Assembly: GCA_021850325.1 (NCBI GenBank)
Contig: JAJZMF010000007.1
Location: forward strand, 1-64,000
Direction: 5' to 3'
Origin: Actinomycetes bacterium
GTDB taxonomy: Bacteria > Actinomycetota > Acidimicrobiia > Acidimicrobiales > Palsa-688
DNA: 64,000 nt
The notes under the pieces are model-generated. The model did not search any database and was not told where the DNA came from. It saw only the letters and a list, made by a program, of their open reading frames with translations. Shown here piece after piece: positions 1 to 64,000 of the stretch. Positions within the stretch are counted from its first letter, which is position 1, and each line of letters opens with the position of its first letter. The position numbers and the translations under genes are program-made.

Positions 1-2
1 CA

Positions 3-419
3 GGCGTCATCAGCGGTACGCCCCAGGCCGGTGGCACGACCACCTTCACCGTGCAGGTGGCCGACTCGACGTCCCCCACGCCAGGCACGGCCAGTGCCCA
101 GTTCAGCATCGACGTGCTCGGCGCTGCCCCGCAGGTCAAGTACGTCGCACCGTCCTCGGGTGCCAGTTCCGGGCACCGCTACATAGAGCTCTTCGGCACC
201 AACCTGGCCCCCGGCAGCACAAGCTGCGTGTGGTACAGGGGAGCGGGTTGCACCGGGGTGAGCGTACAGGTGGGGGCGAACAAAGCCTTCGTCATCTACG
301 ACTCACCGGGCATCCTTCTCGTGCTGTCCCCGCCAGGGGCGCCAGGCACGGTGCCGATCACGGTCGTTGTCGACGGCCGGGCCGCTGGTAACCCGGCGCA
401 GTACACCTACACGGCCTGA
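3..419 (+). CDS. C-terminal end of a secreted Ig-like/IPT domain protein (5' truncated)
   Basis: The reading frame is open from the left edge, so the gene starts outside the window. The first residues (GVISGTPQAGG, then TFTVQVADS) have the cadence of a putative-Ig (He_PIG) repeat, in which GVISGTP-x(3)-G is followed by a beta strand ending in V-x-D. After about residue 40 a second beta-rich unit begins (KYVAPSSGASSG...IELFGTNLAPG) and ends with a VVVDGRAAGN strand, like an IPT/TIG fold. Such domains occur in extracellular adhesins and surface enzymes. There is no membrane segment or sortase motif at the C terminus. The catalytic or binding part, if any, lies outside the window. A strong hairpin follows the stop codon. 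Confidence 0.7.
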   Translation, partial: GVISGTPQAGGTTTFTVQVADSTSPTPGTASAQFSIDVLGAAPQVKYVAPSSGASSGHRYIELFGTNLAPGSTSCVWYRGAGCTGVSVQVGANKAFVIYDSPGILLVLSPPGAPGTVPITVVVDGRAAGNPAQYTYTA

Positions 420-430
420 GCCTCCCGGCG

Positions 431-461
431 CCCCCGGCCGTTTGAGCCCTGCGGCCGGGGG
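431..461 (+). terminator. GC-rich hairpin after the Ig-like gene
   Basis: A perfect 10-bp inverted repeat (431-440 with 452-461) with an 11-base loop begins 11 bases after the stop codon at 419. There is no long T tract, as is usual for terminators in GC-rich actinobacteria. Confidence 0.6.
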
Positions 462-515
462 GCAAGGGCAGGGGACGACGGTCGCAGCCAACCGACGCCC
501 GCGAGCACGACAGAC

Positions 516-539
516 GGCCGGCGGCACCTGCCGCCGGCC
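516..539 (-). terminator. Hairpin after the Gly/Met-rich secreted protein gene
   Basis: A perfect 11-bp inverted repeat (516-526 with 529-539) with a 2-base loop lies about 50 bases beyond the stop codon of the minus-strand gene ending at 591. On that strand it is followed by GTCTGTCGT. Together with the 431-461 hairpin it separates two convergent genes. Confidence 0.5.
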
Positions 540-590
540 ATCTTGCTCTCTGCCACAGCACCTCGTCACGGGCAGCAGCTGCCCCGGCCT

Positions 591-1157
591 CTACGAGCTC
601 TGGGCCGCCCCCGTGGTGCCCCAACCGCCCATCATCGGAGGCCCACCGCCACCGGAACGACCGGAGCCTCCAACCGGGCCCCCCCGGCCCCACATCATCC
701 CGAAACCGCCCCCGTAGCCCATGCCGGCACCGCAGTACGTGCCCACCTGGGCGGCCAGCGCGTCGGAGATGGCCGTGGCCTGCGACTGGGTGATGGTGCC
801 GCCCTGGACCAGGCGGTTCAGGGCGGCGGCCCAGATATCGGTACGGGTCGTGGTGCTTGCCCCGCCGGACGTCCGCCAGTTACGGACTTCCTGGACGACG
901 GCGTTGTGCACGGCTGTTGCCTGCGCCTGGGTTATTGTCCCGTTGCCCACCAACTTCTGGAGCAGTGCAGGGGAGGGGACGGCGGACGCCGGCCCTGTCC
1001 CGGTGGTCGTGGGAGCGGTGGTGGTCGTGCCCACGGTGGCAGCCATCGCTGCGGGGCCGCCGGCCAGGAAGGCCGCCGCCGTACCCCCGCCGGCCAGTGC
1101 TGCAACCACCACGAGCGCTGCCCCGGTCATCTTCTTCTTGAACGTTGTCTGGTTCAT
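591..1157 (-). CDS. Small secreted protein with two helical repeats and a Gly/Met-rich tail
   Basis: The 188-residue product has a clear signal region: a basic start (MNQTTFKKKM), a hydrophobic stretch to about residue 39, then a Thr-rich linker. Two similar helical units follow at about 64-92 and 112-140, each with the pattern L-x-x-L-V-x-x-G-T-I-T-Q-x-Q-A-T-A. The tail (about 143-180) is Gly/Met-rich with GMM and PPMMGG. The ATG at 1157 was chosen because AGGAGCT lies just upstream and it opens directly into the signal peptide; a longer open frame upstream has no such support. The gene is divergent from a two-component system whose sensor has a similar Gly/Met-rich external loop, so it is probably a target of that system. 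No named family is recognised; a metal-binding or envelope-stress role is inference. Confidence 0.7.
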   Translation of the reverse strand: MNQTTFKKKMTGAALVVVAALAGGGTAAAFLAGGPAAMAATVGTTTTAPTTTGTGPASAVPSPALLQKLVGNGTITQAQATAVHNAVVQEVRNWRTSGGASTTTRTDIWAAALNRLVQGGTITQSQATAISDALAAQVGTYCGAGMGYGGGFGMMWGRGGPVGGSGRSGGGGPPMMGGWGTTGAAQSS

Positions 1158-1196
1158 TTTTGCCAGCTCCTTTCTGTCGATGACGCTAAGCGTGGG

Positions 1197-1336
1197 TGGT
1201 AAGGGGGCCACCCGGCCACGGTAAGAGGACGGTTGGAACCGACCGGGCTCCTGCCGGGGCGCCCACCCGGGCACGCCCCGGGCACCACCGGCCGCGAGGC
1301 CGGACGCGGGCTGACGGTCTAACCCTGCTCTTACCG
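1197..1336. promoter_or_regulatory. Divergent control region with three GGTAAG boxes
   Basis: The 199-bp gap between the secreted protein and the response regulator holds GTGGTAAGG (1197-1205), CGGTAAGAG (1219-1227) and the exact inverse CTCTTACCG (1328-1336). The first two are 22 bp apart, two helical turns, on one face of the DNA. The third lies just upstream of the proposed -10 box of the regulator gene. This arrangement is typical of OmpR-family binding sites, so these are candidate sites for the neighbouring response regulator; this is inference from spacing and symmetry. Confidence 0.45.
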
Positions 1337-1344
1337 GCCTCAGG

Positions 1345-1359
1345 CACAATGGGCTGGTG
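1345..1359 (+). promoter_or_regulatory. Possible leaderless promoter of the response regulator
   Basis: CACAAT (1345-1350) stands exactly 6 bases before the GTG start at 1357 and there is no ribosome binding site. A -10 box 6-7 bases before a start codon means the transcript would begin at or near that codon. The same geometry recurs at argG and several other genes here. Confidence 0.35.
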
Positions 1360-2049
1360 GGACAGGCCGAGGCACCGTTCATCCTGGTGGCCGACGACGA
1401 CCGCTCCACGCGCGAATCGCTCGTCACCGCGCTCGAGCTCGAGGGCTACAGGGCATCGGCTGTGGGGGATGGCGCCCGGGCGTTGGAGCAGGTCCTCGCC
1501 ACACGCCCCGACGCCGTGGTGCTCGATATCGGGATGCCAGAGATCGACGGCTTGTCGGTGTGCAGGCGGATGCGGTCCCGCCAGGACCGCACCCCCGTCC
1601 TCATCCTCACGGCCCGCTCCGAGGTCTCAGAACGCATCTCGGGCCTGGACGCCGGAGCCGACGACTACCTGAGCAAGCCGTTCTCGCTCGACGAGCTGCT
1701 GGCCCGGCTACGGGCGCTGCTGAGGCGGTCCCGCCTGGAGGAGCCGAGCGTCGCCCTCGTGGTGGGCGACCTGCGCCTCGACGCGGCGGCGCGCCGGGTG
1801 TGGCGTGGCGCTCAGGAGGTGGAGCTCACCAAGACCGAGTTCGACCTGCTGCACCTCCTGATGCGCAACGCGGGGGTGGTGCTCGGACCTGGCTCCATCT
1901 ACGAGGAGATCTGGGGTTACGACTTCGGCCCCGACTCCAAGAACCTGGCCGTCTATGTCGGCTACCTCCGCCGCAAGCTGGGTGACGAGGGGACAGGGCA
2001 GCTCATCCGCACGGTCCGGGGGGTGGGCTACACCCTGCGGGCACCGTGA
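1357..2049 (+). CDS. OmpR/PhoB-family response regulator
   Basis: The 230-residue protein has an N-terminal receiver domain (about 8-120) with the acidic cluster DDD at 13-15, phospho-acceptor Asp57, switch Thr85 and Lys107 in the SKPF motif. The winged-helix DNA-binding domain (about 130-228) has LTKTEFDLLHLLM and the closing IRTVRGVGYTLR. It would be phosphorylated by the histidine kinase that follows, whose start overlaps its stop by 4 bases. It resembles MprA/TcrX-type actinobacterial regulators. The divergent secreted protein is the most likely direct target. The GTG start gives a full-length receiver domain and has a -10-like box 6 bases upstream; a nearby ATG at 1349 is out of frame. 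Confidence 0.92.
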   Translation: MGQAEAPFILVADDDRSTRESLVTALELEGYRASAVGDGARALEQVLATRPDAVVLDIGMPEIDGLSVCRRMRSRQDRTPVLILTARSEVSERISGLDAGADDYLSKPFSLDELLARLRALLRRSRLEEPSVALVVGDLRLDAAARRVWRGAQEVELTKTEFDLLHLLMRNAGVVLGPGSIYEEIWGYDFGPDSKNLAVYVGYLRRKLGDEGTGQLIRTVRGVGYTLRAP

Positions 2050-3428
2050 CACTGCGCGCCCGCCTCGCGGTCGTCCTGGCCGTCCTGTCGGCACTGGCTG
2101 CCACCACGGCAGCCGCCCTCGCCTACGCCGCCACGTCGAGCCGCCTCAGCTCCGAGGTCGACCGGTCCTTGAGCCAGGCTGCGGCACGCGTGGCCTCGGC
2201 GACGAACATGGGCATAGGGCCGGGCATGATGAGCCAGTACGGGCGGGGGCCGGGGAACGGGCAGATGGTGGGCGGTCGTGGGCCACTGGGGGCCCTCGGC
2301 CTGGTGGTCGTCCAGTACCTGCGCCCGGACGGGTCCCTGGTCTCGGTCCAGGGCCAGGTACCGCTGCCCGTCCTCCCCCGTGACCAGGAACTGGCCCGCT
2401 CCGGGGGCGCCACCTGGCTGCGCACCGAGGACGTTGCAGGAGCCAGCTACCGCGTGCTCACCGAGGCCCTCCCCAACGGGGGGGCGGTGCAGCTCGGCCG
2501 TGACACGAGCGAGGACGCGGCCCTGCTCGGTTCGCTGCGCTGGCGCCTCGGCCTGCTCGACATGGCGGTCGTGCTTGCAGCAGCCGTCGTGGGCTGGCTA
2601 TTCGCCCGGCGACTGGTGCAGCCTCTGCGCCGCCTGGCCCTGGCCGCAGAACGGGTGGCCTCGACCGGCCGGCTCGATGTGCCGGTCGAGCAGGGCAAGG
2701 CCGACGAGACGGGCCGGCTGGCACGGGCCTTCGCCACCATGCTTGCCTCGCTGGCGAGCCTGCGGGCCCAGCAACAGCACCTGGCCGAGGACGCAGGCCA
2801 CGAGCTGCGCACACCTCTGACCAGCCTGCGGACCAACGTCGACATCCTCCGCCGGCACGAGGTGCTCCCGGCCCCGACCAGGGCGCGCGTGCTCGGCGCT
2901 CTCGACTCCGAGCTCAGTGAGCTCACCGCACTGGTGGACGAGCTCGTGGAGCTGAGCTCGGACCGGCACCGGGACGAGCCCGTCGAGGAGGTACGCCTGG
3001 ACGAGGTCGTGCAGGAGGTCGTGGAACGTGCCCGTCAACGCAGCTCACGGGACATCACACTGAGGGCGGAACCCTGTACCGTCCACGGCCAGCCACGGGC
3101 GCTCGGCCGGGCGGTCTCGAACCTCGTCGACAACGCACTGAAGTTCAGCCCTACGTCGGCCCCGGTGGAGGTGGACGTGCGCTCCGGTCGCACCGAGGTG
3201 CGGGACCACGGGCCCGGGCTCAGCCCCGAGGACCTGCCCAGGGTGTTCGACCGCTTCTACCGCTCCGCAGGCGCCCGGAGCAAGCCCGGGTCCGGTCTCG
3301 GCCTGGCCATCGTCAGCCATGTCGCAGAGGCGAACGGGGGCCACGCCTTCGCCGGGAACCACCCCGAGGGCGGAGCAGTGATCGGCTTTGAGCTGCCCAG
3401 CACACCCGCCTCGGCCAGGCCGTCGTGA
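2046..3428 (+). CDS. Membrane sensor histidine kinase
   Basis: The 460-residue kinase has TM1 at about 8-28, an extracellular region to about 168, TM2 at about 170-187, a HAMP linker (about 188-240), a HisKA domain with His252 in AGHELRTPL, and a HATPase domain with N-box Asn359/Asn363, Asp387 in DHGPG and GSGLGL at about 415-420. All catalytic motifs are intact. It should phosphorylate the regulator encoded just upstream (4-base overlap at 2046-2049). The external loop contains a Gly/Met-rich stretch around residues 54-80 with MGIGPGMM and GNGQM, resembling the tail of the divergent secreted protein. The signal is unknown; Met-rich loops often contact Cu(I), but that is inference. Confidence 0.92.
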   Translation: MTLRARLAVVLAVLSALAATTAAALAYAATSSRLSSEVDRSLSQAAARVASATNMGIGPGMMSQYGRGPGNGQMVGGRGPLGALGLVVVQYLRPDGSLVSVQGQVPLPVLPRDQELARSGGATWLRTEDVAGASYRVLTEALPNGGAVQLGRDTSEDAALLGSLRWRLGLLDMAVVLAAAVVGWLFARRLVQPLRRLALAAERVASTGRLDVPVEQGKADETGRLARAFATMLASLASLRAQQQHLAEDAGHELRTPLTSLRTNVDILRRHEVLPAPTRARVLGALDSELSELTALVDELVELSSDRHRDEPVEEVRLDEVVQEVVERARQRSSRDITLRAEPCTVHGQPRALGRAVSNLVDNALKFSPTSAPVEVDVRSGRTEVRDHGPGLSPEDLPRVFDRFYRSAGARSKPGSGLGLAIVSHVAEANGGHAFAGNHPEGGAVIGFELPSTPASARPS

Positions 3429-3506
3429 AGCAGGCACACCGGGACGGCCAGGCCTTGGCGGCCACGGTGCGGGCACGTGGCAGCAGGCGCCTGCGGCGCG
3501 CCCAGC

Positions 3507-4322
3507 TCAGTCGGGAGGGCGCTCAGCGGCTCCCGGGCCGACCGACGCCCAGGACGCCTCGCGCAGTAGGTGGCGCAGACGGCGTTCGAGGTCGCCGAAG
3601 GAGGCTCGTTCGCGGTCCTCGGCCTCCCGGGGCCGGGGCAGGTCGACTTCCAGGACCGCCGCCACCTCTGCGGGGCGGGCAGTGAGCACGACCACGACGT
3701 CCGAGAGGAAGACAGCCTCAGCCACATCGTGGGTCACCAGGCCCACTGTCGTGCCCAGCTCCGCCCGCACGGCCGACAACCACTGCTGGAGGTCGGCCCT
3801 GGTGATCCCGTCGAGCGCACCGAACGGCTCGTCCAGCAGGGCCAGGCCCGGCTCTGCAGCGACCGTGCGCAGGAAGGCGGCACGGTGGCGCATCCCCCCC
3901 GACAACTGCCAGGGCCAGGCACGGGCAAAATCGCCCAGGCCGAAGCGACGGAGGAGAGGCTCCACCTGGCGGCGGGCAGCCGCCGGCGAGCTACCGGCCA
4001 GCACCAGGGGGAGCGTGACGTTGTCGATGACCCGGCGCCAGGGCAGGAGAGCGTCACGCTGCGGCATGTAGGCACTGGCGCCCAAACGGTCGGCGACGAC
4101 CGAGCCACCGATGCGCACCTCGCCGGCGGAGGGCTGCTCCAGACCTGCCACGACATTGAACACCGTTGACTTCCCGCACCCGCTCGGCCCGATCAGGGTG
4201 ACGAGCTCACCGGGCCGGGCCGACATGTCGACCCGCCGGACGGCTTGCACGGTGCCCTGGTCGGAGGTGAACGACTTGGCCAGCCCGACGACCTCGAGCG
4301 CCGTACCCGTGCCCGTGCTCAT
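3507..4322 (-). CDS. ThiZ-type ABC transporter ATPase (thiamine precursor uptake)
   Basis: The 271-residue ATPase has Walker A GPSGCGKST at about 45-53, a Q-loop with MPQRDALLPW, signature LSGGMRHR, Walker B LALLDEP and the switch histidine in VTHDVAEA. Overall it resembles the SsuB/TauB/ThiZ group. It would power the permease encoded just upstream (ATGA overlap at 4319-4322). The ATG at 4322 was chosen for this coupling and because the protein then begins a few residues before the first beta strand. The TPP riboswitch ahead of the operon argues for a thiamine-pyrimidine substrate rather than sulfonates. Confidence 0.88.
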   Translation of the reverse strand: MSTGTGTALEVVGLAKSFTSDQGTVQAVRRVDMSARPGELVTLIGPSGCGKSTVFNVVAGLEQPSAGEVRIGGSVVADRLGASAYMPQRDALLPWRRVIDNVTLPLVLAGSSPAAARRQVEPLLRRFGLGDFARAWPWQLSGGMRHRAAFLRTVAAEPGLALLDEPFGALDGITRADLQQWLSAVRAELGTTVGLVTHDVAEAVFLSDVVVVLTARPAEVAAVLEVDLPRPREAEDRERASFGDLERRLRHLLREASWASVGPGAAERPPD

Positions 4323-5140
4323 GACCGGCTCGGCGGCCGCCAGGGCATGGCCAGCCGTTCGGCCAACCCGACCAGTAGGAAGAGGGCGACAGTCGCCAGG
4401 GCAGTGGCGCCGGTGGCGCCGAACACGAGGTCCGTGCGCCGGGGTGCGGCCTGGCTGGCCGCGTTCATGTACACGCCCAGGCCCTGGGTGGCGCCCACGT
4501 ACTCGGCCACGATGGCCGACGTGTAGGCGTAGGTGACGGAGATCTTCAGGCCGGTGAAGCACTGCGGGAGGGCGCTCGGCCAGCGCACCCGCCACAGCAG
4601 TTGCCACCGGGAAGCCCGCATCGTGCGGAGGAGGTCGACGGCGTCCCGGTCAGCCGATGCCAGGCCCTGGACAGCGCCCACGACTATGGGGAAGAAGCTG
4701 AACAGGGCGACCAGCCCGATCTTCGGGCCCTCGCCGAAGCCGAACCAGATGACCACCAGTGGCGCCAGAGCGATCACGGGCACCGTCTGTGAGGCGACCA
4801 CGAGCGGGTACACGCCGGCGCGGGCCGTGCGCGACCAGTCGATCGAGATCGCGAGCGGGACGGCCACGGCAACGGCGAGAGCCAGCCCGGCCACAGCCTC
4901 AACCGTGGTGGTGGCGAGGGCGGGTGCCAGGTCGGCCCGGTCTGCCCAGGTCGAGACGACGACGAGGGCCGGCCCCGGGAGGATGGTGGGTGACGTGCCG
5001 AAGACCACCGTCACCAATTGCCACAGACCGACCGCGGCTATAAGGACCAGGGCCGGCGGGAGCCAGCGACGTGCACCCGGCCGGCGCCCGACGCCCGGCA
5101 CGACGCTCTCGCCGGCCACCAGGGACAAGCCGGCCTTCAT
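4319..5140 (-). CDS. ThiX-type ABC transporter permease
   Basis: This 273-residue BPD_transp_1 permease has about six hydrophobic segments. The EAA loop lies around AVDLLRTMRASRWQLLWRVRWPSALP, where it docks on the ATPase. The family includes SsuC/TauC and the ThiX proteins for hydroxymethylpyrimidine-type thiamine precursors. It is the middle gene of a three-gene operon, overlapping both the binding-protein gene (5137-5140) and the ATPase gene (4319-4322) by 4 bases. Regulation follows from the upstream TPP riboswitch. Confidence 0.88.
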   Translation of the reverse strand: MKAGLSLVAGESVVPGVGRRPGARRWLPPALVLIAAVGLWQLVTVVFGTSPTILPGPALVVVSTWADRADLAPALATTTVEAVAGLALAVAVAVPLAISIDWSRTARAGVYPLVVASQTVPVIALAPLVVIWFGFGEGPKIGLVALFSFFPIVVGAVQGLASADRDAVDLLRTMRASRWQLLWRVRWPSALPQCFTGLKISVTYAYTSAIVAEYVGATQGLGVYMNAASQAAPRRTDLVFGATGATALATVALFLLVGLAERLAMPWRPPSRS

Positions 5141-6186
5141 TTGACCAGTGGCCGGTCAGGCAGCAGCGAATTGGTGTAGTCCGACGCCGGGGGCGGGGCC
5201 TTCGAGGCCGGGACCAGGCCCCCGTCGACGAGGATCCGGGTGAGCCCGGCAAAATCCGACGCCTTCATCGCCCCCCAGGCACCACCCGACGTGAGGAACG
5301 TCCGAGCAGTGGCGTTGCCGGTAGCGGTCACGATGTTGGCCGAGTGGGCCAGCGCGGTGCGGTTGTACTCGACGAGGGCCCGCTCGGCCGCGGCCGGGTG
5401 ATGGGCTGCGAACTCGTAACCCTCGGCCAGTGCAGCCATGGCATGGCGGAACAGTGCCCGGTGGGCGGCCACCTCGGCGTCCAGGGCCACGAACGCGTCG
5501 TCGGGGAAGCTGAAGGCACCACCGAGGTAGTCCTTGATCGGGAACTCCCGGAGCCTCACTCCTGACAACCGGGCCGTCACGTCGTCGATACCGCCGTAGA
5601 CGATGCTGTACGCGACCCGGCGGGCAGCCAGAGCCTGGTAGGCGTCCGTGCCCAGGTCCACCTCCCGGTAGACGGGGTGGACGACACCCGCCTTGCGGAA
5701 GACGTCGAGCAGTATGGGCTTGTCGCTCGGCACACCGAAGCCTCCGTACAACGTGCCCGAGAGCTGGGCGACCGAGCGGTAGGGCGATGAAGCCAGCACG
5801 GCGATGGCAATGGTGTTGACCTGGCTCAGCCCTGCCACCGCCTCGTAGTCGAGCCCGCTGGCGCGGTTGGCCGGGATGCTCGGCGGGTAGGTCAGGCCGA
5901 GGTCGGTCTTGTGCGCCTGGAGCAGCTCCTCGGCTGAGGCACCGCTGTAGGGGAGCACGACCGGCCTGATCCCCTGCTGGGCGAAGTACCCGTTGGCCTC
6001 GGCCGCGTAGATGCCCAGGTAGTCGACATTGGCCGTGTAGTCGAGGGCAATGCGGAAGCTCTGCAGGCTCCTGCTCGTCGGGGGGCGCCCCGTGGCCGAG
6101 CCCCCCGGTCCGACCGGCCCGCACCCGGCTAGAGCAAGGGCGAGGACGACCAGGACCGATATGGCGCCGTGCCTGGTGTGGCGCAT
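5137..6186 (-). CDS. ThiY-type (NMT1/THI5-like) substrate-binding lipoprotein
   Basis: The 349-residue precursor has a lipoprotein signal ending in the lipobox ALAGC, so the mature protein would be lipid-anchored at Cys22. The body reads as an NMT1/THI5-like periplasmic-binding fold: IALDYTANVDYLGIYAAEANGYF near the N terminus, then GLTYPPSIPANRASGLDYEAVAGL. This fold in ThiY binds formylaminopyrimidine, a thiamine breakdown product, or HMP. The family placement plus the TPP aptamer directly upstream make thiamine-pyrimidine uptake the best call. The ATG at 6186 has AGGGAGG at the right distance, inside the riboswitch 3' arm. The exact ligand cannot be read from the sequence. Confidence 0.88.
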   Translation of the reverse strand: MRHTRHGAISVLVVLALALAGCGPVGPGGSATGRPPTSRSLQSFRIALDYTANVDYLGIYAAEANGYFAQQGIRPVVLPYSGASAEELLQAHKTDLGLTYPPSIPANRASGLDYEAVAGLSQVNTIAIAVLASSPYRSVAQLSGTLYGGFGVPSDKPILLDVFRKAGVVHPVYREVDLGTDAYQALAARRVAYSIVYGGIDDVTARLSGVRLREFPIKDYLGGAFSFPDDAFVALDAEVAAHRALFRHAMAALAEGYEFAAHHPAAAERALVEYNRTALAHSANIVTATGNATARTFLTSGGAWGAMKASDFAGLTRILVDGGLVPASKAPPPASDYTNSLLPDRPLVK

Positions 6187-6189
6187 GAA

Positions 6190-6296
6190 GGCCTCCCTTC
6201 GCCGGCATTACCCGGCGGGTCAGTGTCGGTCGACGTCACGGCCACAAGGCTCGACGCCCTCTCAGCCCGGTCACGCCCGAGCTCCCGAGTCGTTGC
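6190..6296 (-). ncRNA. TPP (THI-box) riboswitch
   Basis: Read on the minus strand, the leader contains the two hallmark segments of the thiamine pyrophosphate aptamer: GGCTGAGAGGG (around 6260-6267, CTGAGA box) and ACTGACCCG, then CCGGGTAATGCCGGCG, then AAGGGA (about 6194-6224). The consensus is CUGAGA...CCUGAUCnGGnUAAUnCCnGCGnAGGGA. The terminal AGGGAGG is also the Shine-Dalgarno sequence of the binding-protein gene, 7 bases from its ATG. TPP binding would therefore hide the ribosome site directly, without a separate expression platform. Confidence 0.9.
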
Positions 6297-6308
6297 TGTA
6301 CCCAGAGG

Positions 6309-6896
6309 TTACCGGGTGCGCCAGCGCACGACCACTCGACCGCCGGGCCGCTCCACGACCACGGCATCGCTGTGCAGCCGAGGGTCGTCATCGGCCCGGA
6401 GCTGCGCCTCCTGCGCCTCCCAGGCGCCGAACCAGGGGCCATAGCCGTCCCAGTCGGAGCGAGCTTCAAGGCGCTGCCGCCGCGTACGGGCTGGGACCTC
6501 CAGCCACACCAGGGCGTCCAGCCATGGGCGAAGCCGGGCTGCGCCGGCTCCGCACCCCTCCACGACCACTACCGAGCGCGGCGCGGGCACGTGGCGGCAC
6601 GGGCCGGGGCAGTCTCGCCCCCAGTCCCAGGTCGGGTGAACGGTCGGCCGGCCCGCGGCCAGGTCAGCCAGGCAGCTTGCGGCCAGCTCCACCGAGGCCT
6701 GCAGGCCATGCCAGCCGAGCACCAGGTCCTCGAGGGAGAACACCCCACCACCGAGAACCGGGCCAAGCCACAACGCGAGGGAGGTCTTGCCACTGCCCGA
6801 CCAGCCGTCCACCCCGACCAGCACCGGCGTGCGGGCCACGCCCAACCGCAGCCTGAGGCCGGCCACGAGGTCCTGACGCCAGTCAGCCTCCAGCAC
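6309..6896 (-). CDS. Uridine/nucleoside kinase-like P-loop protein
   Basis: With the GTG at 6896 the product is 195 residues. A Walker A motif GVDGWSGSGKTS occurs near residues 28-36, followed by LEDLVLGWHGL and a Walker-B-like VVVVEGCGAG. The layout matches small uridine-kinase-like proteins (P-loop, substrate Asp/Glu, short lid with RRQRLEAR). The frame is open up to 7007, but the extra 37 residues are low-complexity and basic. A TAGCCT box at 6904-6909 stands 7 bases before the GTG, suggesting a leaderless transcript starting there. The phosphorylated substrate is unknown. It lies upstream of, and in the same direction as, the thiamine transporter. Confidence 0.6.
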   Translation of the reverse strand: MLEADWRQDLVAGLRLRLGVARTPVLVGVDGWSGSGKTSLALWLGPVLGGGVFSLEDLVLGWHGLQASVELAASCLADLAAGRPTVHPTWDWGRDCPGPCRHVPAPRSVVVVEGCGAGAARLRPWLDALVWLEVPARTRRQRLEARSDWDGYGPWFGAWEAQEAQLRADDDPRLHSDAVVVERPGGRVVVRWRTR

Positions 6897-7085
6897 CGCA
6901 CGCAGGCTAGCCCGGGAGGTGGCGCTGTGTGCGCGAACGCACTGCCTGCCACGACCTGTAACGGGCACCACCGGCGACCGGCCCGGAAAAGCCCGCCCCC
7001 TCCTCATGTCGGCCCGAAGCGCGACGAGCAGGAGCAGGGGCCGTGCCGGGCCCAGGGGACGGACCAGCCGCCGAGGAGGATGGGC
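6897..7085. promoter_or_regulatory. Divergent intergenic region, kinase and subtilase
   Basis: It carries the proposed leaderless -10 box of the kinase (TAGCCT on the minus strand, 6904-6909) and the GAGGAGG ribosome site of the protease (about 7072-7078). I see no clear -35/-10 pair for the protease. Confidence 0.4.
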
Positions 7086-9593
7086 ATGACCAAGACCGGG
7101 CCGGTTGCCCGCAGCCGGGCTGCCCTCAGGGCCGTGGCGACGGTGGTCCTCGTGACGGTGATGTCAGCCGGGCCACCTGTCGCCCGGGCAGGACCTCCGC
7201 CTGTCCTGGCCCGGGGCGCGCTCGCCTACACCCAGGGCCTGGTGGGCCCCTACCTGCCGGGCACCCCGGCAGCGGCCTTCTACAACAGCCCTTCCAACCC
7301 TTCTGACAACCAGCTCCTGGCCCAAGGGGATGTACAGCAGGCATGGGCCTCGGAACCGGGTAGCGAGGTCCCGGCCCCCATCGTCGCCGTGGTCGACTCC
7401 GGGGTCGGCCCCAGCCCCGACCTGACCGGTCGGGTGCTGCCCCAGGTCAACTTCTACGCCCTGAACGGCCCAGGCGGCGCCTCGTGCTCCTCCACCCCGT
7501 CCTCGTGCGTGAACGACGACATCGGCCACGGCACCCTCGTGGCCGATGTCGTGGCCGGTGGGGTCTCGGCGGCCAGCAACGTGCCCGGCGTCTGCCCCAC
7601 CTGCGAGATCCTCCCGGTACGCGTCGGCGGCTACGTCCCCGGCACGCAGTCCGAGTACTTCACGACCGGGGCGATCGCCGGGGGCATCTACTACGCGGCC
7701 AGCCAGCCGGGCGTCAAGGTCATCAACCTCTCCCTCGGCGGGCCGGCTGACCCGGCAGGCACCTTCGATGCGGCACCACCGGGCGAGCCCGCCCAGCCGG
7801 TCGACAGCGGCTCTGCCGGCATGATGCAGTACGCCATCGCCTATGCCCTCTCCAAAGGGGTCACGGTTGTTGCCGCGGCAGGCAACTACCACAGCGACGT
7901 GCCCAGCTACCCGGCGGCAGTCCCCGGCGTCCTATCCGTCGCCGCCGTGACCCCTAAAGGGACGTTCGAGTACTTCAGCGACCACAACGGCGTCGGGCAG
8001 GACTGGGTCGATGTCGGGGCCCCTGGCTGCTACATCGTGGACTGGCTCCAGAGCGGTCAGACGGTCGCCGGCCAGTTCTGCGGCACGTCAGCAGCCTCCC
8101 CCTACGTCGCAGGCCTGGTCGGGCTGCTCTACGAAGCCGACCCGGCGATGAGCGCCGCCCAGGCGACGGCCGTGACCGAGGACGCGGCCACCAACCCACT
8201 GGCACAGGACCAGATGTGGTGGCAGGCGAACGGCACGAGCACGGGCCTGAACGAATTCAGCGCCGGCCTCTATACCGGGAAGGTCTCGAGCCCCTCGTAC
8301 ACGGTCTCCTTGACAGACATCGCGAGCCCGAGCCAGATCGCCTTCTCCTACACCTCGAACGACCCGACCGACCCCTCGGGGACCGGTGTGCTCACACCTG
8401 GGCAGAGATCGCCACTGGGCACCAAGGGCCTGAGCCTTTACACCGAGCCTGCTCCCGTCTCCTCGTACACCACCTCTGACAGCTACACGGCGTCAATGGG
8501 AGGGTCGAGCTACGGGACGGTGGACGCAGCCAAAGCGGTGGCCGCGGCCGAGGCGCTCTCGGGTGCGCAACCTGGGACAACCACCACGACGACGGTCCCG
8601 CCCACCACGACTGTGCCCCCCACCACGACCACCCACCCAGCCACCACGACCACCACCACGACCACGACGCCCGTCGTGACCACAGCACCGGCACAGCCCG
8701 GCACCACGGCCACAACCGTCCCGACGGCACCTGTCAGCCCGGTACCCGGTCTGGTCGCCGTCCCCGGGGGCGTCGCGCCCCCCGGAGGTGGGCCCCTCGC
8801 ACCCCCGGTCGTCGCGACCACGGCTCCCCCGGCCCCCACGACCACGACCACCGCGCCCCGCAGTGCGCCACCAGCGCCCGGGAGAAGTACACCCCCTCTG
8901 CCAGCCCCTGTGCCCCGAACAGCCATGCGGCCACCCTCCGATCAGGTGGTGGTAGCGAAGGCCATAGGCTCGGGGACAGTGGCCGCGCCGGCACCTGCCG
9001 GCGGCTGGTGGACGGTCCTGTCATCGGGACGCGTCGTAGCGCACGGCCCGGCCCACTACTACGGGAGCCCGAAGGCCGTCCGGGGCAGGGTCGTCGGCAT
9101 CGTCCCGACCCCGAGCGGCAAGGGCTACTACCTGTTCACCCGCTCAGGCGCCGTCTATGCGTTCGGCAATGCCAGGGCGCATGGCTCTCTCCGGGGCCGC
9201 ACCCGGGGCCCCGTGGTCGGGCTCGGCCCGCTCGCGGACGGCCGGGGCTACTACCTCGTCACCGCCAGTGGTGCGGTCTACGGCCTGGGTGCGGTGGTGG
9301 GCCACGAGCAGGGAGCCGCCCTGGCCGGTGTCGTCGGGGTCGCCGCCGACCCGGCCGGCGGCTACTGGGTGGTTACCCGCACCGGAGGGGCCCGGTCGTC
9401 CGGGACGATGGGCCTCCAGGCCCACCCGCACCTGGGCTCCCCCGTCGTGGCCGTCCTGGGAGGCACCCGGACAGGCCCGGTGGTCCTGCTCGCCGACGGC
9501 CGCGAGGTGCACCTGGTGGCCCGGGCCCCAGCCGGCGCCCACCACCGACGCTCACCACCGCGCCGCAGCAACCGGGGTGGGAGGACCGCTTAG
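7086..9593 (+). CDS. Secreted subtilisin-like serine protease with Thr-rich stalk and C-terminal propeller repeats
   Basis: This 835-residue S8-family protease has its catalytic triad at Asp104 (VAVVDSGVG), His148 (DIGHGTLVA) and Ser335 (CGTSAASPYVAG). A signal peptide occupies about 1-35. After the catalytic and a beta-rich domain comes a long Thr/Pro stalk (about residues 495-570), then a Pro-rich linker and about four propeller-like repeats (about 630-800) with motifs GGWWTVLSSGRVVAHG, GKGYYLFTRSGAVYAFG, GRGYYLVTASGAVYGLG and GGYWVVTRTGG. These Gly-Tyr/Trp-containing repeats are common in secreted proteins of Acidimicrobiia. GAGGAGG upstream fixes the ATG at 7086; the open frame extends far upstream but without protein-like content. 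It probably acts at the cell surface. Confidence 0.9.
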   Translation: MTKTGPVARSRAALRAVATVVLVTVMSAGPPVARAGPPPVLARGALAYTQGLVGPYLPGTPAAAFYNSPSNPSDNQLLAQGDVQQAWASEPGSEVPAPIVAVVDSGVGPSPDLTGRVLPQVNFYALNGPGGASCSSTPSSCVNDDIGHGTLVADVVAGGVSAASNVPGVCPTCEILPVRVGGYVPGTQSEYFTTGAIAGGIYYAASQPGVKVINLSLGGPADPAGTFDAAPPGEPAQPVDSGSAGMMQYAIAYALSKGVTVVAAAGNYHSDVPSYPAAVPGVLSVAAVTPKGTFEYFSDHNGVGQDWVDVGAPGCYIVDWLQSGQTVAGQFCGTSAASPYVAGLVGLLYEADPAMSAAQATAVTEDAATNPLAQDQMWWQANGTSTGLNEFSAGLYTGKVSSPSYTVSLTDIASPSQIAFSYTSNDPTDPSGTGVLTPGQRSPLGTKGLSLYTEPAPVSSYTTSDSYTASMGGSSYGTVDAAKAVAAAEALSGAQPGTTTTTTVPPTTTVPPTTTTHPATTTTTTTTTPVVTTAPAQPGTTATTVPTAPVSPVPGLVAVPGGVAPPGGGPLAPPVVATTAPPAPTTTTTAPRSAPPAPGRSTPPLPAPVPRTAMRPPSDQVVVAKAIGSGTVAAPAPAGGWWTVLSSGRVVAHGPAHYYGSPKAVRGRVVGIVPTPSGKGYYLFTRSGAVYAFGNARAHGSLRGRTRGPVVGLGPLADGRGYYLVTASGAVYGLGAVVGHEQGAALAGVVGVAADPAGGYWVVTRTGGARSSGTMGLQAHPHLGSPVVAVLGGTRTGPVVLLADGREVHLVARAPAGAHHRRSPPRRSNRGGRTA
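8577..8740 (+). repeat. ACC/ACG-type simple repeat encoding the Thr-rich stalk
   Basis: A run of near-perfect Thr codons (mainly ACC and ACG, broken by Pro and Val codons) encodes stretches such as TTTTTTVPPTTTVPPTTTT. Such trinucleotide-rich tracts change length by slippage, so stalk length may vary between strains. Confidence 0.7.
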
Positions 9594-9651
9594 GCGTCGT
9601 CCCCGCGGGGCGCCGGTGTGGCGTGCCCGAGACCGACATCGCGGCTCCGCT

Positions 9652-9678
9652 GGCCGGACCGGGCTGACCGGGCCGGCC
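9652..9678. terminator. Hairpin between convergent subtilase and Nramp genes
   Basis: A GGCCGG/CCGGCC stem (9652-9657 with 9673-9678), with further internal pairing, lies between the protease stop (9593) and the transporter stop (9683). It could serve either gene; there is no T tract. Confidence 0.4.
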
Positions 9679-9682
9679 GGCG

Positions 9683-11335
9683 TCACCGGACGGCGACCTG
9701 GACGACCCTCACGACGACCATGGCGAAGGCGACGACCAGGTAACCGCGGAGGACCAGGAGGCCCACCTTGCGCTGCGAGGACATGACCGGCCTGGCGAGG
9801 CGGTTGAGAGGGGGCATGCGCCAGGTGTCCCTCCTCTGCCACCCGACGGGGACGGTGAGCGCCCTGGTGGCGCTGAAGTGCGCCCGGAGCGCGCCGAGGA
9901 TGCCCAGTACCGCACCGAGGGCGGCGCCAACGGTCAGGACCGCCACTATCTGGCCACCGGTGATGCCGGGGAAGAGCACGCTCGCTGTGAGGATGACGGA
10001 CAGTACGACGAGCACCCATATGACGGCTGCAGTGAACACATTGAGCCGCCTGGAGTTGACCCAGGGCCCGAGGACGTCCTTGTCGTTGCAGAGCAGGAGC
10101 AGGAAGACCGTCGCACTGGGCAACAGGACACCGGCCAGGGTCTGCACACCCTCGGTGAGCAGGCCCAGAGGGACTCCGGGCGTCAGCACCAGTGCCGCTG
10201 CAAGCCCCATCAGCCCCGCATAGGAGGCATAGAACCCCTTGGCCCTGGTGATCGGGCGGTGCAGTGAGTGGTTCAACCCGAGCACGTCGGCCCCGGCGTA
10301 GGCAGTGGCCAACCCGACGGCGGCCGCACCGATGATGCTGGCATCGAGCAGGGCGAGGGCGAAGAGGTCGCCTGCCAACCTGGACACGTAGTGACCCAGG
10401 CCCTCGGCAACCCCGGCAGCGTTGGTGAAGTGCCCGAAGCCGGGGCGACCGGCGAAGACCGCATCAGAGAAGCCGAACATCGCAGCCGCGCCCACGACGA
10501 CGATGACGATGCCCACCCAGAGGTCCACCCGCTCGTAGGGCACGAAACGAGGCGTGATCCTCTTGTCGATCACGTAGGACTGCTGGAAGAACAGTTGCCA
10601 GGGAGCCACCGTCGTGCCGACGATGGCGATCAGGAGGAGCATCACGGTCGACAGGTGCGCCCCGTGGGGCAGGCCGGGCACCAGGAAGCCGTGCGCCATC
10701 TGGCCTGCGGGCGGGTGGACAGCGATGTAGATGGGGACCAGTACCAACGAGCCGAGGACCAGTACGAGGCATATCCGTTCAAAACGGCGGAAGCTGCCGG
10801 TGCTCGCCGCTCCGACCACCACGGCCCCGGCCAGAGCGACCGAAGGGACCTTGGGCAAGCCCAGGTAACCCACGGCGAGGGTGACCCCGATGAACTCGGT
10901 GACAATGGTGAGGGCGTTGAGGACGAAGAGGTCGATCACGCTGAAGGCACCCCAGAACTTGCCGAAGCGCTCGAGTACCAGGCGGGCATGGCCCACACCC
11001 GTGACGGCGCCGAGGCGCAGGACCATCTCCTGGTTGACATAGAGCACCGGTACCAGGAGCAATAGCACCCACAGGAGGCGGGCCCCGTAGTTCTGCCCGG
11101 CGTTGGTGTAGGTGCCAAAGGCACCGGCGTCATTGTCGCCCACCATCACGATGAGGCCGGGGCCGACTATGGCGAGCAGGGTCTTCAGCTTGGCAGAGAG
11201 GCCGGCACGCGCCTGGACGTCCCCGTGACGAATGGTGCCGAGGGCGCCCCGGATGTCGCCTACATGTGCTGTGTCGAGGACTGCTGCCTCCTCGACGAGG
11301 TTCTCTCCGACGCTCGTGGCGACGGCACGGGCCAT
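9683..11335 (-). CDS. Nramp-related divalent cation transporter with altered metal-site motifs
   Basis: This 550-residue polytopic protein has about 11-12 hydrophobic segments and the Nramp layout. The TM1 motif that is normally D-P-G-N reads D69-A-G-A72 (GDNDAGAFGTY). The TM6 motif, normally M-P-H, reads A244-P-W (GTTVAPWQLFFQ). The Asp is kept, but the metal-site Asn and Met are replaced. Replacement of the soft Met ligand is the hallmark of Nramp-related magnesium transporters, so Mg2+ (or hydrated Mn2+) is a better guess than Fe2+/Mn2+ by the standard mechanism. The N terminus has about 50 soluble residues. AAAGGAGG precedes the ATG at 11335. A consensus promoter and an about 215-nt leader lie upstream. 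Confidence 0.82.
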   Translation of the reverse strand: MARAVATSVGENLVEEAAVLDTAHVGDIRGALGTIRHGDVQARAGLSAKLKTLLAIVGPGLIVMVGDNDAGAFGTYTNAGQNYGARLLWVLLLLVPVLYVNQEMVLRLGAVTGVGHARLVLERFGKFWGAFSVIDLFVLNALTIVTEFIGVTLAVGYLGLPKVPSVALAGAVVVGAASTGSFRRFERICLVLVLGSLVLVPIYIAVHPPAGQMAHGFLVPGLPHGAHLSTVMLLLIAIVGTTVAPWQLFFQQSYVIDKRITPRFVPYERVDLWVGIVIVVVGAAAMFGFSDAVFAGRPGFGHFTNAAGVAEGLGHYVSRLAGDLFALALLDASIIGAAAVGLATAYAGADVLGLNHSLHRPITRAKGFYASYAGLMGLAAALVLTPGVPLGLLTEGVQTLAGVLLPSATVFLLLLCNDKDVLGPWVNSRRLNVFTAAVIWVLVVLSVILTASVLFPGITGGQIVAVLTVGAALGAVLGILGALRAHFSATRALTVPVGWQRRDTWRMPPLNRLARPVMSSQRKVGLLVLRGYLVVAFAMVVVRVVQVAVR

Positions 11336-11551
11336 GACGGCCTCCTTTCGGGCAGATGGGGGCGCGCCAGCTAGAGGGCGCGGGACTAGCTCATCGCAAC
11401 GACGAGGAAGTGCTCTCCAAGTGCCAGGAGGCAGGGCGGCGGGACGCCGCAGGGCGGGCCTCGGTAACTAGGCCAGCACCGGCAAAGGAGAGCGCCAGGT
11501 ACTTGGGGGTTGTCGCACTGGCTCACCTCCTGAGGCCGGAAGGGGGAAGAC
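11336..11551 (-). promoter_or_regulatory. Long structured 5' leader of the Nramp-type gene
   Basis: If transcription starts near 11551 the mRNA has about 215 untranslated bases. It can form a perfect GCGGCG/CGCCGC hairpin (11436-11450). It can also form two competing long-range helices: GCTCTCC (11493-11487) with GGAGAGC (11418-11412), and CCAAGTACC (11506-11498) with GGCACTTGG (11425-11417). The two 3' arms share bases and the order a-b-a'-b' is not nested, so they exclude each other or form a pseudoknot. That is what a metal-sensing riboswitch might look like. I could not match it to the M-box or yybP-ykoY consensus. No protein gene is supported in this stretch. Confidence 0.4.
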
Positions 11552-11557
11552 GGCTGC

Positions 11558-11586
11558 AGTATACGACCGTCCGCTTCCCTCGTCAA
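11558..11586 (-). promoter_or_regulatory. Consensus housekeeping promoter of the Nramp-type gene
   Basis: On the minus strand TTGACG (11586-11581) is followed after exactly 17 bases by TATACT (11563-11558). This is one of the best sigma-70-like matches in the window and sits in the most AT-rich part of the intergenic region. Confidence 0.7.
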
Positions 11587-11681
11587 CGCCCTCGGTGAGC
11601 GCCAGGGCCCGCTACGCCCTGAGGCCTCCAGGCCCTGCCCGCACCTGCGTCGCGGCCCGGGGCGGGAAGCGACAGGCCCGC

Positions 11682-13112
<1,431 letters not shown>

Positions 13113-13122
13113 GCGCACTCGT

Positions 13123-13148
13123 GCCAGGGGGCGCGCGGCACCCCTGGC
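13123..13148. terminator. Hairpin between argG and the esterase gene
   Basis: GCCAGGGG (13123-13130) and CCCCTGGC (13141-13148) form a perfect 8-bp stem with a 10-base loop, 10 bases after the argG stop and 15 bases before the convergent stop. Confidence 0.55.
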
Positions 13149-13163
13149 GTCACAGCGCCTGCC

Positions 13164-14195
13164 CTACTCCCGGGCGAAGGCTGCCATGTCCCGCGCCGTG
13201 TCCCGGCTGATGTCGGGGCAGAGGCTCGTGAAGACCTCGGTGGCGTGGGCGGTGCCCATCGTCTGCCGGCAGCGGGCGGGCACACCGGCCTGCAGGAGCA
13301 GGCGGTAGAAGTTGACCCCCTCGTCCCGCAACGGGTCGCACTCGTTCACGTTGACCACCGTGGGCGGGAAGCCCCTCACGTCGTCCACCGTGGCGAACAG
13401 CGGCCAAGCCAACGGGTCCCGGGACTCGAAGGCATCGATGCCGTAGCTCATGGCTGCCCGGTTGTCGTGCAGTTCGAGCATGATGCCGTTGTTCTCGACC
13501 GAGGACGGGCAATCGTCGCGGGGCCATGAGCCTGCGATGTAGGGGCACAGAGCGTACAGGCCCTTCACCAGGCCGATGTCCCCGTCACGCAGGAGCCTGA
13601 GACCGGTGGCCAATGTGAGGTTGCCGCCCCCGCTCTCACCTGCCACCACCACCCGGGCAGGGTCGATGCCCAGGCGGGAGGCGTTGGCAACCGTCCAGCG
13701 CAGGCCCGACACGCAGTCGTTGAGCCCCGCCGGGTATGGCGCCACCTCGGGTACCGAGGACGGCACCAGGGAATTGCGGAAGTCGACCATCACGACGGCC
13801 ACCCCGTTTGCCGCAAGTAGCCTTGCCCAGCCTCGGAAGTGGGGGTCGTAACAGGACTGGCTGGCCATCCCTCCCCCGTGCACGTAGTAGATGCAAGCCA
13901 GTGCCTCGTCGTTGTCCGGTCGGGTCACCAGGAGCTTCACCCGGTTGCCGTCCGGGGACGACTCCAGCTCCTCCTCGGAGCAGGCCAACCCCGTCGAGGG
14001 GGCCGCCTCCTCCGAGCCGCACTGCGCCTTCAACCGGTCCCACGCGTCCTCCTCGTGCCGCTCGCCCAGAGCAGCGGCCTCACGTAGGAGCTCGTCCCGG
14101 CTGCCCACATCACCCCCTGCCTCGCTCGGCACCGACAAGAGGAAAGCCTTCACCCGAGGGTCCAGGCGCTGGTCCTCGGCGATGTCGTAAGCCAT
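13164..14195 (-). CDS. Alpha/beta hydrolase, HSL-like esterase
   Basis: This 343-residue carboxylesterase belongs to the hormone-sensitive-lipase (GDXG) group. The oxyanion HGGG is at 106-109, the nucleophile elbow GESGGGN has Ser188, Asp287 lies in NECDPLRDEG and His317 in GTAHATE, so the triad is complete. The N-terminal about 90 residues are an acidic helical cap. It would hydrolyse short acyl or acetyl esters in the cytoplasm. It sits divergent from the beta-galactosidase gene, so deacetylation of sugar substrates is possible but unproven. The ATG at 14195 was chosen since the open frame further upstream is basic, Pro-rich and unlike the family. Confidence 0.82.
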   Translation of the reverse strand: MAYDIAEDQRLDPRVKAFLLSVPSEAGGDVGSRDELLREAAALGERHEEDAWDRLKAQCGSEEAAPSTGLACSEEELESSPDGNRVKLLVTRPDNDEALACIYYVHGGGMASQSCYDPHFRGWARLLAANGVAVVMVDFRNSLVPSSVPEVAPYPAGLNDCVSGLRWTVANASRLGIDPARVVVAGESGGGNLTLATGLRLLRDGDIGLVKGLYALCPYIAGSWPRDDCPSSVENNGIMLELHDNRAAMSYGIDAFESRDPLAWPLFATVDDVRGFPPTVVNVNECDPLRDEGVNFYRLLLQAGVPARCRQTMGTAHATEVFTSLCPDISRDTARDMAAFARE

Positions 14196-14303
14196 GTGCC
14201 CCGTCTCTCTCCCTGCTACTGGCGGCAAGCCGCCGCACCACGCCTCGCTACCACCCCAGGCCCTCGGCCGCAACAGCCCGGGGACGGTGCCGCTGCCACC
14301 ACC

Positions 14304-14352
14304 GTGGCGCCGCGGCCGGGCGCCACAGTGCCCGGGCGAGCGCGCGCCCGGG
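14304..14352. repeat. Two adjacent hairpins in the esterase/beta-galactosidase intergenic region
   Basis: GTGGCGCC/GGCGCCAC (14304-14311 with 14319-14326) and CCCGGGCG/CGCCCGGG (14331-14338 with 14345-14352) are perfect 8-bp stems within the 291-bp divergent gap. They could be operators, or terminators insulating the two promoters. Nothing else coding-like is visible between 14196 and 14486. Confidence 0.4.
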
Positions 14353-14453
14353 AGCCGGGGCTGCCCGAGGCCACGGCGACCGCTGGCAGCCCGGCGCTGT
14401 CCGGCTAGCGTTGGGACGGCCGAAGGGGGGCCGGGCTGCGCCCGTCCGGGTAG

Positions 14454-17690
<3,237 letters not shown>

Positions 17691-17709
17691 ACCGGGCCGC
17701 CCGCGCCGG

Positions 17710-17739
17710 CCCGGGCGCCACCAGGGCGGGGCGCCTGGG
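17710..17739. terminator. Hairpin after lacZ
   Basis: CCCGGGCGCC (17710-17719) pairs with GGCGCCTGGG (17730-17739) with one G-T wobble, 19 bases after the beta-galactosidase stop and before the convergent permease stop at 17798. Confidence 0.45.
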
Positions 17740-17797
17740 CGGGACCGGCGGCGAAACCCGCCCCTTCGGCCGGGGCCTGCCCGGCCGGGGCCGGCGC

Positions 17798-18601
17798 TCA
17801 GACCCGCGCCGTGTCCTTGCGGAAGCGCCAGGCGGCACCGCCCACGAAGATGGCCAGCCAGGCCAGCACGTTGAGCACCCAGGTCCAGTCGAACGGCGTG
17901 CTGTTGAGCCCCACGTGCACGATCTGGTTGAGACCGTACAGGGGGGTGAACTTGGCCCCCTGGCGCACCGCCTCGGGGAACTGGCTGAGGGGCACGAACA
18001 GCCCGCCACCGAAGGAGACGAGCCACAGGACGAACCCCATCACCTGCATGACGTTGTCGGACGGCAACAGGTAGCCCATGAACAGCCCGAAGGCGCCGAA
18101 GATGAGCGAACCGAGCCAGACCACCACGGCGCTGAGCGCCCACACGTGCACGGGCATGCTGGGCTGCCCCGTGGCGATCCCCACGGCGTAGACGATCACG
18201 TCGGCGAAAAACCCGAGCACCAGGGCCGTCGCCATCTTGATGAGGATGTAGGCCAGCGGGGTGAGCGGGGTGACGCGCAGCTGGCGGCTCCAGCCGGCAG
18301 CGCGTTCGAGCGACACGGTCGCCCCGCTGCCCGTGGTTGCGACCACACAACCGTAGAGGGCCATCGAGATCATGATGAACGCGGAGACGTTGCCCGACCC
18401 CGCCCTCTGGGAGGCATAAGCCTTGTTGAGCCCGAAGATGAGGAAGAACACCACGGGCAGCACGAGGGTGAAAGCCACTGTGCGCCGGTTGCGGAGGAGA
18501 CGGCGCACCTCGATCACGAACACGGGCAGGCTCAGGCCTCCAAAGGGTGGCGGCCTGCGCTCCACCGGTCCCACCCGGGCCACCTCGGTGCCGCTGCTCA
18601 C
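17798..18601 (-). CDS. ABC-2 type exporter permease
   Basis: The 267-residue permease has six hydrophobic segments in the ABC-2 pattern: a cytoplasmic start, then RNRRTVAFTLVLPVVFFLIFG, and a late PLSQFPEAVRQGAKFTPLYGLNQIV loop typical of the DrrB/NodJ group. It forms an exporter with the ATPase whose gene overlaps it by 4 bases (GTGA at 18598-18601). The substrate is unknown; related systems export antibiotics, lipids or peptides. The GTG start was chosen for the overlap. Confidence 0.88.
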   Translation of the reverse strand: MSSGTEVARVGPVERRPPPFGGLSLPVFVIEVRRLLRNRRTVAFTLVLPVVFFLIFGLNKAYASQRAGSGNVSAFIMISMALYGCVVATTGSGATVSLERAAGWSRQLRVTPLTPLAYILIKMATALVLGFFADVIVYAVGIATGQPSMPVHVWALSAVVVWLGSLIFGAFGLFMGYLLPSDNVMQVMGFVLWLVSFGGGLFVPLSQFPEAVRQGAKFTPLYGLNQIVHVGLNSTPFDWTWVLNVLAWLAIFVGGAAWRFRKDTARV

Positions 18602-19578
18602 GACGGGGCCCCAGCCCGGCCCGCTCCGGCGCCCACCGGGTCGTCTGCAGTGAGGGCCAGGAAGGCCTCCTCGAGGCCCTGGGCCGTGATCTCGAGGTCC
18701 CGGGCGCTGGTCTGGTTCAACAGGTAACGTGCCACCGAGTCCGTGTCGTCCGAGCGGACGAGCACGGTGCTGCCCCGGACCTCGACCGAGGAGACCCCTT
18801 CGAGCGCCCCCAGCGCGCCGGTGTCGGCCCCCGGCCATGTCGCCCGCACGACCCGGCCCGAAGCCATGGCTCTCACCTGGGCCGGTGACCCGTCAGCGAC
18901 CACCCTGCCCCTGCGCACCATCACCACCCGGTCCGCGTAGGCGTCTGCCTCCTCCAGGTAGTGGGTCGCGAACACGACCGTCCGGCCCCGGCCGGCATCC
19001 TTGCGTATCGCCTCCCAGAACTCGTGCCTGCCCTCCACGTCCATACCCTGGGTCGGCTCGTCGAGGACGAGGAGGCCGGGGTCGGGCAGGAGGGCCAGGG
19101 CGAACCGCAACCGCTGCTGCTCTCCCCCCGAGCACTTGCCCACACGCCTCTGGGTTATGTGCGCCAGGCCGGCGCGCTCGATCACCTCCCCGACCGGACG
19201 AGGCCCACTGAAGAGGGCGGCCACGTACTGGACCGTCTCCAGCACGGTCAGGTCCTTGAGCAACCCGCCGGTCTGCATGACCGCCGAGACAAGGCCGGCC
19301 CGCACAGCGTGACGGGGTGCCATCCCGAACACGCTCACCTGGCCGGACGTCGGGTGGGACAGGCCGAGCACCATGTCGATGGTGGAGGTCTTGCCGGCAC
19401 CGTTCGGGCCCAGGTAGGCCACCACCTCACCCGGGTTGACCACCAGGTCGACGCCGTCCACCGCCACCACGGGCCCGAAAAGCTTGCGCACAGCCGTCAG
19501 CTCGATCGCAGGGACCACGCCCGGCAGCAGGCCCGGCCTACCCCTCATGACGAGGGCTTCGTCGTCCGATCCGTCCAT
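18598..19578 (-). CDS. ABC-2 exporter ATPase (DrrA-like)
   Basis: The 326-residue ATPase has Walker A LGPNGAGKTS, signature CSGGEQQRL (Cys replacing the usual Leu), Walker B LLVLDEPTQGMD and switch His in ATHYLEEAD. After the ATPase core comes an about 80-residue C-terminal domain like the DUF4162/DrrA tail. It pairs with the downstream permease. The ATG at 19578 has GGAGG upstream; a second in-frame ATG at 19548 is possible. A TAAGCT box on the minus strand (19628-19623) could be its -10. Confidence 0.9.
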   Translation of the reverse strand: MDGSDDEALVMRGRPGLLPGVVPAIELTAVRKLFGPVVAVDGVDLVVNPGEVVAYLGPNGAGKTSTIDMVLGLSHPTSGQVSVFGMAPRHAVRAGLVSAVMQTGGLLKDLTVLETVQYVAALFSGPRPVGEVIERAGLAHITQRRVGKCSGGEQQRLRFALALLPDPGLLVLDEPTQGMDVEGRHEFWEAIRKDAGRGRTVVFATHYLEEADAYADRVVMVRRGRVVADGSPAQVRAMASGRVVRATWPGADTGALGALEGVSSVEVRGSTVLVRSDDTDSVARYLLNQTSARDLEITAQGLEEAFLALTADDPVGAGAGRAGAPS

Positions 19579-19647
19579 CAGGTACGCCTCCGCCAGCCCG
19601 CCCGCGGTCCACCTGACGGCCGAGCTTAGCAGCACCTGGCACCGCCA

Positions 19648-19665
19648 CCCCGGGGCCGGCCGGGG
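19648..19665 (-). terminator. Short hairpin after the MFS gene
   Basis: CCCCGG/CCGGGG (19648-19653 with 19660-19665) lies just beyond the MFS stop at 19670, before the exporter operon in the same direction. It is a weak, GC-only stem. Confidence 0.3.
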
Positions 19666-19669
19666 GGCT

Positions 19670-20896
19670 CTAGACGCGCGCCGTGTTACCCAGGGCGACG
19701 GAGCCCAGGTGGGCGGCTGCCAACTGGAGAGCGGCTGCCACGCTGAGCACGACAAGCACCGCCCCGACCGGCTTCACGGCACCGAGCAGGGCGACCAGCA
19801 CGACCACGGCCGCGGCACGACCGGCGTTGATCGCCACCTCCTGGGAGAGCATGTACGCACCCCTCAACCGTGCCGCCTCGGGGTCGGCACCGATGACGTC
19901 CAGCACACCGGCGGCGAGAGGCACCATGAGGCCCGGGTACACCAGGCCGCTCAGGGCCCCGTAGGCCATCAGCATGGCGAAGTCGGCCTTGAAGAAGAGC
20001 AGGACGGTCGTCGCCGCAAAGCCGGCGGCGCCTACCCACATCCCGAGGGAGCGGGACCCCGACTGGAGCCGCCCGGCGAGCACCGAGGTGGCAACGCCGG
20101 CGAGGGAGGCGACGGCCACGAACTCCCCCTGCGCCGCCGGGTTGTGGGTGGCCAGTGCCACCAGGACGATCAGGCCCAGGCCGCCCGCCGCCTGCTTGAA
20201 CCCCCTCATGACCAGTGCCAGCCACATCCGGCCCCAGTCCGAGCGCCCCAGGGCCACTGCAAGCGCCCGGCGCAGAGGCACGTACCCCACCCCGGGCGTG
20301 GCGCTCAGGCCCCGGGCAGCCAACCAGGCGAGGGCAAAGGCGGCCAGGGCGATGCAGAACACCGCCAGGAAGCCCGCCTCCCCGCCCAGGCGACCTATCA
20401 CCGCGCCGGCGGCGAGGGGCATCACGACGTTGAGGACGCTCGTCACCGCGAAGTTGACCCCGTAGTAGAGGCCGCGTCCCTCGGGCGAGAGGACGTCATA
20501 GGTGAGGGTGTTGGCGCCCAACCAGTAGGTGCCCGCCGCAAGGCCGCTCGCCAAGCCGAGCTGCACGGCCAGGTCGCCGGCCTCACGGCCCAACACGATG
20601 AGCAGCAGGTAGAAGATGGCGTTCAGGCCCAGGCCGGCCCGGAAGAGCCGCCGGGGCGAGGTCTCGGGGAACCATCTCGCAACGGCCAGGAAACCGAGGG
20701 TCAGCCCGGTGTAGTTACCCAGGGAGTAGAGCGCCATCTTGGTGACCGAGCCGCTCGTCACATAGAAGAACAGCGAGACGAACACCCCTGAGGCTGCGAA
20801 GCCGGCGTTGACGAGGCCACCGCTGGCCAATAGGCGCCTATGGGGGACGTTCACCCCGTTGAGGGCGCTCACGCCCACCGCCCACGACCTCTTCAC
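19670..20896 (-). CDS. MFS permease
   Basis: The 408-residue protein has about 12 hydrophobic segments in two halves. The loop after TM2 is short (ARWFPETSPRRLF) and there is a basic central loop around residues 190-200. Conserved carrier charges are sparse, so the substrate is not predictable; it looks like the YqgE/uncharacterised MFS group. The GTG at 20896 was chosen because AAGGAAGGA lies just upstream; 19 more codons are open but without a ribosome site. It is divergent from the SorC-type sugar regulator and may be co-regulated, possibly a sugar or metabolite carrier. Confidence 0.78.
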   Translation of the reverse strand: MKRSWAVGVSALNGVNVPHRRLLASGGLVNAGFAASGVFVSLFFYVTSGSVTKMALYSLGNYTGLTLGFLAVARWFPETSPRRLFRAGLGLNAIFYLLLIVLGREAGDLAVQLGLASGLAAGTYWLGANTLTYDVLSPEGRGLYYGVNFAVTSVLNVVMPLAAGAVIGRLGGEAGFLAVFCIALAAFALAWLAARGLSATPGVGYVPLRRALAVALGRSDWGRMWLALVMRGFKQAAGGLGLIVLVALATHNPAAQGEFVAVASLAGVATSVLAGRLQSGSRSLGMWVGAAGFAATTVLLFFKADFAMLMAYGALSGLVYPGLMVPLAAGVLDVIGADPEAARLRGAYMLSQEVAINAGRAAAVVVLVALLGAVKPVGAVLVVLSVAAALQLAAAHLGSVALGNTARV

Positions 20897-21122
20897 GACC
20901 GTCCTTCCTTGTCTGCCCCTGACAAGTGTACGCCCCGACGGGCTTCCCGGCACCGCCCTTTCGCACGGGCTCGTGCCTGCCGGCCCACCTGCGGAGGCGC
21001 GCCCGGTGCCTTGGAAAATCGCTTGCCTACTGGCCTTCGTCCCGGCGCCTCAGCGGCCGGCTCGGGCCGCCCGGACAGCGCCTCTGGCGCACCGAACCCG
21101 GCCCTGGTACAATTGACTACCA
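20897..21122. promoter_or_regulatory. Divergent MFS/SorC-regulator promoter region
   Basis: The 226-bp gap holds TACACT on the minus strand (20941-20936) as a possible MFS -10 and TACAAT on the plus strand (21108-21113) as the regulator -10. A 14-bp operator palindrome directly adjoins on the regulator side. Confidence 0.45.
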
Positions 21123-21137
21123 GTGAGCAATTGCTCA
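21108..21137 (+). promoter_or_regulatory. Promoter and operator overlapping the SorC-type start codon
   Basis: TACAAT (21108-21113) is followed by the perfect 14-bp palindrome TGAGCAATTGCTCA (21124-21137), which begins inside the GTG start codon (21123). With the transcription start between them, a protein bound here would block transcription. The simplest reading is autoregulation by the encoded regulator. No Shine-Dalgarno is visible, so the mRNA is leaderless or nearly so. Confidence 0.6.
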
Positions 21138-22280
21138 ACGGCCGATGCCGGTTCCCTGGAGTCGTTGAGACAGGACGACTACGAGCTGCTGGCGCGTCTG
21201 GCTCAGCGCTACTACATCGACGAGCAGACCCAGGAGCAGGTGGCACGAGAGTTCGGCCTGTCCCGCCAAAAGGCCCAACGCCTCTTGAAAAGGGCTCGCC
21301 AGACTGGCGTGGTGGCCATCCACATCGAAGCGCCGACCTGGCTCAGGTTGGACCTCGAAGGCGAACTGCGGGAGACGTTCGGCCTCAAGGAGGCAGTCGT
21401 CTCCGTCGCCCAGGCCGGGCCTCGTGCCGACCGCGAGGCGGTTGCCCAGCGGGCGGCCCGCTACCTGGAGAGGCACTTGGGGGAGGGCTCCGTCGTCGCC
21501 GTCGGGCACGGGCGCACCGCCGGTGCGATTGCCCGCTTCTTCCGGCCCGTAGAGCGGCTGGGGGCCACCTTCGTGAGCGCCATGGGCGGCTCGCCCGGTG
21601 CCGACGCCCCCACCAACCCCAATGAGATCTGCCGGGCCCTGGCTCAGCGCTGCGGGGGTTGGGCCGAGAGCCTCTACGCCCCGGCATATGTCGAAGACGC
21701 CGAGGTCCGCTCCCAGTTGCTCGCCCAGACCGCCGTGGGGCGGACGCTGGCCGTGGCGGCGGGTGCCGACATGGCACTGGTGGGTATCGGAGGGGTGGAC
21801 GACGACTGCACCATGGTGCGTTCGGGGTGCCTGAGCCGGGAGGAGGTGGCCTGGCTCCGCAGCCAGGGTGCTGTCGGGGACGTCCTCGGCCACTACGTGG
21901 ACGTGGAGGGCCGGCCGCTCGCCTCCCCCCATCAGCAACGGCTCGTGGCCCTGCCGGTGGAGCACCTCCGACGCGTCGGCACTGTGGTGGCCGTCGCCAG
22001 TGAACCCGAGAAGCCGGCAGCCATATTGGGCATCCTCCGCTCCGGCGTCGTCGACGTGCTGGTGGTGGACGAGACCAACGCCCGAGCGGTCCTGCGAACG
22101 GCAGGGCCAAGGCCCCGGGTCGCCATCGCGGCAGGCCGGCCGGCGGCCGCCGACAGGGCGCAGGGCCCCGCCCACCGGGGCCCGTACCAGCCACGCCCGG
22201 AGGGGACGGTGGCCACGGCCCCCCGCACCCGCCGTGGCACCCCACCGGGCCCCCCACAGGAGGTGCGCACATGCCCGTAG
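21123..22280 (+). CDS. SorC/DeoR-type sugar-binding transcriptional regulator
   Basis: The 385-residue protein has an N-terminal helix-turn-helix (about 30-60, EQVAREFGLSRQKAQRLLKRA) and a long sugar-binding domain (about 70-330) of the SorC C-terminal family: VVAVGHGRTAGAIARFF, FVSAMGGSPG, GIGGVDDDCTM and a late GILRSGVVDVLVVDE. Such regulators release DNA on binding a phosphorylated sugar. The last about 45 residues are Pro/Arg-rich and unlike the family; they run into the next gene, overlapping it by 10 bases. It leads an operon of aldolase, phosphatase, lyase and kinase genes and is likely its local repressor. Confidence 0.88.
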   Translation: MSNCSTADAGSLESLRQDDYELLARLAQRYYIDEQTQEQVAREFGLSRQKAQRLLKRARQTGVVAIHIEAPTWLRLDLEGELRETFGLKEAVVSVAQAGPRADREAVAQRAARYLERHLGEGSVVAVGHGRTAGAIARFFRPVERLGATFVSAMGGSPGADAPTNPNEICRALAQRCGGWAESLYAPAYVEDAEVRSQLLAQTAVGRTLAVAAGADMALVGIGGVDDDCTMVRSGCLSREEVAWLRSQGAVGDVLGHYVDVEGRPLASPHQQRLVALPVEHLRRVGTVVAVASEPEKPAAILGILRSGVVDVLVVDETNARAVLRTAGPRPRVAIAAGRPAAADRAQGPAHRGPYQPRPEGTVATAPRTRRGTPPGPPQEVRTCP

Positions 22281-23125
22281 TGACGACCAAAGCCATCCTC
22301 GACCATGCCTTCGCAGAGCGCTACGGCGTGGCCGCCTTCAACGTGGTCAACGACCTCACCATGCAGGCGGTCCTGACGGCGGCCGAGGAACTGAGGGCCC
22401 CGGTGATCGTGCAGACCTCGGTCAAGCACGTCCAGATGACGGGCACCGATGTGATGTACGCCATGTGGCGGGAGATGACCAGGCACATAAGCGTGCCCGT
22501 GTCGCTCCACCTCGACCACTGCCCGGACAGGGAGCTGATCAGCGAGTGCCTGGCCAAGGGTTGGAGCTCCGTTCTCTTCGATGCCAGCAAGCTCTCGGTG
22601 GAGGAGAACAAGCGCCAGTGCGTCGAGGTCGTCAAGGAGGCCCGCCGCTACGGCGCTCACGTGGAAGGCGAGATCGAGGGGTTCAAGCGGACCGAGGAGA
22701 TGACCGGCGACGAGGCGGAGCAGGTCCAGTCGCTGCAGACCGTGGTGGACTTCGTCAAAGAGACCGGCGTCGACGTCTTCGCCCCGGCCATCGGTAACGC
22801 CCACGGCGTGTACGCCGCCACGCCCAGGCTCGACAGCCAGCGGGTCAGCGACATCGTCGAGGCGACCGGGGTGCCCGTGGCCCTCCACGGTGGTACCGGG
22901 ATGTCACCCGAGCAGTTCCATGACCTGGTCCAGCGCGGCTGTGCCAAGGTGAACATCTCGACCGCGCTGAAGATCGCCTTCATGCAGGCGGCCCAGGACC
23001 ACATGCTCGCCCACCCGGGCAAGTTCGACCCCCCGGCGATGTTCAAGGACCAGACTGCCGCCGTACGGGCCATGGCCGAGCAGCACATCCGCCTGTTCGG
23101 CAGCGAGGGGAAGGCCTGGACGTGA
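22271..23125 (+). CDS. Class II fructose/tagatose-bisphosphate-type aldolase
   Basis: The 284-residue zinc-dependent aldolase has metal and catalytic residues in place: Asp82 and His83 (HLDHCPD), Glu134 (VEGEIEG), His178 (GNAHG), His206 in HGGTG and the phosphate-binding VNIST at 227-231. Length and motifs fit the KbaY/GatY/IolJ group rather than the longer FbaA group. It would cleave a phosphorylated ketose to DHAP plus an aldehyde. AGGAGG precedes the ATG at 22271. It overlaps the HAD gene by 4 bases. The substrate is presumably made by the FGGY kinase at the operon's end. Confidence 0.88.
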   Translation: MPVVTTKAILDHAFAERYGVAAFNVVNDLTMQAVLTAAEELRAPVIVQTSVKHVQMTGTDVMYAMWREMTRHISVPVSLHLDHCPDRELISECLAKGWSSVLFDASKLSVEENKRQCVEVVKEARRYGAHVEGEIEGFKRTEEMTGDEAEQVQSLQTVVDFVKETGVDVFAPAIGNAHGVYAATPRLDSQRVSDIVEATGVPVALHGGTGMSPEQFHDLVQRGCAKVNISTALKIAFMQAAQDHMLAHPGKFDPPAMFKDQTAAVRAMAEQHIRLFGSEGKAWT

Positions 23126-23895
23126 AGGCCATCATCTTCGACTGTGACGGTGTACTGTCCGACACCGAGCGCTACGGCCACCTCCCGGCCTTCAACCAGG
23201 CCTTCGCCGAGCTCGGTGCCCCCCTGCACTGGTCGGAGGAGCACTACGCCACCAAGCTCCAGGTTGCCGGGGGCAAGGAGCGGATGGCCAGCGACCTGAC
23301 GCCCGAGCTCGTCCGGGCCCACGGCCTGCCAACCGACAGCCAGGGCCAGGCGGACCTGGTGGCCCGTTGGCACCAACGCAAGACGCAGATCTACACGCAG
23401 ATGGTCGCCGCGGGCCGGCTGCCCCCCCGGCCCGGGGTGGCCCGGATCTTCGCGGAAGCACAGGACGCGGGTTGGAAGCTGGCCGTCGCCTCCACCTCGG
23501 CGGAGCCGTCGGTCCGGGCCATACTCGAGCACGCCGTGGGCGCCGGACGCGCCGGGCGCATCGACGCCCTGCTGGCCGGGGACTGCGTAGCGCACAAGAA
23601 GCCGGCACCGGACATCTACCTGCTCGCCCTGGAACAGCTCGGCCTACCACCCGGGCAGGCCCTTGTCGTCGAGGACTCCCGGATAGGCCTCGAGGCTGCG
23701 ACGGCAGCAGGTCTGCGGTGCGTGGTCACGGTGAACGGCTACACCGAGCACGAGGACTTCTCGCAGGCAGCCCTGGTGGTCTCCTCGCTCGGGGACCCGG
23801 ACGGCGAACGCGCGGTCGTGATCGCCAACCGGAGCCCGGCCCGGCCCGGGGGCTACCTGACCCTGGCCGACCTGGAAGCCTGCCTGGAGGGCTGA
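23122..23895 (+). CDS. HAD-superfamily phosphatase/phosphoglucomutase-like (CbbY type)
   Basis: The 257-residue protein has HAD motif I FDCDGVLSDTE (Asp8 nucleophile, Asp10), motif II Ser/Thr in VASTSAEP, motif III Lys in AHKKPAPDIY and motif IV VVEDSRIGLEAA. The helical cap between motifs I and II is of the CbbY/beta-phosphoglucomutase type. It may dephosphorylate a sugar phosphate or dead-end metabolite of the operon. Start and preceding stop overlap as ATGA. The exact substrate cannot be assigned. Confidence 0.85.
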   Translation: MKAIIFDCDGVLSDTERYGHLPAFNQAFAELGAPLHWSEEHYATKLQVAGGKERMASDLTPELVRAHGLPTDSQGQADLVARWHQRKTQIYTQMVAAGRLPPRPGVARIFAEAQDAGWKLAVASTSAEPSVRAILEHAVGAGRAGRIDALLAGDCVAHKKPAPDIYLLALEQLGLPPGQALVVEDSRIGLEAATAAGLRCVVTVNGYTEHEDFSQAALVVSSLGDPDGERAVVIANRSPARPGGYLTLADLEACLEG

Positions 23896-23978
23896 AGGCG
23901 ACGGGAGGGCAGGACCGGACAGCAGACCGATCGCGCAGCACGGCAGGGCCACCTGCCCACAGCCACAAGGGAGCACCA

Positions 23979-24881
23979 GTGACCGACAAGCTCACAGGCA
24001 TCATCATCCCGGCCGCCACGCCCTTCGACGAGGAAGGCGCTCTCAGCCTGCCCATGCTGGAGGACAACCTCGCCAAATGGGGCAGGACCAACGTGCGTGG
24101 CTACATGGTCCTCGGCAGCAACGGGGAGTTCCGTTCCCTGAGCGACGAAGAGTCCATCGCCGTGGTGGCCACGGCGATGGAGCACAAGGGGGACAAGACA
24201 CTGGTCGTAGGGGTGGGCAGGGAGTCACTGCACCTCACCCTCGGCTTCCTGGACAGAGTGGCCGCACTGGGAGCGGGCGTGGACTACGTCTCCGTGCTCA
24301 CGCCCGGCTACTTCGCCAAGCTCATGGACGACAGGGCGCTGGTGGACCACTACACCGCAGTGGCCGACAACAGCCCGGTCCCCGTGCTCCTGTACGTGGC
24401 ACCCGGCTTCGCCAACTCGGTGACCGTCTCACCCGCCGCCCTGAGCACCCTGGCCGCGCACCCGAACATCGCTGGCCTCAAGGACACCACAGCCTCGTCC
24501 ATGGTCGACTACTTCGTGAGCGTCGGCGGCCGCGATGACTTCTCGGTCCTGGCCGGCTCCCTGGGCACCCTCATGACCTGCCTCACCCTCGGGGGGCCGG
24601 GCGGCGTTGTGTCTGCCGCCAATTACTTCCCCGCCCAGTGCGCCGAGGTCACCGACCTCTACTTCGCCGGGGAGGGGCACAAGGCGGTCGAGCGCTACCT
24701 CTCCCTGCTGCGCCTCGTGAAGGCCACAGGGGCCAAACGTGGCGTGGCAGGGCTCAAGTGCTGCATGGACCTCTGCGGCTTCTCGGGCGGCGCACCCCGC
24801 TTGCCGGTCAAACCGCTCTCAGCCGAGGAGCGGGGCGAGATGAGGGCCGTCCTCGTCCGCCACGGTATCGTCGAGCCCTGA
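23979..24881 (+). CDS. DapA-family aldolase/lyase
   Basis: This 300-residue class I TIM-barrel enzyme belongs to the DHDPS/N-acetylneuraminate lyase family. The Schiff-base Lys168 lies in GLKDTT, Tyr139 in LLYVAPG and the carboxylate-binding loop GSNGEF at 46-51. It would add or remove pyruvate. In this context, next to a sugar kinase and an aldolase, a keto-sugar-acid lyase or dehydratase is likelier than lysine-pathway DapA. The GTG at 23979 has AGGGAG upstream and begins exactly at the family's N terminus; the frame is open far upstream only by base composition. Confidence 0.85.
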   Translation: MTDKLTGIIIPAATPFDEEGALSLPMLEDNLAKWGRTNVRGYMVLGSNGEFRSLSDEESIAVVATAMEHKGDKTLVVGVGRESLHLTLGFLDRVAALGAGVDYVSVLTPGYFAKLMDDRALVDHYTAVADNSPVPVLLYVAPGFANSVTVSPAALSTLAAHPNIAGLKDTTASSMVDYFVSVGGRDDFSVLAGSLGTLMTCLTLGGPGGVVSAANYFPAQCAEVTDLYFAGEGHKAVERYLSLLRLVKATGAKRGVAGLKCCMDLCGFSGGAPRLPVKPLSAEERGEMRAVLVRHGIVEP

Positions 24882-24907
24882 AGGGCCGGCACGGGGCCGC
24901 AGCGGAC

Positions 24908-24936
24908 GGGACGGGACGGGAAGGGAAGGGACGGGG
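24908..24936 (+). promoter_or_regulatory. G-quadruplex motif just before the FGGY kinase start
   Basis: Six runs of three or four G are separated by exactly two bases (GGGAC/GGGAA units) and end 4 bases before the GTG at 24941. This is a textbook G-quadruplex sequence on the mRNA strand, where the ribosome site should be. It could lower or regulate translation of the kinase relative to upstream genes. Confidence 0.55.
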
Positions 24937-24940
24937 CCAG

Positions 24941-26272
24941 GTGAGCACGGACATGCTCTTCCTATCGGTGGACTTCGGTACCTCGGCGGTGAAGGTGTCC
25001 GTCGTGGACGGAGCGTTGAGGGAGCTGAGCACCGCCAAGGCCGAGTACCCGTACCTGCTGCTGCCGGGCTCCAAGGTGGAGATGCGCCCGGCGGACCTGA
25101 TGGACGGCCTCTACCGTGCCACGTCGGAGTTGCGCCAGGACCTGCTGGCCCGGGTGGACGTCCTGTGCTACGACGCGTTCTCACCCTCGCCGGTGTTCGT
25201 CAAGGCCTCGGGGGAGCTCGCCTACCCCAACATCGTGACCCACATGGACCGGCGCAGCCTCGAGCAGTGCCGGTACGTCGACGAGACCATCGGCAGGGAC
25301 CGCTACCTGAACATCGCCGGGATCTACCCGTTCAACGGCGGTGCCGGGATCATGACAGTGCTGTGGGTACAGCAGAACGAGCCCGAGGTCCTCGAGAGCA
25401 CCTTCCGTATCGGCCACCTCACGACCTACCTGCACCACCAGTTCACAGGGGAGTGGATGGTCGACCTGGTGAACGCCTCGATGCTGGGGACGTACGAGAC
25501 CCTCTCACAGGGAGGTTGGTCCCGTGCCCTGCTGGAGGAGCTCTCCCTCGACCCGGATTGGTTCGACCGCATCTGCAACCCGGGCACCTTCCTGGGCCGG
25601 CTGCTCCCGGGTGTCAGCGCCCGGCTCGGCCTGCGTAGCGGGGTGCCGGTAGCCGTCGGCACCAACGACATGGCGTCGGCCCAGGTGGGGGCGGGCAACG
25701 TGGAGCCGGGGTGCATCATGGACACGGCAGGCTCGAGCGACATGGTGAGCATCCTCACCGACCGGCCTGTGGTCAACCCCCACTACTACCTGCGCAACTC
25801 GGCCCTGCCCGGGCTGTGGCAGATCTACGCCACCACAGCCGGCGGCTTCGCCCTGGACTGGTTCCACCAGCAACTGGCACGCGACCTCACGCGCCGCGAG
25901 TTCTACGAGGAGCTCGTGCCCAGGGCGCTCGCCGAGTTCGCCCGGGACGGGGTGGTCACCTTCGACCCCTACCTGACTGGTGACCGCCAGAGCCTGGAGC
26001 TCAAGACCGGGGCCTGGCACGGCCTGACGCTGGCCGCCACGCGTGAGGAGATGCTGGCCGCCATGCTGAAGAGCATGAACCGCGTGCTGGGGACGACGGT
26101 GCGCGAGGCGGCCGCGGTGGTGGACCTGAAGCCCGTGATCAAGCTCACCGGGGGCCTGTCGGCCAAGCCGTTCGTGGAGCTGAAAGAGCGGGAGATACCC
26201 GGGTTCAGGTTCGAGGTGGTGGACAACTGCTCCATCACCGGCAATGTGGCACTGGTCCAGCGCTACCTGTGA
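24941..26272 (+). CDS. FGGY-family carbohydrate kinase
   Basis: The 443-residue kinase has an N-terminal ATPase-fold phosphate loop SVDFGTSAVKVS (Asp11), a central FGGY signature region with the probable base Asp in VGTNDMASAQVGAG, and C-terminal KLTGGLSAKPFV and SITGNVALV near the ADP site. It would phosphorylate a pentose, hexulose or polyol using ATP, supplying the aldolase in the same operon. The start could be GTG 24941 or ATG 24953; I prefer the GTG since it follows the purine-rich leader. There is no clear Shine-Dalgarno apart from the G-rich repeat. It ends before a strong bidirectional hairpin. Confidence 0.85.
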   Translation: MSTDMLFLSVDFGTSAVKVSVVDGALRELSTAKAEYPYLLLPGSKVEMRPADLMDGLYRATSELRQDLLARVDVLCYDAFSPSPVFVKASGELAYPNIVTHMDRRSLEQCRYVDETIGRDRYLNIAGIYPFNGGAGIMTVLWVQQNEPEVLESTFRIGHLTTYLHHQFTGEWMVDLVNASMLGTYETLSQGGWSRALLEELSLDPDWFDRICNPGTFLGRLLPGVSARLGLRSGVPVAVGTNDMASAQVGAGNVEPGCIMDTAGSSDMVSILTDRPVVNPHYYLRNSALPGLWQIYATTAGGFALDWFHQQLARDLTRREFYEELVPRALAEFARDGVVTFDPYLTGDRQSLELKTGAWHGLTLAATREEMLAAMLKSMNRVLGTTVREAAAVVDLKPVIKLTGGLSAKPFVELKEREIPGFRFEVVDNCSITGNVALVQRYL

Positions 26273-26275
26273 AGG

Positions 26276-26296
26276 GCCGGGGGCACCGCCCCCGGC
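26276..26296. terminator. Bidirectional hairpin terminator
   Basis: GCCGGGGGC (26276-26284) and GCCCCCGGC (26288-26296) form a perfect 9-bp stem with a 3-base loop in the 28-bp gap between the convergent kinase and SMP-30 genes. Confidence 0.7.
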
Positions 26297-26300
26297 ACCG

Positions 26301-27215
26301 TCAAGTCAGCAGGTTGAGGCCGCGCGCTCCCACCAGTGCCGTGTAGAGGGAGGTGGTGGCGGTCATGAAGAGACGGTTGCGCCGGCTCCCACCGAAGGCC
26401 ACGTTGGAAACGACCTCCGGTACGTGCAGCTTGCCGATGAGGGTGCCGTCAGGGTCGTAACAGTGCACGCCGTCGCCGGCCGATGACCAGATGCGCCCCT
26501 CGTCGTCGACCCTGAAGCCGTCGAAGACACCGGCCGTGCAGGTGGCGAAGACCTCTCCGCCGCTCAACGCCCAGCCGGCCCCCACTGCGAAGGACCGCAT
26601 GTGGGCCCGCTCGGTGTCCGAGATGTAGAGGGTCTTCTCGTCAGGCGAGAAGGCCAACCCGTTGGGCTGGTCGAAGTCACCGGCGACCACCGTGAGCGCC
26701 CCGGTGGCGGCGTCAACCCGGTAGACGTTGCTCGCCCCGATCTCGCTCGTCGCCTTGTCCCCCTCATGGTGGCTACGGATCCCGTAGCTCGGGTCCGTGA
26801 ACCACACGGAGCCGTCCGAGGTGACGACGACATCGTTGGGGCTGTTGAACCGCTTCCCCTGGTAGCGGTCGGCCAGGACCGTCACCGACCCGTCGTGCTC
26901 GGTACGCGTGACCCGCCTCTGCTGGTGCTCGCAGGTCACCATGCGCCCGGAGCGGTCGAGCGTGTTGCCGTTGGAATAGTGCGACGGGGAGCGGTACACG
27001 CCCACCGCACCCGTGGTCTCGTCCCAGCGCAGTTGGCGGTCACCGGGTATGTCGCTCCAGAGCAGGTACCTTCCCGCGGGTACCCAGACGGGGCCCTCAG
27101 CCCAACGGCTCCCGGTGTGCAGGCGCTCCAGCCAGCGGTCACCCCGGCAAACCTGGAACCGTTGGTCGAGGACCTCCCATTCCGTGGCTACCAGGTGGGG
27201 TTCGTTGATGGTCAT
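26301..27215 (-). CDS. SMP-30/gluconolactonase-family lactonase
   Basis: The 304-residue six-bladed propeller has metal ligands readable as Glu in RWAEGPVW, Asn in NSPNDVVV, Asn in FDQPNGLAFSPDE and Asp in FDGFRVDDEGR. Family members open sugar-acid lactones. There is no signal peptide. It is divergent from an F420-type oxidoreductase gene, a pairing that would fit oxidation of a sugar to its lactone followed by ring opening. The ATG at 27215 was chosen: TAGCCT sits 6 bases upstream, indicating a leaderless mRNA; the TTG two codons earlier is less likely. Confidence 0.85.
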   Translation of the reverse strand: MTINEPHLVATEWEVLDQRFQVCRGDRWLERLHTGSRWAEGPVWVPAGRYLLWSDIPGDRQLRWDETTGAVGVYRSPSHYSNGNTLDRSGRMVTCEHQQRRVTRTEHDGSVTVLADRYQGKRFNSPNDVVVTSDGSVWFTDPSYGIRSHHEGDKATSEIGASNVYRVDAATGALTVVAGDFDQPNGLAFSPDEKTLYISDTERAHMRSFAVGAGWALSGGEVFATCTAGVFDGFRVDDEGRIWSSAGDGVHCYDPDGTLIGKLHVPEVVSNVAFGGSRRNRLFMTATTSLYTALVGARGLNLLT

Positions 27216-27227
27216 GGCCAAAGGCTA
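27213..27227 (-). promoter_or_regulatory. Leaderless promoter of the SMP-30 gene
   Basis: On the minus strand TAGCCT (27227-27222) is followed by 6 bases and the ATG at 27215, the same geometry as at argG. No ribosome binding site is present. Confidence 0.55.
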
Positions 27228-27386
27228 GCCCCGGTGCCGCCAGGGCTTGCGGGGCACCGCCACCGCGGCGACCTCGCCCACCGGGCCTGCCCAGAGGACC
27301 GGTAGCATGCGCACGGACCGCTCGGGGCCCGGTCGATGTCCCCGGGCCCGCTCGGACAGGACGCTGGAGACCCAAGGAGACAGCAC

Positions 27387-28343
27387 ATGGGAGTGACCCG
27401 GTTCGGACTGCAGATCCCCAGCTTCGACTACCCCGGGGTGGAGGACCGGGACCTCTTCTCCCACATCGCCCAGATCGCGGTCACCGCGGAGGCCTCGGGC
27501 TTCGACTCCCTGTGGGTGATGGACCACTTCTACCAGATCGCCTCCGTCGGCCCCCGCACGGGCCCCATGCTCGAGGCCTACACCCTCCTCGGGGCCCTCG
27601 CCGCCCGGACCACCCGGGTGTCGCTGGGCACCATGGTCACCGGCGTCACCTACCGGAACCCGGCTCTGCTGGCCAAGCAGGTCACCACTCTGGACGTCAT
27701 CTCCGGCGGGCGGGCCGTGCTCGGGATAGGGGCCGCCTGGAACGACGACGAGCATGCCGGCTACGGGTTCGAGTTCCCTCCTGTGCGTGAGCGGATGGAC
27801 CGCCTGGAGGAGGCCCTTCAGATCTGCCGGGCCATGTTCAAGGACAAGGCGCCGAGCTTCGCCGGACGTTACTACTCCGTCAACGCCGCGCTGAACGAGC
27901 CCCGGCCCGTCCGCCCGGGAGGCATCCCCGTGCTCGTCGGCGGCTCGGGGGAGCAGCGCACCCTGGAACTGGTGGCACGTCATGCCGACGCCTGCAACCT
28001 GTTCGGCGACCTGGCCACGGTCCGCCACAAGCTCGGGGTGCTCGACCGGCACTGCGAGGCGGTAGGCCGCGACCCCGCCACCATCACCCGTACCCGGCTC
28101 GGCGCGCTCGTGGTGGCCGAGACCCGGGCGGAGGCGGAGAGCAAGGGCCGGGCGCTGGCCGAGGAGCGCGGCATGGACGAGGAGCGGTACCGGGCGTACG
28201 TGATCGCCGGCGACCCGGCCGCGGTACGCGAACAGGTGGCGGCCTATTTCGATGCCGGGCTCGACGGCATGGTGTTCAACATGCCCGATGCCTACGACCT
28301 GGCCACGGTACGCCTGGCGGGTGAGGCGCTGCGGGGCCTGTAG
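27387..28343 (+). CDS. F420-dependent LLM-class oxidoreductase
   Basis: This 318-residue luciferase-like TIM barrel shows GLQIPSFDYPG at the start, SLWVMDHF, TRVSLGTMVTG, YRNPALLAKQVTTLDVISGGR and GIGAAWNDDEHAGYG. This pattern is typical of actinobacterial F420-dependent enzymes (a TIGR03560-like group). It should transfer hydride between F420 and an unknown substrate; it is not recognisable as the F420-glucose-6-phosphate dehydrogenase itself. AAGGAGA lies 8 bases before the ATG at 27387. It precedes RidA and the PLP enzyme on the same strand. Confidence 0.85.
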   Translation: MGVTRFGLQIPSFDYPGVEDRDLFSHIAQIAVTAEASGFDSLWVMDHFYQIASVGPRTGPMLEAYTLLGALAARTTRVSLGTMVTGVTYRNPALLAKQVTTLDVISGGRAVLGIGAAWNDDEHAGYGFEFPPVRERMDRLEEALQICRAMFKDKAPSFAGRYYSVNAALNEPRPVRPGGIPVLVGGSGEQRTLELVARHADACNLFGDLATVRHKLGVLDRHCEAVGRDPATITRTRLGALVVAETRAEAESKGRALAEERGMDEERYRAYVIAGDPAAVREQVAAYFDAGLDGMVFNMPDAYDLATVRLAGEALRGL

Positions 28344-28466
28344 GCCGAGCCGGGCCCTCGGACCTTGCCCACAGCAACGCCCCGGCCTAACGTCATCGCA
28401 TCGGAGGTGCCCATGGCCACGGGCTGCAGGCACCATGGGACGCCCGTCACCAGGGGGACAAGGACA

Positions 28467-28862
28467 ATGGCTGTCAAGGACGCACGCCGGCGGGTGAGCA
28501 CGCCCGGGGCACCGGCTCCCGCTTTTGCCTACTCGCAGGGGATCGTTTCGGGGGGCCTGCTCTTCGTTTCCGGCCAGGTCCCCGTCGACCCGGTCACCCG
28601 CACTGTCCCGGGCACCCTGGCCGAACAGGTGCACCAGTGCCTGCGCAACGTGGCCGCCATCGCCGAGGCGGCAGGTGGCAGGCTCGAGGACGCCGTGCGG
28701 GTCGGCGTGTACCTGGCCGACCTGGGCGACTTCGAGGAGATGGACGCCGCCTACCGTGAGCACTTCGTCGAGCCGCTCCCGGCCCGCACCACGGTCGGCA
28801 CCGGGATCAAGGGTTTCGCCGTGGAAGTCGACGCCGTGATCGCCCTGACGGTGGAGGCTTGA
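28467..28862 (+). CDS. RidA-family imine/enamine deaminase
   Basis: The 131-residue protein has family marks: APAFAYSQGIVSGGLLFVSGQVP, QVHQCLRNVAAIAEAAGG, a VRVGVYLADL strand and the Arg of PARTTVGTGI. RidA hydrolyses the reactive enamine/imine intermediates released by PLP dehydratases. Its stop overlaps the start of a PLP enzyme gene (TTGA), so the two are coupled and probably work in sequence. The ATG at 28467 gives the usual family length; an open extension upstream does not look coding. Confidence 0.9.
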   Translation: MAVKDARRRVSTPGAPAPAFAYSQGIVSGGLLFVSGQVPVDPVTRTVPGTLAEQVHQCLRNVAAIAEAAGGRLEDAVRVGVYLADLGDFEEMDAAYREHFVEPLPARTTVGTGIKGFAVEVDAVIALTVEA

Positions 28863-30082
28863 GCGCACCGCCCCCTCCCGCGCCCTCGGCCGGGCAGTTG
28901 GGCCGCAATGTCTCCCGAGGCGAGACGGTCCTGCCTGCCATGGTGGTCAAGCAGAGCGCCCTCGACCACAACGTCTCCCTCATGGCGCGTTACGCGGCCG
29001 AACGCGGCTTCCTCCTGGCACCCCACGGCAAGACCACGATGGCCCCCCAGCTCTTCTCCCGTCAGCTGGCGGCGGGGGCCTGGGGCATGACGGTGGCCAA
29101 CCCGGCCCAGGCCGCCGTCGCCTACGAGGCGGGGGCACAGCGGGCCCTGGTCGCCAACGAGGTGATCGGGGCGCAGGCAGCCCGAGCCATTGTCGAACTG
29201 CTCTCACCCGGCGGACGTCGGCTCATCTGCCTGGTCGACTCGCCGGCCGGGGCGGGCTTACTGGACGACAACCTGGAGCGGGCGGGCATGACCGGCCGGC
29301 TCGACGTGCTGGTGGAGATGGGGTCACCAGGGGCACGGGCGGGTGCCCGTCACCCCGCCGAGGCTCTCGCCGTGGCCCGCGCCGTGGGCACGAGCCGGCA
29401 CCTGCGCCTGGTGGGCGTGGAAGGCTTCGAGGGCGCGGTGGCAGGGGACCGCTCGCAGGCGGCGCTCGAGGCCGTCGGGCTCTACCTGGCCACCCTGAGG
29501 CGCACAGCGGTACACCTGGCGAGGGAGGGTGCTTTCCCGGCCGGCGAGCCCGTACTGGTCTCTGCCGGTGGCAGCAAGTACTTCGACCTCGTGGCCACCG
29601 AGCTCGGCCCCGGGGCGGACTACGAGGGCCTCACCACCGAGCTGGTGGCCCGACCGGGTTGCTACCTGGTGCACGACCATGGCATTTACGCCACCTCCTC
29701 CCCCCTGGCCCGGGGCACCGAAGTCCTCATGGCAGCCCTGGAGGTGTGGGCCGAGGTCCTCTCCGTCCCCGAGCCCGGCCTGGCCATCGTGGGGATGGGC
29801 AAGCGCGACGTCTCCCACGACCTGGGGCTGCCCGTGCCGCTCCGCCTGGTGAGGGGCCAGGAGGTGACGGAGTGGTCCGAGGGCCATGTGGCCAAACTGG
29901 ACGACCAGCACGGGTACCTGGTCTTCGGTGCCACCACGACCGGCGGCCCTCACCCCGAGGTGGGCGACCTCGTCTCGTTCGGCCTCTCCCACCCCTGCAC
30001 AGCCCTGGACAAGTGGCGGTCCCTGTTGCTGGTCGACGACCAATGGGTGGTGCGCGAAGAGATCGCCACCTACTTCCACTGA
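28859..30082 (+). CDS. Fold-type III PLP enzyme, D-threonine aldolase/D-serine dehydratase family
   Basis: This 407-residue enzyme has an alanine-racemase-type N-terminal barrel with PLP Lys58 in APHGKTTM and a C-terminal beta domain ending in the metal site His378-x-Cys380 (SHPCTALDKW). That His-x-Cys site marks D-threonine aldolases, D-serine and D-threo-3-hydroxyaspartate dehydratases, which use a divalent metal to remove or cleave a beta-hydroxyl group on a D-amino acid. The TTG start overlaps the RidA stop (TTGA, with GGAGG upstream), implying translational coupling. A dehydratase releasing an enamine would explain RidA. The cyclic amidohydrolase follows after 10 bases. Confidence 0.87.
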   Translation: MSAPPPPAPSAGQLGRNVSRGETVLPAMVVKQSALDHNVSLMARYAAERGFLLAPHGKTTMAPQLFSRQLAAGAWGMTVANPAQAAVAYEAGAQRALVANEVIGAQAARAIVELLSPGGRRLICLVDSPAGAGLLDDNLERAGMTGRLDVLVEMGSPGARAGARHPAEALAVARAVGTSRHLRLVGVEGFEGAVAGDRSQAALEAVGLYLATLRRTAVHLAREGAFPAGEPVLVSAGGSKYFDLVATELGPGADYEGLTTELVARPGCYLVHDHGIYATSSPLARGTEVLMAALEVWAEVLSVPEPGLAIVGMGKRDVSHDLGLPVPLRLVRGQEVTEWSEGHVAKLDDQHGYLVFGATTTGGPHPEVGDLVSFGLSHPCTALDKWRSLLLVDDQWVVREEIATYFH

Positions 30083-30092
30083 GCACGCGCGC

Positions 30093-31433
30093 ATGCAAGA
30101 GCCCCTCGGCCCGGCCCCGCTGACAGCCCCCTACGACCTCCTGGTCCACGGCGGTGAGGTGCTCGACCCGACCGGGGGGCGCCCGGTACGCTCCGACATC
30201 GCCGTGCGCGACGGCAGAGTGGCAGCGGTCGCCCCTGGCATCGACCGGCGGCTGGCGTCGGTGGCCCTGGACGCCTCCGGGTGCCTGGTGACGCCGGGGC
30301 TGGTGGACCTGCACAGCCATCTCCTGCCCGGCAGCACCTACTGGGGCATCGACCCCCGGCCGGTGGCCTGGCGCACCGGGGTCACCACATGGGTGGACGC
30401 AGGCTCGGCTGGCCACGCCGGCATGGAGGCCCTCCGGCGGGTGCTCGAGGGGTACGCGCCCCTCGGCACCCGGGCGTTCCTGCACATCAGTGCCGCAGGC
30501 CTGGTGGCCGAGACAGGCGAGCAACGCCTGGCCGAACTGTGCGACCCGGGGCCCTGCGCGGCGACCGTGACGGCCAACCGGGACCTCCTCGTCGGGGTCA
30601 AGTGCCGCGCCGACCGCTTTGCCACGGCGGGACGGGGGGCGGCACCGGTGCGCGAGGCCCTGCAGGCAGCCGAGGCGGCCGGCGTACCGGTCATGGCCCA
30701 CATCGGCGCCGGGCCCCCGGGCATCGACGAGGTCATGGACCTGCTGCGCCCCGGCGACCTGGTCACCCATTGCACCACGGCCCAGAACATGTCCCTGCTC
30801 GCTCCGGACGGCAGGTTACGACCCAGCGTCGTCCGGGCGCGTGCAAGAGGTGTCCTGATGGACCTCGGGCACGGCTCGGGGGGCTTCTCCTTCGACGTGG
30901 CCCGGCGCCTCCTGGACCTCGGCGCACCACCCGACGTCATCTCCTCGGACCTGCACCAGCGCAGTGTTCTCGGCCCTGCGTTCGACCTGCCCACCTGCAT
31001 GTCCAAGTTGCTGGCCCTCGGCATGTCCCTGGCCGACGTGGTCCGGGCTGCCACGCTGGCACCGGCGGCCGTGCTGGGCGGCGGGCCGGGCCTGGGCCGC
31101 ATCGCCGTCGGCCAGCGCGCCGACCTCGCCGTCTTCGAGCTCCGAGAGGGCGAGCTCACCCTGTACGACTGCTACCTGCAACCGCTCACTGCCCAGCGCC
31201 TCCTGGTCAACCGGGCCACCGTGGCCGGCGGAGCCGTGCTCGGGCCCCTGCCCCCGGAGGCACCCGCCCCATGGGCGCCGGTGACCGGGCGGCAGCACGC
31301 GCACCTGGAGCGACTGGCCGCGCCGGGCACCGACCCGGACAGCCTGAGGACGCCCTGGGCGCTCGAGCTGGACAGGGTGGGCGACTTCACGCCCATGACG
31401 CTCGAGGCCCGGCGCCGGCCCGGAGCCGGCTGA
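30093..31433 (+). CDS. Binuclear amidohydrolase/deacetylase (EF_0837/COG3964-like)
   Basis: The 446-residue amidohydrolase-superfamily enzyme has a complete two-metal site: HxH at His74 and His76 (VDLHSHLLPG), probable carboxylated Lys170 (VGVKCRADRF), His203 (VMAHIG), His226 (VTHCTT) and Asp286 (SSDLHQRS). From memory, relatives in COG3964 hydrolyse N-acetyl-D-amino acids and acetyl-(R)-mandelate, or lie beside D-glucosaminate genes. It follows the D-amino-acid-type PLP enzyme by 10 bases, so it probably supplies it by deacylation. The ATG at 30093 gives the normal N terminus; no clear Shine-Dalgarno is seen. Confidence 0.85.
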   Translation: MQEPLGPAPLTAPYDLLVHGGEVLDPTGGRPVRSDIAVRDGRVAAVAPGIDRRLASVALDASGCLVTPGLVDLHSHLLPGSTYWGIDPRPVAWRTGVTTWVDAGSAGHAGMEALRRVLEGYAPLGTRAFLHISAAGLVAETGEQRLAELCDPGPCAATVTANRDLLVGVKCRADRFATAGRGAAPVREALQAAEAAGVPVMAHIGAGPPGIDEVMDLLRPGDLVTHCTTAQNMSLLAPDGRLRPSVVRARARGVLMDLGHGSGGFSFDVARRLLDLGAPPDVISSDLHQRSVLGPAFDLPTCMSKLLALGMSLADVVRAATLAPAAVLGGGPGLGRIAVGQRADLAVFELREGELTLYDCYLQPLTAQRLLVNRATVAGGAVLGPLPPEAPAPWAPVTGRQHAHLERLAAPGTDPDSLRTPWALELDRVGDFTPMTLEARRRPGAG

Positions 31434-31456
31434 GCCGTACAGGCCCCGGGCAGGTC

Positions 31457-32257
31457 TCAGCCGGCCACGGTGGAGGCGGGCGCAGGCAGGGAGAAGCTGC
31501 AGCGGTCGGCCAGGAAGGGGTAGGACGCCCGGACCTCGCGCACCCGTTGCCTGCTGAGCTCGACGAACACCGTCTCCTCGGTGCTCCCGGCCTCGGCAAG
31601 CACTTCTCCGAAGGGGCCGACGGCGGTACTGCCACCCGCGTAGTCCAAGCCATCGCCACTGCCCACCCGGTTGGTGGCGAGCACGTAGGCCTGGTTCTCG
31701 ATGGCCCGGGCCATGGCCAGCGCCCGGTAATGGCCCTGCCTGGGAGCAGGCCAGTTGGCGACCACCAGGTAACAGTCGGTCCCGTCCGCCAATGCCCAGA
31801 AGGCATCGGCAAAGCGGATGTCGTAGCAGACGAAGGGCGAGAACCTGATGCCCTCCCACTCGAAGGACACGGCCGAGCGGCCGGCAGAGTAGTGGGCGTC
31901 CTCGCCGACGTAGGAGAACGGGTGGATCTTGTCGTAGGTCACGGCCCGGCCGTCAGGGAACGCACAGATGAAACGGTTGACCGGCCGTGCCCCGCCCGCC
32001 GCCCTCACCGGTAGCGATCCGCAGACAGCCGACCCCGTGGCCGCAGCCATGTCCGAGAGGAACCTGCTCCCCGTCCCCTCCCCCGGCTCCTCGGCCACCC
32101 GGTCGGCAGCCATCGAAAAGCCAGTGGCGAACATCTCCGTGAGCACGACCAGGCGCGCTCCGTCGGCGGCTGCCGCCCTGACCATCGGCCCGAGGTGGGC
32201 ACAGGTGGCGGCTGCGTCCTCGAAGTGGACGTCGTGCTGCACGAGGGCGACCCTCAC
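31457..32257 (-). CDS. Carbon-nitrogen hydrolase, omega-amidase (Nit2/YafV) type
   Basis: This 266-residue nitrilase-superfamily enzyme has its triad at Glu41 (LTEMFATGFS), Lys110 (YDKIHPFSY) and Cys144 (FVCYDIRF). The TEMF and KIHPF-type motifs are those of omega-amidases, which hydrolyse alpha-ketoglutaramate or alpha-ketosuccinamate. Its gene overlaps the aminotransferase stop (GTGA at 32254-32257). The pair fits the glutamine transaminase/omega-amidase route, in which glutamine-dependent transamination is pulled forward by removing the ketoamide product. The start was set by the overlap. Confidence 0.85.
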   Translation of the reverse strand: MRVALVQHDVHFEDAAATCAHLGPMVRAAAADGARLVVLTEMFATGFSMAADRVAEEPGEGTGSRFLSDMAAATGSAVCGSLPVRAAGGARPVNRFICAFPDGRAVTYDKIHPFSYVGEDAHYSAGRSAVSFEWEGIRFSPFVCYDIRFADAFWALADGTDCYLVVANWPAPRQGHYRALAMARAIENQAYVLATNRVGSGDGLDYAGGSTAVGPFGEVLAEAGSTEETVFVELSRQRVREVRASYPFLADRCSFSLPAPASTVAG

Positions 32258-33498
32258 CACCCGCCCTCCAGTCGGCCCAGACGCTCCACGGCCTGCTCGA
32301 TCGATGCCCGGCTCTTGCAGAAGGCGAAGCGCACCAGGTGACGTCCTGCCTCCGGGTCCTGGTAGAACACCGAGCAGGGGACGGCCACCACGCCACAGCG
32401 GTGGGGCAGCTGGCGGCAGAAGGTGCCGGCATCGAGGTCGGTGACGGCGGATATGTCGACAGTCAGGAAGTAGGTCCCCTCGGCGCCGCGCACGGGGAGG
32501 CCCACGCCGGCCAGGCCCTCGGCCAGCAGGTCCCGGTTGGCCTCCAGCTCCGCCAACAGGGGGGGCACGAGCTCGTGCGTGGCCATGAGCGCCGCCGCAG
32601 CAGCGCGCTGCATGGGCGCCGGCGTGACGTAGGTGAGGAACTGCTTGGCGGCGCGCACGCCACCCAGCAGGTCCGACGGGGCACATGCCCAGCCCACCTT
32701 CCAACCCGTGACCGAGAACGACTTGCCAGCCGAGGAGATGCACACGGTCCGCTCCCGCATCCCCTCCAGCGTGGCCAGCGGCCGGTGCCGGTGACCGTTG
32801 AACACCAGGTGCTCGTAGACCTCGTCCGTCACCGCTATAAGGTCATGGCGACGGCACACATCGGCCACTTCGGCCAGCTCCCGGTCGCTCAGCACCTTGC
32901 CCGTCGGGTTGTGGGGCGTGTTGAGCAGCAGCAGCCGTGAGCGGTCGGTGACCGCCCGCTCCAGGGCGCCCGGCGTCAGCACCCAACGCCCCCCCTGGTG
33001 CTCCAGCCGGACAGGCACGCGGTTGGCGCCGGCCATGGCCACGACGGCGCCATAGGAGTCGTAGGACGGCTCGAGCATGAGCACGTCGTCACCCGGCTCG
33101 CACAACCCGAGCACTGCTGCCGCAATGGCCTCGGTGGCACCGGCCGTGACGAGGACCTCGGTGGCCGGGTCGTAACCGAGCCCGTACTCGGCGGCCTGGT
33201 GGGCTGAAACGGCCTCCAACAACTGCTTGACGCCGGCGCCCGGCGGGTACTGGTTGTCACCCTCCTCGATGGCTTGGACCGCCACCCGGCGCAGGAGCTC
33301 GGGGCCGGGGCCCTCGGGGAAGCCCTGGCCCAGGTTGACCGAGCCGGTGGCCAGGGCGAGGGCCGACATCTCGGCGAAGATCGTGGTCCCGAAGGGCGCC
33401 AGGCGGCTGCACACCCGCGAGGGCCGGGGGCCGGGGGCGACGGCGACCGCGCCCGGTGCGCCTGGAGCCTGAGGGGCCTCTACAGCGTGTTCTCGCAC
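32254..33498 (-). CDS. Class I PLP aminotransferase (glutamine transaminase/KAT-like)
   Basis: The 414-residue fold-type I aminotransferase has PLP Lys259 in SSAGKSFSVTGWKVGW, NTPHNPTGKV at about 193-201, Asp225 and Tyr228 in VTDEVYEHLVF, and the C-terminal Arg in HLVRFAFCKS. The motif set fits the DapC/kynurenine aminotransferase/YbdL group, several of which use glutamine or methionine. The partner omega-amidase is encoded next. The GTG at 33498 was chosen because TATCCT stands 6 bases upstream (leaderless); there are about 30 poorly conserved residues before the family core. Confidence 0.87.
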   Translation of the reverse strand: MREHAVEAPQAPGAPGAVAVAPGPRPSRVCSRLAPFGTTIFAEMSALALATGSVNLGQGFPEGPGPELLRRVAVQAIEEGDNQYPPGAGVKQLLEAVSAHQAAEYGLGYDPATEVLVTAGATEAIAAAVLGLCEPGDDVLMLEPSYDSYGAVVAMAGANRVPVRLEHQGGRWVLTPGALERAVTDRSRLLLLNTPHNPTGKVLSDRELAEVADVCRRHDLIAVTDEVYEHLVFNGHRHRPLATLEGMRERTVCISSAGKSFSVTGWKVGWACAPSDLLGGVRAAKQFLTYVTPAPMQRAAAAALMATHELVPPLLAELEANRDLLAEGLAGVGLPVRGAEGTYFLTVDISAVTDLDAGTFCRQLPHRCGVVAVPCSVFYQDPEAGRHLVRFAFCKSRASIEQAVERLGRLEGGW

Positions 33499-33510
33499 CG
33501 GTCGAGGATA
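33496..33510 (-). promoter_or_regulatory. Leaderless promoter of the aminotransferase gene
   Basis: On the minus strand TATCCT (33510-33505) lies 6 bases before the GTG start at 33498, with no ribosome binding site. The strong hairpin just upstream suggests that aminotransferase and omega-amidase form their own transcript. Confidence 0.5.
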
Positions 33511-33529
33511 GCGCCCCGGCCCCGCCGGG

Positions 33530-33557
33530 CCAGGGCGCCGGTGGACCGGCGCCCTGG
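33530..33557 (-). terminator. Strong hairpin after the KDG kinase gene
   Basis: CCAGGGCGCCGG (33530-33541) and CCGGCGCCCTGG (33546-33557) form a perfect 12-bp stem with a 4-base loop, 8 bases past the kinase stop. It separates the aldolase-kinase operon from the aminotransferase operon. Confidence 0.65.
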
Positions 33558-33565
33558 GCGCCCGC

Positions 33566-34669
33566 TCAGCGCACGACGCGCGCCGGCCCCCCTGCCGCCA
33601 GCCGGCGCACCTCGGCCAGGGTGGCCATCGAGGTGTCACCCGGGGTGGTCATGGCCAGGGCCCCGTGGGCGACACCGTAGGCCAGGGCCTCGCTCAGCGG
33701 TAGACCGGCCAGCACGCCGTAGATGAGCCCGGAGGCGAAGCCGTCCCCACCCCCGACCCGGTCCAGGATCTCCACGTCCTCGTGCAACGACGTGGACAGG
33801 ACATCGCCCCCGGCCCAGCAGATACCACCCCAATGGTTACGGGTGGCCGAGCGGACCTCGCGCAGGCTCGTCGCTATCAGCTTGAGCCCGGGCACCTCGG
33901 ACGCGACCCGGCCCATCATCGACGCGTAGGCGTCGGCGGCCAGGTTGGCGTACGAACCGTCGGTGCCCACCACCTCGTAGCCGAGCGCTGCGGTGAAGTC
34001 CTCCTCGTTGCCGAAGACGACATCGGCCAGGGCCACCAACCGCCTGTTGACCCGCACGGCCTCCTCGGCGCCACCGGACGCCTGCCACAGCGAGGGCCTG
34101 TAGTTGAGGTCGTAGGAGACGACCGTGCCCGCTCTGCGGGCCGCGGCCATGGCCTCCTCGGCCACGGCAGCCGTGGTCTCGGAGAGCGCGGCGAAGATAC
34201 CCCCCGTGTGGAACCAGCGGGCGCCCTCGGCACCGAACACCTCGTCCCAGTCCACCTGGCCCGGGCGCATCTGGCTCACCGCCGTGTAGGCGCGGTCGGA
34301 GCACCCGAGGGCGGCCCGCGGGCCGAAGCCCCTCTCGGTGAAGTTGAGCCCGTTGCGCACAGCCCGGCCCACCCCGTCGTAGGGCACCCACCGCACGTGC
34401 GAGATGTCCACGCCGCCCTGCAGCATCAGGTCCTCGACAAGCCTGCCCACCGGGTTGTCGGCCAGGGCCGTGACCACAGCCGTGCGCAGGCCGAAACAGC
34501 GTCGCAGCGCCCGGGCTACGTTGTACTCGCCGCCACCCTCCCACACCGCGAAGCTGCGCGTGGTGGCGGTACGCCCCTCTCCGGGGTCCAGGCGCAGCAT
34601 CACCTCGCCCAGGGCCACGAGGTCCCAACGGCATTCGGTTGCCGGACGGGCCACGGGTAGCTCAGCCAC
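33566..34669 (-). CDS. kdgK: PfkB-family 2-keto-3-deoxygluconate kinase
   Basis: The 367-residue ribokinase-fold enzyme has an N-terminal ALGEVMLRLDPGE, a GGGEYNVARALRR substrate motif and the C-terminal PfkB signature DRVGGGDGFASGLIYG with the catalytic Asp. KDG kinases have this GEV(M/L)LRL start. It would phosphorylate 2-keto-3-deoxygluconate with ATP to KDPG, which the co-transcribed aldolase splits. The aldolase gene overlaps the kinase start by 8 bases. The pairing makes the assignment firm, though exact stereochemistry of the sugar acid is open. Confidence 0.88.
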   Translation of the reverse strand: MAELPVARPATECRWDLVALGEVMLRLDPGEGRTATTRSFAVWEGGGEYNVARALRRCFGLRTAVVTALADNPVGRLVEDLMLQGGVDISHVRWVPYDGVGRAVRNGLNFTERGFGPRAALGCSDRAYTAVSQMRPGQVDWDEVFGAEGARWFHTGGIFAALSETTAAVAEEAMAAARRAGTVVSYDLNYRPSLWQASGGAEEAVRVNRRLVALADVVFGNEEDFTAALGYEVVGTDGSYANLAADAYASMMGRVASEVPGLKLIATSLREVRSATRNHWGGICWAGGDVLSTSLHEDVEILDRVGGGDGFASGLIYGVLAGLPLSEALAYGVAHGALAMTTPGDTSMATLAEVRRLAAGGPARVVR

Positions 34670-35330
34670 GCCGACGGGCCTCCGCGACCACCTGCACGGC
34701 CTCGGCCGTCAGTGCCCGGACCTGCTCGAAGTCCCCGTCGGCCAGCAGACGGGGGGCCACCATCCAGCTCCCACCACAGGCGGCCACCTGAGGCAGGGCG
34801 AGGTAGCCGGCCAGGTTGGCGGCATTGACTCCCCCCGTGGGAACGAAGCTGACATCACGGAACGGCCCGGCGAGCGCCTTGAGGAAGCCAACTCCACCTG
34901 ACGCCTCAGCGGGGAAGAACTTGAGCAGCTGTGCCCCCGCGGCCAGGGCGGCCTGTACCTCGGTGGGCGTGCAGGTCCCGGGCATGACGAGGGTGCCCCG
35001 TTCGTTGCACAACCGCACCACCTCGGCGCTCGTCCCGGGGGACACTACAAAACGTGCCCCGGCGTCGAGGGCCCGGGCTGCGTCCTGCTCGGTACGCACC
35101 GTCCCCACGCCGATGAACGCATCGGGGTGGGCACGGGTCAGGACGCTGACGGCCTCGAGTGCCACCGGCGTCCTCATGGTCACCTCCGCCACCGGCAGGC
35201 CGCCGGCGCTCAGCGCCTCGAACAATGGCAGCGCGTGCTCCACGGCGGATATCTCCACCACCGGCAGTATGCCGAAATGGCGTACGCGGGCGATGCTCTC
35301 GGCAACTGAGGGGACTGTCGATGCCCTCAT
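34662..35330 (-). CDS. eda: KDPG/KDPGal aldolase (Eda type)
   Basis: This 222-residue class I aldolase has Schiff-base Lys137 in LLKFFPAEASGG, Glu49 and Arg53 in VAEVTMRTP, GVGTVRT at 74-80 and VPTGGVN near the phosphate site. It cleaves 2-keto-3-deoxy-6-phosphogluconate to pyruvate and glyceraldehyde-3-phosphate. It is first in a two-gene operon with the KDG kinase. The ATG at 35330 gives a family-length protein and has AGAAGGGAA upstream. A TAACCT box on the minus strand (35364-35359) could be the -10 of its promoter. Confidence 0.92.
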   Translation of the reverse strand: MRASTVPSVAESIARVRHFGILPVVEISAVEHALPLFEALSAGGLPVAEVTMRTPVALEAVSVLTRAHPDAFIGVGTVRTEQDAARALDAGARFVVSPGTSAEVVRLCNERGTLVMPGTCTPTEVQAALAAGAQLLKFFPAEASGGVGFLKALAGPFRDVSFVPTGGVNAANLAGYLALPQVAACGGSWMVAPRLLADGDFEQVRALTAEAVQVVAEARRRG

Positions 35331-35426
35331 CCGGTTCCCTTCTCCCGTAGTTGCAGCAAGGTTACCCGGGGCGCCCCGGGCACCACGAGCTGGGACCTGA
35401 CAGCGTCGCACTGGCCGCCCGGGGGC

Positions 35427-36896
35427 TCAACGCCTGCCCCCGGCCGTCCTCATGGCGAGCTCCGCACCGGCCGCCGGCTCGAGCCGGGCCGCCTCGAAAG
35501 CGGCGACGAAGCACATGAGCGCCAAGAGCACGAAGGCGGCGCTGTAGGGCCGAACCCCCCGGGCCGACAAGCCGAACAGCTCCTCGGTCGGCGCACCTGC
35601 CCGCAGGGCCAGGGCACCGACGGCCACCCCCAGGCCGGCTGTCAGGCGCTGGACGGTGCTGGAGAGGGTGTTGGCGTTGCTCATCTCGTCGGAAGGGATG
35701 TCGGCAAAGACGATCGTGTTGTACGCAGTGAACCCGATCGAGCGGAAGGCCCCGCTGGCCACGAGCACCACGAGGACGGCCAGCACCGGTGTGGTGGGGC
35801 TGAAGGTGGCGCACAGGACCAGGGTGACCCCTGCCATCGCGGCTGCCGACACCAGGACGGAGCGAAAGCCGAAGCGCTGCAGAAGTGGAGTGGTGAGCGG
35901 CTTGACCGTCAGGTTGCCGACGAAGACGGCCAGGACAACGGCCCCGGCCCGCAGCGGGCTCCAGCCGAAGCCCTGCTGGAACAGAAGCGTCAGGACGAAC
36001 GGGGTGGCGTTGATCGCCATCCTGTACAGCGACCCGCCGCGGTTCGGCACGACGAAGGTGGGCACCTTCAGCACCCGCAGGTCGAGGAGCGGGTTGGCCT
36101 TGCGGAGGAGGTGCACGACTGCCCCCGCAATGACCACAGCCCCCACCACGAGCAGGACGGCGGTCCTGGCCCAGGGAACATGCGCCCCGGTGACCAGCTC
36201 GAGGCCCGAGACGGCCGCCCCCAGGCCCACGCCGGTGAGCACGAAGCCGGCCCAGTCCAGCACCGGGGCACGGGGGGGGCGCCCGGTGGGGACTATCCGC
36301 AGAGCGACAGCCAGGGCCAGGGCCCCCAGAGGTATGTTCACGAGGAATATCCAGCGCCACGAGGCATAGGTGACCAGGGCACCGCCGACCGCCGGAGCCA
36401 GCACGGGTGCCACCAGCCCCGGCCAGGTCAGGTAGGCGACCACCCGGATGATGTCCCTCTTCTCGGCGGCCCGCAGGACGATGAGCCGCCCGACCGGCAC
36501 CATCATCGCCCCTCCCAGGCCCTGCAGCACCCTGGCGGCCGTAAGTTGGCCCAGGTTGGCGGTAACGGCACAGGTGGCCGACGCCAGTGTGAACACCGCT
36601 ATGGCCGAGCAGAAGACGGCCCGGGCCCCGAAGCGGTCCGCCATCCAGCCGCTCACAGGTATGAACACGCCCAACGCCAACAGGTAGGCAGTGATCGCCA
36701 CGTTGAGCTGGACGGGCGCCACGGCGAAGGACCGGGCCATGCGGACCGCGGCGGTGGCGATGATGGTGCCGTCCAGGTTCTCCATGAAGAACGCCCAGGC
36801 CACCAGGAGGGCCAGCGCCCGCCAGCCGGGCGCGACGGCCTCCCGGCGCACCGGCGCACCGGCGCGGCCCAGGCTCAACCGGCCCAAGGCCCCCAA
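35427..36896 (-). CDS. DHA2-family MFS drug exporter (EmrB/QacA type)
   Basis: The 489-residue protein has about 14 hydrophobic segments. The N-terminal motif is MENLDGTIIATAAVRMARSF, equivalent to the D-x-T-I-V-N-V-A-L motif of 14-TM exporters; GWMADRFGARAVF is motif A and ARVLQGLGGAMMVPVGR is motif C-like. It would expel drugs or metabolites using proton motive force. The start is uncertain; TTG 36896 has a GGGGGAG stretch upstream and a TAGCCT -10-like box on the minus strand (36944-36939). Confidence 0.86.
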   Translation of the reverse strand: MGALGRLSLGRAGAPVRREAVAPGWRALALLVAWAFFMENLDGTIIATAAVRMARSFAVAPVQLNVAITAYLLALGVFIPVSGWMADRFGARAVFCSAIAVFTLASATCAVTANLGQLTAARVLQGLGGAMMVPVGRLIVLRAAEKRDIIRVVAYLTWPGLVAPVLAPAVGGALVTYASWRWIFLVNIPLGALALAVALRIVPTGRPPRAPVLDWAGFVLTGVGLGAAVSGLELVTGAHVPWARTAVLLVVGAVVIAGAVVHLLRKANPLLDLRVLKVPTFVVPNRGGSLYRMAINATPFVLTLLFQQGFGWSPLRAGAVVLAVFVGNLTVKPLTTPLLQRFGFRSVLVSAAAMAGVTLVLCATFSPTTPVLAVLVVLVASGAFRSIGFTAYNTIVFADIPSDEMSNANTLSSTVQRLTAGLGVAVGALALRAGAPTEELFGLSARGVRPYSAAFVLLALMCFVAAFEAARLEPAAGAELAMRTAGGRR

Positions 36897-36947
36897 CCCT
36901 CGACTCCCCCCCGAGCTCGTGCGCGCACCCGGCGCTGGAGGCTAACA

Positions 36948-36983
36948 GGCCAGGGCCGGGGCGCTCAGGCACCGGCCCTGGCC
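36948..36983 (-). terminator. Strong hairpin after the 592-residue protein gene
   Basis: GGCCAGGGCCGG (36948-36959) and CCGGCCCTGGCC (36972-36983) form a perfect 12-bp stem with a 12-base loop, 5 bases beyond the stop at 36989. Confidence 0.6.
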
Positions 36984-36988
36984 CCCGC

Positions 36989-38767
36989 TCAGGCGGCCCG
37001 GCGCACCTCGTAGCCGACCTCGCCCCGGCCGGCCAGGTCGAGGCGGGCCAGGCCGACCAGCCCGTGGCGGGACTCGAACCCGTAGGGCAGGTGCACGAAA
37101 CGCTCCACCGGACGCGAACAGACCACAGCCACCCGTTCGCGCCCGTGGCGGAGCTCGAGGGCGCCACCGTCCCAACTGAGCTCGGTGGAGGTCCCGTCCC
37201 CCCGGTCGCGCAGGTAGGGCACGAGCAAGCTGTAGCGGCCGTCGCCTGCACCCTCGTCGAAGCGGGCCCGGTCACCGGCCAGCTCGGCCCGCATGTGGTA
37301 GGGGTAACGGCGGGCCCCGAGCTCGGCCTGTGCCTCCAGTTGCCGGCCCGAGCACCCGAGGCGCACCCCACCTTCGGGCGACAAGCCCGACAACGGCGTG
37401 AGCGCCCCGTCGGCGTCCCACAGGCCGAGGCCCAGCGTGAGCGGCGCCCCGCCCCACAGGCCGTAGCCCCTCAGGGCGCCTGCCCGCCCATGGTGCACCT
37501 GGGCCCCGAAGGCGAGCCGGCGGCCGGGCCCGAGCGTCAGGTCGGCGACGCCGAACGCGTCGTAGCCCGGCTGGGGGGCCAGGTCCACGTGCAGGGACCA
37601 TCCGTCGGCGTGCACGAGCGCCCGGTGGAGCGGCGCCGGCTCGACAAAGGCGCCCGCCACCTGCGCTCCGGGTAGGACCGGGGCCGGTGAGAAGCCCTCC
37701 AGCACCGCAGTGGACAGGAAGCCGAGCGCCAGGCTCACGTAGTGGGCGTCTGCCGTGTAGCTCTCGTAGCCCACCCGGTACCCGGCGGGGAGGGCGTTCT
37801 CGACCGGGCTCAGCCCACCGTCGGGGCGCACGGCCGCCTCTATCGCAGCGAAGGCCCGGGCCGCGGCCTGCTCCGCCCGCGCCGCCAGGGCGCCGTCCTC
37901 CCCGGCGAGGCGGCGGGCCGCCCGGTGGAAGAAGCAGACCTGGGCCGTTAGCGTCCACAGCTGGCCAGTGCTGCGGTGCGCACTGGCCAGTGAACCCGAC
38001 GACAGCTGCACCCCGAGGCTGCGACGCAGGCCGGTGCGCACCAGGCGCTCCAGCATGTCCCGGTGGGGCCCTGTGTATCCCTCCTCCAGCAGGTCGAACA
38101 GGTGCAGGCGGGTAAAGAGGTCGTAGGAGTTGGGGAGACCCGGCTCCCGGTAGAACCCGGCGGTGACGTCGGCCCGGGGCTCCGGCTCGTCCGCTGACGC
38201 ACTGAAGAAGGCCCCCACCCAGGCGTCCATTGCTTCGGAGGCGTGGGGGGACATGCCCGCAGCCATACGGGCCTGCTCGCCCACCATCCACACCGAGGCC
38301 CAGTTGTGCGGAGGCATGCGGGCGAAGACCTCGGGAGCGGCGACGGCCCGGACCTGCTCGGAGAGCGCGGAAACGTCTTCGCCCGCCCGCTGCAGGAGCC
38401 GGAGCGTCCGCATGACCGCCGGCCACATGAAGTCGCGGTGGTTGGCGTACCCGGCGCTGCCCACATCGAAGGAGAAGCCAGCGGCGGCCGGGCGCTCGGA
38501 CGGGTCGAGCAGGTGCCGGAGCGTCGCTGCCAGGCAGCGCCGGGCGGCCCCGGCGTGCTCACCGGGCCCGCCCCGGCCAAGGACGGCGAGGGCGGCGTTG
38601 ACATAGCCGAAATAGGCCGTCCCGTACTGGGTCGGCTCACCGAAGATGGGGTCGACCAGCTCCCCGTCGTCGCGCAGGCCCGGCAGCATACGCTGGACAG
38701 CACCCACCATCAGGTCCGTCGCCGCACCACCCGTCGCCGCACCACCCGTCGCCGTGGACAGGCCCAC
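36989..38767 (-). CDS. Large uncharacterised protein, possible alpha/alpha-barrel glycan lyase
   Basis: From GTG 38767 the protein has 592 residues. The first half is helical with spaced aromatic motifs (YGTAYFGYVNAALA, GYANHRDFMWPAVMRTLRLL, SYDLFTRLHLFDLLEEG, YESYTADAHYVSLALGFL), reminiscent of the toroid of heparinase/alginate-lyase-like enzymes. The second half is beta-rich. I do not recognise a named family and see no signal peptide. The start was chosen because GGGGAGG (38776-38782) lies 8 bases upstream; the frame stays open to 38857 but without support. It lies between a drug exporter and the ECF sigma gene on the same strand; the function is unknown. Confidence 0.6.
   Translation of the reverse strand: MGLSTATGGAATGGAATDLMVGAVQRMLPGLRDDGELVDPIFGEPTQYGTAYFGYVNAALAVLGRGGPGEHAGAARRCLAATLRHLLDPSERPAAAGFSFDVGSAGYANHRDFMWPAVMRTLRLLQRAGEDVSALSEQVRAVAAPEVFARMPPHNWASVWMVGEQARMAAGMSPHASEAMDAWVGAFFSASADEPEPRADVTAGFYREPGLPNSYDLFTRLHLFDLLEEGYTGPHRDMLERLVRTGLRRSLGVQLSSGSLASAHRSTGQLWTLTAQVCFFHRAARRLAGEDGALAARAEQAAARAFAAIEAAVRPDGGLSPVENALPAGYRVGYESYTADAHYVSLALGFLSTAVLEGFSPAPVLPGAQVAGAFVEPAPLHRALVHADGWSLHVDLAPQPGYDAFGVADLTLGPGRRLAFGAQVHHGRAGALRGYGLWGGAPLTLGLGLWDADGALTPLSGLSPEGGVRLGCSGRQLEAQAELGARRYPYHMRAELAGDRARFDEGAGDGRYSLLVPYLRDRGDGTSTELSWDGGALELRHGRERVAVVCSRPVERFVHLPYGFESRHGLVGLARLDLAGRGEVGYEVRRAA
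38719..38755 (-). repeat. 15-bp tandem repeat near the start of the 592-residue protein
   Basis: Two full copies of a CACCACCCGTCGCCG unit and a partial copy occur in tandem, encoding A-T-G-G-A repeats directly after the start. In-frame expansion or contraction would only change a flexible N terminus. Confidence 0.6.
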
Positions 38768-38850
38768 GAGCACCACCTCCCCAGGCTCGTCATCACTACC
38801 AGACCGGGCAGGGCGCCGCGGGGCTGCACCCGTCCTCCTCTGCGCGGGGC

Positions 38851-39423
38851 TCAGCAAGCCCCCTGCGAGCCCCGGGCCGGCTCCTCGGCGGGGGCGGTGC
38901 CGAGCAGTGCCACCAGGTCGGCCCGGGCACGGGCTACCCGGGAGCGGACCGTGCCCACCGGGCAGTCGAGCACGGCCGCCGCCTCTTCGTAGGTGAGCCC
39001 CAGTTCCTGGGTGAGCACGAACGCCGCTCTCCGCTCCGGCGCCAAACGGGACAGCAGGTCCGACACGGTGCTGGCTTGGACCGGGTCCTGTCCTGTCCCC
39101 GGCACGTCCAGGCCCAGAGCGGCGCGGTTGGCGTCGCGGAGGCGCCGGCGGTGCCGTCCCCTGAGCTCGTCCATGCAGGTGCGCCGGGCTATGGAGAGCA
39201 CCCAGGTCCGGGCGGACGAGCCGCCCCGGAAGCCGCCCAGGGCCCGCAGGACGCGCACGAAGACGTCCTGGGCCAGGTCGTCAGCGGCGCGCCGGTCGAC
39301 CAGGGCGCAGCACAGCCGGTGGACATCGGGGTAGGTGGCCCTGACCAGCGCCTCGGCGGCGGCGTCATCGCCGTGCGCGGCCCGCCCAACCAGCAGCCCC
39401 AGGCGGTCCATGTCTACGAACAT
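38851..39423 (-). CDS. ECF-type RNA polymerase sigma factor
   Basis: The 190-residue sigma-70 family protein has region 2 (about 25-90) with ADDLAQDVFVRVLRAL and RTWVLSIARRTCMDELR, and region 4 (about 120-175) with LSRLAPERRAAFVLTQELGLTYEEAAAVLDCPVGTVRSRVARAR. Only these two domains are present, as in ECF sigma factors. A zinc-finger anti-sigma factor is encoded at the end of the divergent operon (42.7 kb), and an ECF-like promoter precedes that operon. The start is ATG 39423 or 39411; neither has a good ribosome site. Confidence 0.9.
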   Translation of the reverse strand: MFVDMDRLGLLVGRAAHGDDAAAEALVRATYPDVHRLCCALVDRRAADDLAQDVFVRVLRALGGFRGGSSARTWVLSIARRTCMDELRGRHRRRLRDANRAALGLDVPGTGQDPVQASTVSDLLSRLAPERRAAFVLTQELGLTYEEAAAVLDCPVGTVRSRVARARADLVALLGTAPAEEPARGSQGAC

Positions 39424-39482
39424 AGGTCGGGAGGACGGCCTCGCAACCGAGCAGGGCCACAGACGAGGCCTGCCCCGGGCCG

Positions 39483-39510
39483 GGAACCAGGGGGCCGGCT
39501 CGAGCGACTA
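39483..39510 (+). promoter_or_regulatory. Candidate ECF-sigma promoter
   Basis: GGAAC (39483-39487) is followed after 17 bases by CGACTA (39505-39510). GGAAC at -35 is the commonest ECF-sigma element and CGTC/CGAC-type -10 boxes are usual. It lies upstream of the SCO1-fusion operon and opposite the sigma gene, as expected for an autoregulated ECF system. Confidence 0.4.
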
Positions 39511-39570
39511 ATCAGGTCGTGAACTTGCCCTTCAGGCGGATCCAGCCATGAGCGCGTTGGGAGCCCAGCC

Positions 39571-41445
39571 GTGCCGGGCATGAGCTCGGGGCTGAACGCC
39601 AACAACCCGACCATCGTCGCCGCCTTCCAGTCCCTCCTCTACCACCAGGGCATCGTCGCCCTGGTTGTGCTGGTGGTGATGGCGGCGGCATGGCGGGCCT
39701 TGCGCATGCTCGAGCTCCGCCGGGCACTGTCGGGTGCCCCCGGCCCGGCCGAGCCCTGGCCGGGGGCTTCCGCCCTGACCACCGAAGCTCCGGGGCGCCG
39801 GCTGCTACGGGTGGGCTTCGGGCTGCTCTGGGTGCTCGACGGGATCCTCCAGGCTCAGCCCGACATGCCGTTGGGCATGACGACCGGCGTCATGCAACCG
39901 GCAGCTGCCTCCTCCCCCACCTGGGTCCAGCACGTGGCCAACGCCGGGGCCACGGTGTGGAGCTTCCACCCTGTCGAGGCGCCCGCCTCGGCTGTGTGGA
40001 TCCAGGTCGGCATCGGGCTCTGGCTGCTCGTTGCCACCCGGGGGACCTGGTCACGGCTGGCCGGCGTGGCCGCCGCCATCTGGGGCACCGTGGTGTGGGT
40101 CTTCGGCGAGGCCTTCGGTGGCCTGTTCGCCCCCGGGCTGAGCTGGCTCTACGGCGCACCGGGGGCGGCGCTCGCCTATGCCCTGGCCGGCGTCCTGGTG
40201 GCCCTGCCGGAGGAGTGGTGGGCCGGTCGGCGTCTCCCTCGCGCCCTCCTCAGGGCCCTGGGGTCGTTCCTGGTGGGCATGGCCCTGCTCCAGGCGTGGC
40301 CCGGGCGCGGCTTCTGGGAGGGCCACCTGCCCCACAGCGCCCTCCCGGGGAGCCTGGCCAGCATGTCGCACCGGATGGCCCTCACCCCCCAGCCGTCGGT
40401 CCTCTCGGGCTGGGTGAGCGCGTTCGCCGGCTTCGACGAGGCGCACGGTTTTGCCGTCAACTTCTTCGTCGTGACCTGCCTGGCCCTGACGGGAGCCGCC
40501 CTGGTGGTGGGCAGGAGGCGTGCGCTGCGTTATGCCGTCCTCGGGTACTGGGCCCTCAGCCTGGCCGACTGGGTGCTGGTCCAGGACCTTGGCTTCCTGG
40601 GTGGGGTGGGCACCGACCCCAACAGCATGGTGCCCCTGGCCCTCCTGGTGACCGCTGCCTACCTGGGGGTGACCAGGCTGCCTGCTCCGGGCGGTGCCAC
40701 CGCCACCGTGGTGCCCCTGGCCCGGGCCCAGTCCCTCGGGGCCCGCCTGGGTGGTTGGAGGCTGGCCCTGAGCCGGCACCCGGGGTACTTCCTACGGTCG
40801 GTCCTGGCCCTCGGCTCGGTCGGCATCGTGCTGCTCGGAGCGGTGCCCATGGCCCTCGCCTCGGCCCAGCCCAATGCCGACCCCATCATCGCCCAGGCCC
40901 TGAACGGCGTCCCCAACGTCACCGACTTCCCGGCCCGTACCTTCGCCCTGGTGGACCAGTACGGCCGCCCGGTGAGCCTACGGAGCCTGAGAGGCAGCAC
41001 GGTGGCCCTCACCTTCCTGGACCCTGTGTGCACCAATGACTGCCCGCTCATCGCCCGCTACTTCCGTCAGGCCGACAACCTCCTGTCGCCTGCATTGCGC
41101 CGCCGGGTGGAGATGGTGGCCATCGTGGCCAACCCGGTGTACCGGACCGGCTACTACGTCCGGGAGTTCGACCGCCAGGAAGGCATGCAGCACCTGGCCA
41201 ACTGGCTCTACCTCACAGGCCCCCTGCCCGCCCTGCAGAAAGCCTGGGCCGCCTATGGCATCCAGGTGTCCTACGAACCCGGGGGGGCCATGATCGGCCA
41301 CAGCGAACTGGCCTTCGTGATCGACGCCCGGGGCCGCGTCCGCTCGGTCCTGGAGGCGAGCCCCGGGTCGGGCACCCAGGCACAGACCTCCTCCCTTGCC
41401 TTCGAGCTGGCGGGCGCTCTCAGAACGGCAGCCCGTGGCCACTGA
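39571..41445 (+). CDS. Polytopic membrane protein fused to a SCO1/SenC copper-chaperone domain
   Basis: The 624-residue fusion has an N-terminal membrane part (about 20-430) with roughly 9-10 hydrophobic segments, including GFGLLWVLDGILQAQPDMP and VVWVFGEAFGGLFAPGLSWLYG, a set I associate with an unnamed actinobacterial membrane family. The C-terminal thioredoxin-fold domain (about 445-615) has Cys487-x3-Cys491 (CTNDCP) and His577 (IGHSELAFVID), the copper-binding triad of SCO1. SCO1 proteins deliver Cu(I) to cytochrome oxidase CuA. The two following genes overlap or nearly abut it. GTG 39571 (GGGAG upstream) or ATG 39580 could be the start. Confidence 0.82.
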   Translation: MPGMSSGLNANNPTIVAAFQSLLYHQGIVALVVLVVMAAAWRALRMLELRRALSGAPGPAEPWPGASALTTEAPGRRLLRVGFGLLWVLDGILQAQPDMPLGMTTGVMQPAAASSPTWVQHVANAGATVWSFHPVEAPASAVWIQVGIGLWLLVATRGTWSRLAGVAAAIWGTVVWVFGEAFGGLFAPGLSWLYGAPGAALAYALAGVLVALPEEWWAGRRLPRALLRALGSFLVGMALLQAWPGRGFWEGHLPHSALPGSLASMSHRMALTPQPSVLSGWVSAFAGFDEAHGFAVNFFVVTCLALTGAALVVGRRRALRYAVLGYWALSLADWVLVQDLGFLGGVGTDPNSMVPLALLVTAAYLGVTRLPAPGGATATVVPLARAQSLGARLGGWRLALSRHPGYFLRSVLALGSVGIVLLGAVPMALASAQPNADPIIAQALNGVPNVTDFPARTFALVDQYGRPVSLRSLRGSTVALTFLDPVCTNDCPLIARYFRQADNLLSPALRRRVEMVAIVANPVYRTGYYVREFDRQEGMQHLANWLYLTGPLPALQKAWAAYGIQVSYEPGGAMIGHSELAFVIDARGRVRSVLEASPGSGTQAQTSSLAFELAGALRTAARGH

Positions 41446-42664
41446 GCCGGTGGCCCCAACCCGCTCCGCTCGCCCGGGCCGGAGCCCGGGCGCCAGGCAC
41501 CGGTCGGCCGCTGTGCTGGCAGCCGCCGGGGCAGCCCTGTCGATCGGCCTGCCGGCAACGGCGGCAGCCGGGGCCACCAGGGCACGGGCAGCGCTGAGCG
41601 CGGTCCCCATGGCCACGTCCCTCACCACCACCCTCGGCACCTGGGCCAGCGTCCCCATGGGCCGCCTGGGCCAGCCCCTCAACACGTTCTGGCAGCTGTT
41701 CCTGGTCCCGGCCCACGGGCACCGCTGGGCAGACCATGCAGGTCAACTGGCGGTGGCCGACAACGGCGGCCTGCTCATGGCCGGCGCCGGCGGCCGTTCC
41801 CTCGTGGTGGCGGTCCGGCCCTCCGACCAGTTGCGCTTCTCGGCTGTGGTGAGCACAACCGATGGCCGGTCCTGGGGCCCCGTGCCACCGCTGAACGGGA
41901 CAGTTGCGTCCTTGGCGACGGGGGCGGACGGCAGTGACGTGGCGCTGGTCCGGGGACCGGGCGGACAGGCAGCCGTGCTCGCCTCCAGTGGTGGCAACGC
42001 CTGGCGGACCTTGCTCTCCGGCACCGCGTGGGGCCGGCGGGGCGCTGGCAGGCGGTGCGCGCCCGAGGCCCTCACCGCAGTGGCCGTGCTGGCCCCAGGC
42101 ACCCCCGTAGTAGGCACGGCATGCACCCGGCCCGGCACCACGGGCGTGTTCGTGGCCCACGGCAAGCTCTGGGCGCCGTTCGGCGGGGCTCACCTCGGAG
42201 GGCGGGCGGACGGCTCTGTGGTGCAGGTGCTCTCGCTCAGAGCAGGGGGCGGCGTGGTGTCGGCGCTGTTCGCCATGGGCACCGGCCGTGCCTCCCGTCT
42301 GGCCGAGGGCTGGGGCAGGGTGCATGGCCCGTGGCGGCTCTCAGCGCCGCTCGCCATGGCGCCCCACGGCTCGCTGGTGTCGGTCGGACCGGCTCCCCGG
42401 GGAGGGGAGTTCGTGCTCTACCGGGTGGGCCGGACGGGCCTGCGCCTGGCCGTGGTGGACGGCCCGGGCCGGAGGTGGCGGTCCCTGCCGCCACCTCCGG
42501 CGGGCACAGCGACGGTGGCCTTCCCCGGACCGGGCGTCGTGGAGGCACTGGCAGCCCACGGCTCCACGATGACGGTGTGGCGGCTCGGGGGCACCCCGGC
42601 ACACTGGGCACCGGTGCAGCGGCTCCACGTCGACATCCTCTACGGTTCCTCGAACCTGCGCTGA
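41435..42664 (+). CDS. Exported beta-propeller-like protein of the SCO1 operon
   Basis: The 409-residue protein has an N-terminal basic region and a hydrophobic, Ala-rich signal (about 22-60). The body shows repeated short blades of the kind seen in sialidase/BNR-like propellers: VVSTTDGRSWGPVPPLNG, LASSGGNAWRTLLSGT, VAHGKLWAPFG and GGTPAHWAPVQ, with the Asp-box-like S-x-D-G-x-x-W. Catalytic residues are not evident. It overlaps the SCO1-fusion gene by 11 bases (GTG at 41435). It is probably a surface accessory protein of the sigma/SCO1 system; the role is unknown. Confidence 0.65.
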   Translation: MATEPVAPTRSARPGRSPGARHRSAAVLAAAGAALSIGLPATAAAGATRARAALSAVPMATSLTTTLGTWASVPMGRLGQPLNTFWQLFLVPAHGHRWADHAGQLAVADNGGLLMAGAGGRSLVVAVRPSDQLRFSAVVSTTDGRSWGPVPPLNGTVASLATGADGSDVALVRGPGGQAAVLASSGGNAWRTLLSGTAWGRRGAGRRCAPEALTAVAVLAPGTPVVGTACTRPGTTGVFVAHGKLWAPFGGAHLGGRADGSVVQVLSLRAGGGVVSALFAMGTGRASRLAEGWGRVHGPWRLSAPLAMAPHGSLVSVGPAPRGGEFVLYRVGRTGLRLAVVDGPGRRWRSLPPPPAGTATVAFPGPGVVEALAAHGSTMTVWRLGGTPAHWAPVQRLHVDILYGSSNLR

Positions 42665-42672
42665 GCGCGAAC

Positions 42673-43320
42673 ATGGCACAAGGCACGCCGGGGGCCGGCG
42701 CGAACGGGCCGGTCGAGGGGAGGTGGTCGGGGCCCATGGGCCGACGCTCTGGTAGCGGTGCCGGTACCCGAGGACGCCAGAGGCGCGCCCGCTCCGACAG
42801 CGGTGGCACCGGGCGGGCCGCAGTGCTCAGCGCTTCCTGCTCCCTGGTGCAGGAGGCACTGAGCGCCCAGCTGGACGGAGAGCCGGCACCGCTGGGGACC
42901 TCGGAGGTGCTGGGCCACCTGGGCAGGTGCCGGCCCTGTCGGGAGTTCCAGGCGGCGGCCGGGTCGCTCGGGCTCCTGGCGCCCCCCGTTCCGCCAGCCG
43001 TGCCGTCGGAGCAGTTGGTTGCCGCTGTGGTGGCAACCAGGCCCCGGGGCCGTCTGGGCCGGAGGGCGTCACGCCTCGCCGGCCGGCTCGGGCCGGTTGG
43101 CCGGGACCGGCTGGGGCCGGCCTGGGCGGTACCGGCCATGCTCGTAGGTGTGGCCCTGCCACCTGCCGCCCTGGCCGCCTCGACCGGTCTGCAGCCGGCG
43201 CACGTGAGCTCACGCCCCCCGTGCAACGCCCTGTTGGGAGGGCACAGGGGCCTCGCCCCTCTGCCGCCCGTGCTCCGGCAGGTACGCCTCAGCCAGCCAA
43301 TGGGGCCCGCAAGAGGCTGA
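42673..43320 (+). CDS. Zinc-finger (ZAS-type) anti-sigma factor, membrane-anchored
   Basis: The protein has up to 215 residues. A ZAS core reads CSLVQEALSAQLDGEPAPLGTSEVLGHLGRCRPCREF, giving His82-x3-Cys86-x2-Cys89. A hydrophobic segment near 155-175 (AVPAMLVGVALPPAALAAS) would anchor it. Such proteins hold an ECF sigma factor inactive; its partner is most likely the sigma factor at 38.9-39.4 kb. The first about 50 residues are low-complexity, and GTG 42823, which opens directly into the ZAS core, is an equally good start. Its last 32 bases overlap the convergent GH51 gene. Confidence 0.7.
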   Translation: MAQGTPGAGANGPVEGRWSGPMGRRSGSGAGTRGRQRRARSDSGGTGRAAVLSASCSLVQEALSAQLDGEPAPLGTSEVLGHLGRCRPCREFQAAAGSLGLLAPPVPPAVPSEQLVAAVVATRPRGRLGRRASRLAGRLGPVGRDRLGPAWAVPAMLVGVALPPAALAASTGLQPAHVSSRPPCNALLGGHRGLAPLPPVLRQVRLSQPMGPARG

Positions 43321-44752
43321 ACGAACTGGCAGGGAGGTCGAGCTCCAACCTCCCCTCGACGGTCCGCTCACTGCTCCGGGTCGTCACCACGCCCTCCACA
43401 TCGGCCAGCTCCGTGCGGCCACCGGCCGTCAGCGTCGTGACCTCGACCGGCCCCTCGATCCCACCGATCGCGTCCAGGACGACCCTCTCCTGCGAACTGC
43501 TCCGGTTGACCACCGTCAGCGCCATGTGGCTGCCGTCCGACGAGACGGTGGAGGCGCAGTCGAGCAGCCCGAAGGGCCCGAGGTCCCTGACCCTGTGGGG
43601 CCACCTGGTACGCAGCTCCTCCGGCGCCTCAACAGTCGGGCCGTCCACGAAACAGTCCACAGCCGTGCCTTCATGGCCCTGCACGTGCAGCAGCAGGGGG
43701 TGGTAGATGGGCTGGCGCACGGCTGCTGTGGGAGTGGTGACTATGGGGGCGATGGCGTTCACCATCTGGGCCAGGTTCGCCATCTCCACCCAGTCGCAGT
43801 TGCGCACGAAGATGTTGAGGTAGGTCCCGACGGCCAGTGCGTCCTGGAACGCGTAACGCTCCTCGAGGCCACCGCCGTTCGTACGGAACCACACGTTCCA
43901 CTCGTCGTACGCGATGCGGGGGGGCCGGCTCAGCCCCTGGGCGTAGGCGGCCTGTGAGAGCACGCCCTTGAGGATGCCGATGGCGCGCTCGGCCATGTGG
44001 GGGGCCAGCAGGTTGCTCCAGTAGTCCTCGGAGCCGGTGTATATGTGGACCGAGTACAGCTCGACGAGCGACGCCAGGGCAGGCGCGACCTTCAGGTCCC
44101 ACTCGCTCCAGCCGGACTCCCCGCATGCCACGAACCTGGCTCCGGGGCTCAGGGCCCGCAGGGCCCTGGCCCACCGGGTGGCCTCGGCTATGTACTCCTC
44201 GGCCGACATGCTGCCCGTCTGCCAGTCCCCGTACATCTCGTTGCCCAGTCCCCACCACTCCACGCCGTAGGGCTCGGGGTGGCCGCCCTCCCGCCGCCGC
44301 TCCGACCACGTCGTGCCACCGGGCACGTTGCAGTACTCGACCCAGTTCAGGGCCTCCTCCAGGGTGCCGGTGCCCATGTTCAGGCAGATGTAGGGCTCGG
44401 CGCCCAGGGCCCGGCAGTACGCGATGAACTCGTCGGTACCGAACGTGTTGGGCTCGGCTCCCCCCCACGCGAGCTCGGGCCGGGACGGCCGTTCCTGCAC
44501 TGGGCCTATGCCGTCGGCCCAGTGGTAGTTCGACACGAAGTTGCCACCCGGCCAGCGCAGGACCGGCACCCTCAGGTCGCGCAGCAGGTCGAGCACGTCG
44601 GTGCGGAACCCACGCTCGTCACTGAGGGCCGAGCCGGGCTCGTAGAGCCCACCGTAGATGCACCGTCCCAGGTGCTCGACGAAGCCGCCGTAGACCCGTT
44701 TGCCCAGGGGGCCTATGGCCCGACGTGGGTTGACGGTCACCTTGGTCGTCAT
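43289..44752 (-). CDS. GH51 alpha-L-arabinofuranosidase
   Basis: The 487-residue cytoplasmic enzyme (no signal peptide) has an N-terminal GGFVEHLGRCIYGGLYEPGS, LRWPGGNFVSNYHWADGIGP, acid/base Glu172 (GLGNEMYG) and nucleophile Glu284 (IAYDEWNVW), with a C-terminal beta sandwich. It removes terminal arabinofuranosyl units from arabino-oligosaccharides. AAGGAGGG lies 8 bases before the ATG at 44752. It follows the Gfo/Idh gene on the same strand after a small hairpin, so it may be the last gene of the LacI-controlled transport operon. Confidence 0.93.
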   Translation of the reverse strand: MTTKVTVNPRRAIGPLGKRVYGGFVEHLGRCIYGGLYEPGSALSDERGFRTDVLDLLRDLRVPVLRWPGGNFVSNYHWADGIGPVQERPSRPELAWGGAEPNTFGTDEFIAYCRALGAEPYICLNMGTGTLEEALNWVEYCNVPGGTTWSERRREGGHPEPYGVEWWGLGNEMYGDWQTGSMSAEEYIAEATRWARALRALSPGARFVACGESGWSEWDLKVAPALASLVELYSVHIYTGSEDYWSNLLAPHMAERAIGILKGVLSQAAYAQGLSRPPRIAYDEWNVWFRTNGGGLEERYAFQDALAVGTYLNIFVRNCDWVEMANLAQMVNAIAPIVTTPTAAVRQPIYHPLLLHVQGHEGTAVDCFVDGPTVEAPEELRTRWPHRVRDLGPFGLLDCASTVSSDGSHMALTVVNRSSSQERVVLDAIGGIEGPVEVTTLTAGGRTELADVEGVVTTRSSERTVEGRLELDLPASSFSLLRAPLAG

Positions 44753-44774
44753 GTGCGATGCCCTCCTTGCCTGT

Positions 44775-44797
44775 CCCCCGACCGGCGTGGTCAGGGG
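44775..44797 (-). terminator. Small hairpin between the Gfo/Idh and GH51 genes
   Basis: CCCCCGACC (44775-44783) pairs with GGTCAGGGG (44789-44797) with one mismatch, in the 52-bp gap just before the GH51 ribosome site. It may attenuate read-through or stabilise an mRNA end. Confidence 0.35.
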
Positions 44798-44804
44798 CCC
44801 TCGC

Positions 44805-46001
44805 TCACCTGGCCCCGGTTGTCACGCAGCCGGCCCCGGGCCCGCCCGGCACCGCCCAGGGTACGTCGAGCTGCGAGAAGAGCCGGCCCGTCCTGCTCGT
44901 CCCATGGACCGCGCCACCGACCCCCGCAAGGACCGGGTAAGCCTCCATTCCCTCCCCGTGCCAGCGCACGTGCTCCGGGGGCACCTCGCGCACAGGGAGG
45001 GAATGGAGCAGCTCGACCACCTCGACGAAGGGCCGCGACCGCTCCAGGGGGCAGGAGAGCCCGGCTCCGGGCCGGCCGGCCACCAGGTCCACGAGCTGGC
45101 CCAGGAGGCTCTGGCGCTCGAAGTGCTCCTGCCACGAGCGGCCCCCCACCGAGAACTGCAGCGCATCGGTCTCGTAGGGCCAGACCACCTGGCCGCCCGG
45201 GCCCCGCACCTCCAGGGCGGGCGGCTCCACCTCCTCGGCGCACAGGGTGAGCGCGACCACGAAAGAGCGGCCACCGGCGAGCTCGACCCGCATGCAGCCG
45301 GTGTCCTCGACCTCGATGGGGTTGGCCCGGTAGCGCTCGGCCGCGAACGCCGCCACCCGCTCCCCCGTACCCGCACCTGCGGCCAGCACGCAGTTCATCA
45401 CAGCATGGGCGAAGGGGTTGGAGAACGCGCCGTCGCGCACCAGTGCCCCGTCGAGCACCTCGCGGCCCGCCCACCGGGACCGGTACCAGTAGCTGCGCGG
45501 GCGGCGCCACTGCCCGGCCGCCACCACTTCGACCGGTCCTGCCAGCTCGGAGCCGGCGACCACCTGGTGCAACCGGCCGAGGGCGGCCGACCCCGTGCTC
45601 TGGAACCCGACCTGGCACAGGGCCCCCTTGCGGGACGCCAGTGCGCTCAGGGCGTCGAAGTCCTCCAGCGACACGAAGGGCGGCTTCTCGACGAGCACGT
45701 GCAGGCCCCGCTCGAAAGCCGCACGGCACATGTCGGCGTGCAGGTGCAAAGGGGTGGCGACGACCAGGACGTCCAGGTCATGCCGCTGGCCCAACATCAG
45801 GCGCCAGTCGGTGAAGTGCTCGGCGCCCAGCCGGGAGAGCACAGCCGTGGCCTCCTCACCGGGGGCGACCACGTCGGCACAGGCGGCCAGGCGCGCCTGC
45901 CCCAGGCCGGCGAGGCGGTCGAGCTCACGCAGGTGGGACGCGCCGTAGCCGTGCAACCCCACCAGCCCAACCGCCGGTGCTCCGTGGATCCCTGCCATCA
46001 C
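44805..46001 (-). CDS. Gfo/Idh/MocA-family oxidoreductase
   Basis: The 398-residue NAD(P)-dependent dehydrogenase has Rossmann motif GLVGLHGYGASH at about 12-23 and VLVEKPPF with the conserved EKP, then a beta-sheet domain with AGREVLDGALVRDGAFSNPFAHAV in place of the usual G-G-x-x-x-D-x-G-x-H. Such enzymes oxidise sugars, inositols or sugar acids. The start overlaps the heparinase-like gene stop (GTG 46001 or ATG 45998). It is part of the operon with the sugar transporter. Confidence 0.85.
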   Translation of the reverse strand: MMAGIHGAPAVGLVGLHGYGASHLRELDRLAGLGQARLAACADVVAPGEEATAVLSRLGAEHFTDWRLMLGQRHDLDVLVVATPLHLHADMCRAAFERGLHVLVEKPPFVSLEDFDALSALASRKGALCQVGFQSTGSAALGRLHQVVAGSELAGPVEVVAAGQWRRPRSYWYRSRWAGREVLDGALVRDGAFSNPFAHAVMNCVLAAGAGTGERVAAFAAERYRANPIEVEDTGCMRVELAGGRSFVVALTLCAEEVEPPALEVRGPGGQVVWPYETDALQFSVGGRSWQEHFERQSLLGQLVDLVAGRPGAGLSCPLERSRPFVEVVELLHSLPVREVPPEHVRWHGEGMEAYPVLAGVGGAVHGTSRTGRLFSQLDVPWAVPGGPGAGCVTTGAR

Positions 46002-47737
46002 GCCCCCACCCGTTGCAGCAAGAGCACCGCAGTGCCCGGGGCCCTCCCCGTTATGTACACCCGCTCACCCTCGGCAGCGTCGGTCGCACCCAGATAGGTG
46101 TAGTCCTCTCCGGGCCAGTAGGCGGGTGGGCGGTCCGGGCCGGTGCCGTTGCCAGGGCCGAAACGGACCACGTCGGGGCCCACCCGGTAGGCGGCGGTGC
46201 CCCTGACCAGTTCCCATTGACCGGGGCCGGTGGGGCGCAGCTCGCCCGGCCCGTCGGCGTCCTCGACCACCTCGAGCTCCCCACCCGGGCGGAAGGCCAG
46301 CTCCAGTGCCCATGCCGAGGGCGGGCCCTCGGTACGGAGCGTGACCTCGGCGCCGTCCTCAGCCAGGCGCACCTGCACCCTCGTCCTGAGACCGAGCACG
46401 TCGGCAGCACGGTCGGAGAACGACATCGCCGAAACGAACCGGCCCTCGTCCTCCAAGCGGTACTGGCCGTCGGCGCGCCTCGACCCAGGGGCCAGGGGTT
46501 GGTAGTAGGCGCCGCTGACCGCCTCCTCCATCACGTACCTGTCCCCCTCCAGGCAGGCCGACCCGGCCCGGAAGGGCCCGAGCCCGAAGAAGTCACGAGA
46601 CAGGCGGACAGACCCGAGGACCACCTGGCCGGCGAACATCCGCAGGAACGTCGGGTTGTGGGCGAGCCCGGACCGGGCCCGGCGGAACCGGGCGTAGTCG
46701 CTGCCCCCGTAGGCGACGACATGGACGCGCCCGGTCACGTGCGCCACCAGGCCGGCGTCCGCCAGGTGCTCCAGCCTCGGCAGCGGGGGCGCGACAGGGG
46801 CAGGCAGCACGGCGGCGAGGGCAGGCCGCGCGATGACGGCGGCCAGCGTCCGGCCTGCGTCGCGCACCGGCCCCTGCAGGGCAAGGTCTGCGGCCCAACT
46901 GAAGTCGCCGCGGCCCGTTCCGATGGCCATGCGGCGCAGCTGCAGGAGGTAGTCGGCCAGGGCGAAGCTCGTCCCCTGGTCCTGGCGCCGCGACTGCACG
47001 GTCTCCACTGTCCCGTCGGGCAGCACCATCGCCAGGGTGGACTCGAGGTTGCGCTCGACTACGTCGAGCAGCTCAGGGCGCCCGAGCACGTCGGCGATCA
47101 GGATCAGGGACGGGTTGGAGACATGGGCGGCGTAGTTGGGGCTCCTCTCGGAGTAGGTGCCGTCGCCGTGCACGTCCACACCCTCGGCAAGCCAGGCCTC
47201 GACCCGTTCGGCCAGGGACGGGTGCGGCCAGCTGCGGTGCAGCGCGGCCAGCGCGGCGCTCAGCTGCCAGCGGTGGTTCGCCGTGTGCACGCCGCCTGCG
47301 AGGAGCGCCGGGCGCACCGCATGGGCGAGCGCCTCCAGCTCGGGCGCCACCCCCGAGGCAGCCCCTGTGCTGTCGCCGTTCAGCAGCTCGTACAGGTCGC
47401 ACAGGTCCACCACCGTGAAGGCCGAGTCCGGCGGGGACTCGACGTTGCCGTCACCGCTGAACAGGCCCGAGGGCCCGAGCAGGCCCCGGGCCGTGCTCAC
47501 CAGGCGGCCCACCGCACCGAGCACCGCCGCGCTGCCCCGGTGGCGGGAACCCCCCCACAGGGCGACCGCAGCCAGCGCCTTGGCCGAGGCCATGACCCTG
47601 CGTGGCCCCAGGGCATGCAGCCCGGGGGCGTCGAGGGTGCCCAGTTGGGCGTACAACCGGTCGCACTCGAGGTCGGCGGCCCTGGTGACGGCATCGACGA
47701 AGTGCTGGTCCCGGGAGCCCGCACCGCTCGGGTTCAC
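45998..47737 (-). CDS. Heparinase II/III-like polysaccharide lyase or related enzyme
   Basis: The 579-residue protein has an N-terminal helical toroid (about 1-310) with GGVHTANHRWQLSAALAAL, YSERSPNYAAHVSNPSLILIADVLG and QSRRQDQ, followed by a beta-sandwich half (about 330-579) with YGGSDYARFRRARSGLAHNPTFLR. Asn, His and Tyr residues in the helical part match the general heparinase II/III-like plan. There is no signal peptide, suggesting action on imported oligosaccharides. The GTG start is 7 bases after the permease stop, so it is co-transcribed with the transporter. Activity on uronic-acid-containing oligosaccharides is inferred only. Confidence 0.72.
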   Translation of the reverse strand: MNPSGAGSRDQHFVDAVTRAADLECDRLYAQLGTLDAPGLHALGPRRVMASAKALAAVALWGGSRHRGSAAVLGAVGRLVSTARGLLGPSGLFSGDGNVESPPDSAFTVVDLCDLYELLNGDSTGAASGVAPELEALAHAVRPALLAGGVHTANHRWQLSAALAALHRSWPHPSLAERVEAWLAEGVDVHGDGTYSERSPNYAAHVSNPSLILIADVLGRPELLDVVERNLESTLAMVLPDGTVETVQSRRQDQGTSFALADYLLQLRRMAIGTGRGDFSWAADLALQGPVRDAGRTLAAVIARPALAAVLPAPVAPPLPRLEHLADAGLVAHVTGRVHVVAYGGSDYARFRRARSGLAHNPTFLRMFAGQVVLGSVRLSRDFFGLGPFRAGSACLEGDRYVMEEAVSGAYYQPLAPGSRRADGQYRLEDEGRFVSAMSFSDRAADVLGLRTRVQVRLAEDGAEVTLRTEGPPSAWALELAFRPGGELEVVEDADGPGELRPTGPGQWELVRGTAAYRVGPDVVRFGPGNGTGPDRPPAYWPGEDYTYLGATDAAEGERVYITGRAPGTAVLLLQRVGA

Positions 47738-47744
47738 CCGCAGG

Positions 47745-48692
47745 TCACCCCTTCAGGCCGGAGTTCAGGTCGGTGTTCATGACGAACCGCTGGAAGACCA
47801 GGTACATCACCAGCAATGGTGCCATACCGATCACCGAGGCACCGAGGAGCACGGACCAGTTGACGTTCTGGGCACCGACGATGCTCTCGATGCCGATCTG
47901 CAACGTGAACCAGTGCGGGTTGTTGATGACGAGCAGAGGCCATATGTAGTCGTTCCAGCGCCATACGAAGGAGAAGATGGCCAGCGTCACGAACACGGGA
48001 CGGGCGATGGGCACCATGACCCGCAGGAACAGGCCCAGCTCCGACCCGCCGTCCATCCGCCCGGCCTCCAGGAGCTCGTCCGGTACGGTCTTGTAGAACT
48101 GCCGGAACATGAGGGTACCGGTCGCCGTGTAGACGGTGGGCACGATGACCCCGGCCAGGTTGTTGTAGAGCCGGAGGTCCCGCACCACGAGGAAGCTCGG
48201 CGCCAGCATGACCTCGGTGGGCAGCATCGTCGTCGCCAACATCCCCACGAAGAACATCTTGAGCCAGATGGTGTCGTACTTGGCCAGCGCGTACCCGCTG
48301 CAAGCGCTGGTGACAAGCGTCAGCACAGTGGCCGCGGTCGCCACTATGAACGTGTTGCGGAAGTAGAGGGCGACATCGAAGGAGTGCCAGGCTTCCACGA
48401 ACCCCTTCACCGTCGGGTGCTGGGGCAGCAGGTGGAGCGGGTAGGAGAAGAGCTCACCGGCCGGCTTGAACGCGCTCAGGATGAACCAGAGCACGGGGAA
48501 CCCGTAGGCCGCCGCCAGGAGCCACAGCAGTGTCGTAGCCGATATGAACTTGCGCCCCTCCCCCGGCTTCACCCCGAGGAACGACAGCCGGCTCCGCCCC
48601 GCGACCGCCCTGCCTCTCGGCCTCCCGGGCAGTCCCTTGGTGCTCGTCCCAGCCGCGGGCCCGCGCTGCACCTCGACGTCCAAGGTGGTCAT
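47745..48692 (-). CDS. Sugar ABC transporter permease, MalG type
   Basis: The 315-residue permease has six membrane segments and the EAA loop ELLEAGRMDGGSELGLFLRVMVPIARPVF near 220-250. The basic N terminus of about 50 residues is longer than usual. It pairs with the MalF-type permease whose stop overlaps its start (ATGA, 48689-48692). No ATPase gene is present in the operon, so a shared MsiK-type ATPase encoded elsewhere must serve it. Confidence 0.93.
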   Translation of the reverse strand: MTTLDVEVQRGPAAGTSTKGLPGRPRGRAVAGRSRLSFLGVKPGEGRKFISATTLLWLLAAAYGFPVLWFILSAFKPAGELFSYPLHLLPQHPTVKGFVEAWHSFDVALYFRNTFIVATAATVLTLVTSACSGYALAKYDTIWLKMFFVGMLATTMLPTEVMLAPSFLVVRDLRLYNNLAGVIVPTVYTATGTLMFRQFYKTVPDELLEAGRMDGGSELGLFLRVMVPIARPVFVTLAIFSFVWRWNDYIWPLLVINNPHWFTLQIGIESIVGAQNVNWSVLLGASVIGMAPLLVMYLVFQRFVMNTDLNSGLKG

Positions 48693-49603
48693 GCCTTTTC
48701 CCTCCGCCGGTTGACCAGGATCTGGAGCATGGCGACCGCCATGAGGAGCAGCATGAGGACGAGCGACGCGGCCGAACCGTACCCGATCCGGGTCTCCTGG
48801 AACCCGGTCTGGTAGATGTACTGGACCATGAGGTTGTTCTCGGTGCCCGGGCCCCCGTTGCCGAAGGCGATGATAAGTGCGTACTCCTTCATGGTGCCGA
48901 TCGTCGTGAGCAGCACCACGATGAACGAGGTCCACCGTATCCCGGGCAGTGTGATGTGCCAGAACCGGCGCCACCCGGGTGCCCCGTCGATCGCGGCCGC
49001 TTCGTAGTACACCTGCGGCACGTTCTTCAGGGCGGCCACGAACAACAACATGCTGAAGGCCGTGCCGGCCCACGCCTCGGCCATCACCATTACGATGAGC
49101 GAGAGGGTGCCGTTGGACTGCCAGGCCAGTGTTGGCAGCCCGAGCCTCTGTAGGGCGAAGTTGACGAGGCCGAAGTTCTCGCCGAACATCCACCGCCAGA
49201 TGAGACCGTTGACGATGGGCGAGATCAGCCAGGGGATGAAGAAGAACACCCGCGCCACCAGCTTGCCCTTGGCGTAGCGGCTCACCAGGAGCATGGCTAT
49301 GGTGAGCGACAGGACGTAGGCGAGCGGCACGACCATGCCCGTGAAGAGCAGGGTGCGCACCAGAGCCGAGTGGAACAGCGGGTCACCAAGGAGCTGGGTG
49401 TAGTTGGACAGGCCCACGAACGACGCGGCGCTGAACCCGTTGTAGTTGGTGAACGAATAGGCGATGCCTATCGCCGCCGGCCAGGCGAAGAAGAGCGCGA
49501 AGAGGACCAGGTTGGGCGCAATGAGCGTCAGGGGCGCTCTCACGTACCTGCCGTAGCGCCTACGGCGGCGCCGAACTGTCAACGCTGCTGCTGGGACTGC
49601 CAC
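48689..49603 (-). CDS. Sugar ABC transporter permease, MalF type
   Basis: The 304-residue permease has six membrane segments and the EAA loop VYYEAAAIDGAPGWRRFWHITLPGIRW. It forms the channel with the following MalG-type protein. The GTG start at 49603 has AGGGAAC upstream. A 13-bp hairpin separates it from the preceding binding-protein gene, probably lowering permease expression relative to the binding protein. Confidence 0.93.
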   Translation of the reverse strand: MAVPAAALTVRRRRRRYGRYVRAPLTLIAPNLVLFALFFAWPAAIGIAYSFTNYNGFSAASFVGLSNYTQLLGDPLFHSALVRTLLFTGMVVPLAYVLSLTIAMLLVSRYAKGKLVARVFFFIPWLISPIVNGLIWRWMFGENFGLVNFALQRLGLPTLAWQSNGTLSLIVMVMAEAWAGTAFSMLLFVAALKNVPQVYYEAAAIDGAPGWRRFWHITLPGIRWTSFIVVLLTTIGTMKEYALIIAFGNGGPGTENNLMVQYIYQTGFQETRIGYGSAASLVLMLLLMAVAMLQILVNRRREKA

Positions 49604-49686
49604 CTCGTTCCCTCACCCTCTGTCGGTCACCACAACGGCACAGCGGCACCGCTGGTCGTCTTGCCCCCGTGCCACCGAAAGCCCAC

Positions 49687-49722
49687 GTGCACCGCCCGGG
49701 ACCGCATCGCCGGGCGGTGCAC
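49687..49722 (-). repeat. Perfect 13-bp stem-loop between binding-protein and permease genes
   Basis: GTGCACCGCCCGG (49687-49699) and CCGGGCGGTGCAC (49710-49722) pair perfectly with a 10-base loop. Hairpins here are known in sugar ABC operons, where they cause partial termination or protect the 5' mRNA part so that binding protein is made in excess. Confidence 0.7.
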
Positions 49723-49763
49723 TGACAGCCGGCCCGGTCCGTTGGACCAGGCCCGCAGTCGGC

Positions 49764-51047
49764 TCAGGCGCCCCCGACCTGTTGGTCGTAGCCCTTGATG
49801 ATGTTGGAAACCGTAGCCTGCACGCTCTGCTTGCCCTGGATGTACAGGTCCATCTGGTCGACCGTGGGGTCAGTGGTGATCGACTTGCCCTTCAGGCCCC
49901 AAGCCTGCTGGGCCGTGCCGAAGTAGTAGGAGATGGGAGCGGCGAGCGCGATCTCTTCTTTGTAGAGCTTGAAGCTGGCCTGGGCCGCAGCCGACTTGAA
50001 CGGGTAATGGATGGGGAGGTTGCCCTCAACCGGCAGGAAGCCGTTGATGGAGCTCAGCTTGGCATAGGTACTGGGCTTGTAGACCCAGGTGAGGAACTTC
50101 TTCGCCGCCGGGGCCTCGGTCGAGCTGTTGTTGAAGCCCACCATCAGGCCACCGGCTTCGATGTCGGATGCCTGCACCGGCTGGGCAGGGGTGGGCACGC
50201 TCGCCCATTGGAAGTTGGTGATGCTCTCGGCGAAGTCCGAGGTCTGCCATACGCCGGACCAGTAGGCCACCACCTGGCCGCTCTTGAAGAGGGCGTTGGG
50301 GTCGGCCCCGCTCAGCCATACCGAGTTGGGCATGGTGACGTTGTTGCTCATCTGCTTGAACAACTGCAGGGCCTTGTAGGTACCCGCCGTGGTGGCGAAC
50401 TTGCCGTTGGCACCCTCGTGCATGTAGTTGCCGCCGAACTCGTAGACGAAAGCCCGTAGCCGCGCCGGCGAGGGGTCGAAGACGAGGTCGTACTTGGCGC
50501 CGGTCGCCTTGCGCACCTTGTCCGCCGCTGCAAGGAACTGCGTCCAGGTCCATGTGTGGGCAGGGTTGGTGGGGAAGGAGACGTGGGCCTTCTCGAACAG
50601 GCTCTTGTTGATGAACATCCCGGCCGCCGTGATGTCGGACGGGATCGTCAGCACGTGCCCGGCGCTGTCGCGCACCAGGGCCGACTGGTAGATGTGATAG
50701 CTCTTGTTGCCCGCGATCGAGGAGAGGTCGATCAGCTTGCTCACCCAAACCGGGTCGAGGGAGGGAACGTCAGCCACGTCGGGCAACGAGCCCGCCAGGG
50801 CGGCATCGCGCAACTTGGTCGTGTACCCGCTGTAGGGGATGTTGACGATGTTGATCTTGGTGCCCGTCAGTTTGGCGTAGTCCGCGGCTATGGCCGTCCA
50901 GCCCTGTAGCTGGGCGGAACTGGTGGAAACCCAGAACGTGAGGCTCTGCGGCTGGCTCGCGGCGCCGGCGATGCCGGTGGGCCCGGCCACGGTGGCGATG
51001 CTGCAGATGGCGCCTACGAGCGCTGCCACGGAACGGTGCTTTCGCAC
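49764..51047 (-). CDS. Extracellular sugar-binding protein of an ABC transporter
   Basis: The 427-residue family 1 solute-binding protein has signal peptide MRKHRSVAALVGAICSIATV with probable cleavage near GAA-SQ, and lacks a lipobox Cys, which is unusual for an actinobacterial binding protein. The body shows typical motifs: LTFWVSTSSAQLQGWTAIAADY, LRDAALAGSLPDVADVPS, NKSLFEKAHVSFPTNPAHTWTWTQFLAAADK and AAKKFLTWVYKPS. It delivers sugars to the MalF/MalG-type permeases downstream. AAAGGAG precedes the GTG at 51047. The promoter and a LacI-type operator lie upstream. Confidence 0.9.
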   Translation of the reverse strand: MRKHRSVAALVGAICSIATVAGPTGIAGAASQPQSLTFWVSTSSAQLQGWTAIAADYAKLTGTKINIVNIPYSGYTTKLRDAALAGSLPDVADVPSLDPVWVSKLIDLSSIAGNKSYHIYQSALVRDSAGHVLTIPSDITAAGMFINKSLFEKAHVSFPTNPAHTWTWTQFLAAADKVRKATGAKYDLVFDPSPARLRAFVYEFGGNYMHEGANGKFATTAGTYKALQLFKQMSNNVTMPNSVWLSGADPNALFKSGQVVAYWSGVWQTSDFAESITNFQWASVPTPAQPVQASDIEAGGLMVGFNNSSTEAPAAKKFLTWVYKPSTYAKLSSINGFLPVEGNLPIHYPFKSAAAQASFKLYKEEIALAAPISYYFGTAQQAWGLKGKSITTDPTVDQMDLYIQGKQSVQATVSNIIKGYDQQVGGA

Positions 51048-51141
51048 AGTTCGCTCCTTTCTTGTCCGGCGTACGGCCCGGTGCGTTGGTTGGGGTCGGG
51101 GCCCTCCCGGGTTCCCCGGGTGACCTGCAAGCGGCCCATTG

Positions 51142-51185
51142 GGTAAGCGCTTGCCAAGCTACCATGAGCTCTGGTAGCGTGTCAA
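51142..51185 (-). promoter_or_regulatory. Sugar ABC operon promoter with adjoining LacI-type operator
   Basis: On the minus strand TTGACA (51185-51180), an 18-base spacer and TAGCTT (51161-51156) are immediately followed by the near-palindrome GGCAAGCGCTTACC (51155-51142). The operator would cover the transcription start, the standard place for LacI-family repression; AAGCGCTT is the core typical of such operators. Confidence 0.65.
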
Positions 51186-51286
51186 GGTGCCCCGGAGCCG
51201 AGGGATTTAGGACCAGGATATATAGGTGACTGCCCGCCAGCTGCGAGTGTCTCCCTAGTGGTAAATGCATACTTCGTGCCTGGCTC

Positions 51287-51300
51287 GGCAAGCGTTTGCT
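51287..51300 (+). promoter_or_regulatory. Second LacI-type operator, upstream of the lacI-like gene
   Basis: GGCAAGCGTTTGCT resembles the first operator, with 8 of 10 core positions symmetric. It lies 73 bp before the regulator ATG, suggesting autoregulation, and about 145 bp from the first operator, so looping is possible. Confidence 0.5.
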
Positions 51301-51372
51301 GACCGGAGGGGCCGCTCTGCCGCTGTGGTAGGCTCAGCCCGTAAAGGCTTGCAGACCTCGAGGACGGACGCG

Positions 51373-52422
51373 ATGGGCGTAGGGGGCGGCGGGCAAGGCG
51401 AGCGCAAGGCGCCGAGCCTGTACGACGTGGCGCGCCTGGCGGGTGTCTCCATTGCCACGGCCTCGAGGGTCCTGGCCAACTCCCGGCCGGTGCGCGCCGA
51501 CCTCCGTCAGCGGGTCCTGGAGTCGGCGGCCGCTCTGGACTATTCGACCAACCCGCACGCCAGGGCGCTGGCCAGTTCGCACGACGCTTCGGTCGGCGTG
51601 GTGGTGCACGACGTGAGCGACCCGTACTTCTCCGAGATCGTACGGGGGGTCCTCGATGGGGCCGAGACCAGCAACCAGATGGTGCTCATCTCGAACACCT
51701 ACCGCGACGTCCAACGGGAGCTCGATTACATCCGCCGCTTCCGTGCCCAACGGGTCAGCGCCCTGGTGCTGGCCGGTAGCGGACGGCTCGACCGCGAGAC
51801 GGAGGCGCACCTGAACGCCGAGATCACCAACTTCGAAAGGTCCGGTGGGCGGGCGGTGCTGATCGGCCGTCACGACGTGGCCGGAGACTCGGTGGCGCCC
51901 GACAATGCCGGGGGTGCGCGCCAGGTGGCACAGCACCTCGTCGACCTCGGCCACATGCGCATCGGGGTGGTTGCGGGGCCTCCCGAGCTCACCACGAGCT
52001 ACGACCGCCTGACCGCCTTCCGGGAGGCACTGGCCGAGCGCGGAGCCGAGCTCCCAGAGGACCAGGTGGTGAGCGGGGGCTTCAACCGGGCACAAGCGGA
52101 GCTGGCCGCAGCCGAGCTGATGGGCCGCCGTCCCGGCCTCACGGCTATCTTCGCGCTCAACGACGTTATGGCTATCGGTGTACTGGCCTACCTTCACCAG
52201 AGAGGGGCACGAGTGCCAAAGGACATTTCCGTAGTGGGCTTCGACGACATCCCGGTGGCGGCCGACCTCAGCACGGCCCTGACCACCGTGCAGGTGCCAA
52301 TGACCGAGATAGGCAGGCGGGCCTTCGAGCTGGCGCTGACGCCACCAGCCAAGAGGTTCCGTTCGGAGCGGGTGCCCACCCACCTCGTCGTCCGGGCATC
52401 GACGTCGGGCGCCCGGCCGTGA
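51373..52422 (+). CDS. LacI-family transcriptional regulator
   Basis: The 349-residue repressor has the N-terminal helix-turn-helix SLYDVARLAGVSIATASRVLANSRPV (about 15-40) and a sugar-binding core with VGVVVHDVSDPYFSEIVRGV, LVDLGHMRIGVVAGP, ALNDVMAIGVLAYLHQRGARVPKDISVVGFDDIPVA and a final TTVQVPMTEIGRRAFEL. The ATG at 51373 was chosen since family members start about 10-15 residues before the helix-turn-helix; an open frame extends 36 codons further but covers the operator. It should control the flanking transporter and dehydrogenase genes. Confidence 0.92.
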   Translation: MGVGGGGQGERKAPSLYDVARLAGVSIATASRVLANSRPVRADLRQRVLESAAALDYSTNPHARALASSHDASVGVVVHDVSDPYFSEIVRGVLDGAETSNQMVLISNTYRDVQRELDYIRRFRAQRVSALVLAGSGRLDRETEAHLNAEITNFERSGGRAVLIGRHDVAGDSVAPDNAGGARQVAQHLVDLGHMRIGVVAGPPELTTSYDRLTAFREALAERGAELPEDQVVSGGFNRAQAELAAAELMGRRPGLTAIFALNDVMAIGVLAYLHQRGARVPKDISVVGFDDIPVAADLSTALTTVQVPMTEIGRRAFELALTPPAKRFRSERVPTHLVVRASTSGARP

Positions 52423-53576
52423 CCCGGTCCCTGAGGGTCGGCGTGATAATGAACGGGGTCACGGGTCGCATGGGGCGCACCCAGCACCTCGCCCGGTCCA
52501 TTGCCGCCATACGGGCCGACGGTGGGGTGCGGGCCGGCGATGCCGTGATATGGCCGGACCCGGTGCTGGTCGGCCGGGACGAGAGCCGCCTTCGCGAACT
52601 GGCGGCCGCCCACGGGATAGAGCGCTACAGCACGGACCTGACTGCCTGCCTCGCCGACCCGGCCGACTCCGTCTACTTCGACGCTCAGACGACCTCCCGC
52701 CGCGAGGAGGCGGTGGCCGCTGCCCTGCGTGCCGGCAAGCACGTCTACTGCGAGAAGCCCACTGCGGGGACCAGCGCGGCCGCCATGGGGCTCGCCTCCC
52801 TGGCAGCTGAGGTGGGCGCCCGCAACGGCGTGGTACAGGACAAGCTCTTCCTGCCGGGGGTGCAAAAGCTCCAGCGGGTGCTCGAGCAGGGCCTGCTCGG
52901 CCGCCTGCTGGCGGTGCGGGTGGAGTTCGGTTACTGGGTGTTCGCCGACGCCGTCGGCACCACGCAACGCCCCTCCTGGAACTACCGCCAGCAGGACGGG
53001 GGCGGGATCGTGCTCGACATGTTCTGCCACTTCAACTACCTCTTCGAGAACCTCTTCGGCCCGGTACGCTCGCTCGCCTGCACAGCCCTCACCCACCTTC
53101 CCCAGAGGCTCGACGAGCAGGGCACCCCTTACCGGGCCACGGCTGACGACGGGGCGTACGCCATCTTCCAGCTGGACGACGGCGTGGTCGCCCAGGTGAG
53201 CGCGTCCTGGGCCGTCCGCCCCTTCCGTCACGACCTTTTCGTGGTGCAGGTGGATGGCGAGGCGGGCAGCGCCACCGCAGGCCTGCAGCGCTGCTTCGTG
53301 CAACCCGCGGCCACCACTCCACGCTTTGTCTGGAACCCCGACATCCCACTGGCCACGGACCCCCGCTCGAGCTGGGCAGAGGTACCCGAGCTCCTACCTC
53401 CGGTCAACGGCTTCCGCCACCAGTGGGAGCTCTTCCTCCGTCACGTGGCTCTCGACGAGCCCTTCCCCTGGGACCTGGCCAGCGCCGCCCGCGGAGTGGG
53501 CCTGGCCGAAGTGGCGCTGCGGGCCTCAGCGGAGCAGCGTTGGCTCGAGGTCCCCGAGCTGGGGACCGGGGCCTAG
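52419..53576 (+). CDS. Gfo/Idh/MocA-family oxidoreductase (second)
   Basis: The 385-residue enzyme has an N-terminal nucleotide-binding strand LRVGVIMNGVTGRMGRTQHL (a Gly-x-x-Gly-x-x-Gly-like loop), KHVYCEKPTAG with the EKP motif, and a substrate domain with GGGIVLDMFCHFNYLFENLFG (catalytic D-x-x-x-H). It oxidises or epimerises a sugar derivative, with the isomerase encoded next. Start and LacI stop overlap as GTGA (52419-52422). The insertion around residues 30-45 after the first strand is longer than usual. Confidence 0.86.
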   Translation: MTRSLRVGVIMNGVTGRMGRTQHLARSIAAIRADGGVRAGDAVIWPDPVLVGRDESRLRELAAAHGIERYSTDLTACLADPADSVYFDAQTTSRREEAVAAALRAGKHVYCEKPTAGTSAAAMGLASLAAEVGARNGVVQDKLFLPGVQKLQRVLEQGLLGRLLAVRVEFGYWVFADAVGTTQRPSWNYRQQDGGGIVLDMFCHFNYLFENLFGPVRSLACTALTHLPQRLDEQGTPYRATADDGAYAIFQLDDGVVAQVSASWAVRPFRHDLFVVQVDGEAGSATAGLQRCFVQPAATTPRFVWNPDIPLATDPRSSWAEVPELLPPVNGFRHQWELFLRHVALDEPFPWDLASAARGVGLAEVALRASAEQRWLEVPELGTGA

Positions 53577-54479
53577 GTGACGTCCGACCTCATGGGGACG
53601 GCAATTGGGGGCGCACGTCGGCAGCTGTCGATGAACCAGGCCACTGTCCCCCGCTGGAGCACGACCGAGCTCCTGGAAGGCTGTGCCCGGGCCGGTTACG
53701 GCGGGGTAGGGCTGTGGCGGCACCGGCTGGAGGGTGAGGACCTCACGCTGCTCGCCAGGCACGCGGCCCGGTGCGACCTGCAGGTCTCCTCCCTCTGCCG
53801 GGGCGGCTTCTTCCTGGCCCCCGACCCCGTGGACCAGGCCCGGAGGACGGCCGACAACCGCCGTGCGGTCGACGAGGCGGCGGAGATAGGTGCGGCGGCC
53901 CTGGTGCTGGTCTGCGGCCCGGCTCCCGACCGGGACCTCAGGTCGGCGCGCCTGGCTGTGACCGAGGCGGTCACGGACCTGGCTGCCTACGCCGGCGACG
54001 CGGGGGTGGCCCTGGCCGTCGAGCCCATGAACCCGCTGTACTGTGCCGACCGGTCGGTCGTGGTGACCCTGGACCAGGCCCTTGCCGTCGCCGAGGTCGC
54101 GGCACGCAACGGTGGCGGCACAGTGGGCGTGGTGCTCGACAGCTACCACCTGTGGTGGGACCCGAGGCTCGAGGACCTGGCCCGGGACGCCGCCGGCCAC
54201 GTGCTCGCGGTGCAACTGGCCGATTGGGTCATCCCGCTCACCGACATGCTCAACGGCCGGGGCATGCCGGGGGAGGGTGCGATCGACTTCCCGGCCTTCC
54301 AGGACGTCGTGGCCAGTACCGGCTACGCGGGCCTGGACGAGGTGGAGGTCTTCAACCCGGCCGTCTGGGACCGGGGCCCGGCCGAGGTGCTCGAGGCCGC
54401 GGCGCAGTGGTACTCGACCTCCTGGTGCACCGCGTACCCCGCTCCCTCCGGTGCCGGTCCTGCCCGGCCGGGGGCATGA
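53577..54479 (+). CDS. TIM-barrel sugar phosphate isomerase/epimerase (IolE/IolI-like)
   Basis: The 300-residue AP-endonuclease-2-type barrel has metal ligands readable as Glu in LAVEPMNPLYCADRS, Asp in VVLDSYHLWWDP with a neighbouring His, Gln in LAVQLADW and Glu in LDEVEVFNP. These enzymes isomerise or dehydrate keto-sugars and inosose derivatives. The GTG start directly follows the stop of the Gfo/Idh gene, and the next gene starts 1 base after its stop, so they form one operon under the LacI-type regulator. Confidence 0.85.
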   Translation: MTSDLMGTAIGGARRQLSMNQATVPRWSTTELLEGCARAGYGGVGLWRHRLEGEDLTLLARHAARCDLQVSSLCRGGFFLAPDPVDQARRTADNRRAVDEAAEIGAAALVLVCGPAPDRDLRSARLAVTEAVTDLAAYAGDAGVALAVEPMNPLYCADRSVVVTLDQALAVAEVAARNGGGTVGVVLDSYHLWWDPRLEDLARDAAGHVLAVQLADWVIPLTDMLNGRGMPGEGAIDFPAFQDVVASTGYAGLDEVEVFNPAVWDRGPAEVLEAAAQWYSTSWCTAYPAPSGAGPARPGA

Positions 54480-54480
54480 G

Positions 54481-55647
54481 ATGGGAGCCCACCTGAAGCT
54501 CCCCGTGCCCGGTGGCGGACTGGAACCCTACCTGCCGCGCGGCGGCACGCCGTACCCGTCCAGCTCCGCGCCGGCCACGTCGCGCAAGGTCTACGCGGCT
54601 GCCCACGTCGTGGCCGACCCGGCCGCCGACACCTCCCCCGGCGGGCCGCAGGCCCTGGACTGGGAGACGACATTGGCGTTCCGCCACCGTCTCTGGGATC
54701 TGGGCCTGGGGGTGGCGGAGGCGATGGACACCGCCCAACGGGGTATGGGCCTGGACTGGCCGCTGGCCGCCGAACTGGTACGCAGGGCCGGTGCCGAGGC
54801 ACGGGCCCGAGGTGCCTCCCTGGTGGCGGGGGCCCAGACGGACCACCTCCCGGCGGGAGCCACACCGGGACTGCGGGAGGTGACCGAGGCCTACCTCTAC
54901 CAGTGCGAAGTGGTCGAGGACGCCGGTGCCCAGGTCGTGCTCATGGCCAGCCGGGAGCTGTGCCGGGCCGCCCGGGGCCCGGACGACTATGCCCAGGTCT
55001 ACGGGGAGGTGCTCCGCCAGTTGCGCCGGCCCGCCGTCCTGCACTGGCTGGGTGACATGTTCGACCCGGCCCTCAGGGGCTACTGGGGATCGGCCGGCTT
55101 TGCCGAGGCAGCCGACTGCCTGCTCGGGGTCATCGCCGACAACGTCACCATGGTGGAGGGGGTGAAGTGCTCACTGCTCGACCAGCACAAGGAGGTGGAC
55201 CTCCGCCGCCGCCTGCCGCCCGGGGTGCGTATGTACACCGGGGACGACTTCGACTACCCGACGACCATGGCCGGCGACGGGGAGCACCACAGCGACGCCC
55301 TCCTCGGCGCGTTCGACTTCGCCGCTCCCGCCGCCGCCTGGGCCCTGCAGGCGCTGGACCAAGGGAGCACCGCGGAGTTCACCCGCCGTCTCGCCCCCAC
55401 CCTGCCCTTGTCACGCCATGTCTTCTCCACTCCGACCTACTACTACAAGACAGGCGTGGTCTTCCTGGCCTACCTGGGCGGGGCTCAGGACCACTTCCGC
55501 ATGGTCGGTGGTCTCGAGAGCGGTCGGTCGGTGACCCACCTGGCGCAGTGCTACCGCCTGGCCGACCAGGCGGGCCTGCTGCCGGACCTGGAGCTGGCAG
55601 CGGCCCGCATGCAGTTGGTGCTCAGCCTGGGCGGGATGGCCGGCTGA
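54481..55647 (+). CDS. DUF993 protein (DapA-like TIM barrel)
   Basis: The 388-residue protein matches the DUF993 family as I know it: LDWETTLAFRHRLWDLGLGVAEAMDTAQRGMGLDW, PAVLHWLGDMFDPALRGYWG, VEGVKCSLLDQHKEVDLRR and YTGDDFDYPTTMAGDGEHHSDALLGAFDF. The Lys in VEGVKCS corresponds in position to the Schiff-base Lys of DapA-type lyases, so an aldol-cleaving role is likely. It is the last gene of the LacI operon, suggesting it splits the keto-acid produced by the dehydrogenase and isomerase. It ends 24 bp from a convergent GH36 gene, with no clear terminator. Confidence 0.82.
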   Translation: MGAHLKLPVPGGGLEPYLPRGGTPYPSSSAPATSRKVYAAAHVVADPAADTSPGGPQALDWETTLAFRHRLWDLGLGVAEAMDTAQRGMGLDWPLAAELVRRAGAEARARGASLVAGAQTDHLPAGATPGLREVTEAYLYQCEVVEDAGAQVVLMASRELCRAARGPDDYAQVYGEVLRQLRRPAVLHWLGDMFDPALRGYWGSAGFAEAADCLLGVIADNVTMVEGVKCSLLDQHKEVDLRRRLPPGVRMYTGDDFDYPTTMAGDGEHHSDALLGAFDFAAPAAAWALQALDQGSTAEFTRRLAPTLPLSRHVFSTPTYYYKTGVVFLAYLGGAQDHFRMVGGLESGRSVTHLAQCYRLADQAGLLPDLELAAARMQLVLSLGGMAG

Positions 55648-55671
55648 GCGCCAGCGGGCCGCCGGCAGGGC

Positions 55672-57867
55672 TCAGGCCTGCTCCGCCTTTACTTGCAGGA
55701 GGACGGCCTGGTCCGGGTTCAGGTAGGGAGCCTGCAGCCCGGCCCCCATCAGTAGTGCCCCGCTGACCGCCCCCTCGGGCACTTGGGCCTCGGTGCCGTC
55801 CCCATGGCGCAACCCGGGCGACGCCCCCAGGCGCACCTGGCGCACGACATAGCGCGCTGCGGGGTCGAGGCCCTCCAGCCGCAGGGGCGTCGTGCCCCAG
55901 TAGGGCGAGGTCGCACTGCGCACCAGGGCGAAGACGGCCTCGTTGCGGTCCCGGGCCACCACTCCCCACAGGTGGGTCCCGGGGTCACGCGGCCGGTCGG
56001 GACGCACCAGTTCCCCCGAGTGCAGCAGTGGGCGCAGGGACTTGGCCAGCGAAACCCACTCCGCCAGTGCTCGGCGCTCCTCGGGCGAGGTCCCGGTGAT
56101 GTCCCACTCGATGCCGTGGTGGCCGAAAAGCGCCACGACCAGCCGGAGGGACAGGTCGTGCTGACGGCCGGTGACCGCTGAGCGGCCGGAAGCGACGTGG
56201 GACCCGATCAGTTCCAGGGGTATGAGCGTGGCAAGGCCCTGCACGATCCGCACCCGTTCGATCGGGTCTATGCAGTCGCTGGCCCATACCCGGTCGGTGC
56301 GCTCCAGGACCCCCAGGTCCACCCGGGAGCCGCCCGAGGAGCAGGACTCGATCTCCAGGCCGGGGTGCCGGCGGCGCAGCTCGTCCATGAGGGCGTAGGT
56401 GGCCATGGTCTGGTCGCGTACGGCTGGAAGGCCCTCGCGGGGACCGGAGCGGTGGACCGGGTCGAACAGATCGCGGTTGTGGTCCCACTTGATGAACTCG
56501 ATGCCGCACTCGTCCACCAGGGAGCTGATCTGGCCCAGAAGGTAGTCGTAGGCCTCGGGGATCGACACGTCCAGCACCTGCTGGTGGCGCTGCTCGGTGG
56601 GCATGCGACCGGGGGTGCCGAGGACCCAACCGGGGTGGGCGCGCGCCAGGTCCGAGTCCGGGTTGACCATCTCGGGCTCGAACCACAGCCCGAACTGCAT
56701 GCCCCGGCTCCGCACGTGGTCGGCGATGGGGCGTAGGCCGTCGGGCCATACCTCCCGGGCGACCGTCCAGTCCCCCAGGCCGGACCGGTCGTCGCGCCGG
56801 CTCCCGAACCAGCCGTCATCGATCACGAAGCGCTCTGCGCCCACCTCGGCTGCCACGTCGGCCAGCTCGGCCAGGCGGTCGAACGACTGTCCGAAGTAGA
56901 CCGCCTCCCATGTGTTGAGCAGCACCGGCCTCGCCTGGCGCGGGTGGTTGGGCCTGTCCCGCAACAGAGCGTGCAACCTTGCACTGGCACCGTCCAGGCC
57001 CCTTTCGGAGTAGACGGCGTACACCCACGGCGTGGTGATGGTCTCCCCTGGGCCGAGCCGCACCTCGCCCGGTGCCAGGATCTCCCCCGCCCCGATCAGG
57101 GTGGCGCCGGTGTTGAGCCGCTGGGCAAGGTAACGCTGGTCCCCGGACCAGCCGAGGTGGGCTCCCCAGATCTCCCCCTGACGGTGCCCGAAACCCGCCG
57201 TGCCGACGGTGAGCAGTAGCGGTGTGTCGGGCCCGGTGCGGCCACGGCGCTGCTCGCGCAGCCATGTGCCCTGGCCCAGCTCCCGCTTCTGAGCCTGGGC
57301 TTCGTTCGCCCACCGCCCGGCGAAGTCCATGACCTCGGGTACCTCGTCCGGCACGGGCAGCAGGGTCATGAAGTGCTCGACCTCGTAGGGCGGCTCGCCC
57401 GGCCCGGCCGTTGAAGTAAGGCTCTGACGGTGCTGGAGAACGCCGTGGGCGCTCAGGTGCAGCTCTCCCTCGAGGTGCAGCGCCGCCGCGTCGTCGTCGG
57501 CCCGGTAGCGCAGGACGTCGGCTCGCCCGTGCACCTCGAGGAGGACCTCGCCCAGGCGGAACAGCGGCTGGCTGGCCCGGCCCTGCCGGCTGCCGGCCAG
57601 GCCCGGCCAGCCCGACCAACCCTCGGCCCTCGTGGGCAGGACGGTGAGCGGCGCCCCCCGGTCCGGTGCGGTGCCCGCCAGGGCCAGCCGACCGGCCAGG
57701 GGCAGCGCGGCCAGGTCGGCCGGCGACAGCTCGCCCAGGTCGGCACCCCAGTAGACAACAGCGGGCAGCTGGGTGCCGTTCACCTCGGCCACCACCATGA
57801 CGCCACCATTGCGCAGGCAGTACCAGCGCCGGTCCGTGCCCGGGGCGCGACTTTCGGTTGCGGTCAT
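55672..57867 (-). CDS. GH36 alpha-galactosidase, classic AgaA/RafA type
   Basis: The 731-residue enzyme has an N-terminal beta supersandwich, then a TIM barrel with FVIDDGWFGSRRDD, FGLWFEPEMVNPDSDLARAHPGW, nucleophile Asp462 (FIKWDHNRD), SCSSGGSRVDLGVLERTDRVWASDCIDPIER with the acid/base Asp at 531 or 534, and a C-terminal beta domain. It is intracellular and removes alpha-1,6-galactose from raffinose-type sugars. It is last in the transporter operon. The ATG at 57867 has a purine-rich leader (GAGGTAAGGGAG). Confidence 0.94.
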   Translation of the reverse strand: MTATESRAPGTDRRWYCLRNGGVMVVAEVNGTQLPAVVYWGADLGELSPADLAALPLAGRLALAGTAPDRGAPLTVLPTRAEGWSGWPGLAGSRQGRASQPLFRLGEVLLEVHGRADVLRYRADDDAAALHLEGELHLSAHGVLQHRQSLTSTAGPGEPPYEVEHFMTLLPVPDEVPEVMDFAGRWANEAQAQKRELGQGTWLREQRRGRTGPDTPLLLTVGTAGFGHRQGEIWGAHLGWSGDQRYLAQRLNTGATLIGAGEILAPGEVRLGPGETITTPWVYAVYSERGLDGASARLHALLRDRPNHPRQARPVLLNTWEAVYFGQSFDRLAELADVAAEVGAERFVIDDGWFGSRRDDRSGLGDWTVAREVWPDGLRPIADHVRSRGMQFGLWFEPEMVNPDSDLARAHPGWVLGTPGRMPTEQRHQQVLDVSIPEAYDYLLGQISSLVDECGIEFIKWDHNRDLFDPVHRSGPREGLPAVRDQTMATYALMDELRRRHPGLEIESCSSGGSRVDLGVLERTDRVWASDCIDPIERVRIVQGLATLIPLELIGSHVASGRSAVTGRQHDLSLRLVVALFGHHGIEWDITGTSPEERRALAEWVSLAKSLRPLLHSGELVRPDRPRDPGTHLWGVVARDRNEAVFALVRSATSPYWGTTPLRLEGLDPAARYVVRQVRLGASPGLRHGDGTEAQVPEGAVSGALLMGAGLQAPYLNPDQAVLLQVKAEQA

Positions 57868-57945
57868 CTCCCTTACCTCACTTCCTCTGCACCAGAGCGT
57901 GCTTACGATGGCCGCCCCCGGTCCCGAGGACCGGGGCGGCGCCGT

Positions 57946-60096
57946 TCATGCCGACGCTGACAACCACACGGCGGCGGCGGAGAACTCACCGGGCGCCAGC
58001 CATTCCAGACCGGCCCCACCGAGGTGGGCCTCCCCGTCCCCGAGGACCGACCGTACCTCCCAGGCCCAGCCGGGAGGCAGGGCCAGGGTCACCGGGCCCC
58101 CAGGGGGCGCCGCGAAGGCATGGGCCACGGCCAGAGCATGACGCCCGTCCGGGCTGGAACGCACGAAACCCTGCCAGCCGTCCGGTGCTGCGTAATGGCG
58201 TACCTCCGGCCCGCTGCGGGCCCACGGGCCACCCTCGAGCAACGGGGCGGCCTGGGAGTAGATGTCCAGCATCTGGCGGACCTTGGCCCACTGGGCATCG
58301 TCGAGCTGGTCCAGGTCACCCGAGAGGCATGGGCGGCCCAGCAGCCCGCTGCTCAGCTTGTAGACGAGCTCCGTCTCGGTGTCGCCAGGGCGCAGGACGA
58401 CCCAGACCAGGTTCCTGCTCGGGGGCAGCAGCCGGTTGCCGTTGGCCGCGATCACCGGTAGCTCCGGGCAGGAGAAGGCGTCCGACCCGCTGCCCAGGTC
58501 GCAGTGGGCCATGAGCGACGGCTCCAGGCGGTGCCCTCCCGAGGCACAGTTCTCGATCACCAGCCCGGGCAGCGCCTGGCGCAACCCGGCGATGAAGCGG
58601 TGGGAAGCCTCGACCTGCTGGCGCAGGCCCTCGCCCTCGGACTCGTTGCCGTCACAGCCCGTGCCGGCCGTCTCGTTGTAGTCGATCTTCAGGTAGCCGA
58701 ACCCGCACTCCGCCAGGAGCTTTACGAGGCGCTCGTTCAGGTAACCGGTGACAAAGGGGTCGCGGAAGTCCCAGAAGCGGCGCTCGAGAGCAGTGAGGGG
58801 TACCCCGGCCCGCTGCAGGAGGTGCGGTGTGAGCGAGAACGCGCTGGAGGCCGAACCGCAGGTCTCGATCTCGGCCCACAATCCGGGCACGAGGCCCCGG
58901 TCCCTCACCGCCTGGGCCGTGGCAGCCAGCCCGCCCGGGAAGGCGTCCGGGTCGACGTCCCAGTCGCCGTGGGCATCGAACCAGCGCCCGGACGTGCTGC
59001 GGTACCAACCGGCGTCCACCACCAGGTAGCCCACCCCGGTGCCCGAGAGGCGGTCCGCCAGGGAGACGACCCGGTCGTGGGTGGGACGGCCCCAGGTCGT
59101 GCACCATTCGTTGGCCACCGGGACCGGTGAAGCCAGACGGCCCGGGAAAGCGAGCTCCTGTAACCCGACCAGGCGCTGCGCCGCCTCGTCGAAGCCGCCG
59201 CGCACCACGGTCAGCCAGGCGGGAGGGGCATCGAAGGTCTCGCCCGGAGCAAGGTCCTTGCGCCAGTGACCGAGCTCCCAGTCGGCCAGGCCGCCGGAGA
59301 GAGAGATGCCCCCGTAACGGTGGTAGAGCTCGAACTGCCACGAGCCGCCCCAGACGAGCTGGGCCGCCCAGGTGGTGCCGCTGGCAGGGTCCTCCAGCCC
59401 CGTACAGGGGGCGAAGCCCCGCACGGGCATGGTCCCGACCTGTCCGAAACGCTCGACGTTGACCGCATGGTCGTTCCATGCCGGCTCGAGGTGCAGCCCG
59501 GCCGCCGGCTCGCTCACCAGACGGGCCTCGCTCGACCAGCCGCTGCGCAGCCGGTGGACCACCAGGTCCCCGCCGGGGCCACCCGAGGGGCGGAGCGGGG
59601 CCAGGCAGAAGCTGCTCAGCAGCTCGAGGCTGCGGGGACGGTCCGAGATGTTGGTCACCGACGTGGAGACCTCGACCGCCCGGGCACCGGCCCGCCAGCG
59701 CAGTACCTGTGCCACCCGCAGCGCGCCAGGCGCCTCGGAGATGACCACCGCCCGACGACCGCCACCCTCCTCGTCCTCCATGAAGTAGCGGACGGGCCTC
59801 AGCGCCCGGGTGGTGGCGCTGTCGCGCAGTGTGCGCCCGTACGAACGTTCCCCGCCCGAGGCGTCGTCGGCCAGGCGCACCTGGGCGAACGAGCTGTAGG
59901 CGCCGGCAGGGGTGGTCGCCCCGTCGTCCGGTACCTCGGCCGTACGGTCGCCCGGCCCGGTCGCATCGGCAGCCCGGGCAGAGGGCACGAGGACGAGCCC
60001 TACCGGGCCTCCCTGTCCGTCCCAGGTGTAGCGGGCCAGGAAATCCCCGCAGGCCAGCTCGAGGAGCGGCTCCCTGTCAAGCGCGGCAGATGGCAA
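57946..60096 (-). CDS. Divergent GH36/clan GH-D glycosidase
   Basis: The 716-residue enzyme has the GH36 plan but with altered motifs: LVVDAGWYRSTSGRW, VPGLWAEIETCGSASS (Glu-Ile-Glu in place of the E-P-E-M segment), nucleophile Asp472 (YLKIDYNET in place of K-W-D-x-N) and NCASGGHRLEPSLMAHCDLGSGSDAFS with acid/base Asp539. These changes suggest a different linkage or sugar from the neighbouring classic alpha-galactosidase. There is no signal peptide. TTG at 60096 is the start, preceded by AAGGAGA. It lies between the binding-protein gene and the second GH36 gene. Confidence 0.87.
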   Translation of the reverse strand: MPSAALDREPLLELACGDFLARYTWDGQGGPVGLVLVPSARAADATGPGDRTAEVPDDGATTPAGAYSSFAQVRLADDASGGERSYGRTLRDSATTRALRPVRYFMEDEEGGGRRAVVISEAPGALRVAQVLRWRAGARAVEVSTSVTNISDRPRSLELLSSFCLAPLRPSGGPGGDLVVHRLRSGWSSEARLVSEPAAGLHLEPAWNDHAVNVERFGQVGTMPVRGFAPCTGLEDPASGTTWAAQLVWGGSWQFELYHRYGGISLSGGLADWELGHWRKDLAPGETFDAPPAWLTVVRGGFDEAAQRLVGLQELAFPGRLASPVPVANEWCTTWGRPTHDRVVSLADRLSGTGVGYLVVDAGWYRSTSGRWFDAHGDWDVDPDAFPGGLAATAQAVRDRGLVPGLWAEIETCGSASSAFSLTPHLLQRAGVPLTALERRFWDFRDPFVTGYLNERLVKLLAECGFGYLKIDYNETAGTGCDGNESEGEGLRQQVEASHRFIAGLRQALPGLVIENCASGGHRLEPSLMAHCDLGSGSDAFSCPELPVIAANGNRLLPPSRNLVWVVLRPGDTETELVYKLSSGLLGRPCLSGDLDQLDDAQWAKVRQMLDIYSQAAPLLEGGPWARSGPEVRHYAAPDGWQGFVRSSPDGRHALAVAHAFAAPPGGPVTLALPPGWAWEVRSVLGDGEAHLGGAGLEWLAPGEFSAAAVWLSASA

Positions 60097-60125
60097 CTGG
60101 TCTCCTTGGAAGGGTCGTAGGACAT

Positions 60126-60154
60126 CAGGGGCACCTCGGGGCGAGGTGCTCCTG
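60126..60154 (-). terminator. Hairpin after the second sugar-binding-protein gene (distal)
   Basis: CAGGGGCACCTCG (60126-60138) pairs with CGAGGTGCTCCTG (60142-60154) at 12 of 13 positions with a 3-base loop. It lies just upstream of the GH36 start region. Confidence 0.5.
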
Positions 60155-60161
60155 ACAAGGT

Positions 60162-60212
60162 GCCGCCCCGGCCATGGCTGCGTAGCGCAGTGTGCACCAT
60201 GGCCGGGGCGGC
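60162..60212 (-). terminator. Perfect 16-bp stem-loop after the second sugar-binding-protein gene
   Basis: GCCGCCCCGGCCATGG (60162-60177) and CCATGGCCGGGGCGGC (60197-60212) pair perfectly around a 19-base loop, 49 bases past the stop at 60262. It is the strongest inverted repeat in the window and probably limits read-through into the GH36 genes. Confidence 0.65.
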
Positions 60213-60261
60213 GACGGCAGCCGCCCGGGGACCTCCGGGGCTGCCCGTTCAGCGGTGCCGG

Positions 60262-61626
60262 TTAGGCGCCGGCCGCCGAGAGGTCGTGGTTGGCATCACC
60301 GTACGCCTTCTGCAGCAGCGAGGTGGTGCTCGCCAGGTTGCCCCCTCCGAGCCAGATCGGCCCCATGTCCGAGCCCATGTCGGTCAGGGCCTGGTTCATG
60401 CCCGGCGTGTTGGGCCAGTCCACGACGTTGCCGTGGGCCTCGTCCAGGAAGGGCTGCATGGGGATGCCATGGGCCTTCCAGTAGTTGGCGAACAGGGGGT
60501 CGAGGGACTTGATGGCGGGCCAGATGTAGCCGCCCGCCCCCATGATCTTCTGTGAAGCGGCCGAGCCCAGCCACTGCTCCAGCATCAGGGCCTGGGGCAG
60601 GTTCTTGCTGTGCACGTTGACCCCGTCGATGAGGCCGTTGAACACGCTCCAGCGGCCCTTGGGGCCGGCGGGCAGGGGCACCACACCGATCTTGAACTTC
60701 TTGCCAACCAGTTCGGCGACGCCACTGGTGTACCAGTCACCCGCCATCAGCATGGCGATCTTGCCCTGGGCGAAGAGCGCCTCGTCCTGGCTGGAGGGGT
60801 TGGTCCCGTTGGTCCCGAGCAGTGACCCGGGCGCCACCACGTGGTCCTTGTACATGAGGTCACGGATGAACTGGGTCGCCTGGTAGCAGGCCGGGGTGTT
60901 GAACGAGACGTGGCTGGCGTAGGCGGCCGGGATGATGTGGCACCCGTTCATCTGCCAGAAGTTCTCGAAGCCCGTCTGGGCGCTGTTGGCGATGTCGGCC
61001 GCGTAGGTGGCGACGGAACCTGAGTTGAACTTCGGCGACGCAGCGTTGTTGCCTGCCGTGTCGATGGTCGCCTGCTTCAGGAACTTGAGGAACGTGCCAC
61101 CGTTGGTCGGGTTCCAGGTCCAGTTGGAGGGGACGGTCAGGTGGTGCTTGGCCATGTACGTCTCGTTGACGTAGAACGCGATCGTGTCCCAGTCCTTGGG
61201 GAGGCCGTACAGAGCGCCCTTGTACTCGTGGAGCGACACCAGTGACGGGTAGTAGACGCCGAGGTTGACGCCCCACTTCTTCAGGTACGGCCTGATGTTG
61301 AGCATGTAGCCGTCCTTGATCCAGGTGGACAGCCAGGGCGTGTTGACCCAGAACAGGTCCGGCCCGGTCCCGGAGTTGAACTCCTCCTGCAGCTTGGTCT
61401 GATAGGAGTTGTAGGGGATCTGGGTGATGGTGACGTGGATGTTCGGGTGCATCTTCTCGAACACGTTGATCGACTTCTGGTACCCCACCTGCTCGTGCGG
61501 GTCCCACAGCGTGTAGCTGAGGTTGACCGTCTGAGCGGCGGACGCCGACGCGGGTACCCCGGCCAGGCCCAGGCCACCGATCGTCACGGCGGCCATGAGC
61601 GTCGAGGCCCACTTCCTTGCTTTCAT
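60262..61626 (-). CDS. Extracellular sugar-binding protein (second system)
   Basis: The 454-residue family 1 solute-binding protein has signal peptide MKARKWASTLMAAVTIGGLGLAGVPASASA, with no lipobox Cys. The body has VNLSYTLWDPHEQVGYQKSINVFEKMHPNIHV, LQEEFNSGTGPDLFWVNTPW, YVNETYMAKHHLTVPSNWTW and FAQGKIAMLMAGDWYTSG. The aromatic-rich cleft fits oligosaccharides, and linkage to two GH36 genes points to alpha-galactosides. The second ATG at 61626 was chosen: AGGGAGG (61639-61633) directly abuts the first ATG at 61632, which is too close, and lies 6 bases from the second. Confidence 0.92.
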   Translation of the reverse strand: MKARKWASTLMAAVTIGGLGLAGVPASASAAQTVNLSYTLWDPHEQVGYQKSINVFEKMHPNIHVTITQIPYNSYQTKLQEEFNSGTGPDLFWVNTPWLSTWIKDGYMLNIRPYLKKWGVNLGVYYPSLVSLHEYKGALYGLPKDWDTIAFYVNETYMAKHHLTVPSNWTWNPTNGGTFLKFLKQATIDTAGNNAASPKFNSGSVATYAADIANSAQTGFENFWQMNGCHIIPAAYASHVSFNTPACYQATQFIRDLMYKDHVVAPGSLLGTNGTNPSSQDEALFAQGKIAMLMAGDWYTSGVAELVGKKFKIGVVPLPAGPKGRWSVFNGLIDGVNVHSKNLPQALMLEQWLGSAASQKIMGAGGYIWPAIKSLDPLFANYWKAHGIPMQPFLDEAHGNVVDWPNTPGMNQALTDMGSDMGPIWLGGGNLASTTSLLQKAYGDANHDLSAAGA

Positions 61627-61765
61627 GCGCATCCTCCCTTTTTGAGTTGCTTGTCGTTGGGCACTGAGGGCCTGTCGTCCTCAGGTGACAGACCGGCCAT
61701 GGCCCGGTCGGCCCGCCGCCGTGACCGGTCCTGGCGGGCCGGGCGTGGCAGGTGGTCGAAGCGGT

Positions 61766-62677
61766 TCAGCGGCCGGAGGTCAGTTGGATGGAACGGATGA
61801 TGTAGCGGTTGAAGACGATGAATATCACGATCATGGGCAGGAGCGTGATCATCGAACCGGCGAGCAGGATGTTGAGGTACGCCCCTGTGCCGGGACCGGT
61901 GGAGAAGTTGGCGAGCCCGGTGGTGAGCACGAAGTGGCTCTGCGAGTTGGACACGACCAATGGCCAGAGGAAGTTGTTCCAGCCGAAGACAAAGGCGATC
62001 AGCCCCGCTGTGATGAGCACCGGCCGGGCCAGAGGGATGATGACCCGGCGCAGCACGCCGATGTCCCCCAGGCCGTCGATCTTGGCCGCGTCTATCACCT
62101 CCTGAGGGATGTTCCTGAAGAACTGCCTCATCAGGAAGATGGTGTAGGGGGTGCCCAGGGCGTAGGGCAGGAACATGGCCCAGTAGGTGTTCACCAGGTG
62201 GAGCTTGTCCATGATGGTGTACAGCGGGATGATGGTGACGATGTTGGGCACCATCAGGGTCATCAGGTAGAGCCAGAAGATGGCGTCCCGGCCCGGGAAC
62301 TTCATGCGGGCGAAGGCGTAGGCGGCCAGCATGCTGAAGAAGACCTGTCCGACGGTGAGGGCGCTGGTCACCAGCAGGGTGTTGTAGAAGTAGGTCGAGA
62401 ACTCCGTCTGCACCTGTGAGAAGTTGCCCCAGGTGTTGGAGTAGTTGACCCACGCCGGGTGGACGGGGGGCACCCAGGCGGGCACGGTGTATATCTGGCT
62501 CTCCGGCTTCAGTGAGCCGAACAGTGCAAAGACGTAGGGGGCGATGAACAGGGCCCCGAACACGCTCAGCACGAGGTAGAAGAGGACGAGCTTGGCCCAG
62601 TGCAGGCTACGGGACCGGGGTGCCCGCGAGGCCATCGTGGCGCTGGGGACCGCGGCTTCGACGGCGATGGTGCTCAT
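61766..62677 (-). CDS. Sugar ABC permease, MalG type (second system)
   Basis: The 303-residue permease has six membrane segments and the EAA loop EVIDAAKIDGLGDIGVLRRVIIPLARPVL. It forms the channel with the upstream MalF-type protein (ATGA overlap at 62674-62677). The order permease-permease-binding protein differs from the first system, where the binding protein comes first, so the two loci have separate origins. Confidence 0.93.
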   Translation of the reverse strand: MSTIAVEAAVPSATMASRAPRSRSLHWAKLVLFYLVLSVFGALFIAPYVFALFGSLKPESQIYTVPAWVPPVHPAWVNYSNTWGNFSQVQTEFSTYFYNTLLVTSALTVGQVFFSMLAAYAFARMKFPGRDAIFWLYLMTLMVPNIVTIIPLYTIMDKLHLVNTYWAMFLPYALGTPYTIFLMRQFFRNIPQEVIDAAKIDGLGDIGVLRRVIIPLARPVLITAGLIAFVFGWNNFLWPLVVSNSQSHFVLTTGLANFSTGPGTGAYLNILLAGSMITLLPMIVIFIVFNRYIIRSIQLTSGR

Positions 62678-63645
62678 GCCGAGTACTCGTAGGTCGTGCG
62701 GTTCCTGAAGAACATGAACTGGCCGACGCTGAACAGGAGGACCACCGCGAACAGCAGGACCGACAGGGCTGCCGCCTCGCCGTAACGGGTGCCCACGAAA
62801 CCGACGTTGTAGATCTGCAGGCTGATCACCTTGGTCGAGTCACCCGGCCCGCCGCTCCCGCCTGTCAGGACGTAGAGGGTGTCGAAGACCTGGAACGACC
62901 CGATGACGTCGGTGACCAGTACGAAGAGCATCGTGGGGTTCAACAGGGGCAGGCTGATCCGCCAGAACTGCCGCCACTTGCTGGCCCCGTCTATCTCGGC
63001 CGCCTCGTAGAGGCTACGGGGTATGGACTGCAGGCCGGCGAAGAAGAACAGCATGTTGAAGCCGAGGTACTGCCAGATGTTCACGGCCGCGACCACAGGC
63101 ATGGCCCACAGGCTGCTGTTGAGCCAGTTCGGGCCGGTTATCCCGACGAGGCCGAGGAAGTGGTCGATGGCACCGTTCTGAGGCTGGAAGACCCAGAACC
63201 AGATGATGCCCATGGCCACCGGCGTCGACAGGTAGGGGGCCAGGAAGAGCACCCGGTAGAAGCCCATGCCACGCCGCTTGCGGTTCAGCATGACCGCCAG
63301 GCCCAGGGCCAGGACCGTCTGCAGCGGGATGTTCAGCAGGACGTAGTAGGCGGTCACACCGAGCGAGTGGGCAGCCCCGTCGTACTTGAAGATGTTCACC
63401 CAGTTCTGCACGCCGGCCCAGCTGAACGGCCCGGCACCGCTCCAGTTGAGGAAGCTGAGGACGAACACGAAGATCACGGGCACGACGAGGAACACCGTCA
63501 CGCCCACGAAGCTCGGCAGGACGAAGGGGAAGGCCCTGGCGAAAGCCCGCAGGCCTCCGTTGCCGTTGCTGGGGCGCAAACGGTCCGGGCGCAGGGCGCC
63601 CCCACCCTCAAGCCGGCCTTCTACGCCTGCCGTCGCTACTGCCAC
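62674..63645 (-). CDS. Sugar ABC permease, MalF type (second system)
   Basis: The 323-residue permease has six membrane segments (the first at about 25-50, FPFVLPSFVGVTVFLVVPVIFVFVL) and the EAA loop LYEAAEIDGASKWRQFWRISLPLLNPT. The GTG at 63645 was chosen since it precedes the first membrane segment by a normal distance; the frame is open to 63858 but that part overlaps the upstream regulator. It is the first gene of the alpha-galactoside operon. As in the first system there is no ATPase gene. Confidence 0.9.
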   Translation of the reverse strand: MAVATAGVEGRLEGGGALRPDRLRPSNGNGGLRAFARAFPFVLPSFVGVTVFLVVPVIFVFVLSFLNWSGAGPFSWAGVQNWVNIFKYDGAAHSLGVTAYYVLLNIPLQTVLALGLAVMLNRKRRGMGFYRVLFLAPYLSTPVAMGIIWFWVFQPQNGAIDHFLGLVGITGPNWLNSSLWAMPVVAAVNIWQYLGFNMLFFFAGLQSIPRSLYEAAEIDGASKWRQFWRISLPLLNPTMLFVLVTDVIGSFQVFDTLYVLTGGSGGPGDSTKVISLQIYNVGFVGTRYGEAAALSVLLFAVVLLFSVGQFMFFRNRTTYEYSA

Positions 63646-63724
63646 CCTGATCCCCCTCTGCGCACAGAGTGCGGCACTGCTAGGTTGCGCCCGCTCTGCA
63701 GGCACCAAGCTCAACCAGGTTTTA

Positions 63725-64000
63725 TCACAAGGTACCATCCACTGCAACGACGGTGTTGTCGGGCCCGGTGGGGGCCACCACCAGGTCGGAGACATGGCTC
63801 CTGACCTGGCGCCTGGCCTCCTCGGGTAGGCCGTCGTCGGTGATGAGGGTGTCCACATCGCTGAGCTGCGCCATCGTGCACAGGGAGGTGGTACGCCACT
63901 TGGTGTGGTCCGCGACCACCACCAGCCTGCGGCAACGGGAGATGAGGGTCCTGTTCGTCTCGGCCTCGGCGACGTTGGGCGTGGTCAGCCCGGCCACGGA
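63725..64000 (-). CDS. C-terminal part of a DeoR-family regulator (5' truncated by window end)
   Basis: About 92 residues are visible. VAGLTTPNVAEAETNRTLISRC followed by VVVADHTKWRTTSLCTMAQLSDVDTLITDDGLPEEARRQVR is the typical end of the DeoR sugar-phosphate sensor domain (D-x-S/T-K-x and I-T-D motifs). The helix-turn-helix lies outside the window. It is directly upstream of, and in the same direction as, the alpha-galactoside transport operon (79 bp gap), so it is probably its local repressor. Confidence 0.85.
   Translation of the reverse strand, partial: SVAGLTTPNVAEAETNRTLISRCRRLVVVADHTKWRTTSLCTMAQLSDVDTLITDDGLPEEARRQVRSHVSDLVVAPTGPDNTVVAVDGTL

Follow-up and report, generated by a model that had tools for sequence, protein, structure and literature searches.

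A SigC-like sigma/anti-sigma circuit with a probable role in loading copper into cytochrome c oxidase in Acidimicrobiales

We describe a four-gene locus whose products probably form a SigC-like sigma/anti-sigma circuit governing how cytochrome c oxidase is loaded with copper. The locus lies in the window (the whole stretch of 64,000 nucleotides analyzed here), which is one contig of the 3.18 Mb genome of an acid-soil actinobacterium of the order Acidimicrobiales. The gene of an extracytoplasmic function (ECF) sigma factor on the minus strand is divergent from a plus-strand operon that encodes a membrane protein fused to a SCO1 domain (MEM-SCO), a beta-propeller and a zinc-finger anti-sigma factor (ZAS). 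Such a circuit, in which SigC-like control over copper is paired with an anti-sigma factor of its own and directed at an unusual SCO fusion, appears to be undescribed. A preliminary description of the locus had known of no such system, and we found no match in the open-access literature searched. The four genes are where that description had placed them, as judged from Pfam matches to sigma factor regions 2 and 4 (r2 and r4_2), SCO1-SenC and zf-HC2, and from an AlphaFold model of the propeller.

The sigma factor (38851..39423, minus strand) matches Sigma70_r2 (E 1.7e-15) and Sigma70_r4_2 (E 5.9e-16), both above the Pfam cut-offs, and TIGR02937 (80.4 bits, cut-off 42.9). With regions 2 and 4 only and about 190 amino acids, it has the layout of an ECF sigma factor; comparison with homologues indicates that its true start is probably the second ATG, at 39411. 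The SigC model PRK09649 of NCBIfam gave 117.7 bits for this protein and 51.8 bits for the next sigma factor of the genome; the curated threshold of the model, 219 bits, is reached neither by this protein nor by the C. glutamicum control. Among solved structures, two fragments of M. tuberculosis SigC matched, one at 87.7 bits over 81 residues and the other at 82.5 bits over 56, and their summed bits exceed those of any full-length sigma structure (best 109).

Twelve sigma factors linked to MEM-SCO loci form one clade (support 98/99) that spans four families and stands apart from the other sigma factors of the window genome; the window's own sigma factor is row L082_other of the tree. When a profile of these 12 proteins was searched against 397 genomes, the ten best matches were exactly the ten linked sigma factors present there. 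The linked sigma factors of four low-GC loci (L072, L073, L143 and L144) fall outside the clade. For 15 of the 20 next relatives, the gene adjoins CopCD, YcnI (DUF1775), PCuAC, SCO or CtaG. These comparisons place the sigma factor in a broader SigC-like group with ties to copper trafficking.

What is known of SigC itself points in the same direction. In M. tuberculosis, SigC protects the cell from copper starvation (PMC7924339), and in C. glutamicum copper deprivation or disturbed insertion of heme a into the aa3 oxidase activates the sigma C regulon, for which cydABCD are named as targets (PMC7337898). These are the nearest named sigma factors by profile, and their targets, too, have to do with copper supply and the aa3 oxidase (PMC7924339, PMC7337898). 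In our system, by contrast, the target operon itself encodes a dedicated anti-sigma factor of the transmembrane zf-HC2 type, and a SCO fusion and a propeller take the place of ctpB/nrp or cydABCD as targets. CorE of Myxococcus is another ECF sigma factor that answers to copper (PMC3107203). The window's sigma factor continues for about 20 residues after region 4, with one Cys. CorE senses copper through its own C-terminal Cys-rich domain, and a sensor domain of the CorE type is absent from our protein.

A candidate sigma-dependent promoter precedes the operon (39482..39510, plus strand), with the -35 element GGGAAC at 39482-39487, the -10 element CGACTA at 39505-39510 and a predicted transcription start near 39517. 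The pattern GGAAC-N17-CGACTA, proposed in the preliminary description, occurs once in the window genome (39483-39510), compared with four matches to a reversed control pattern. GGAAC, a 17-base spacer and a -10 element at the same spacing were found at 11 of 12 GC-rich loci with the sigma factor and at none of 31 GC-rich loci that lack it (Fisher 2e-9), a pattern chosen when half of the positives had already been seen, so that the loci of the sigma relatives serve as the independent test. The -10 variants are CGACTA, GCACTA, TCTCTA, CGACCA and CGACGA, and the element stands 36 to 115 bases before MEM. It is shared by all GC-rich loci in which the sigma factor directly faces MEM. The twelfth GC-rich locus (L137) has GGGGAACTC-N16-CCACTC before an operon that begins with ZAS, and no shared promoter was found at the four low-GC loci.

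The independent test bore the promoter out. Around the 20 further sigma relatives, GGGAACY-N16-CGACY occurred 20 times at a spacer of 16 and 0 to 2 times at other spacers from 8 to 25, while the reversed control gave none at a spacer of 16. Many of these elements sit 29 to 155 bases before ZAS, YcnI, SCO or PCuAC genes. In the window genome the element is in promoter position once, before the MEM-SCO operon, and the remaining matches lie inside open reading frames, for which reason we dropped the idea of a wide regulon in this genome. Self-activation of the sigma gene through the element was also dropped, as none of the 12 loci has a complete element facing the sigma factor: the reverse-orientation motif was not found at 11 of them, and L049 has GGAAC without a -10 element. 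Because the sigma gene lacks the motif, the loop would run through the anti-sigma factor. The promoter thus accompanies the sigma factor and ZAS belongs to the same operon, in agreement with the self-contained sigma, anti-sigma and promoter circuit first suggested.

The first product of the operon, MEM-SCO (39571..41445, plus strand; 624 amino acids), was modeled by AlphaFold with a pLDDT of 92.1 and a pTM of 0.91. Its SCO1 domain (40927..41436) matches SCO1-SenC (PF02630) above the Pfam cut-off (E 7.7e-8) and superimposes by VIA-align on Bradyrhizobium ScoI (4wbj; Z 20.2, rmsd 2.2, 154 residues) and on human SCO1 (Z about 20). The intact C-x3-C and His noted earlier are present as C487-TND-C491 and H577 (codons 41029-41031, 41041-41043 and 41299-41301, plus strand), and these ligands are kept in 62 of 69 MEM-SCO homologues, including all sigma-linked ones. 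The membrane domain is internally duplicated: residues 72-214 (39784..40212) align with residues 216-372 (40216..40686) at a probability of 97.7 and E 2e-12 in an hhalign profile-profile comparison. Both halves are helical in the AlphaFold model; in a fold search with the full model, the list was taken up by matches to the SCO domain. An assignment to the DoxX family by profile was dropped, since even with E values up to 1 allowed, the DoxX profile matched none of the 69 members. In the closest genome of the same genus (G069), the MEM homologue is SCO-less and has a his/trp neighborhood, and we do not count it as an orthologue of the whole system.

SCO proteins are known assembly factors of the CuA site and are active in thiol-disulfide exchange, and SCO and CtaG are both counted as assembly factors for CuA and, tentatively, CuB sites (PMC9145763). 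The homologues of our system share with these factors the SCO fold and its ligands, as well as CtaG and COX1/COX2 as neighbors. A usual Sco protein has a one-helix or lipid anchor (PMC9145763), whereas the SCO domain here continues a polytopic membrane domain that is duplicated, and a propeller follows.

The second product (41435..42664, plus strand) begins with a GTG that overlaps the MEM-SCO stop codon. It had no Pfam profile match. The protein is exported, and its AlphaFold model (pLDDT 86.5) is a beta-propeller that resembles several propellers by VIA-align (Z about 20); two Cys, at residues 208 and 230, are near-invariant. A comparable protein is Ycf48, the photosystem II assembly propeller, which is likewise exported and tied to the assembly of a membrane redox complex. 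The profile match to Ycf48 is weak (63 residues, E 8e-6), and the PSII_BNR profile matches one of 40 propeller homologues and not the window protein; we therefore dropped membership in the Ycf48 family. Matches to CylK and to PLL (lectin-like/enzyme-like) were treated as a shared fold only. We infer that the propeller acts as an assembly partner.

The preliminary description had proposed looking for the gene set in other genomes. An order-wide search of the Acidimicrobiales found the membrane-SCO pair at 72 distinct loci, many of them from metagenome-assembled genomes; gene starts are uncertain. Among the 57 loci with enough flanking sequence, the propeller is next to MEM-SCO in 40, CtaG is nearby in 31, COX1/COX2 in 18, and either of the two in 34; a separate check upheld the family identities of these neighbors. 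Several loci are ordered MEM-SCO, propeller, CtaG, cupredoxin-like protein, COX2, COX1; the cupredoxin-like protein of the CtaG/COX loci has no Pfam match. Because of these CtaG and COX neighbors, MEM-SCO and the propeller look like a core that is best read as an oxidase copper-assembly module. A divergent sigma factor accompanies 16 of the 72 loci and is absent from 56, and no ZAS was detected in the sigma-less ones. The SCO fusion and the propeller are thus not a set specific to the sigma circuit; the sigma factor and ZAS are an added layer on a module that is mostly sigma-less. In the window genome, CtaG and COX2 are on other contigs and the element is in promoter position only once, so the link to the oxidase is made here by homology.

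The third gene of the operon (42673..43320, plus strand) encodes ZAS, whose homologues begin near the GTG at 42823, probably the true start. Its zinc-finger anti-sigma domain (42838..42942; C-x(n)-H-x3-C-x2-C) matches zf-HC2 (PF13490; residues 56-90, E 8.8e-7, 29.4 bits with a cut-off of 22.2), and the ligands H-x3-C-x2-C are present. A single transmembrane helix follows (43126..43182; hydropathy peak of 1.71 over 19 residues), and then a short tail predicted to face outward (43183..43317) that carries a Pro-Cys and His (Cys codon 43222-43224). By its co-occurrence with the sigma gene, ZAS is the candidate for binding and inhibiting the adjacent sigma factor.

In eight of nine aligned ZAS proteins, one conserved Cys stands in the tail, in most cases preceded by Pro and with His nearby. 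Examples are HVSSRPPCNALLGGH (window), HHPTPCTAEL (L034), HVPTPCTLLL (L109), SHTPSACTHEL (L111) and TAPATPCTASL (L118); a tail Cys was also found in L072, L073, L110, L143 and L144. As a small control, we inspected three other zf-HC2 proteins of the window genome, two of which have a helix; these two carry 0 and 1 Cys in their long outer parts. The ZAS gene lies downstream of the propeller in the window, L062, L116, L118 and L111, after CtaG in L034, L049 and L109, and directly after the sigma factor in L137; L038 and L039 end before the point where ZAS would be expected, and L110 retains only a ZAS fragment. In the four low-GC loci, the sigma factor and MEM are separated by a multi-helix zinc-finger protein, and the finger of L073 lacks the usual His. 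The ZAS proteins that sigma relatives encode beside CopCD/YcnI, and that of L137, have instead a four-helix domain with two conserved His motifs, H-x-x-[RH]-[ED] and E-x-x-H. It is plausible from these sequences that the outward His/Cys tail is the sensor. The group thus offers two alternative candidate sensor parts, the four-helix domain with conserved His and the single helix with a His/Cys tail.

We propose the following mechanism. As long as copper is delivered outside the membrane, ZAS would hold the sigma factor at the membrane by its cytoplasmic zinc-finger domain. When copper outside is low, or when CuA is unfilled, the His/Cys tail would change state and the sigma factor would be freed. 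It would then read GGGAACY-N16-CGACY and transcribe MEM-SCO, the propeller and ZAS and, in relatives, CtaG and oxidase genes as well. More SCO chaperone would restore copper delivery, and newly made ZAS would close the loop. The preliminary description had envisaged an envelope system that senses copper or thiols. Its link to copper is upheld by the kinship with SigC and by the copper-trafficking neighbors; since the sigma factor falls in the SigC-like copper-trafficking group, the signal is more likely to be copper supply or oxidase assembly than a general stress from copper or thiols. A shortage of copper would fit better than an excess, given that the targets serve delivery and import and that SigC works in this way elsewhere.

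A bolder extension, which we consider unlikely, is that ZAS is a checkpoint of oxidase assembly: the SCO fusion and propeller of the same operon would read its tail, load it with copper or exchange thiols with it, and the chaperones would in this way be transcribed according to the filling of CuA. If true, ZAS would be a one-helix, tail-only sensor of copper or assembly for a SigC-like sigma factor. The SigC papers cited above tie such sigma factors to copper supply and the aa3 oxidase and do not describe a dedicated sensor. The sigma group described here combines a transmembrane anti-sigma factor, a defined promoter and copper-delivery genes. It provides a concrete sensor hypothesis open to mutation, a motif for listing regulons, a previously unnamed oxidase-assembly module and a testable case of extracytoplasmic copper-supply sensing in such bacteria.

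The conserved tail Cys could also be read as the target of a toxic metal. ZAS would then sense metal excess or thiol stress, as NrsF does for sigma F of Caulobacter crescentus: the metal would hit the Cys, the sigma factor would be released, and the operon would protect or repair the envelope and the oxidase. NrsF is a membrane anti-sigma factor that senses metals, with chromium and cadmium as reported signals, through a conserved periplasmic Cys, and its small regulon includes a DoxX-type protein (PMC3511200). The lone Cys of the ZAS tail agrees with this, and the site names of several homologues suggest acidic, metal-rich sediments. We nevertheless consider this reading rather improbable, since the targeted proteins (SCO, CtaG, PCuAC, CopCD, YcnI) help the cell to use copper, as chaperones and importers, and are not efflux pumps or detoxification enzymes, the sigma factor is SigC-like and showed no relation to sigma F in the tests run, and the operon has no bufferin or MNIO gene. 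NrsF is polytopic, unlike the one-helix ZAS of the window, and the reported sigma F regulon is without SCO, propeller and CtaG. To our knowledge, NrsF has no zinc finger.

It is less likely still that the signal is the status of oxidase assembly and not copper itself. The SCO domain or the propeller would in that case use the tail Cys as a thiol substrate, and a SCO protein that is busy (copper-less or oxidized) would directly change ZAS. ZAS and SCO share an operon and are expected to face the same compartment, thiol-disulfide activity is known for SCO proteins (PMC9145763), and the propeller has two near-invariant Cys where the ZAS tail has one. Against this, the sigma relatives without MEM-SCO have a four-helix ZAS with His motifs, so SCO is not generally needed. 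That the pair of sigma factor and ZAS adjoins the SCO operon by chance and serves an unrelated stress is very improbable, even with 56 of the 72 loci sigma-less, because the promoter is found only with the sigma factor, ZAS is in the same operon and the linkage is kept over four families.

Across Acidimicrobiales, relatives of the SigC-like sigma factor head a copper-trafficking regulon that comprises a zinc-finger anti-sigma factor (ZAS), CopCD, YcnI, PCuAC and SCO (loci L181-L200; for example, L195:5045-9240). The promoter of this regulon reads GGGAACY-N16-CGACY, and in such loci the motifs H-x-x-[RH]-[ED] and E-x-x-H are conserved in the four-helix domain of the ZAS. A membrane protein of ~330-350 aa, for which Pfam returned no matches, repeatedly adjoins CopCD and YcnI in these clusters (L187:5823-6815, with equivalents in L182, L183, L189, L191, L192, L195, L197 and L199).

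The window genome encodes a second SCO (L001, G000:C42:7849-8355), which carries a fused thioredoxin-like domain and lies downstream of a CcdA-like gene. The sigma-led cluster L181 has a similar arrangement; no sigma gene was seen near the second SCO within the short L001 stretch.

In the stretch 43289-47737 of the window, a minus-strand alpha-L-arabinofuranosidase gene converges on the ZAS ORF, overlapping it tail-to-tail at 43289-43320. It belongs to a run of minus-strand genes and is unrelated to the sigma, ZAS and membrane-SCO1 fusion system.

Four low-GC loci of another family (L072, L073, L143 and L144) also have a sigma factor and a zinc-finger membrane protein adjoining the fusion. Because their sigmas fall outside the clade of fusion-linked sigmas and the promoter motif is absent from these loci, the pairing perhaps arose independently there.

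In L055, L080, L122 and L123, neither Cys nor the His survives in the SCO domain of the fusion, whereas the remainder of the protein is retained; such domains may have a non-metal role. The duplicated membrane domain also occurs as a stand-alone protein (L029-L032, L064, L067, L077 and L081), in several copies per genome and sometimes adjoining CtaG.
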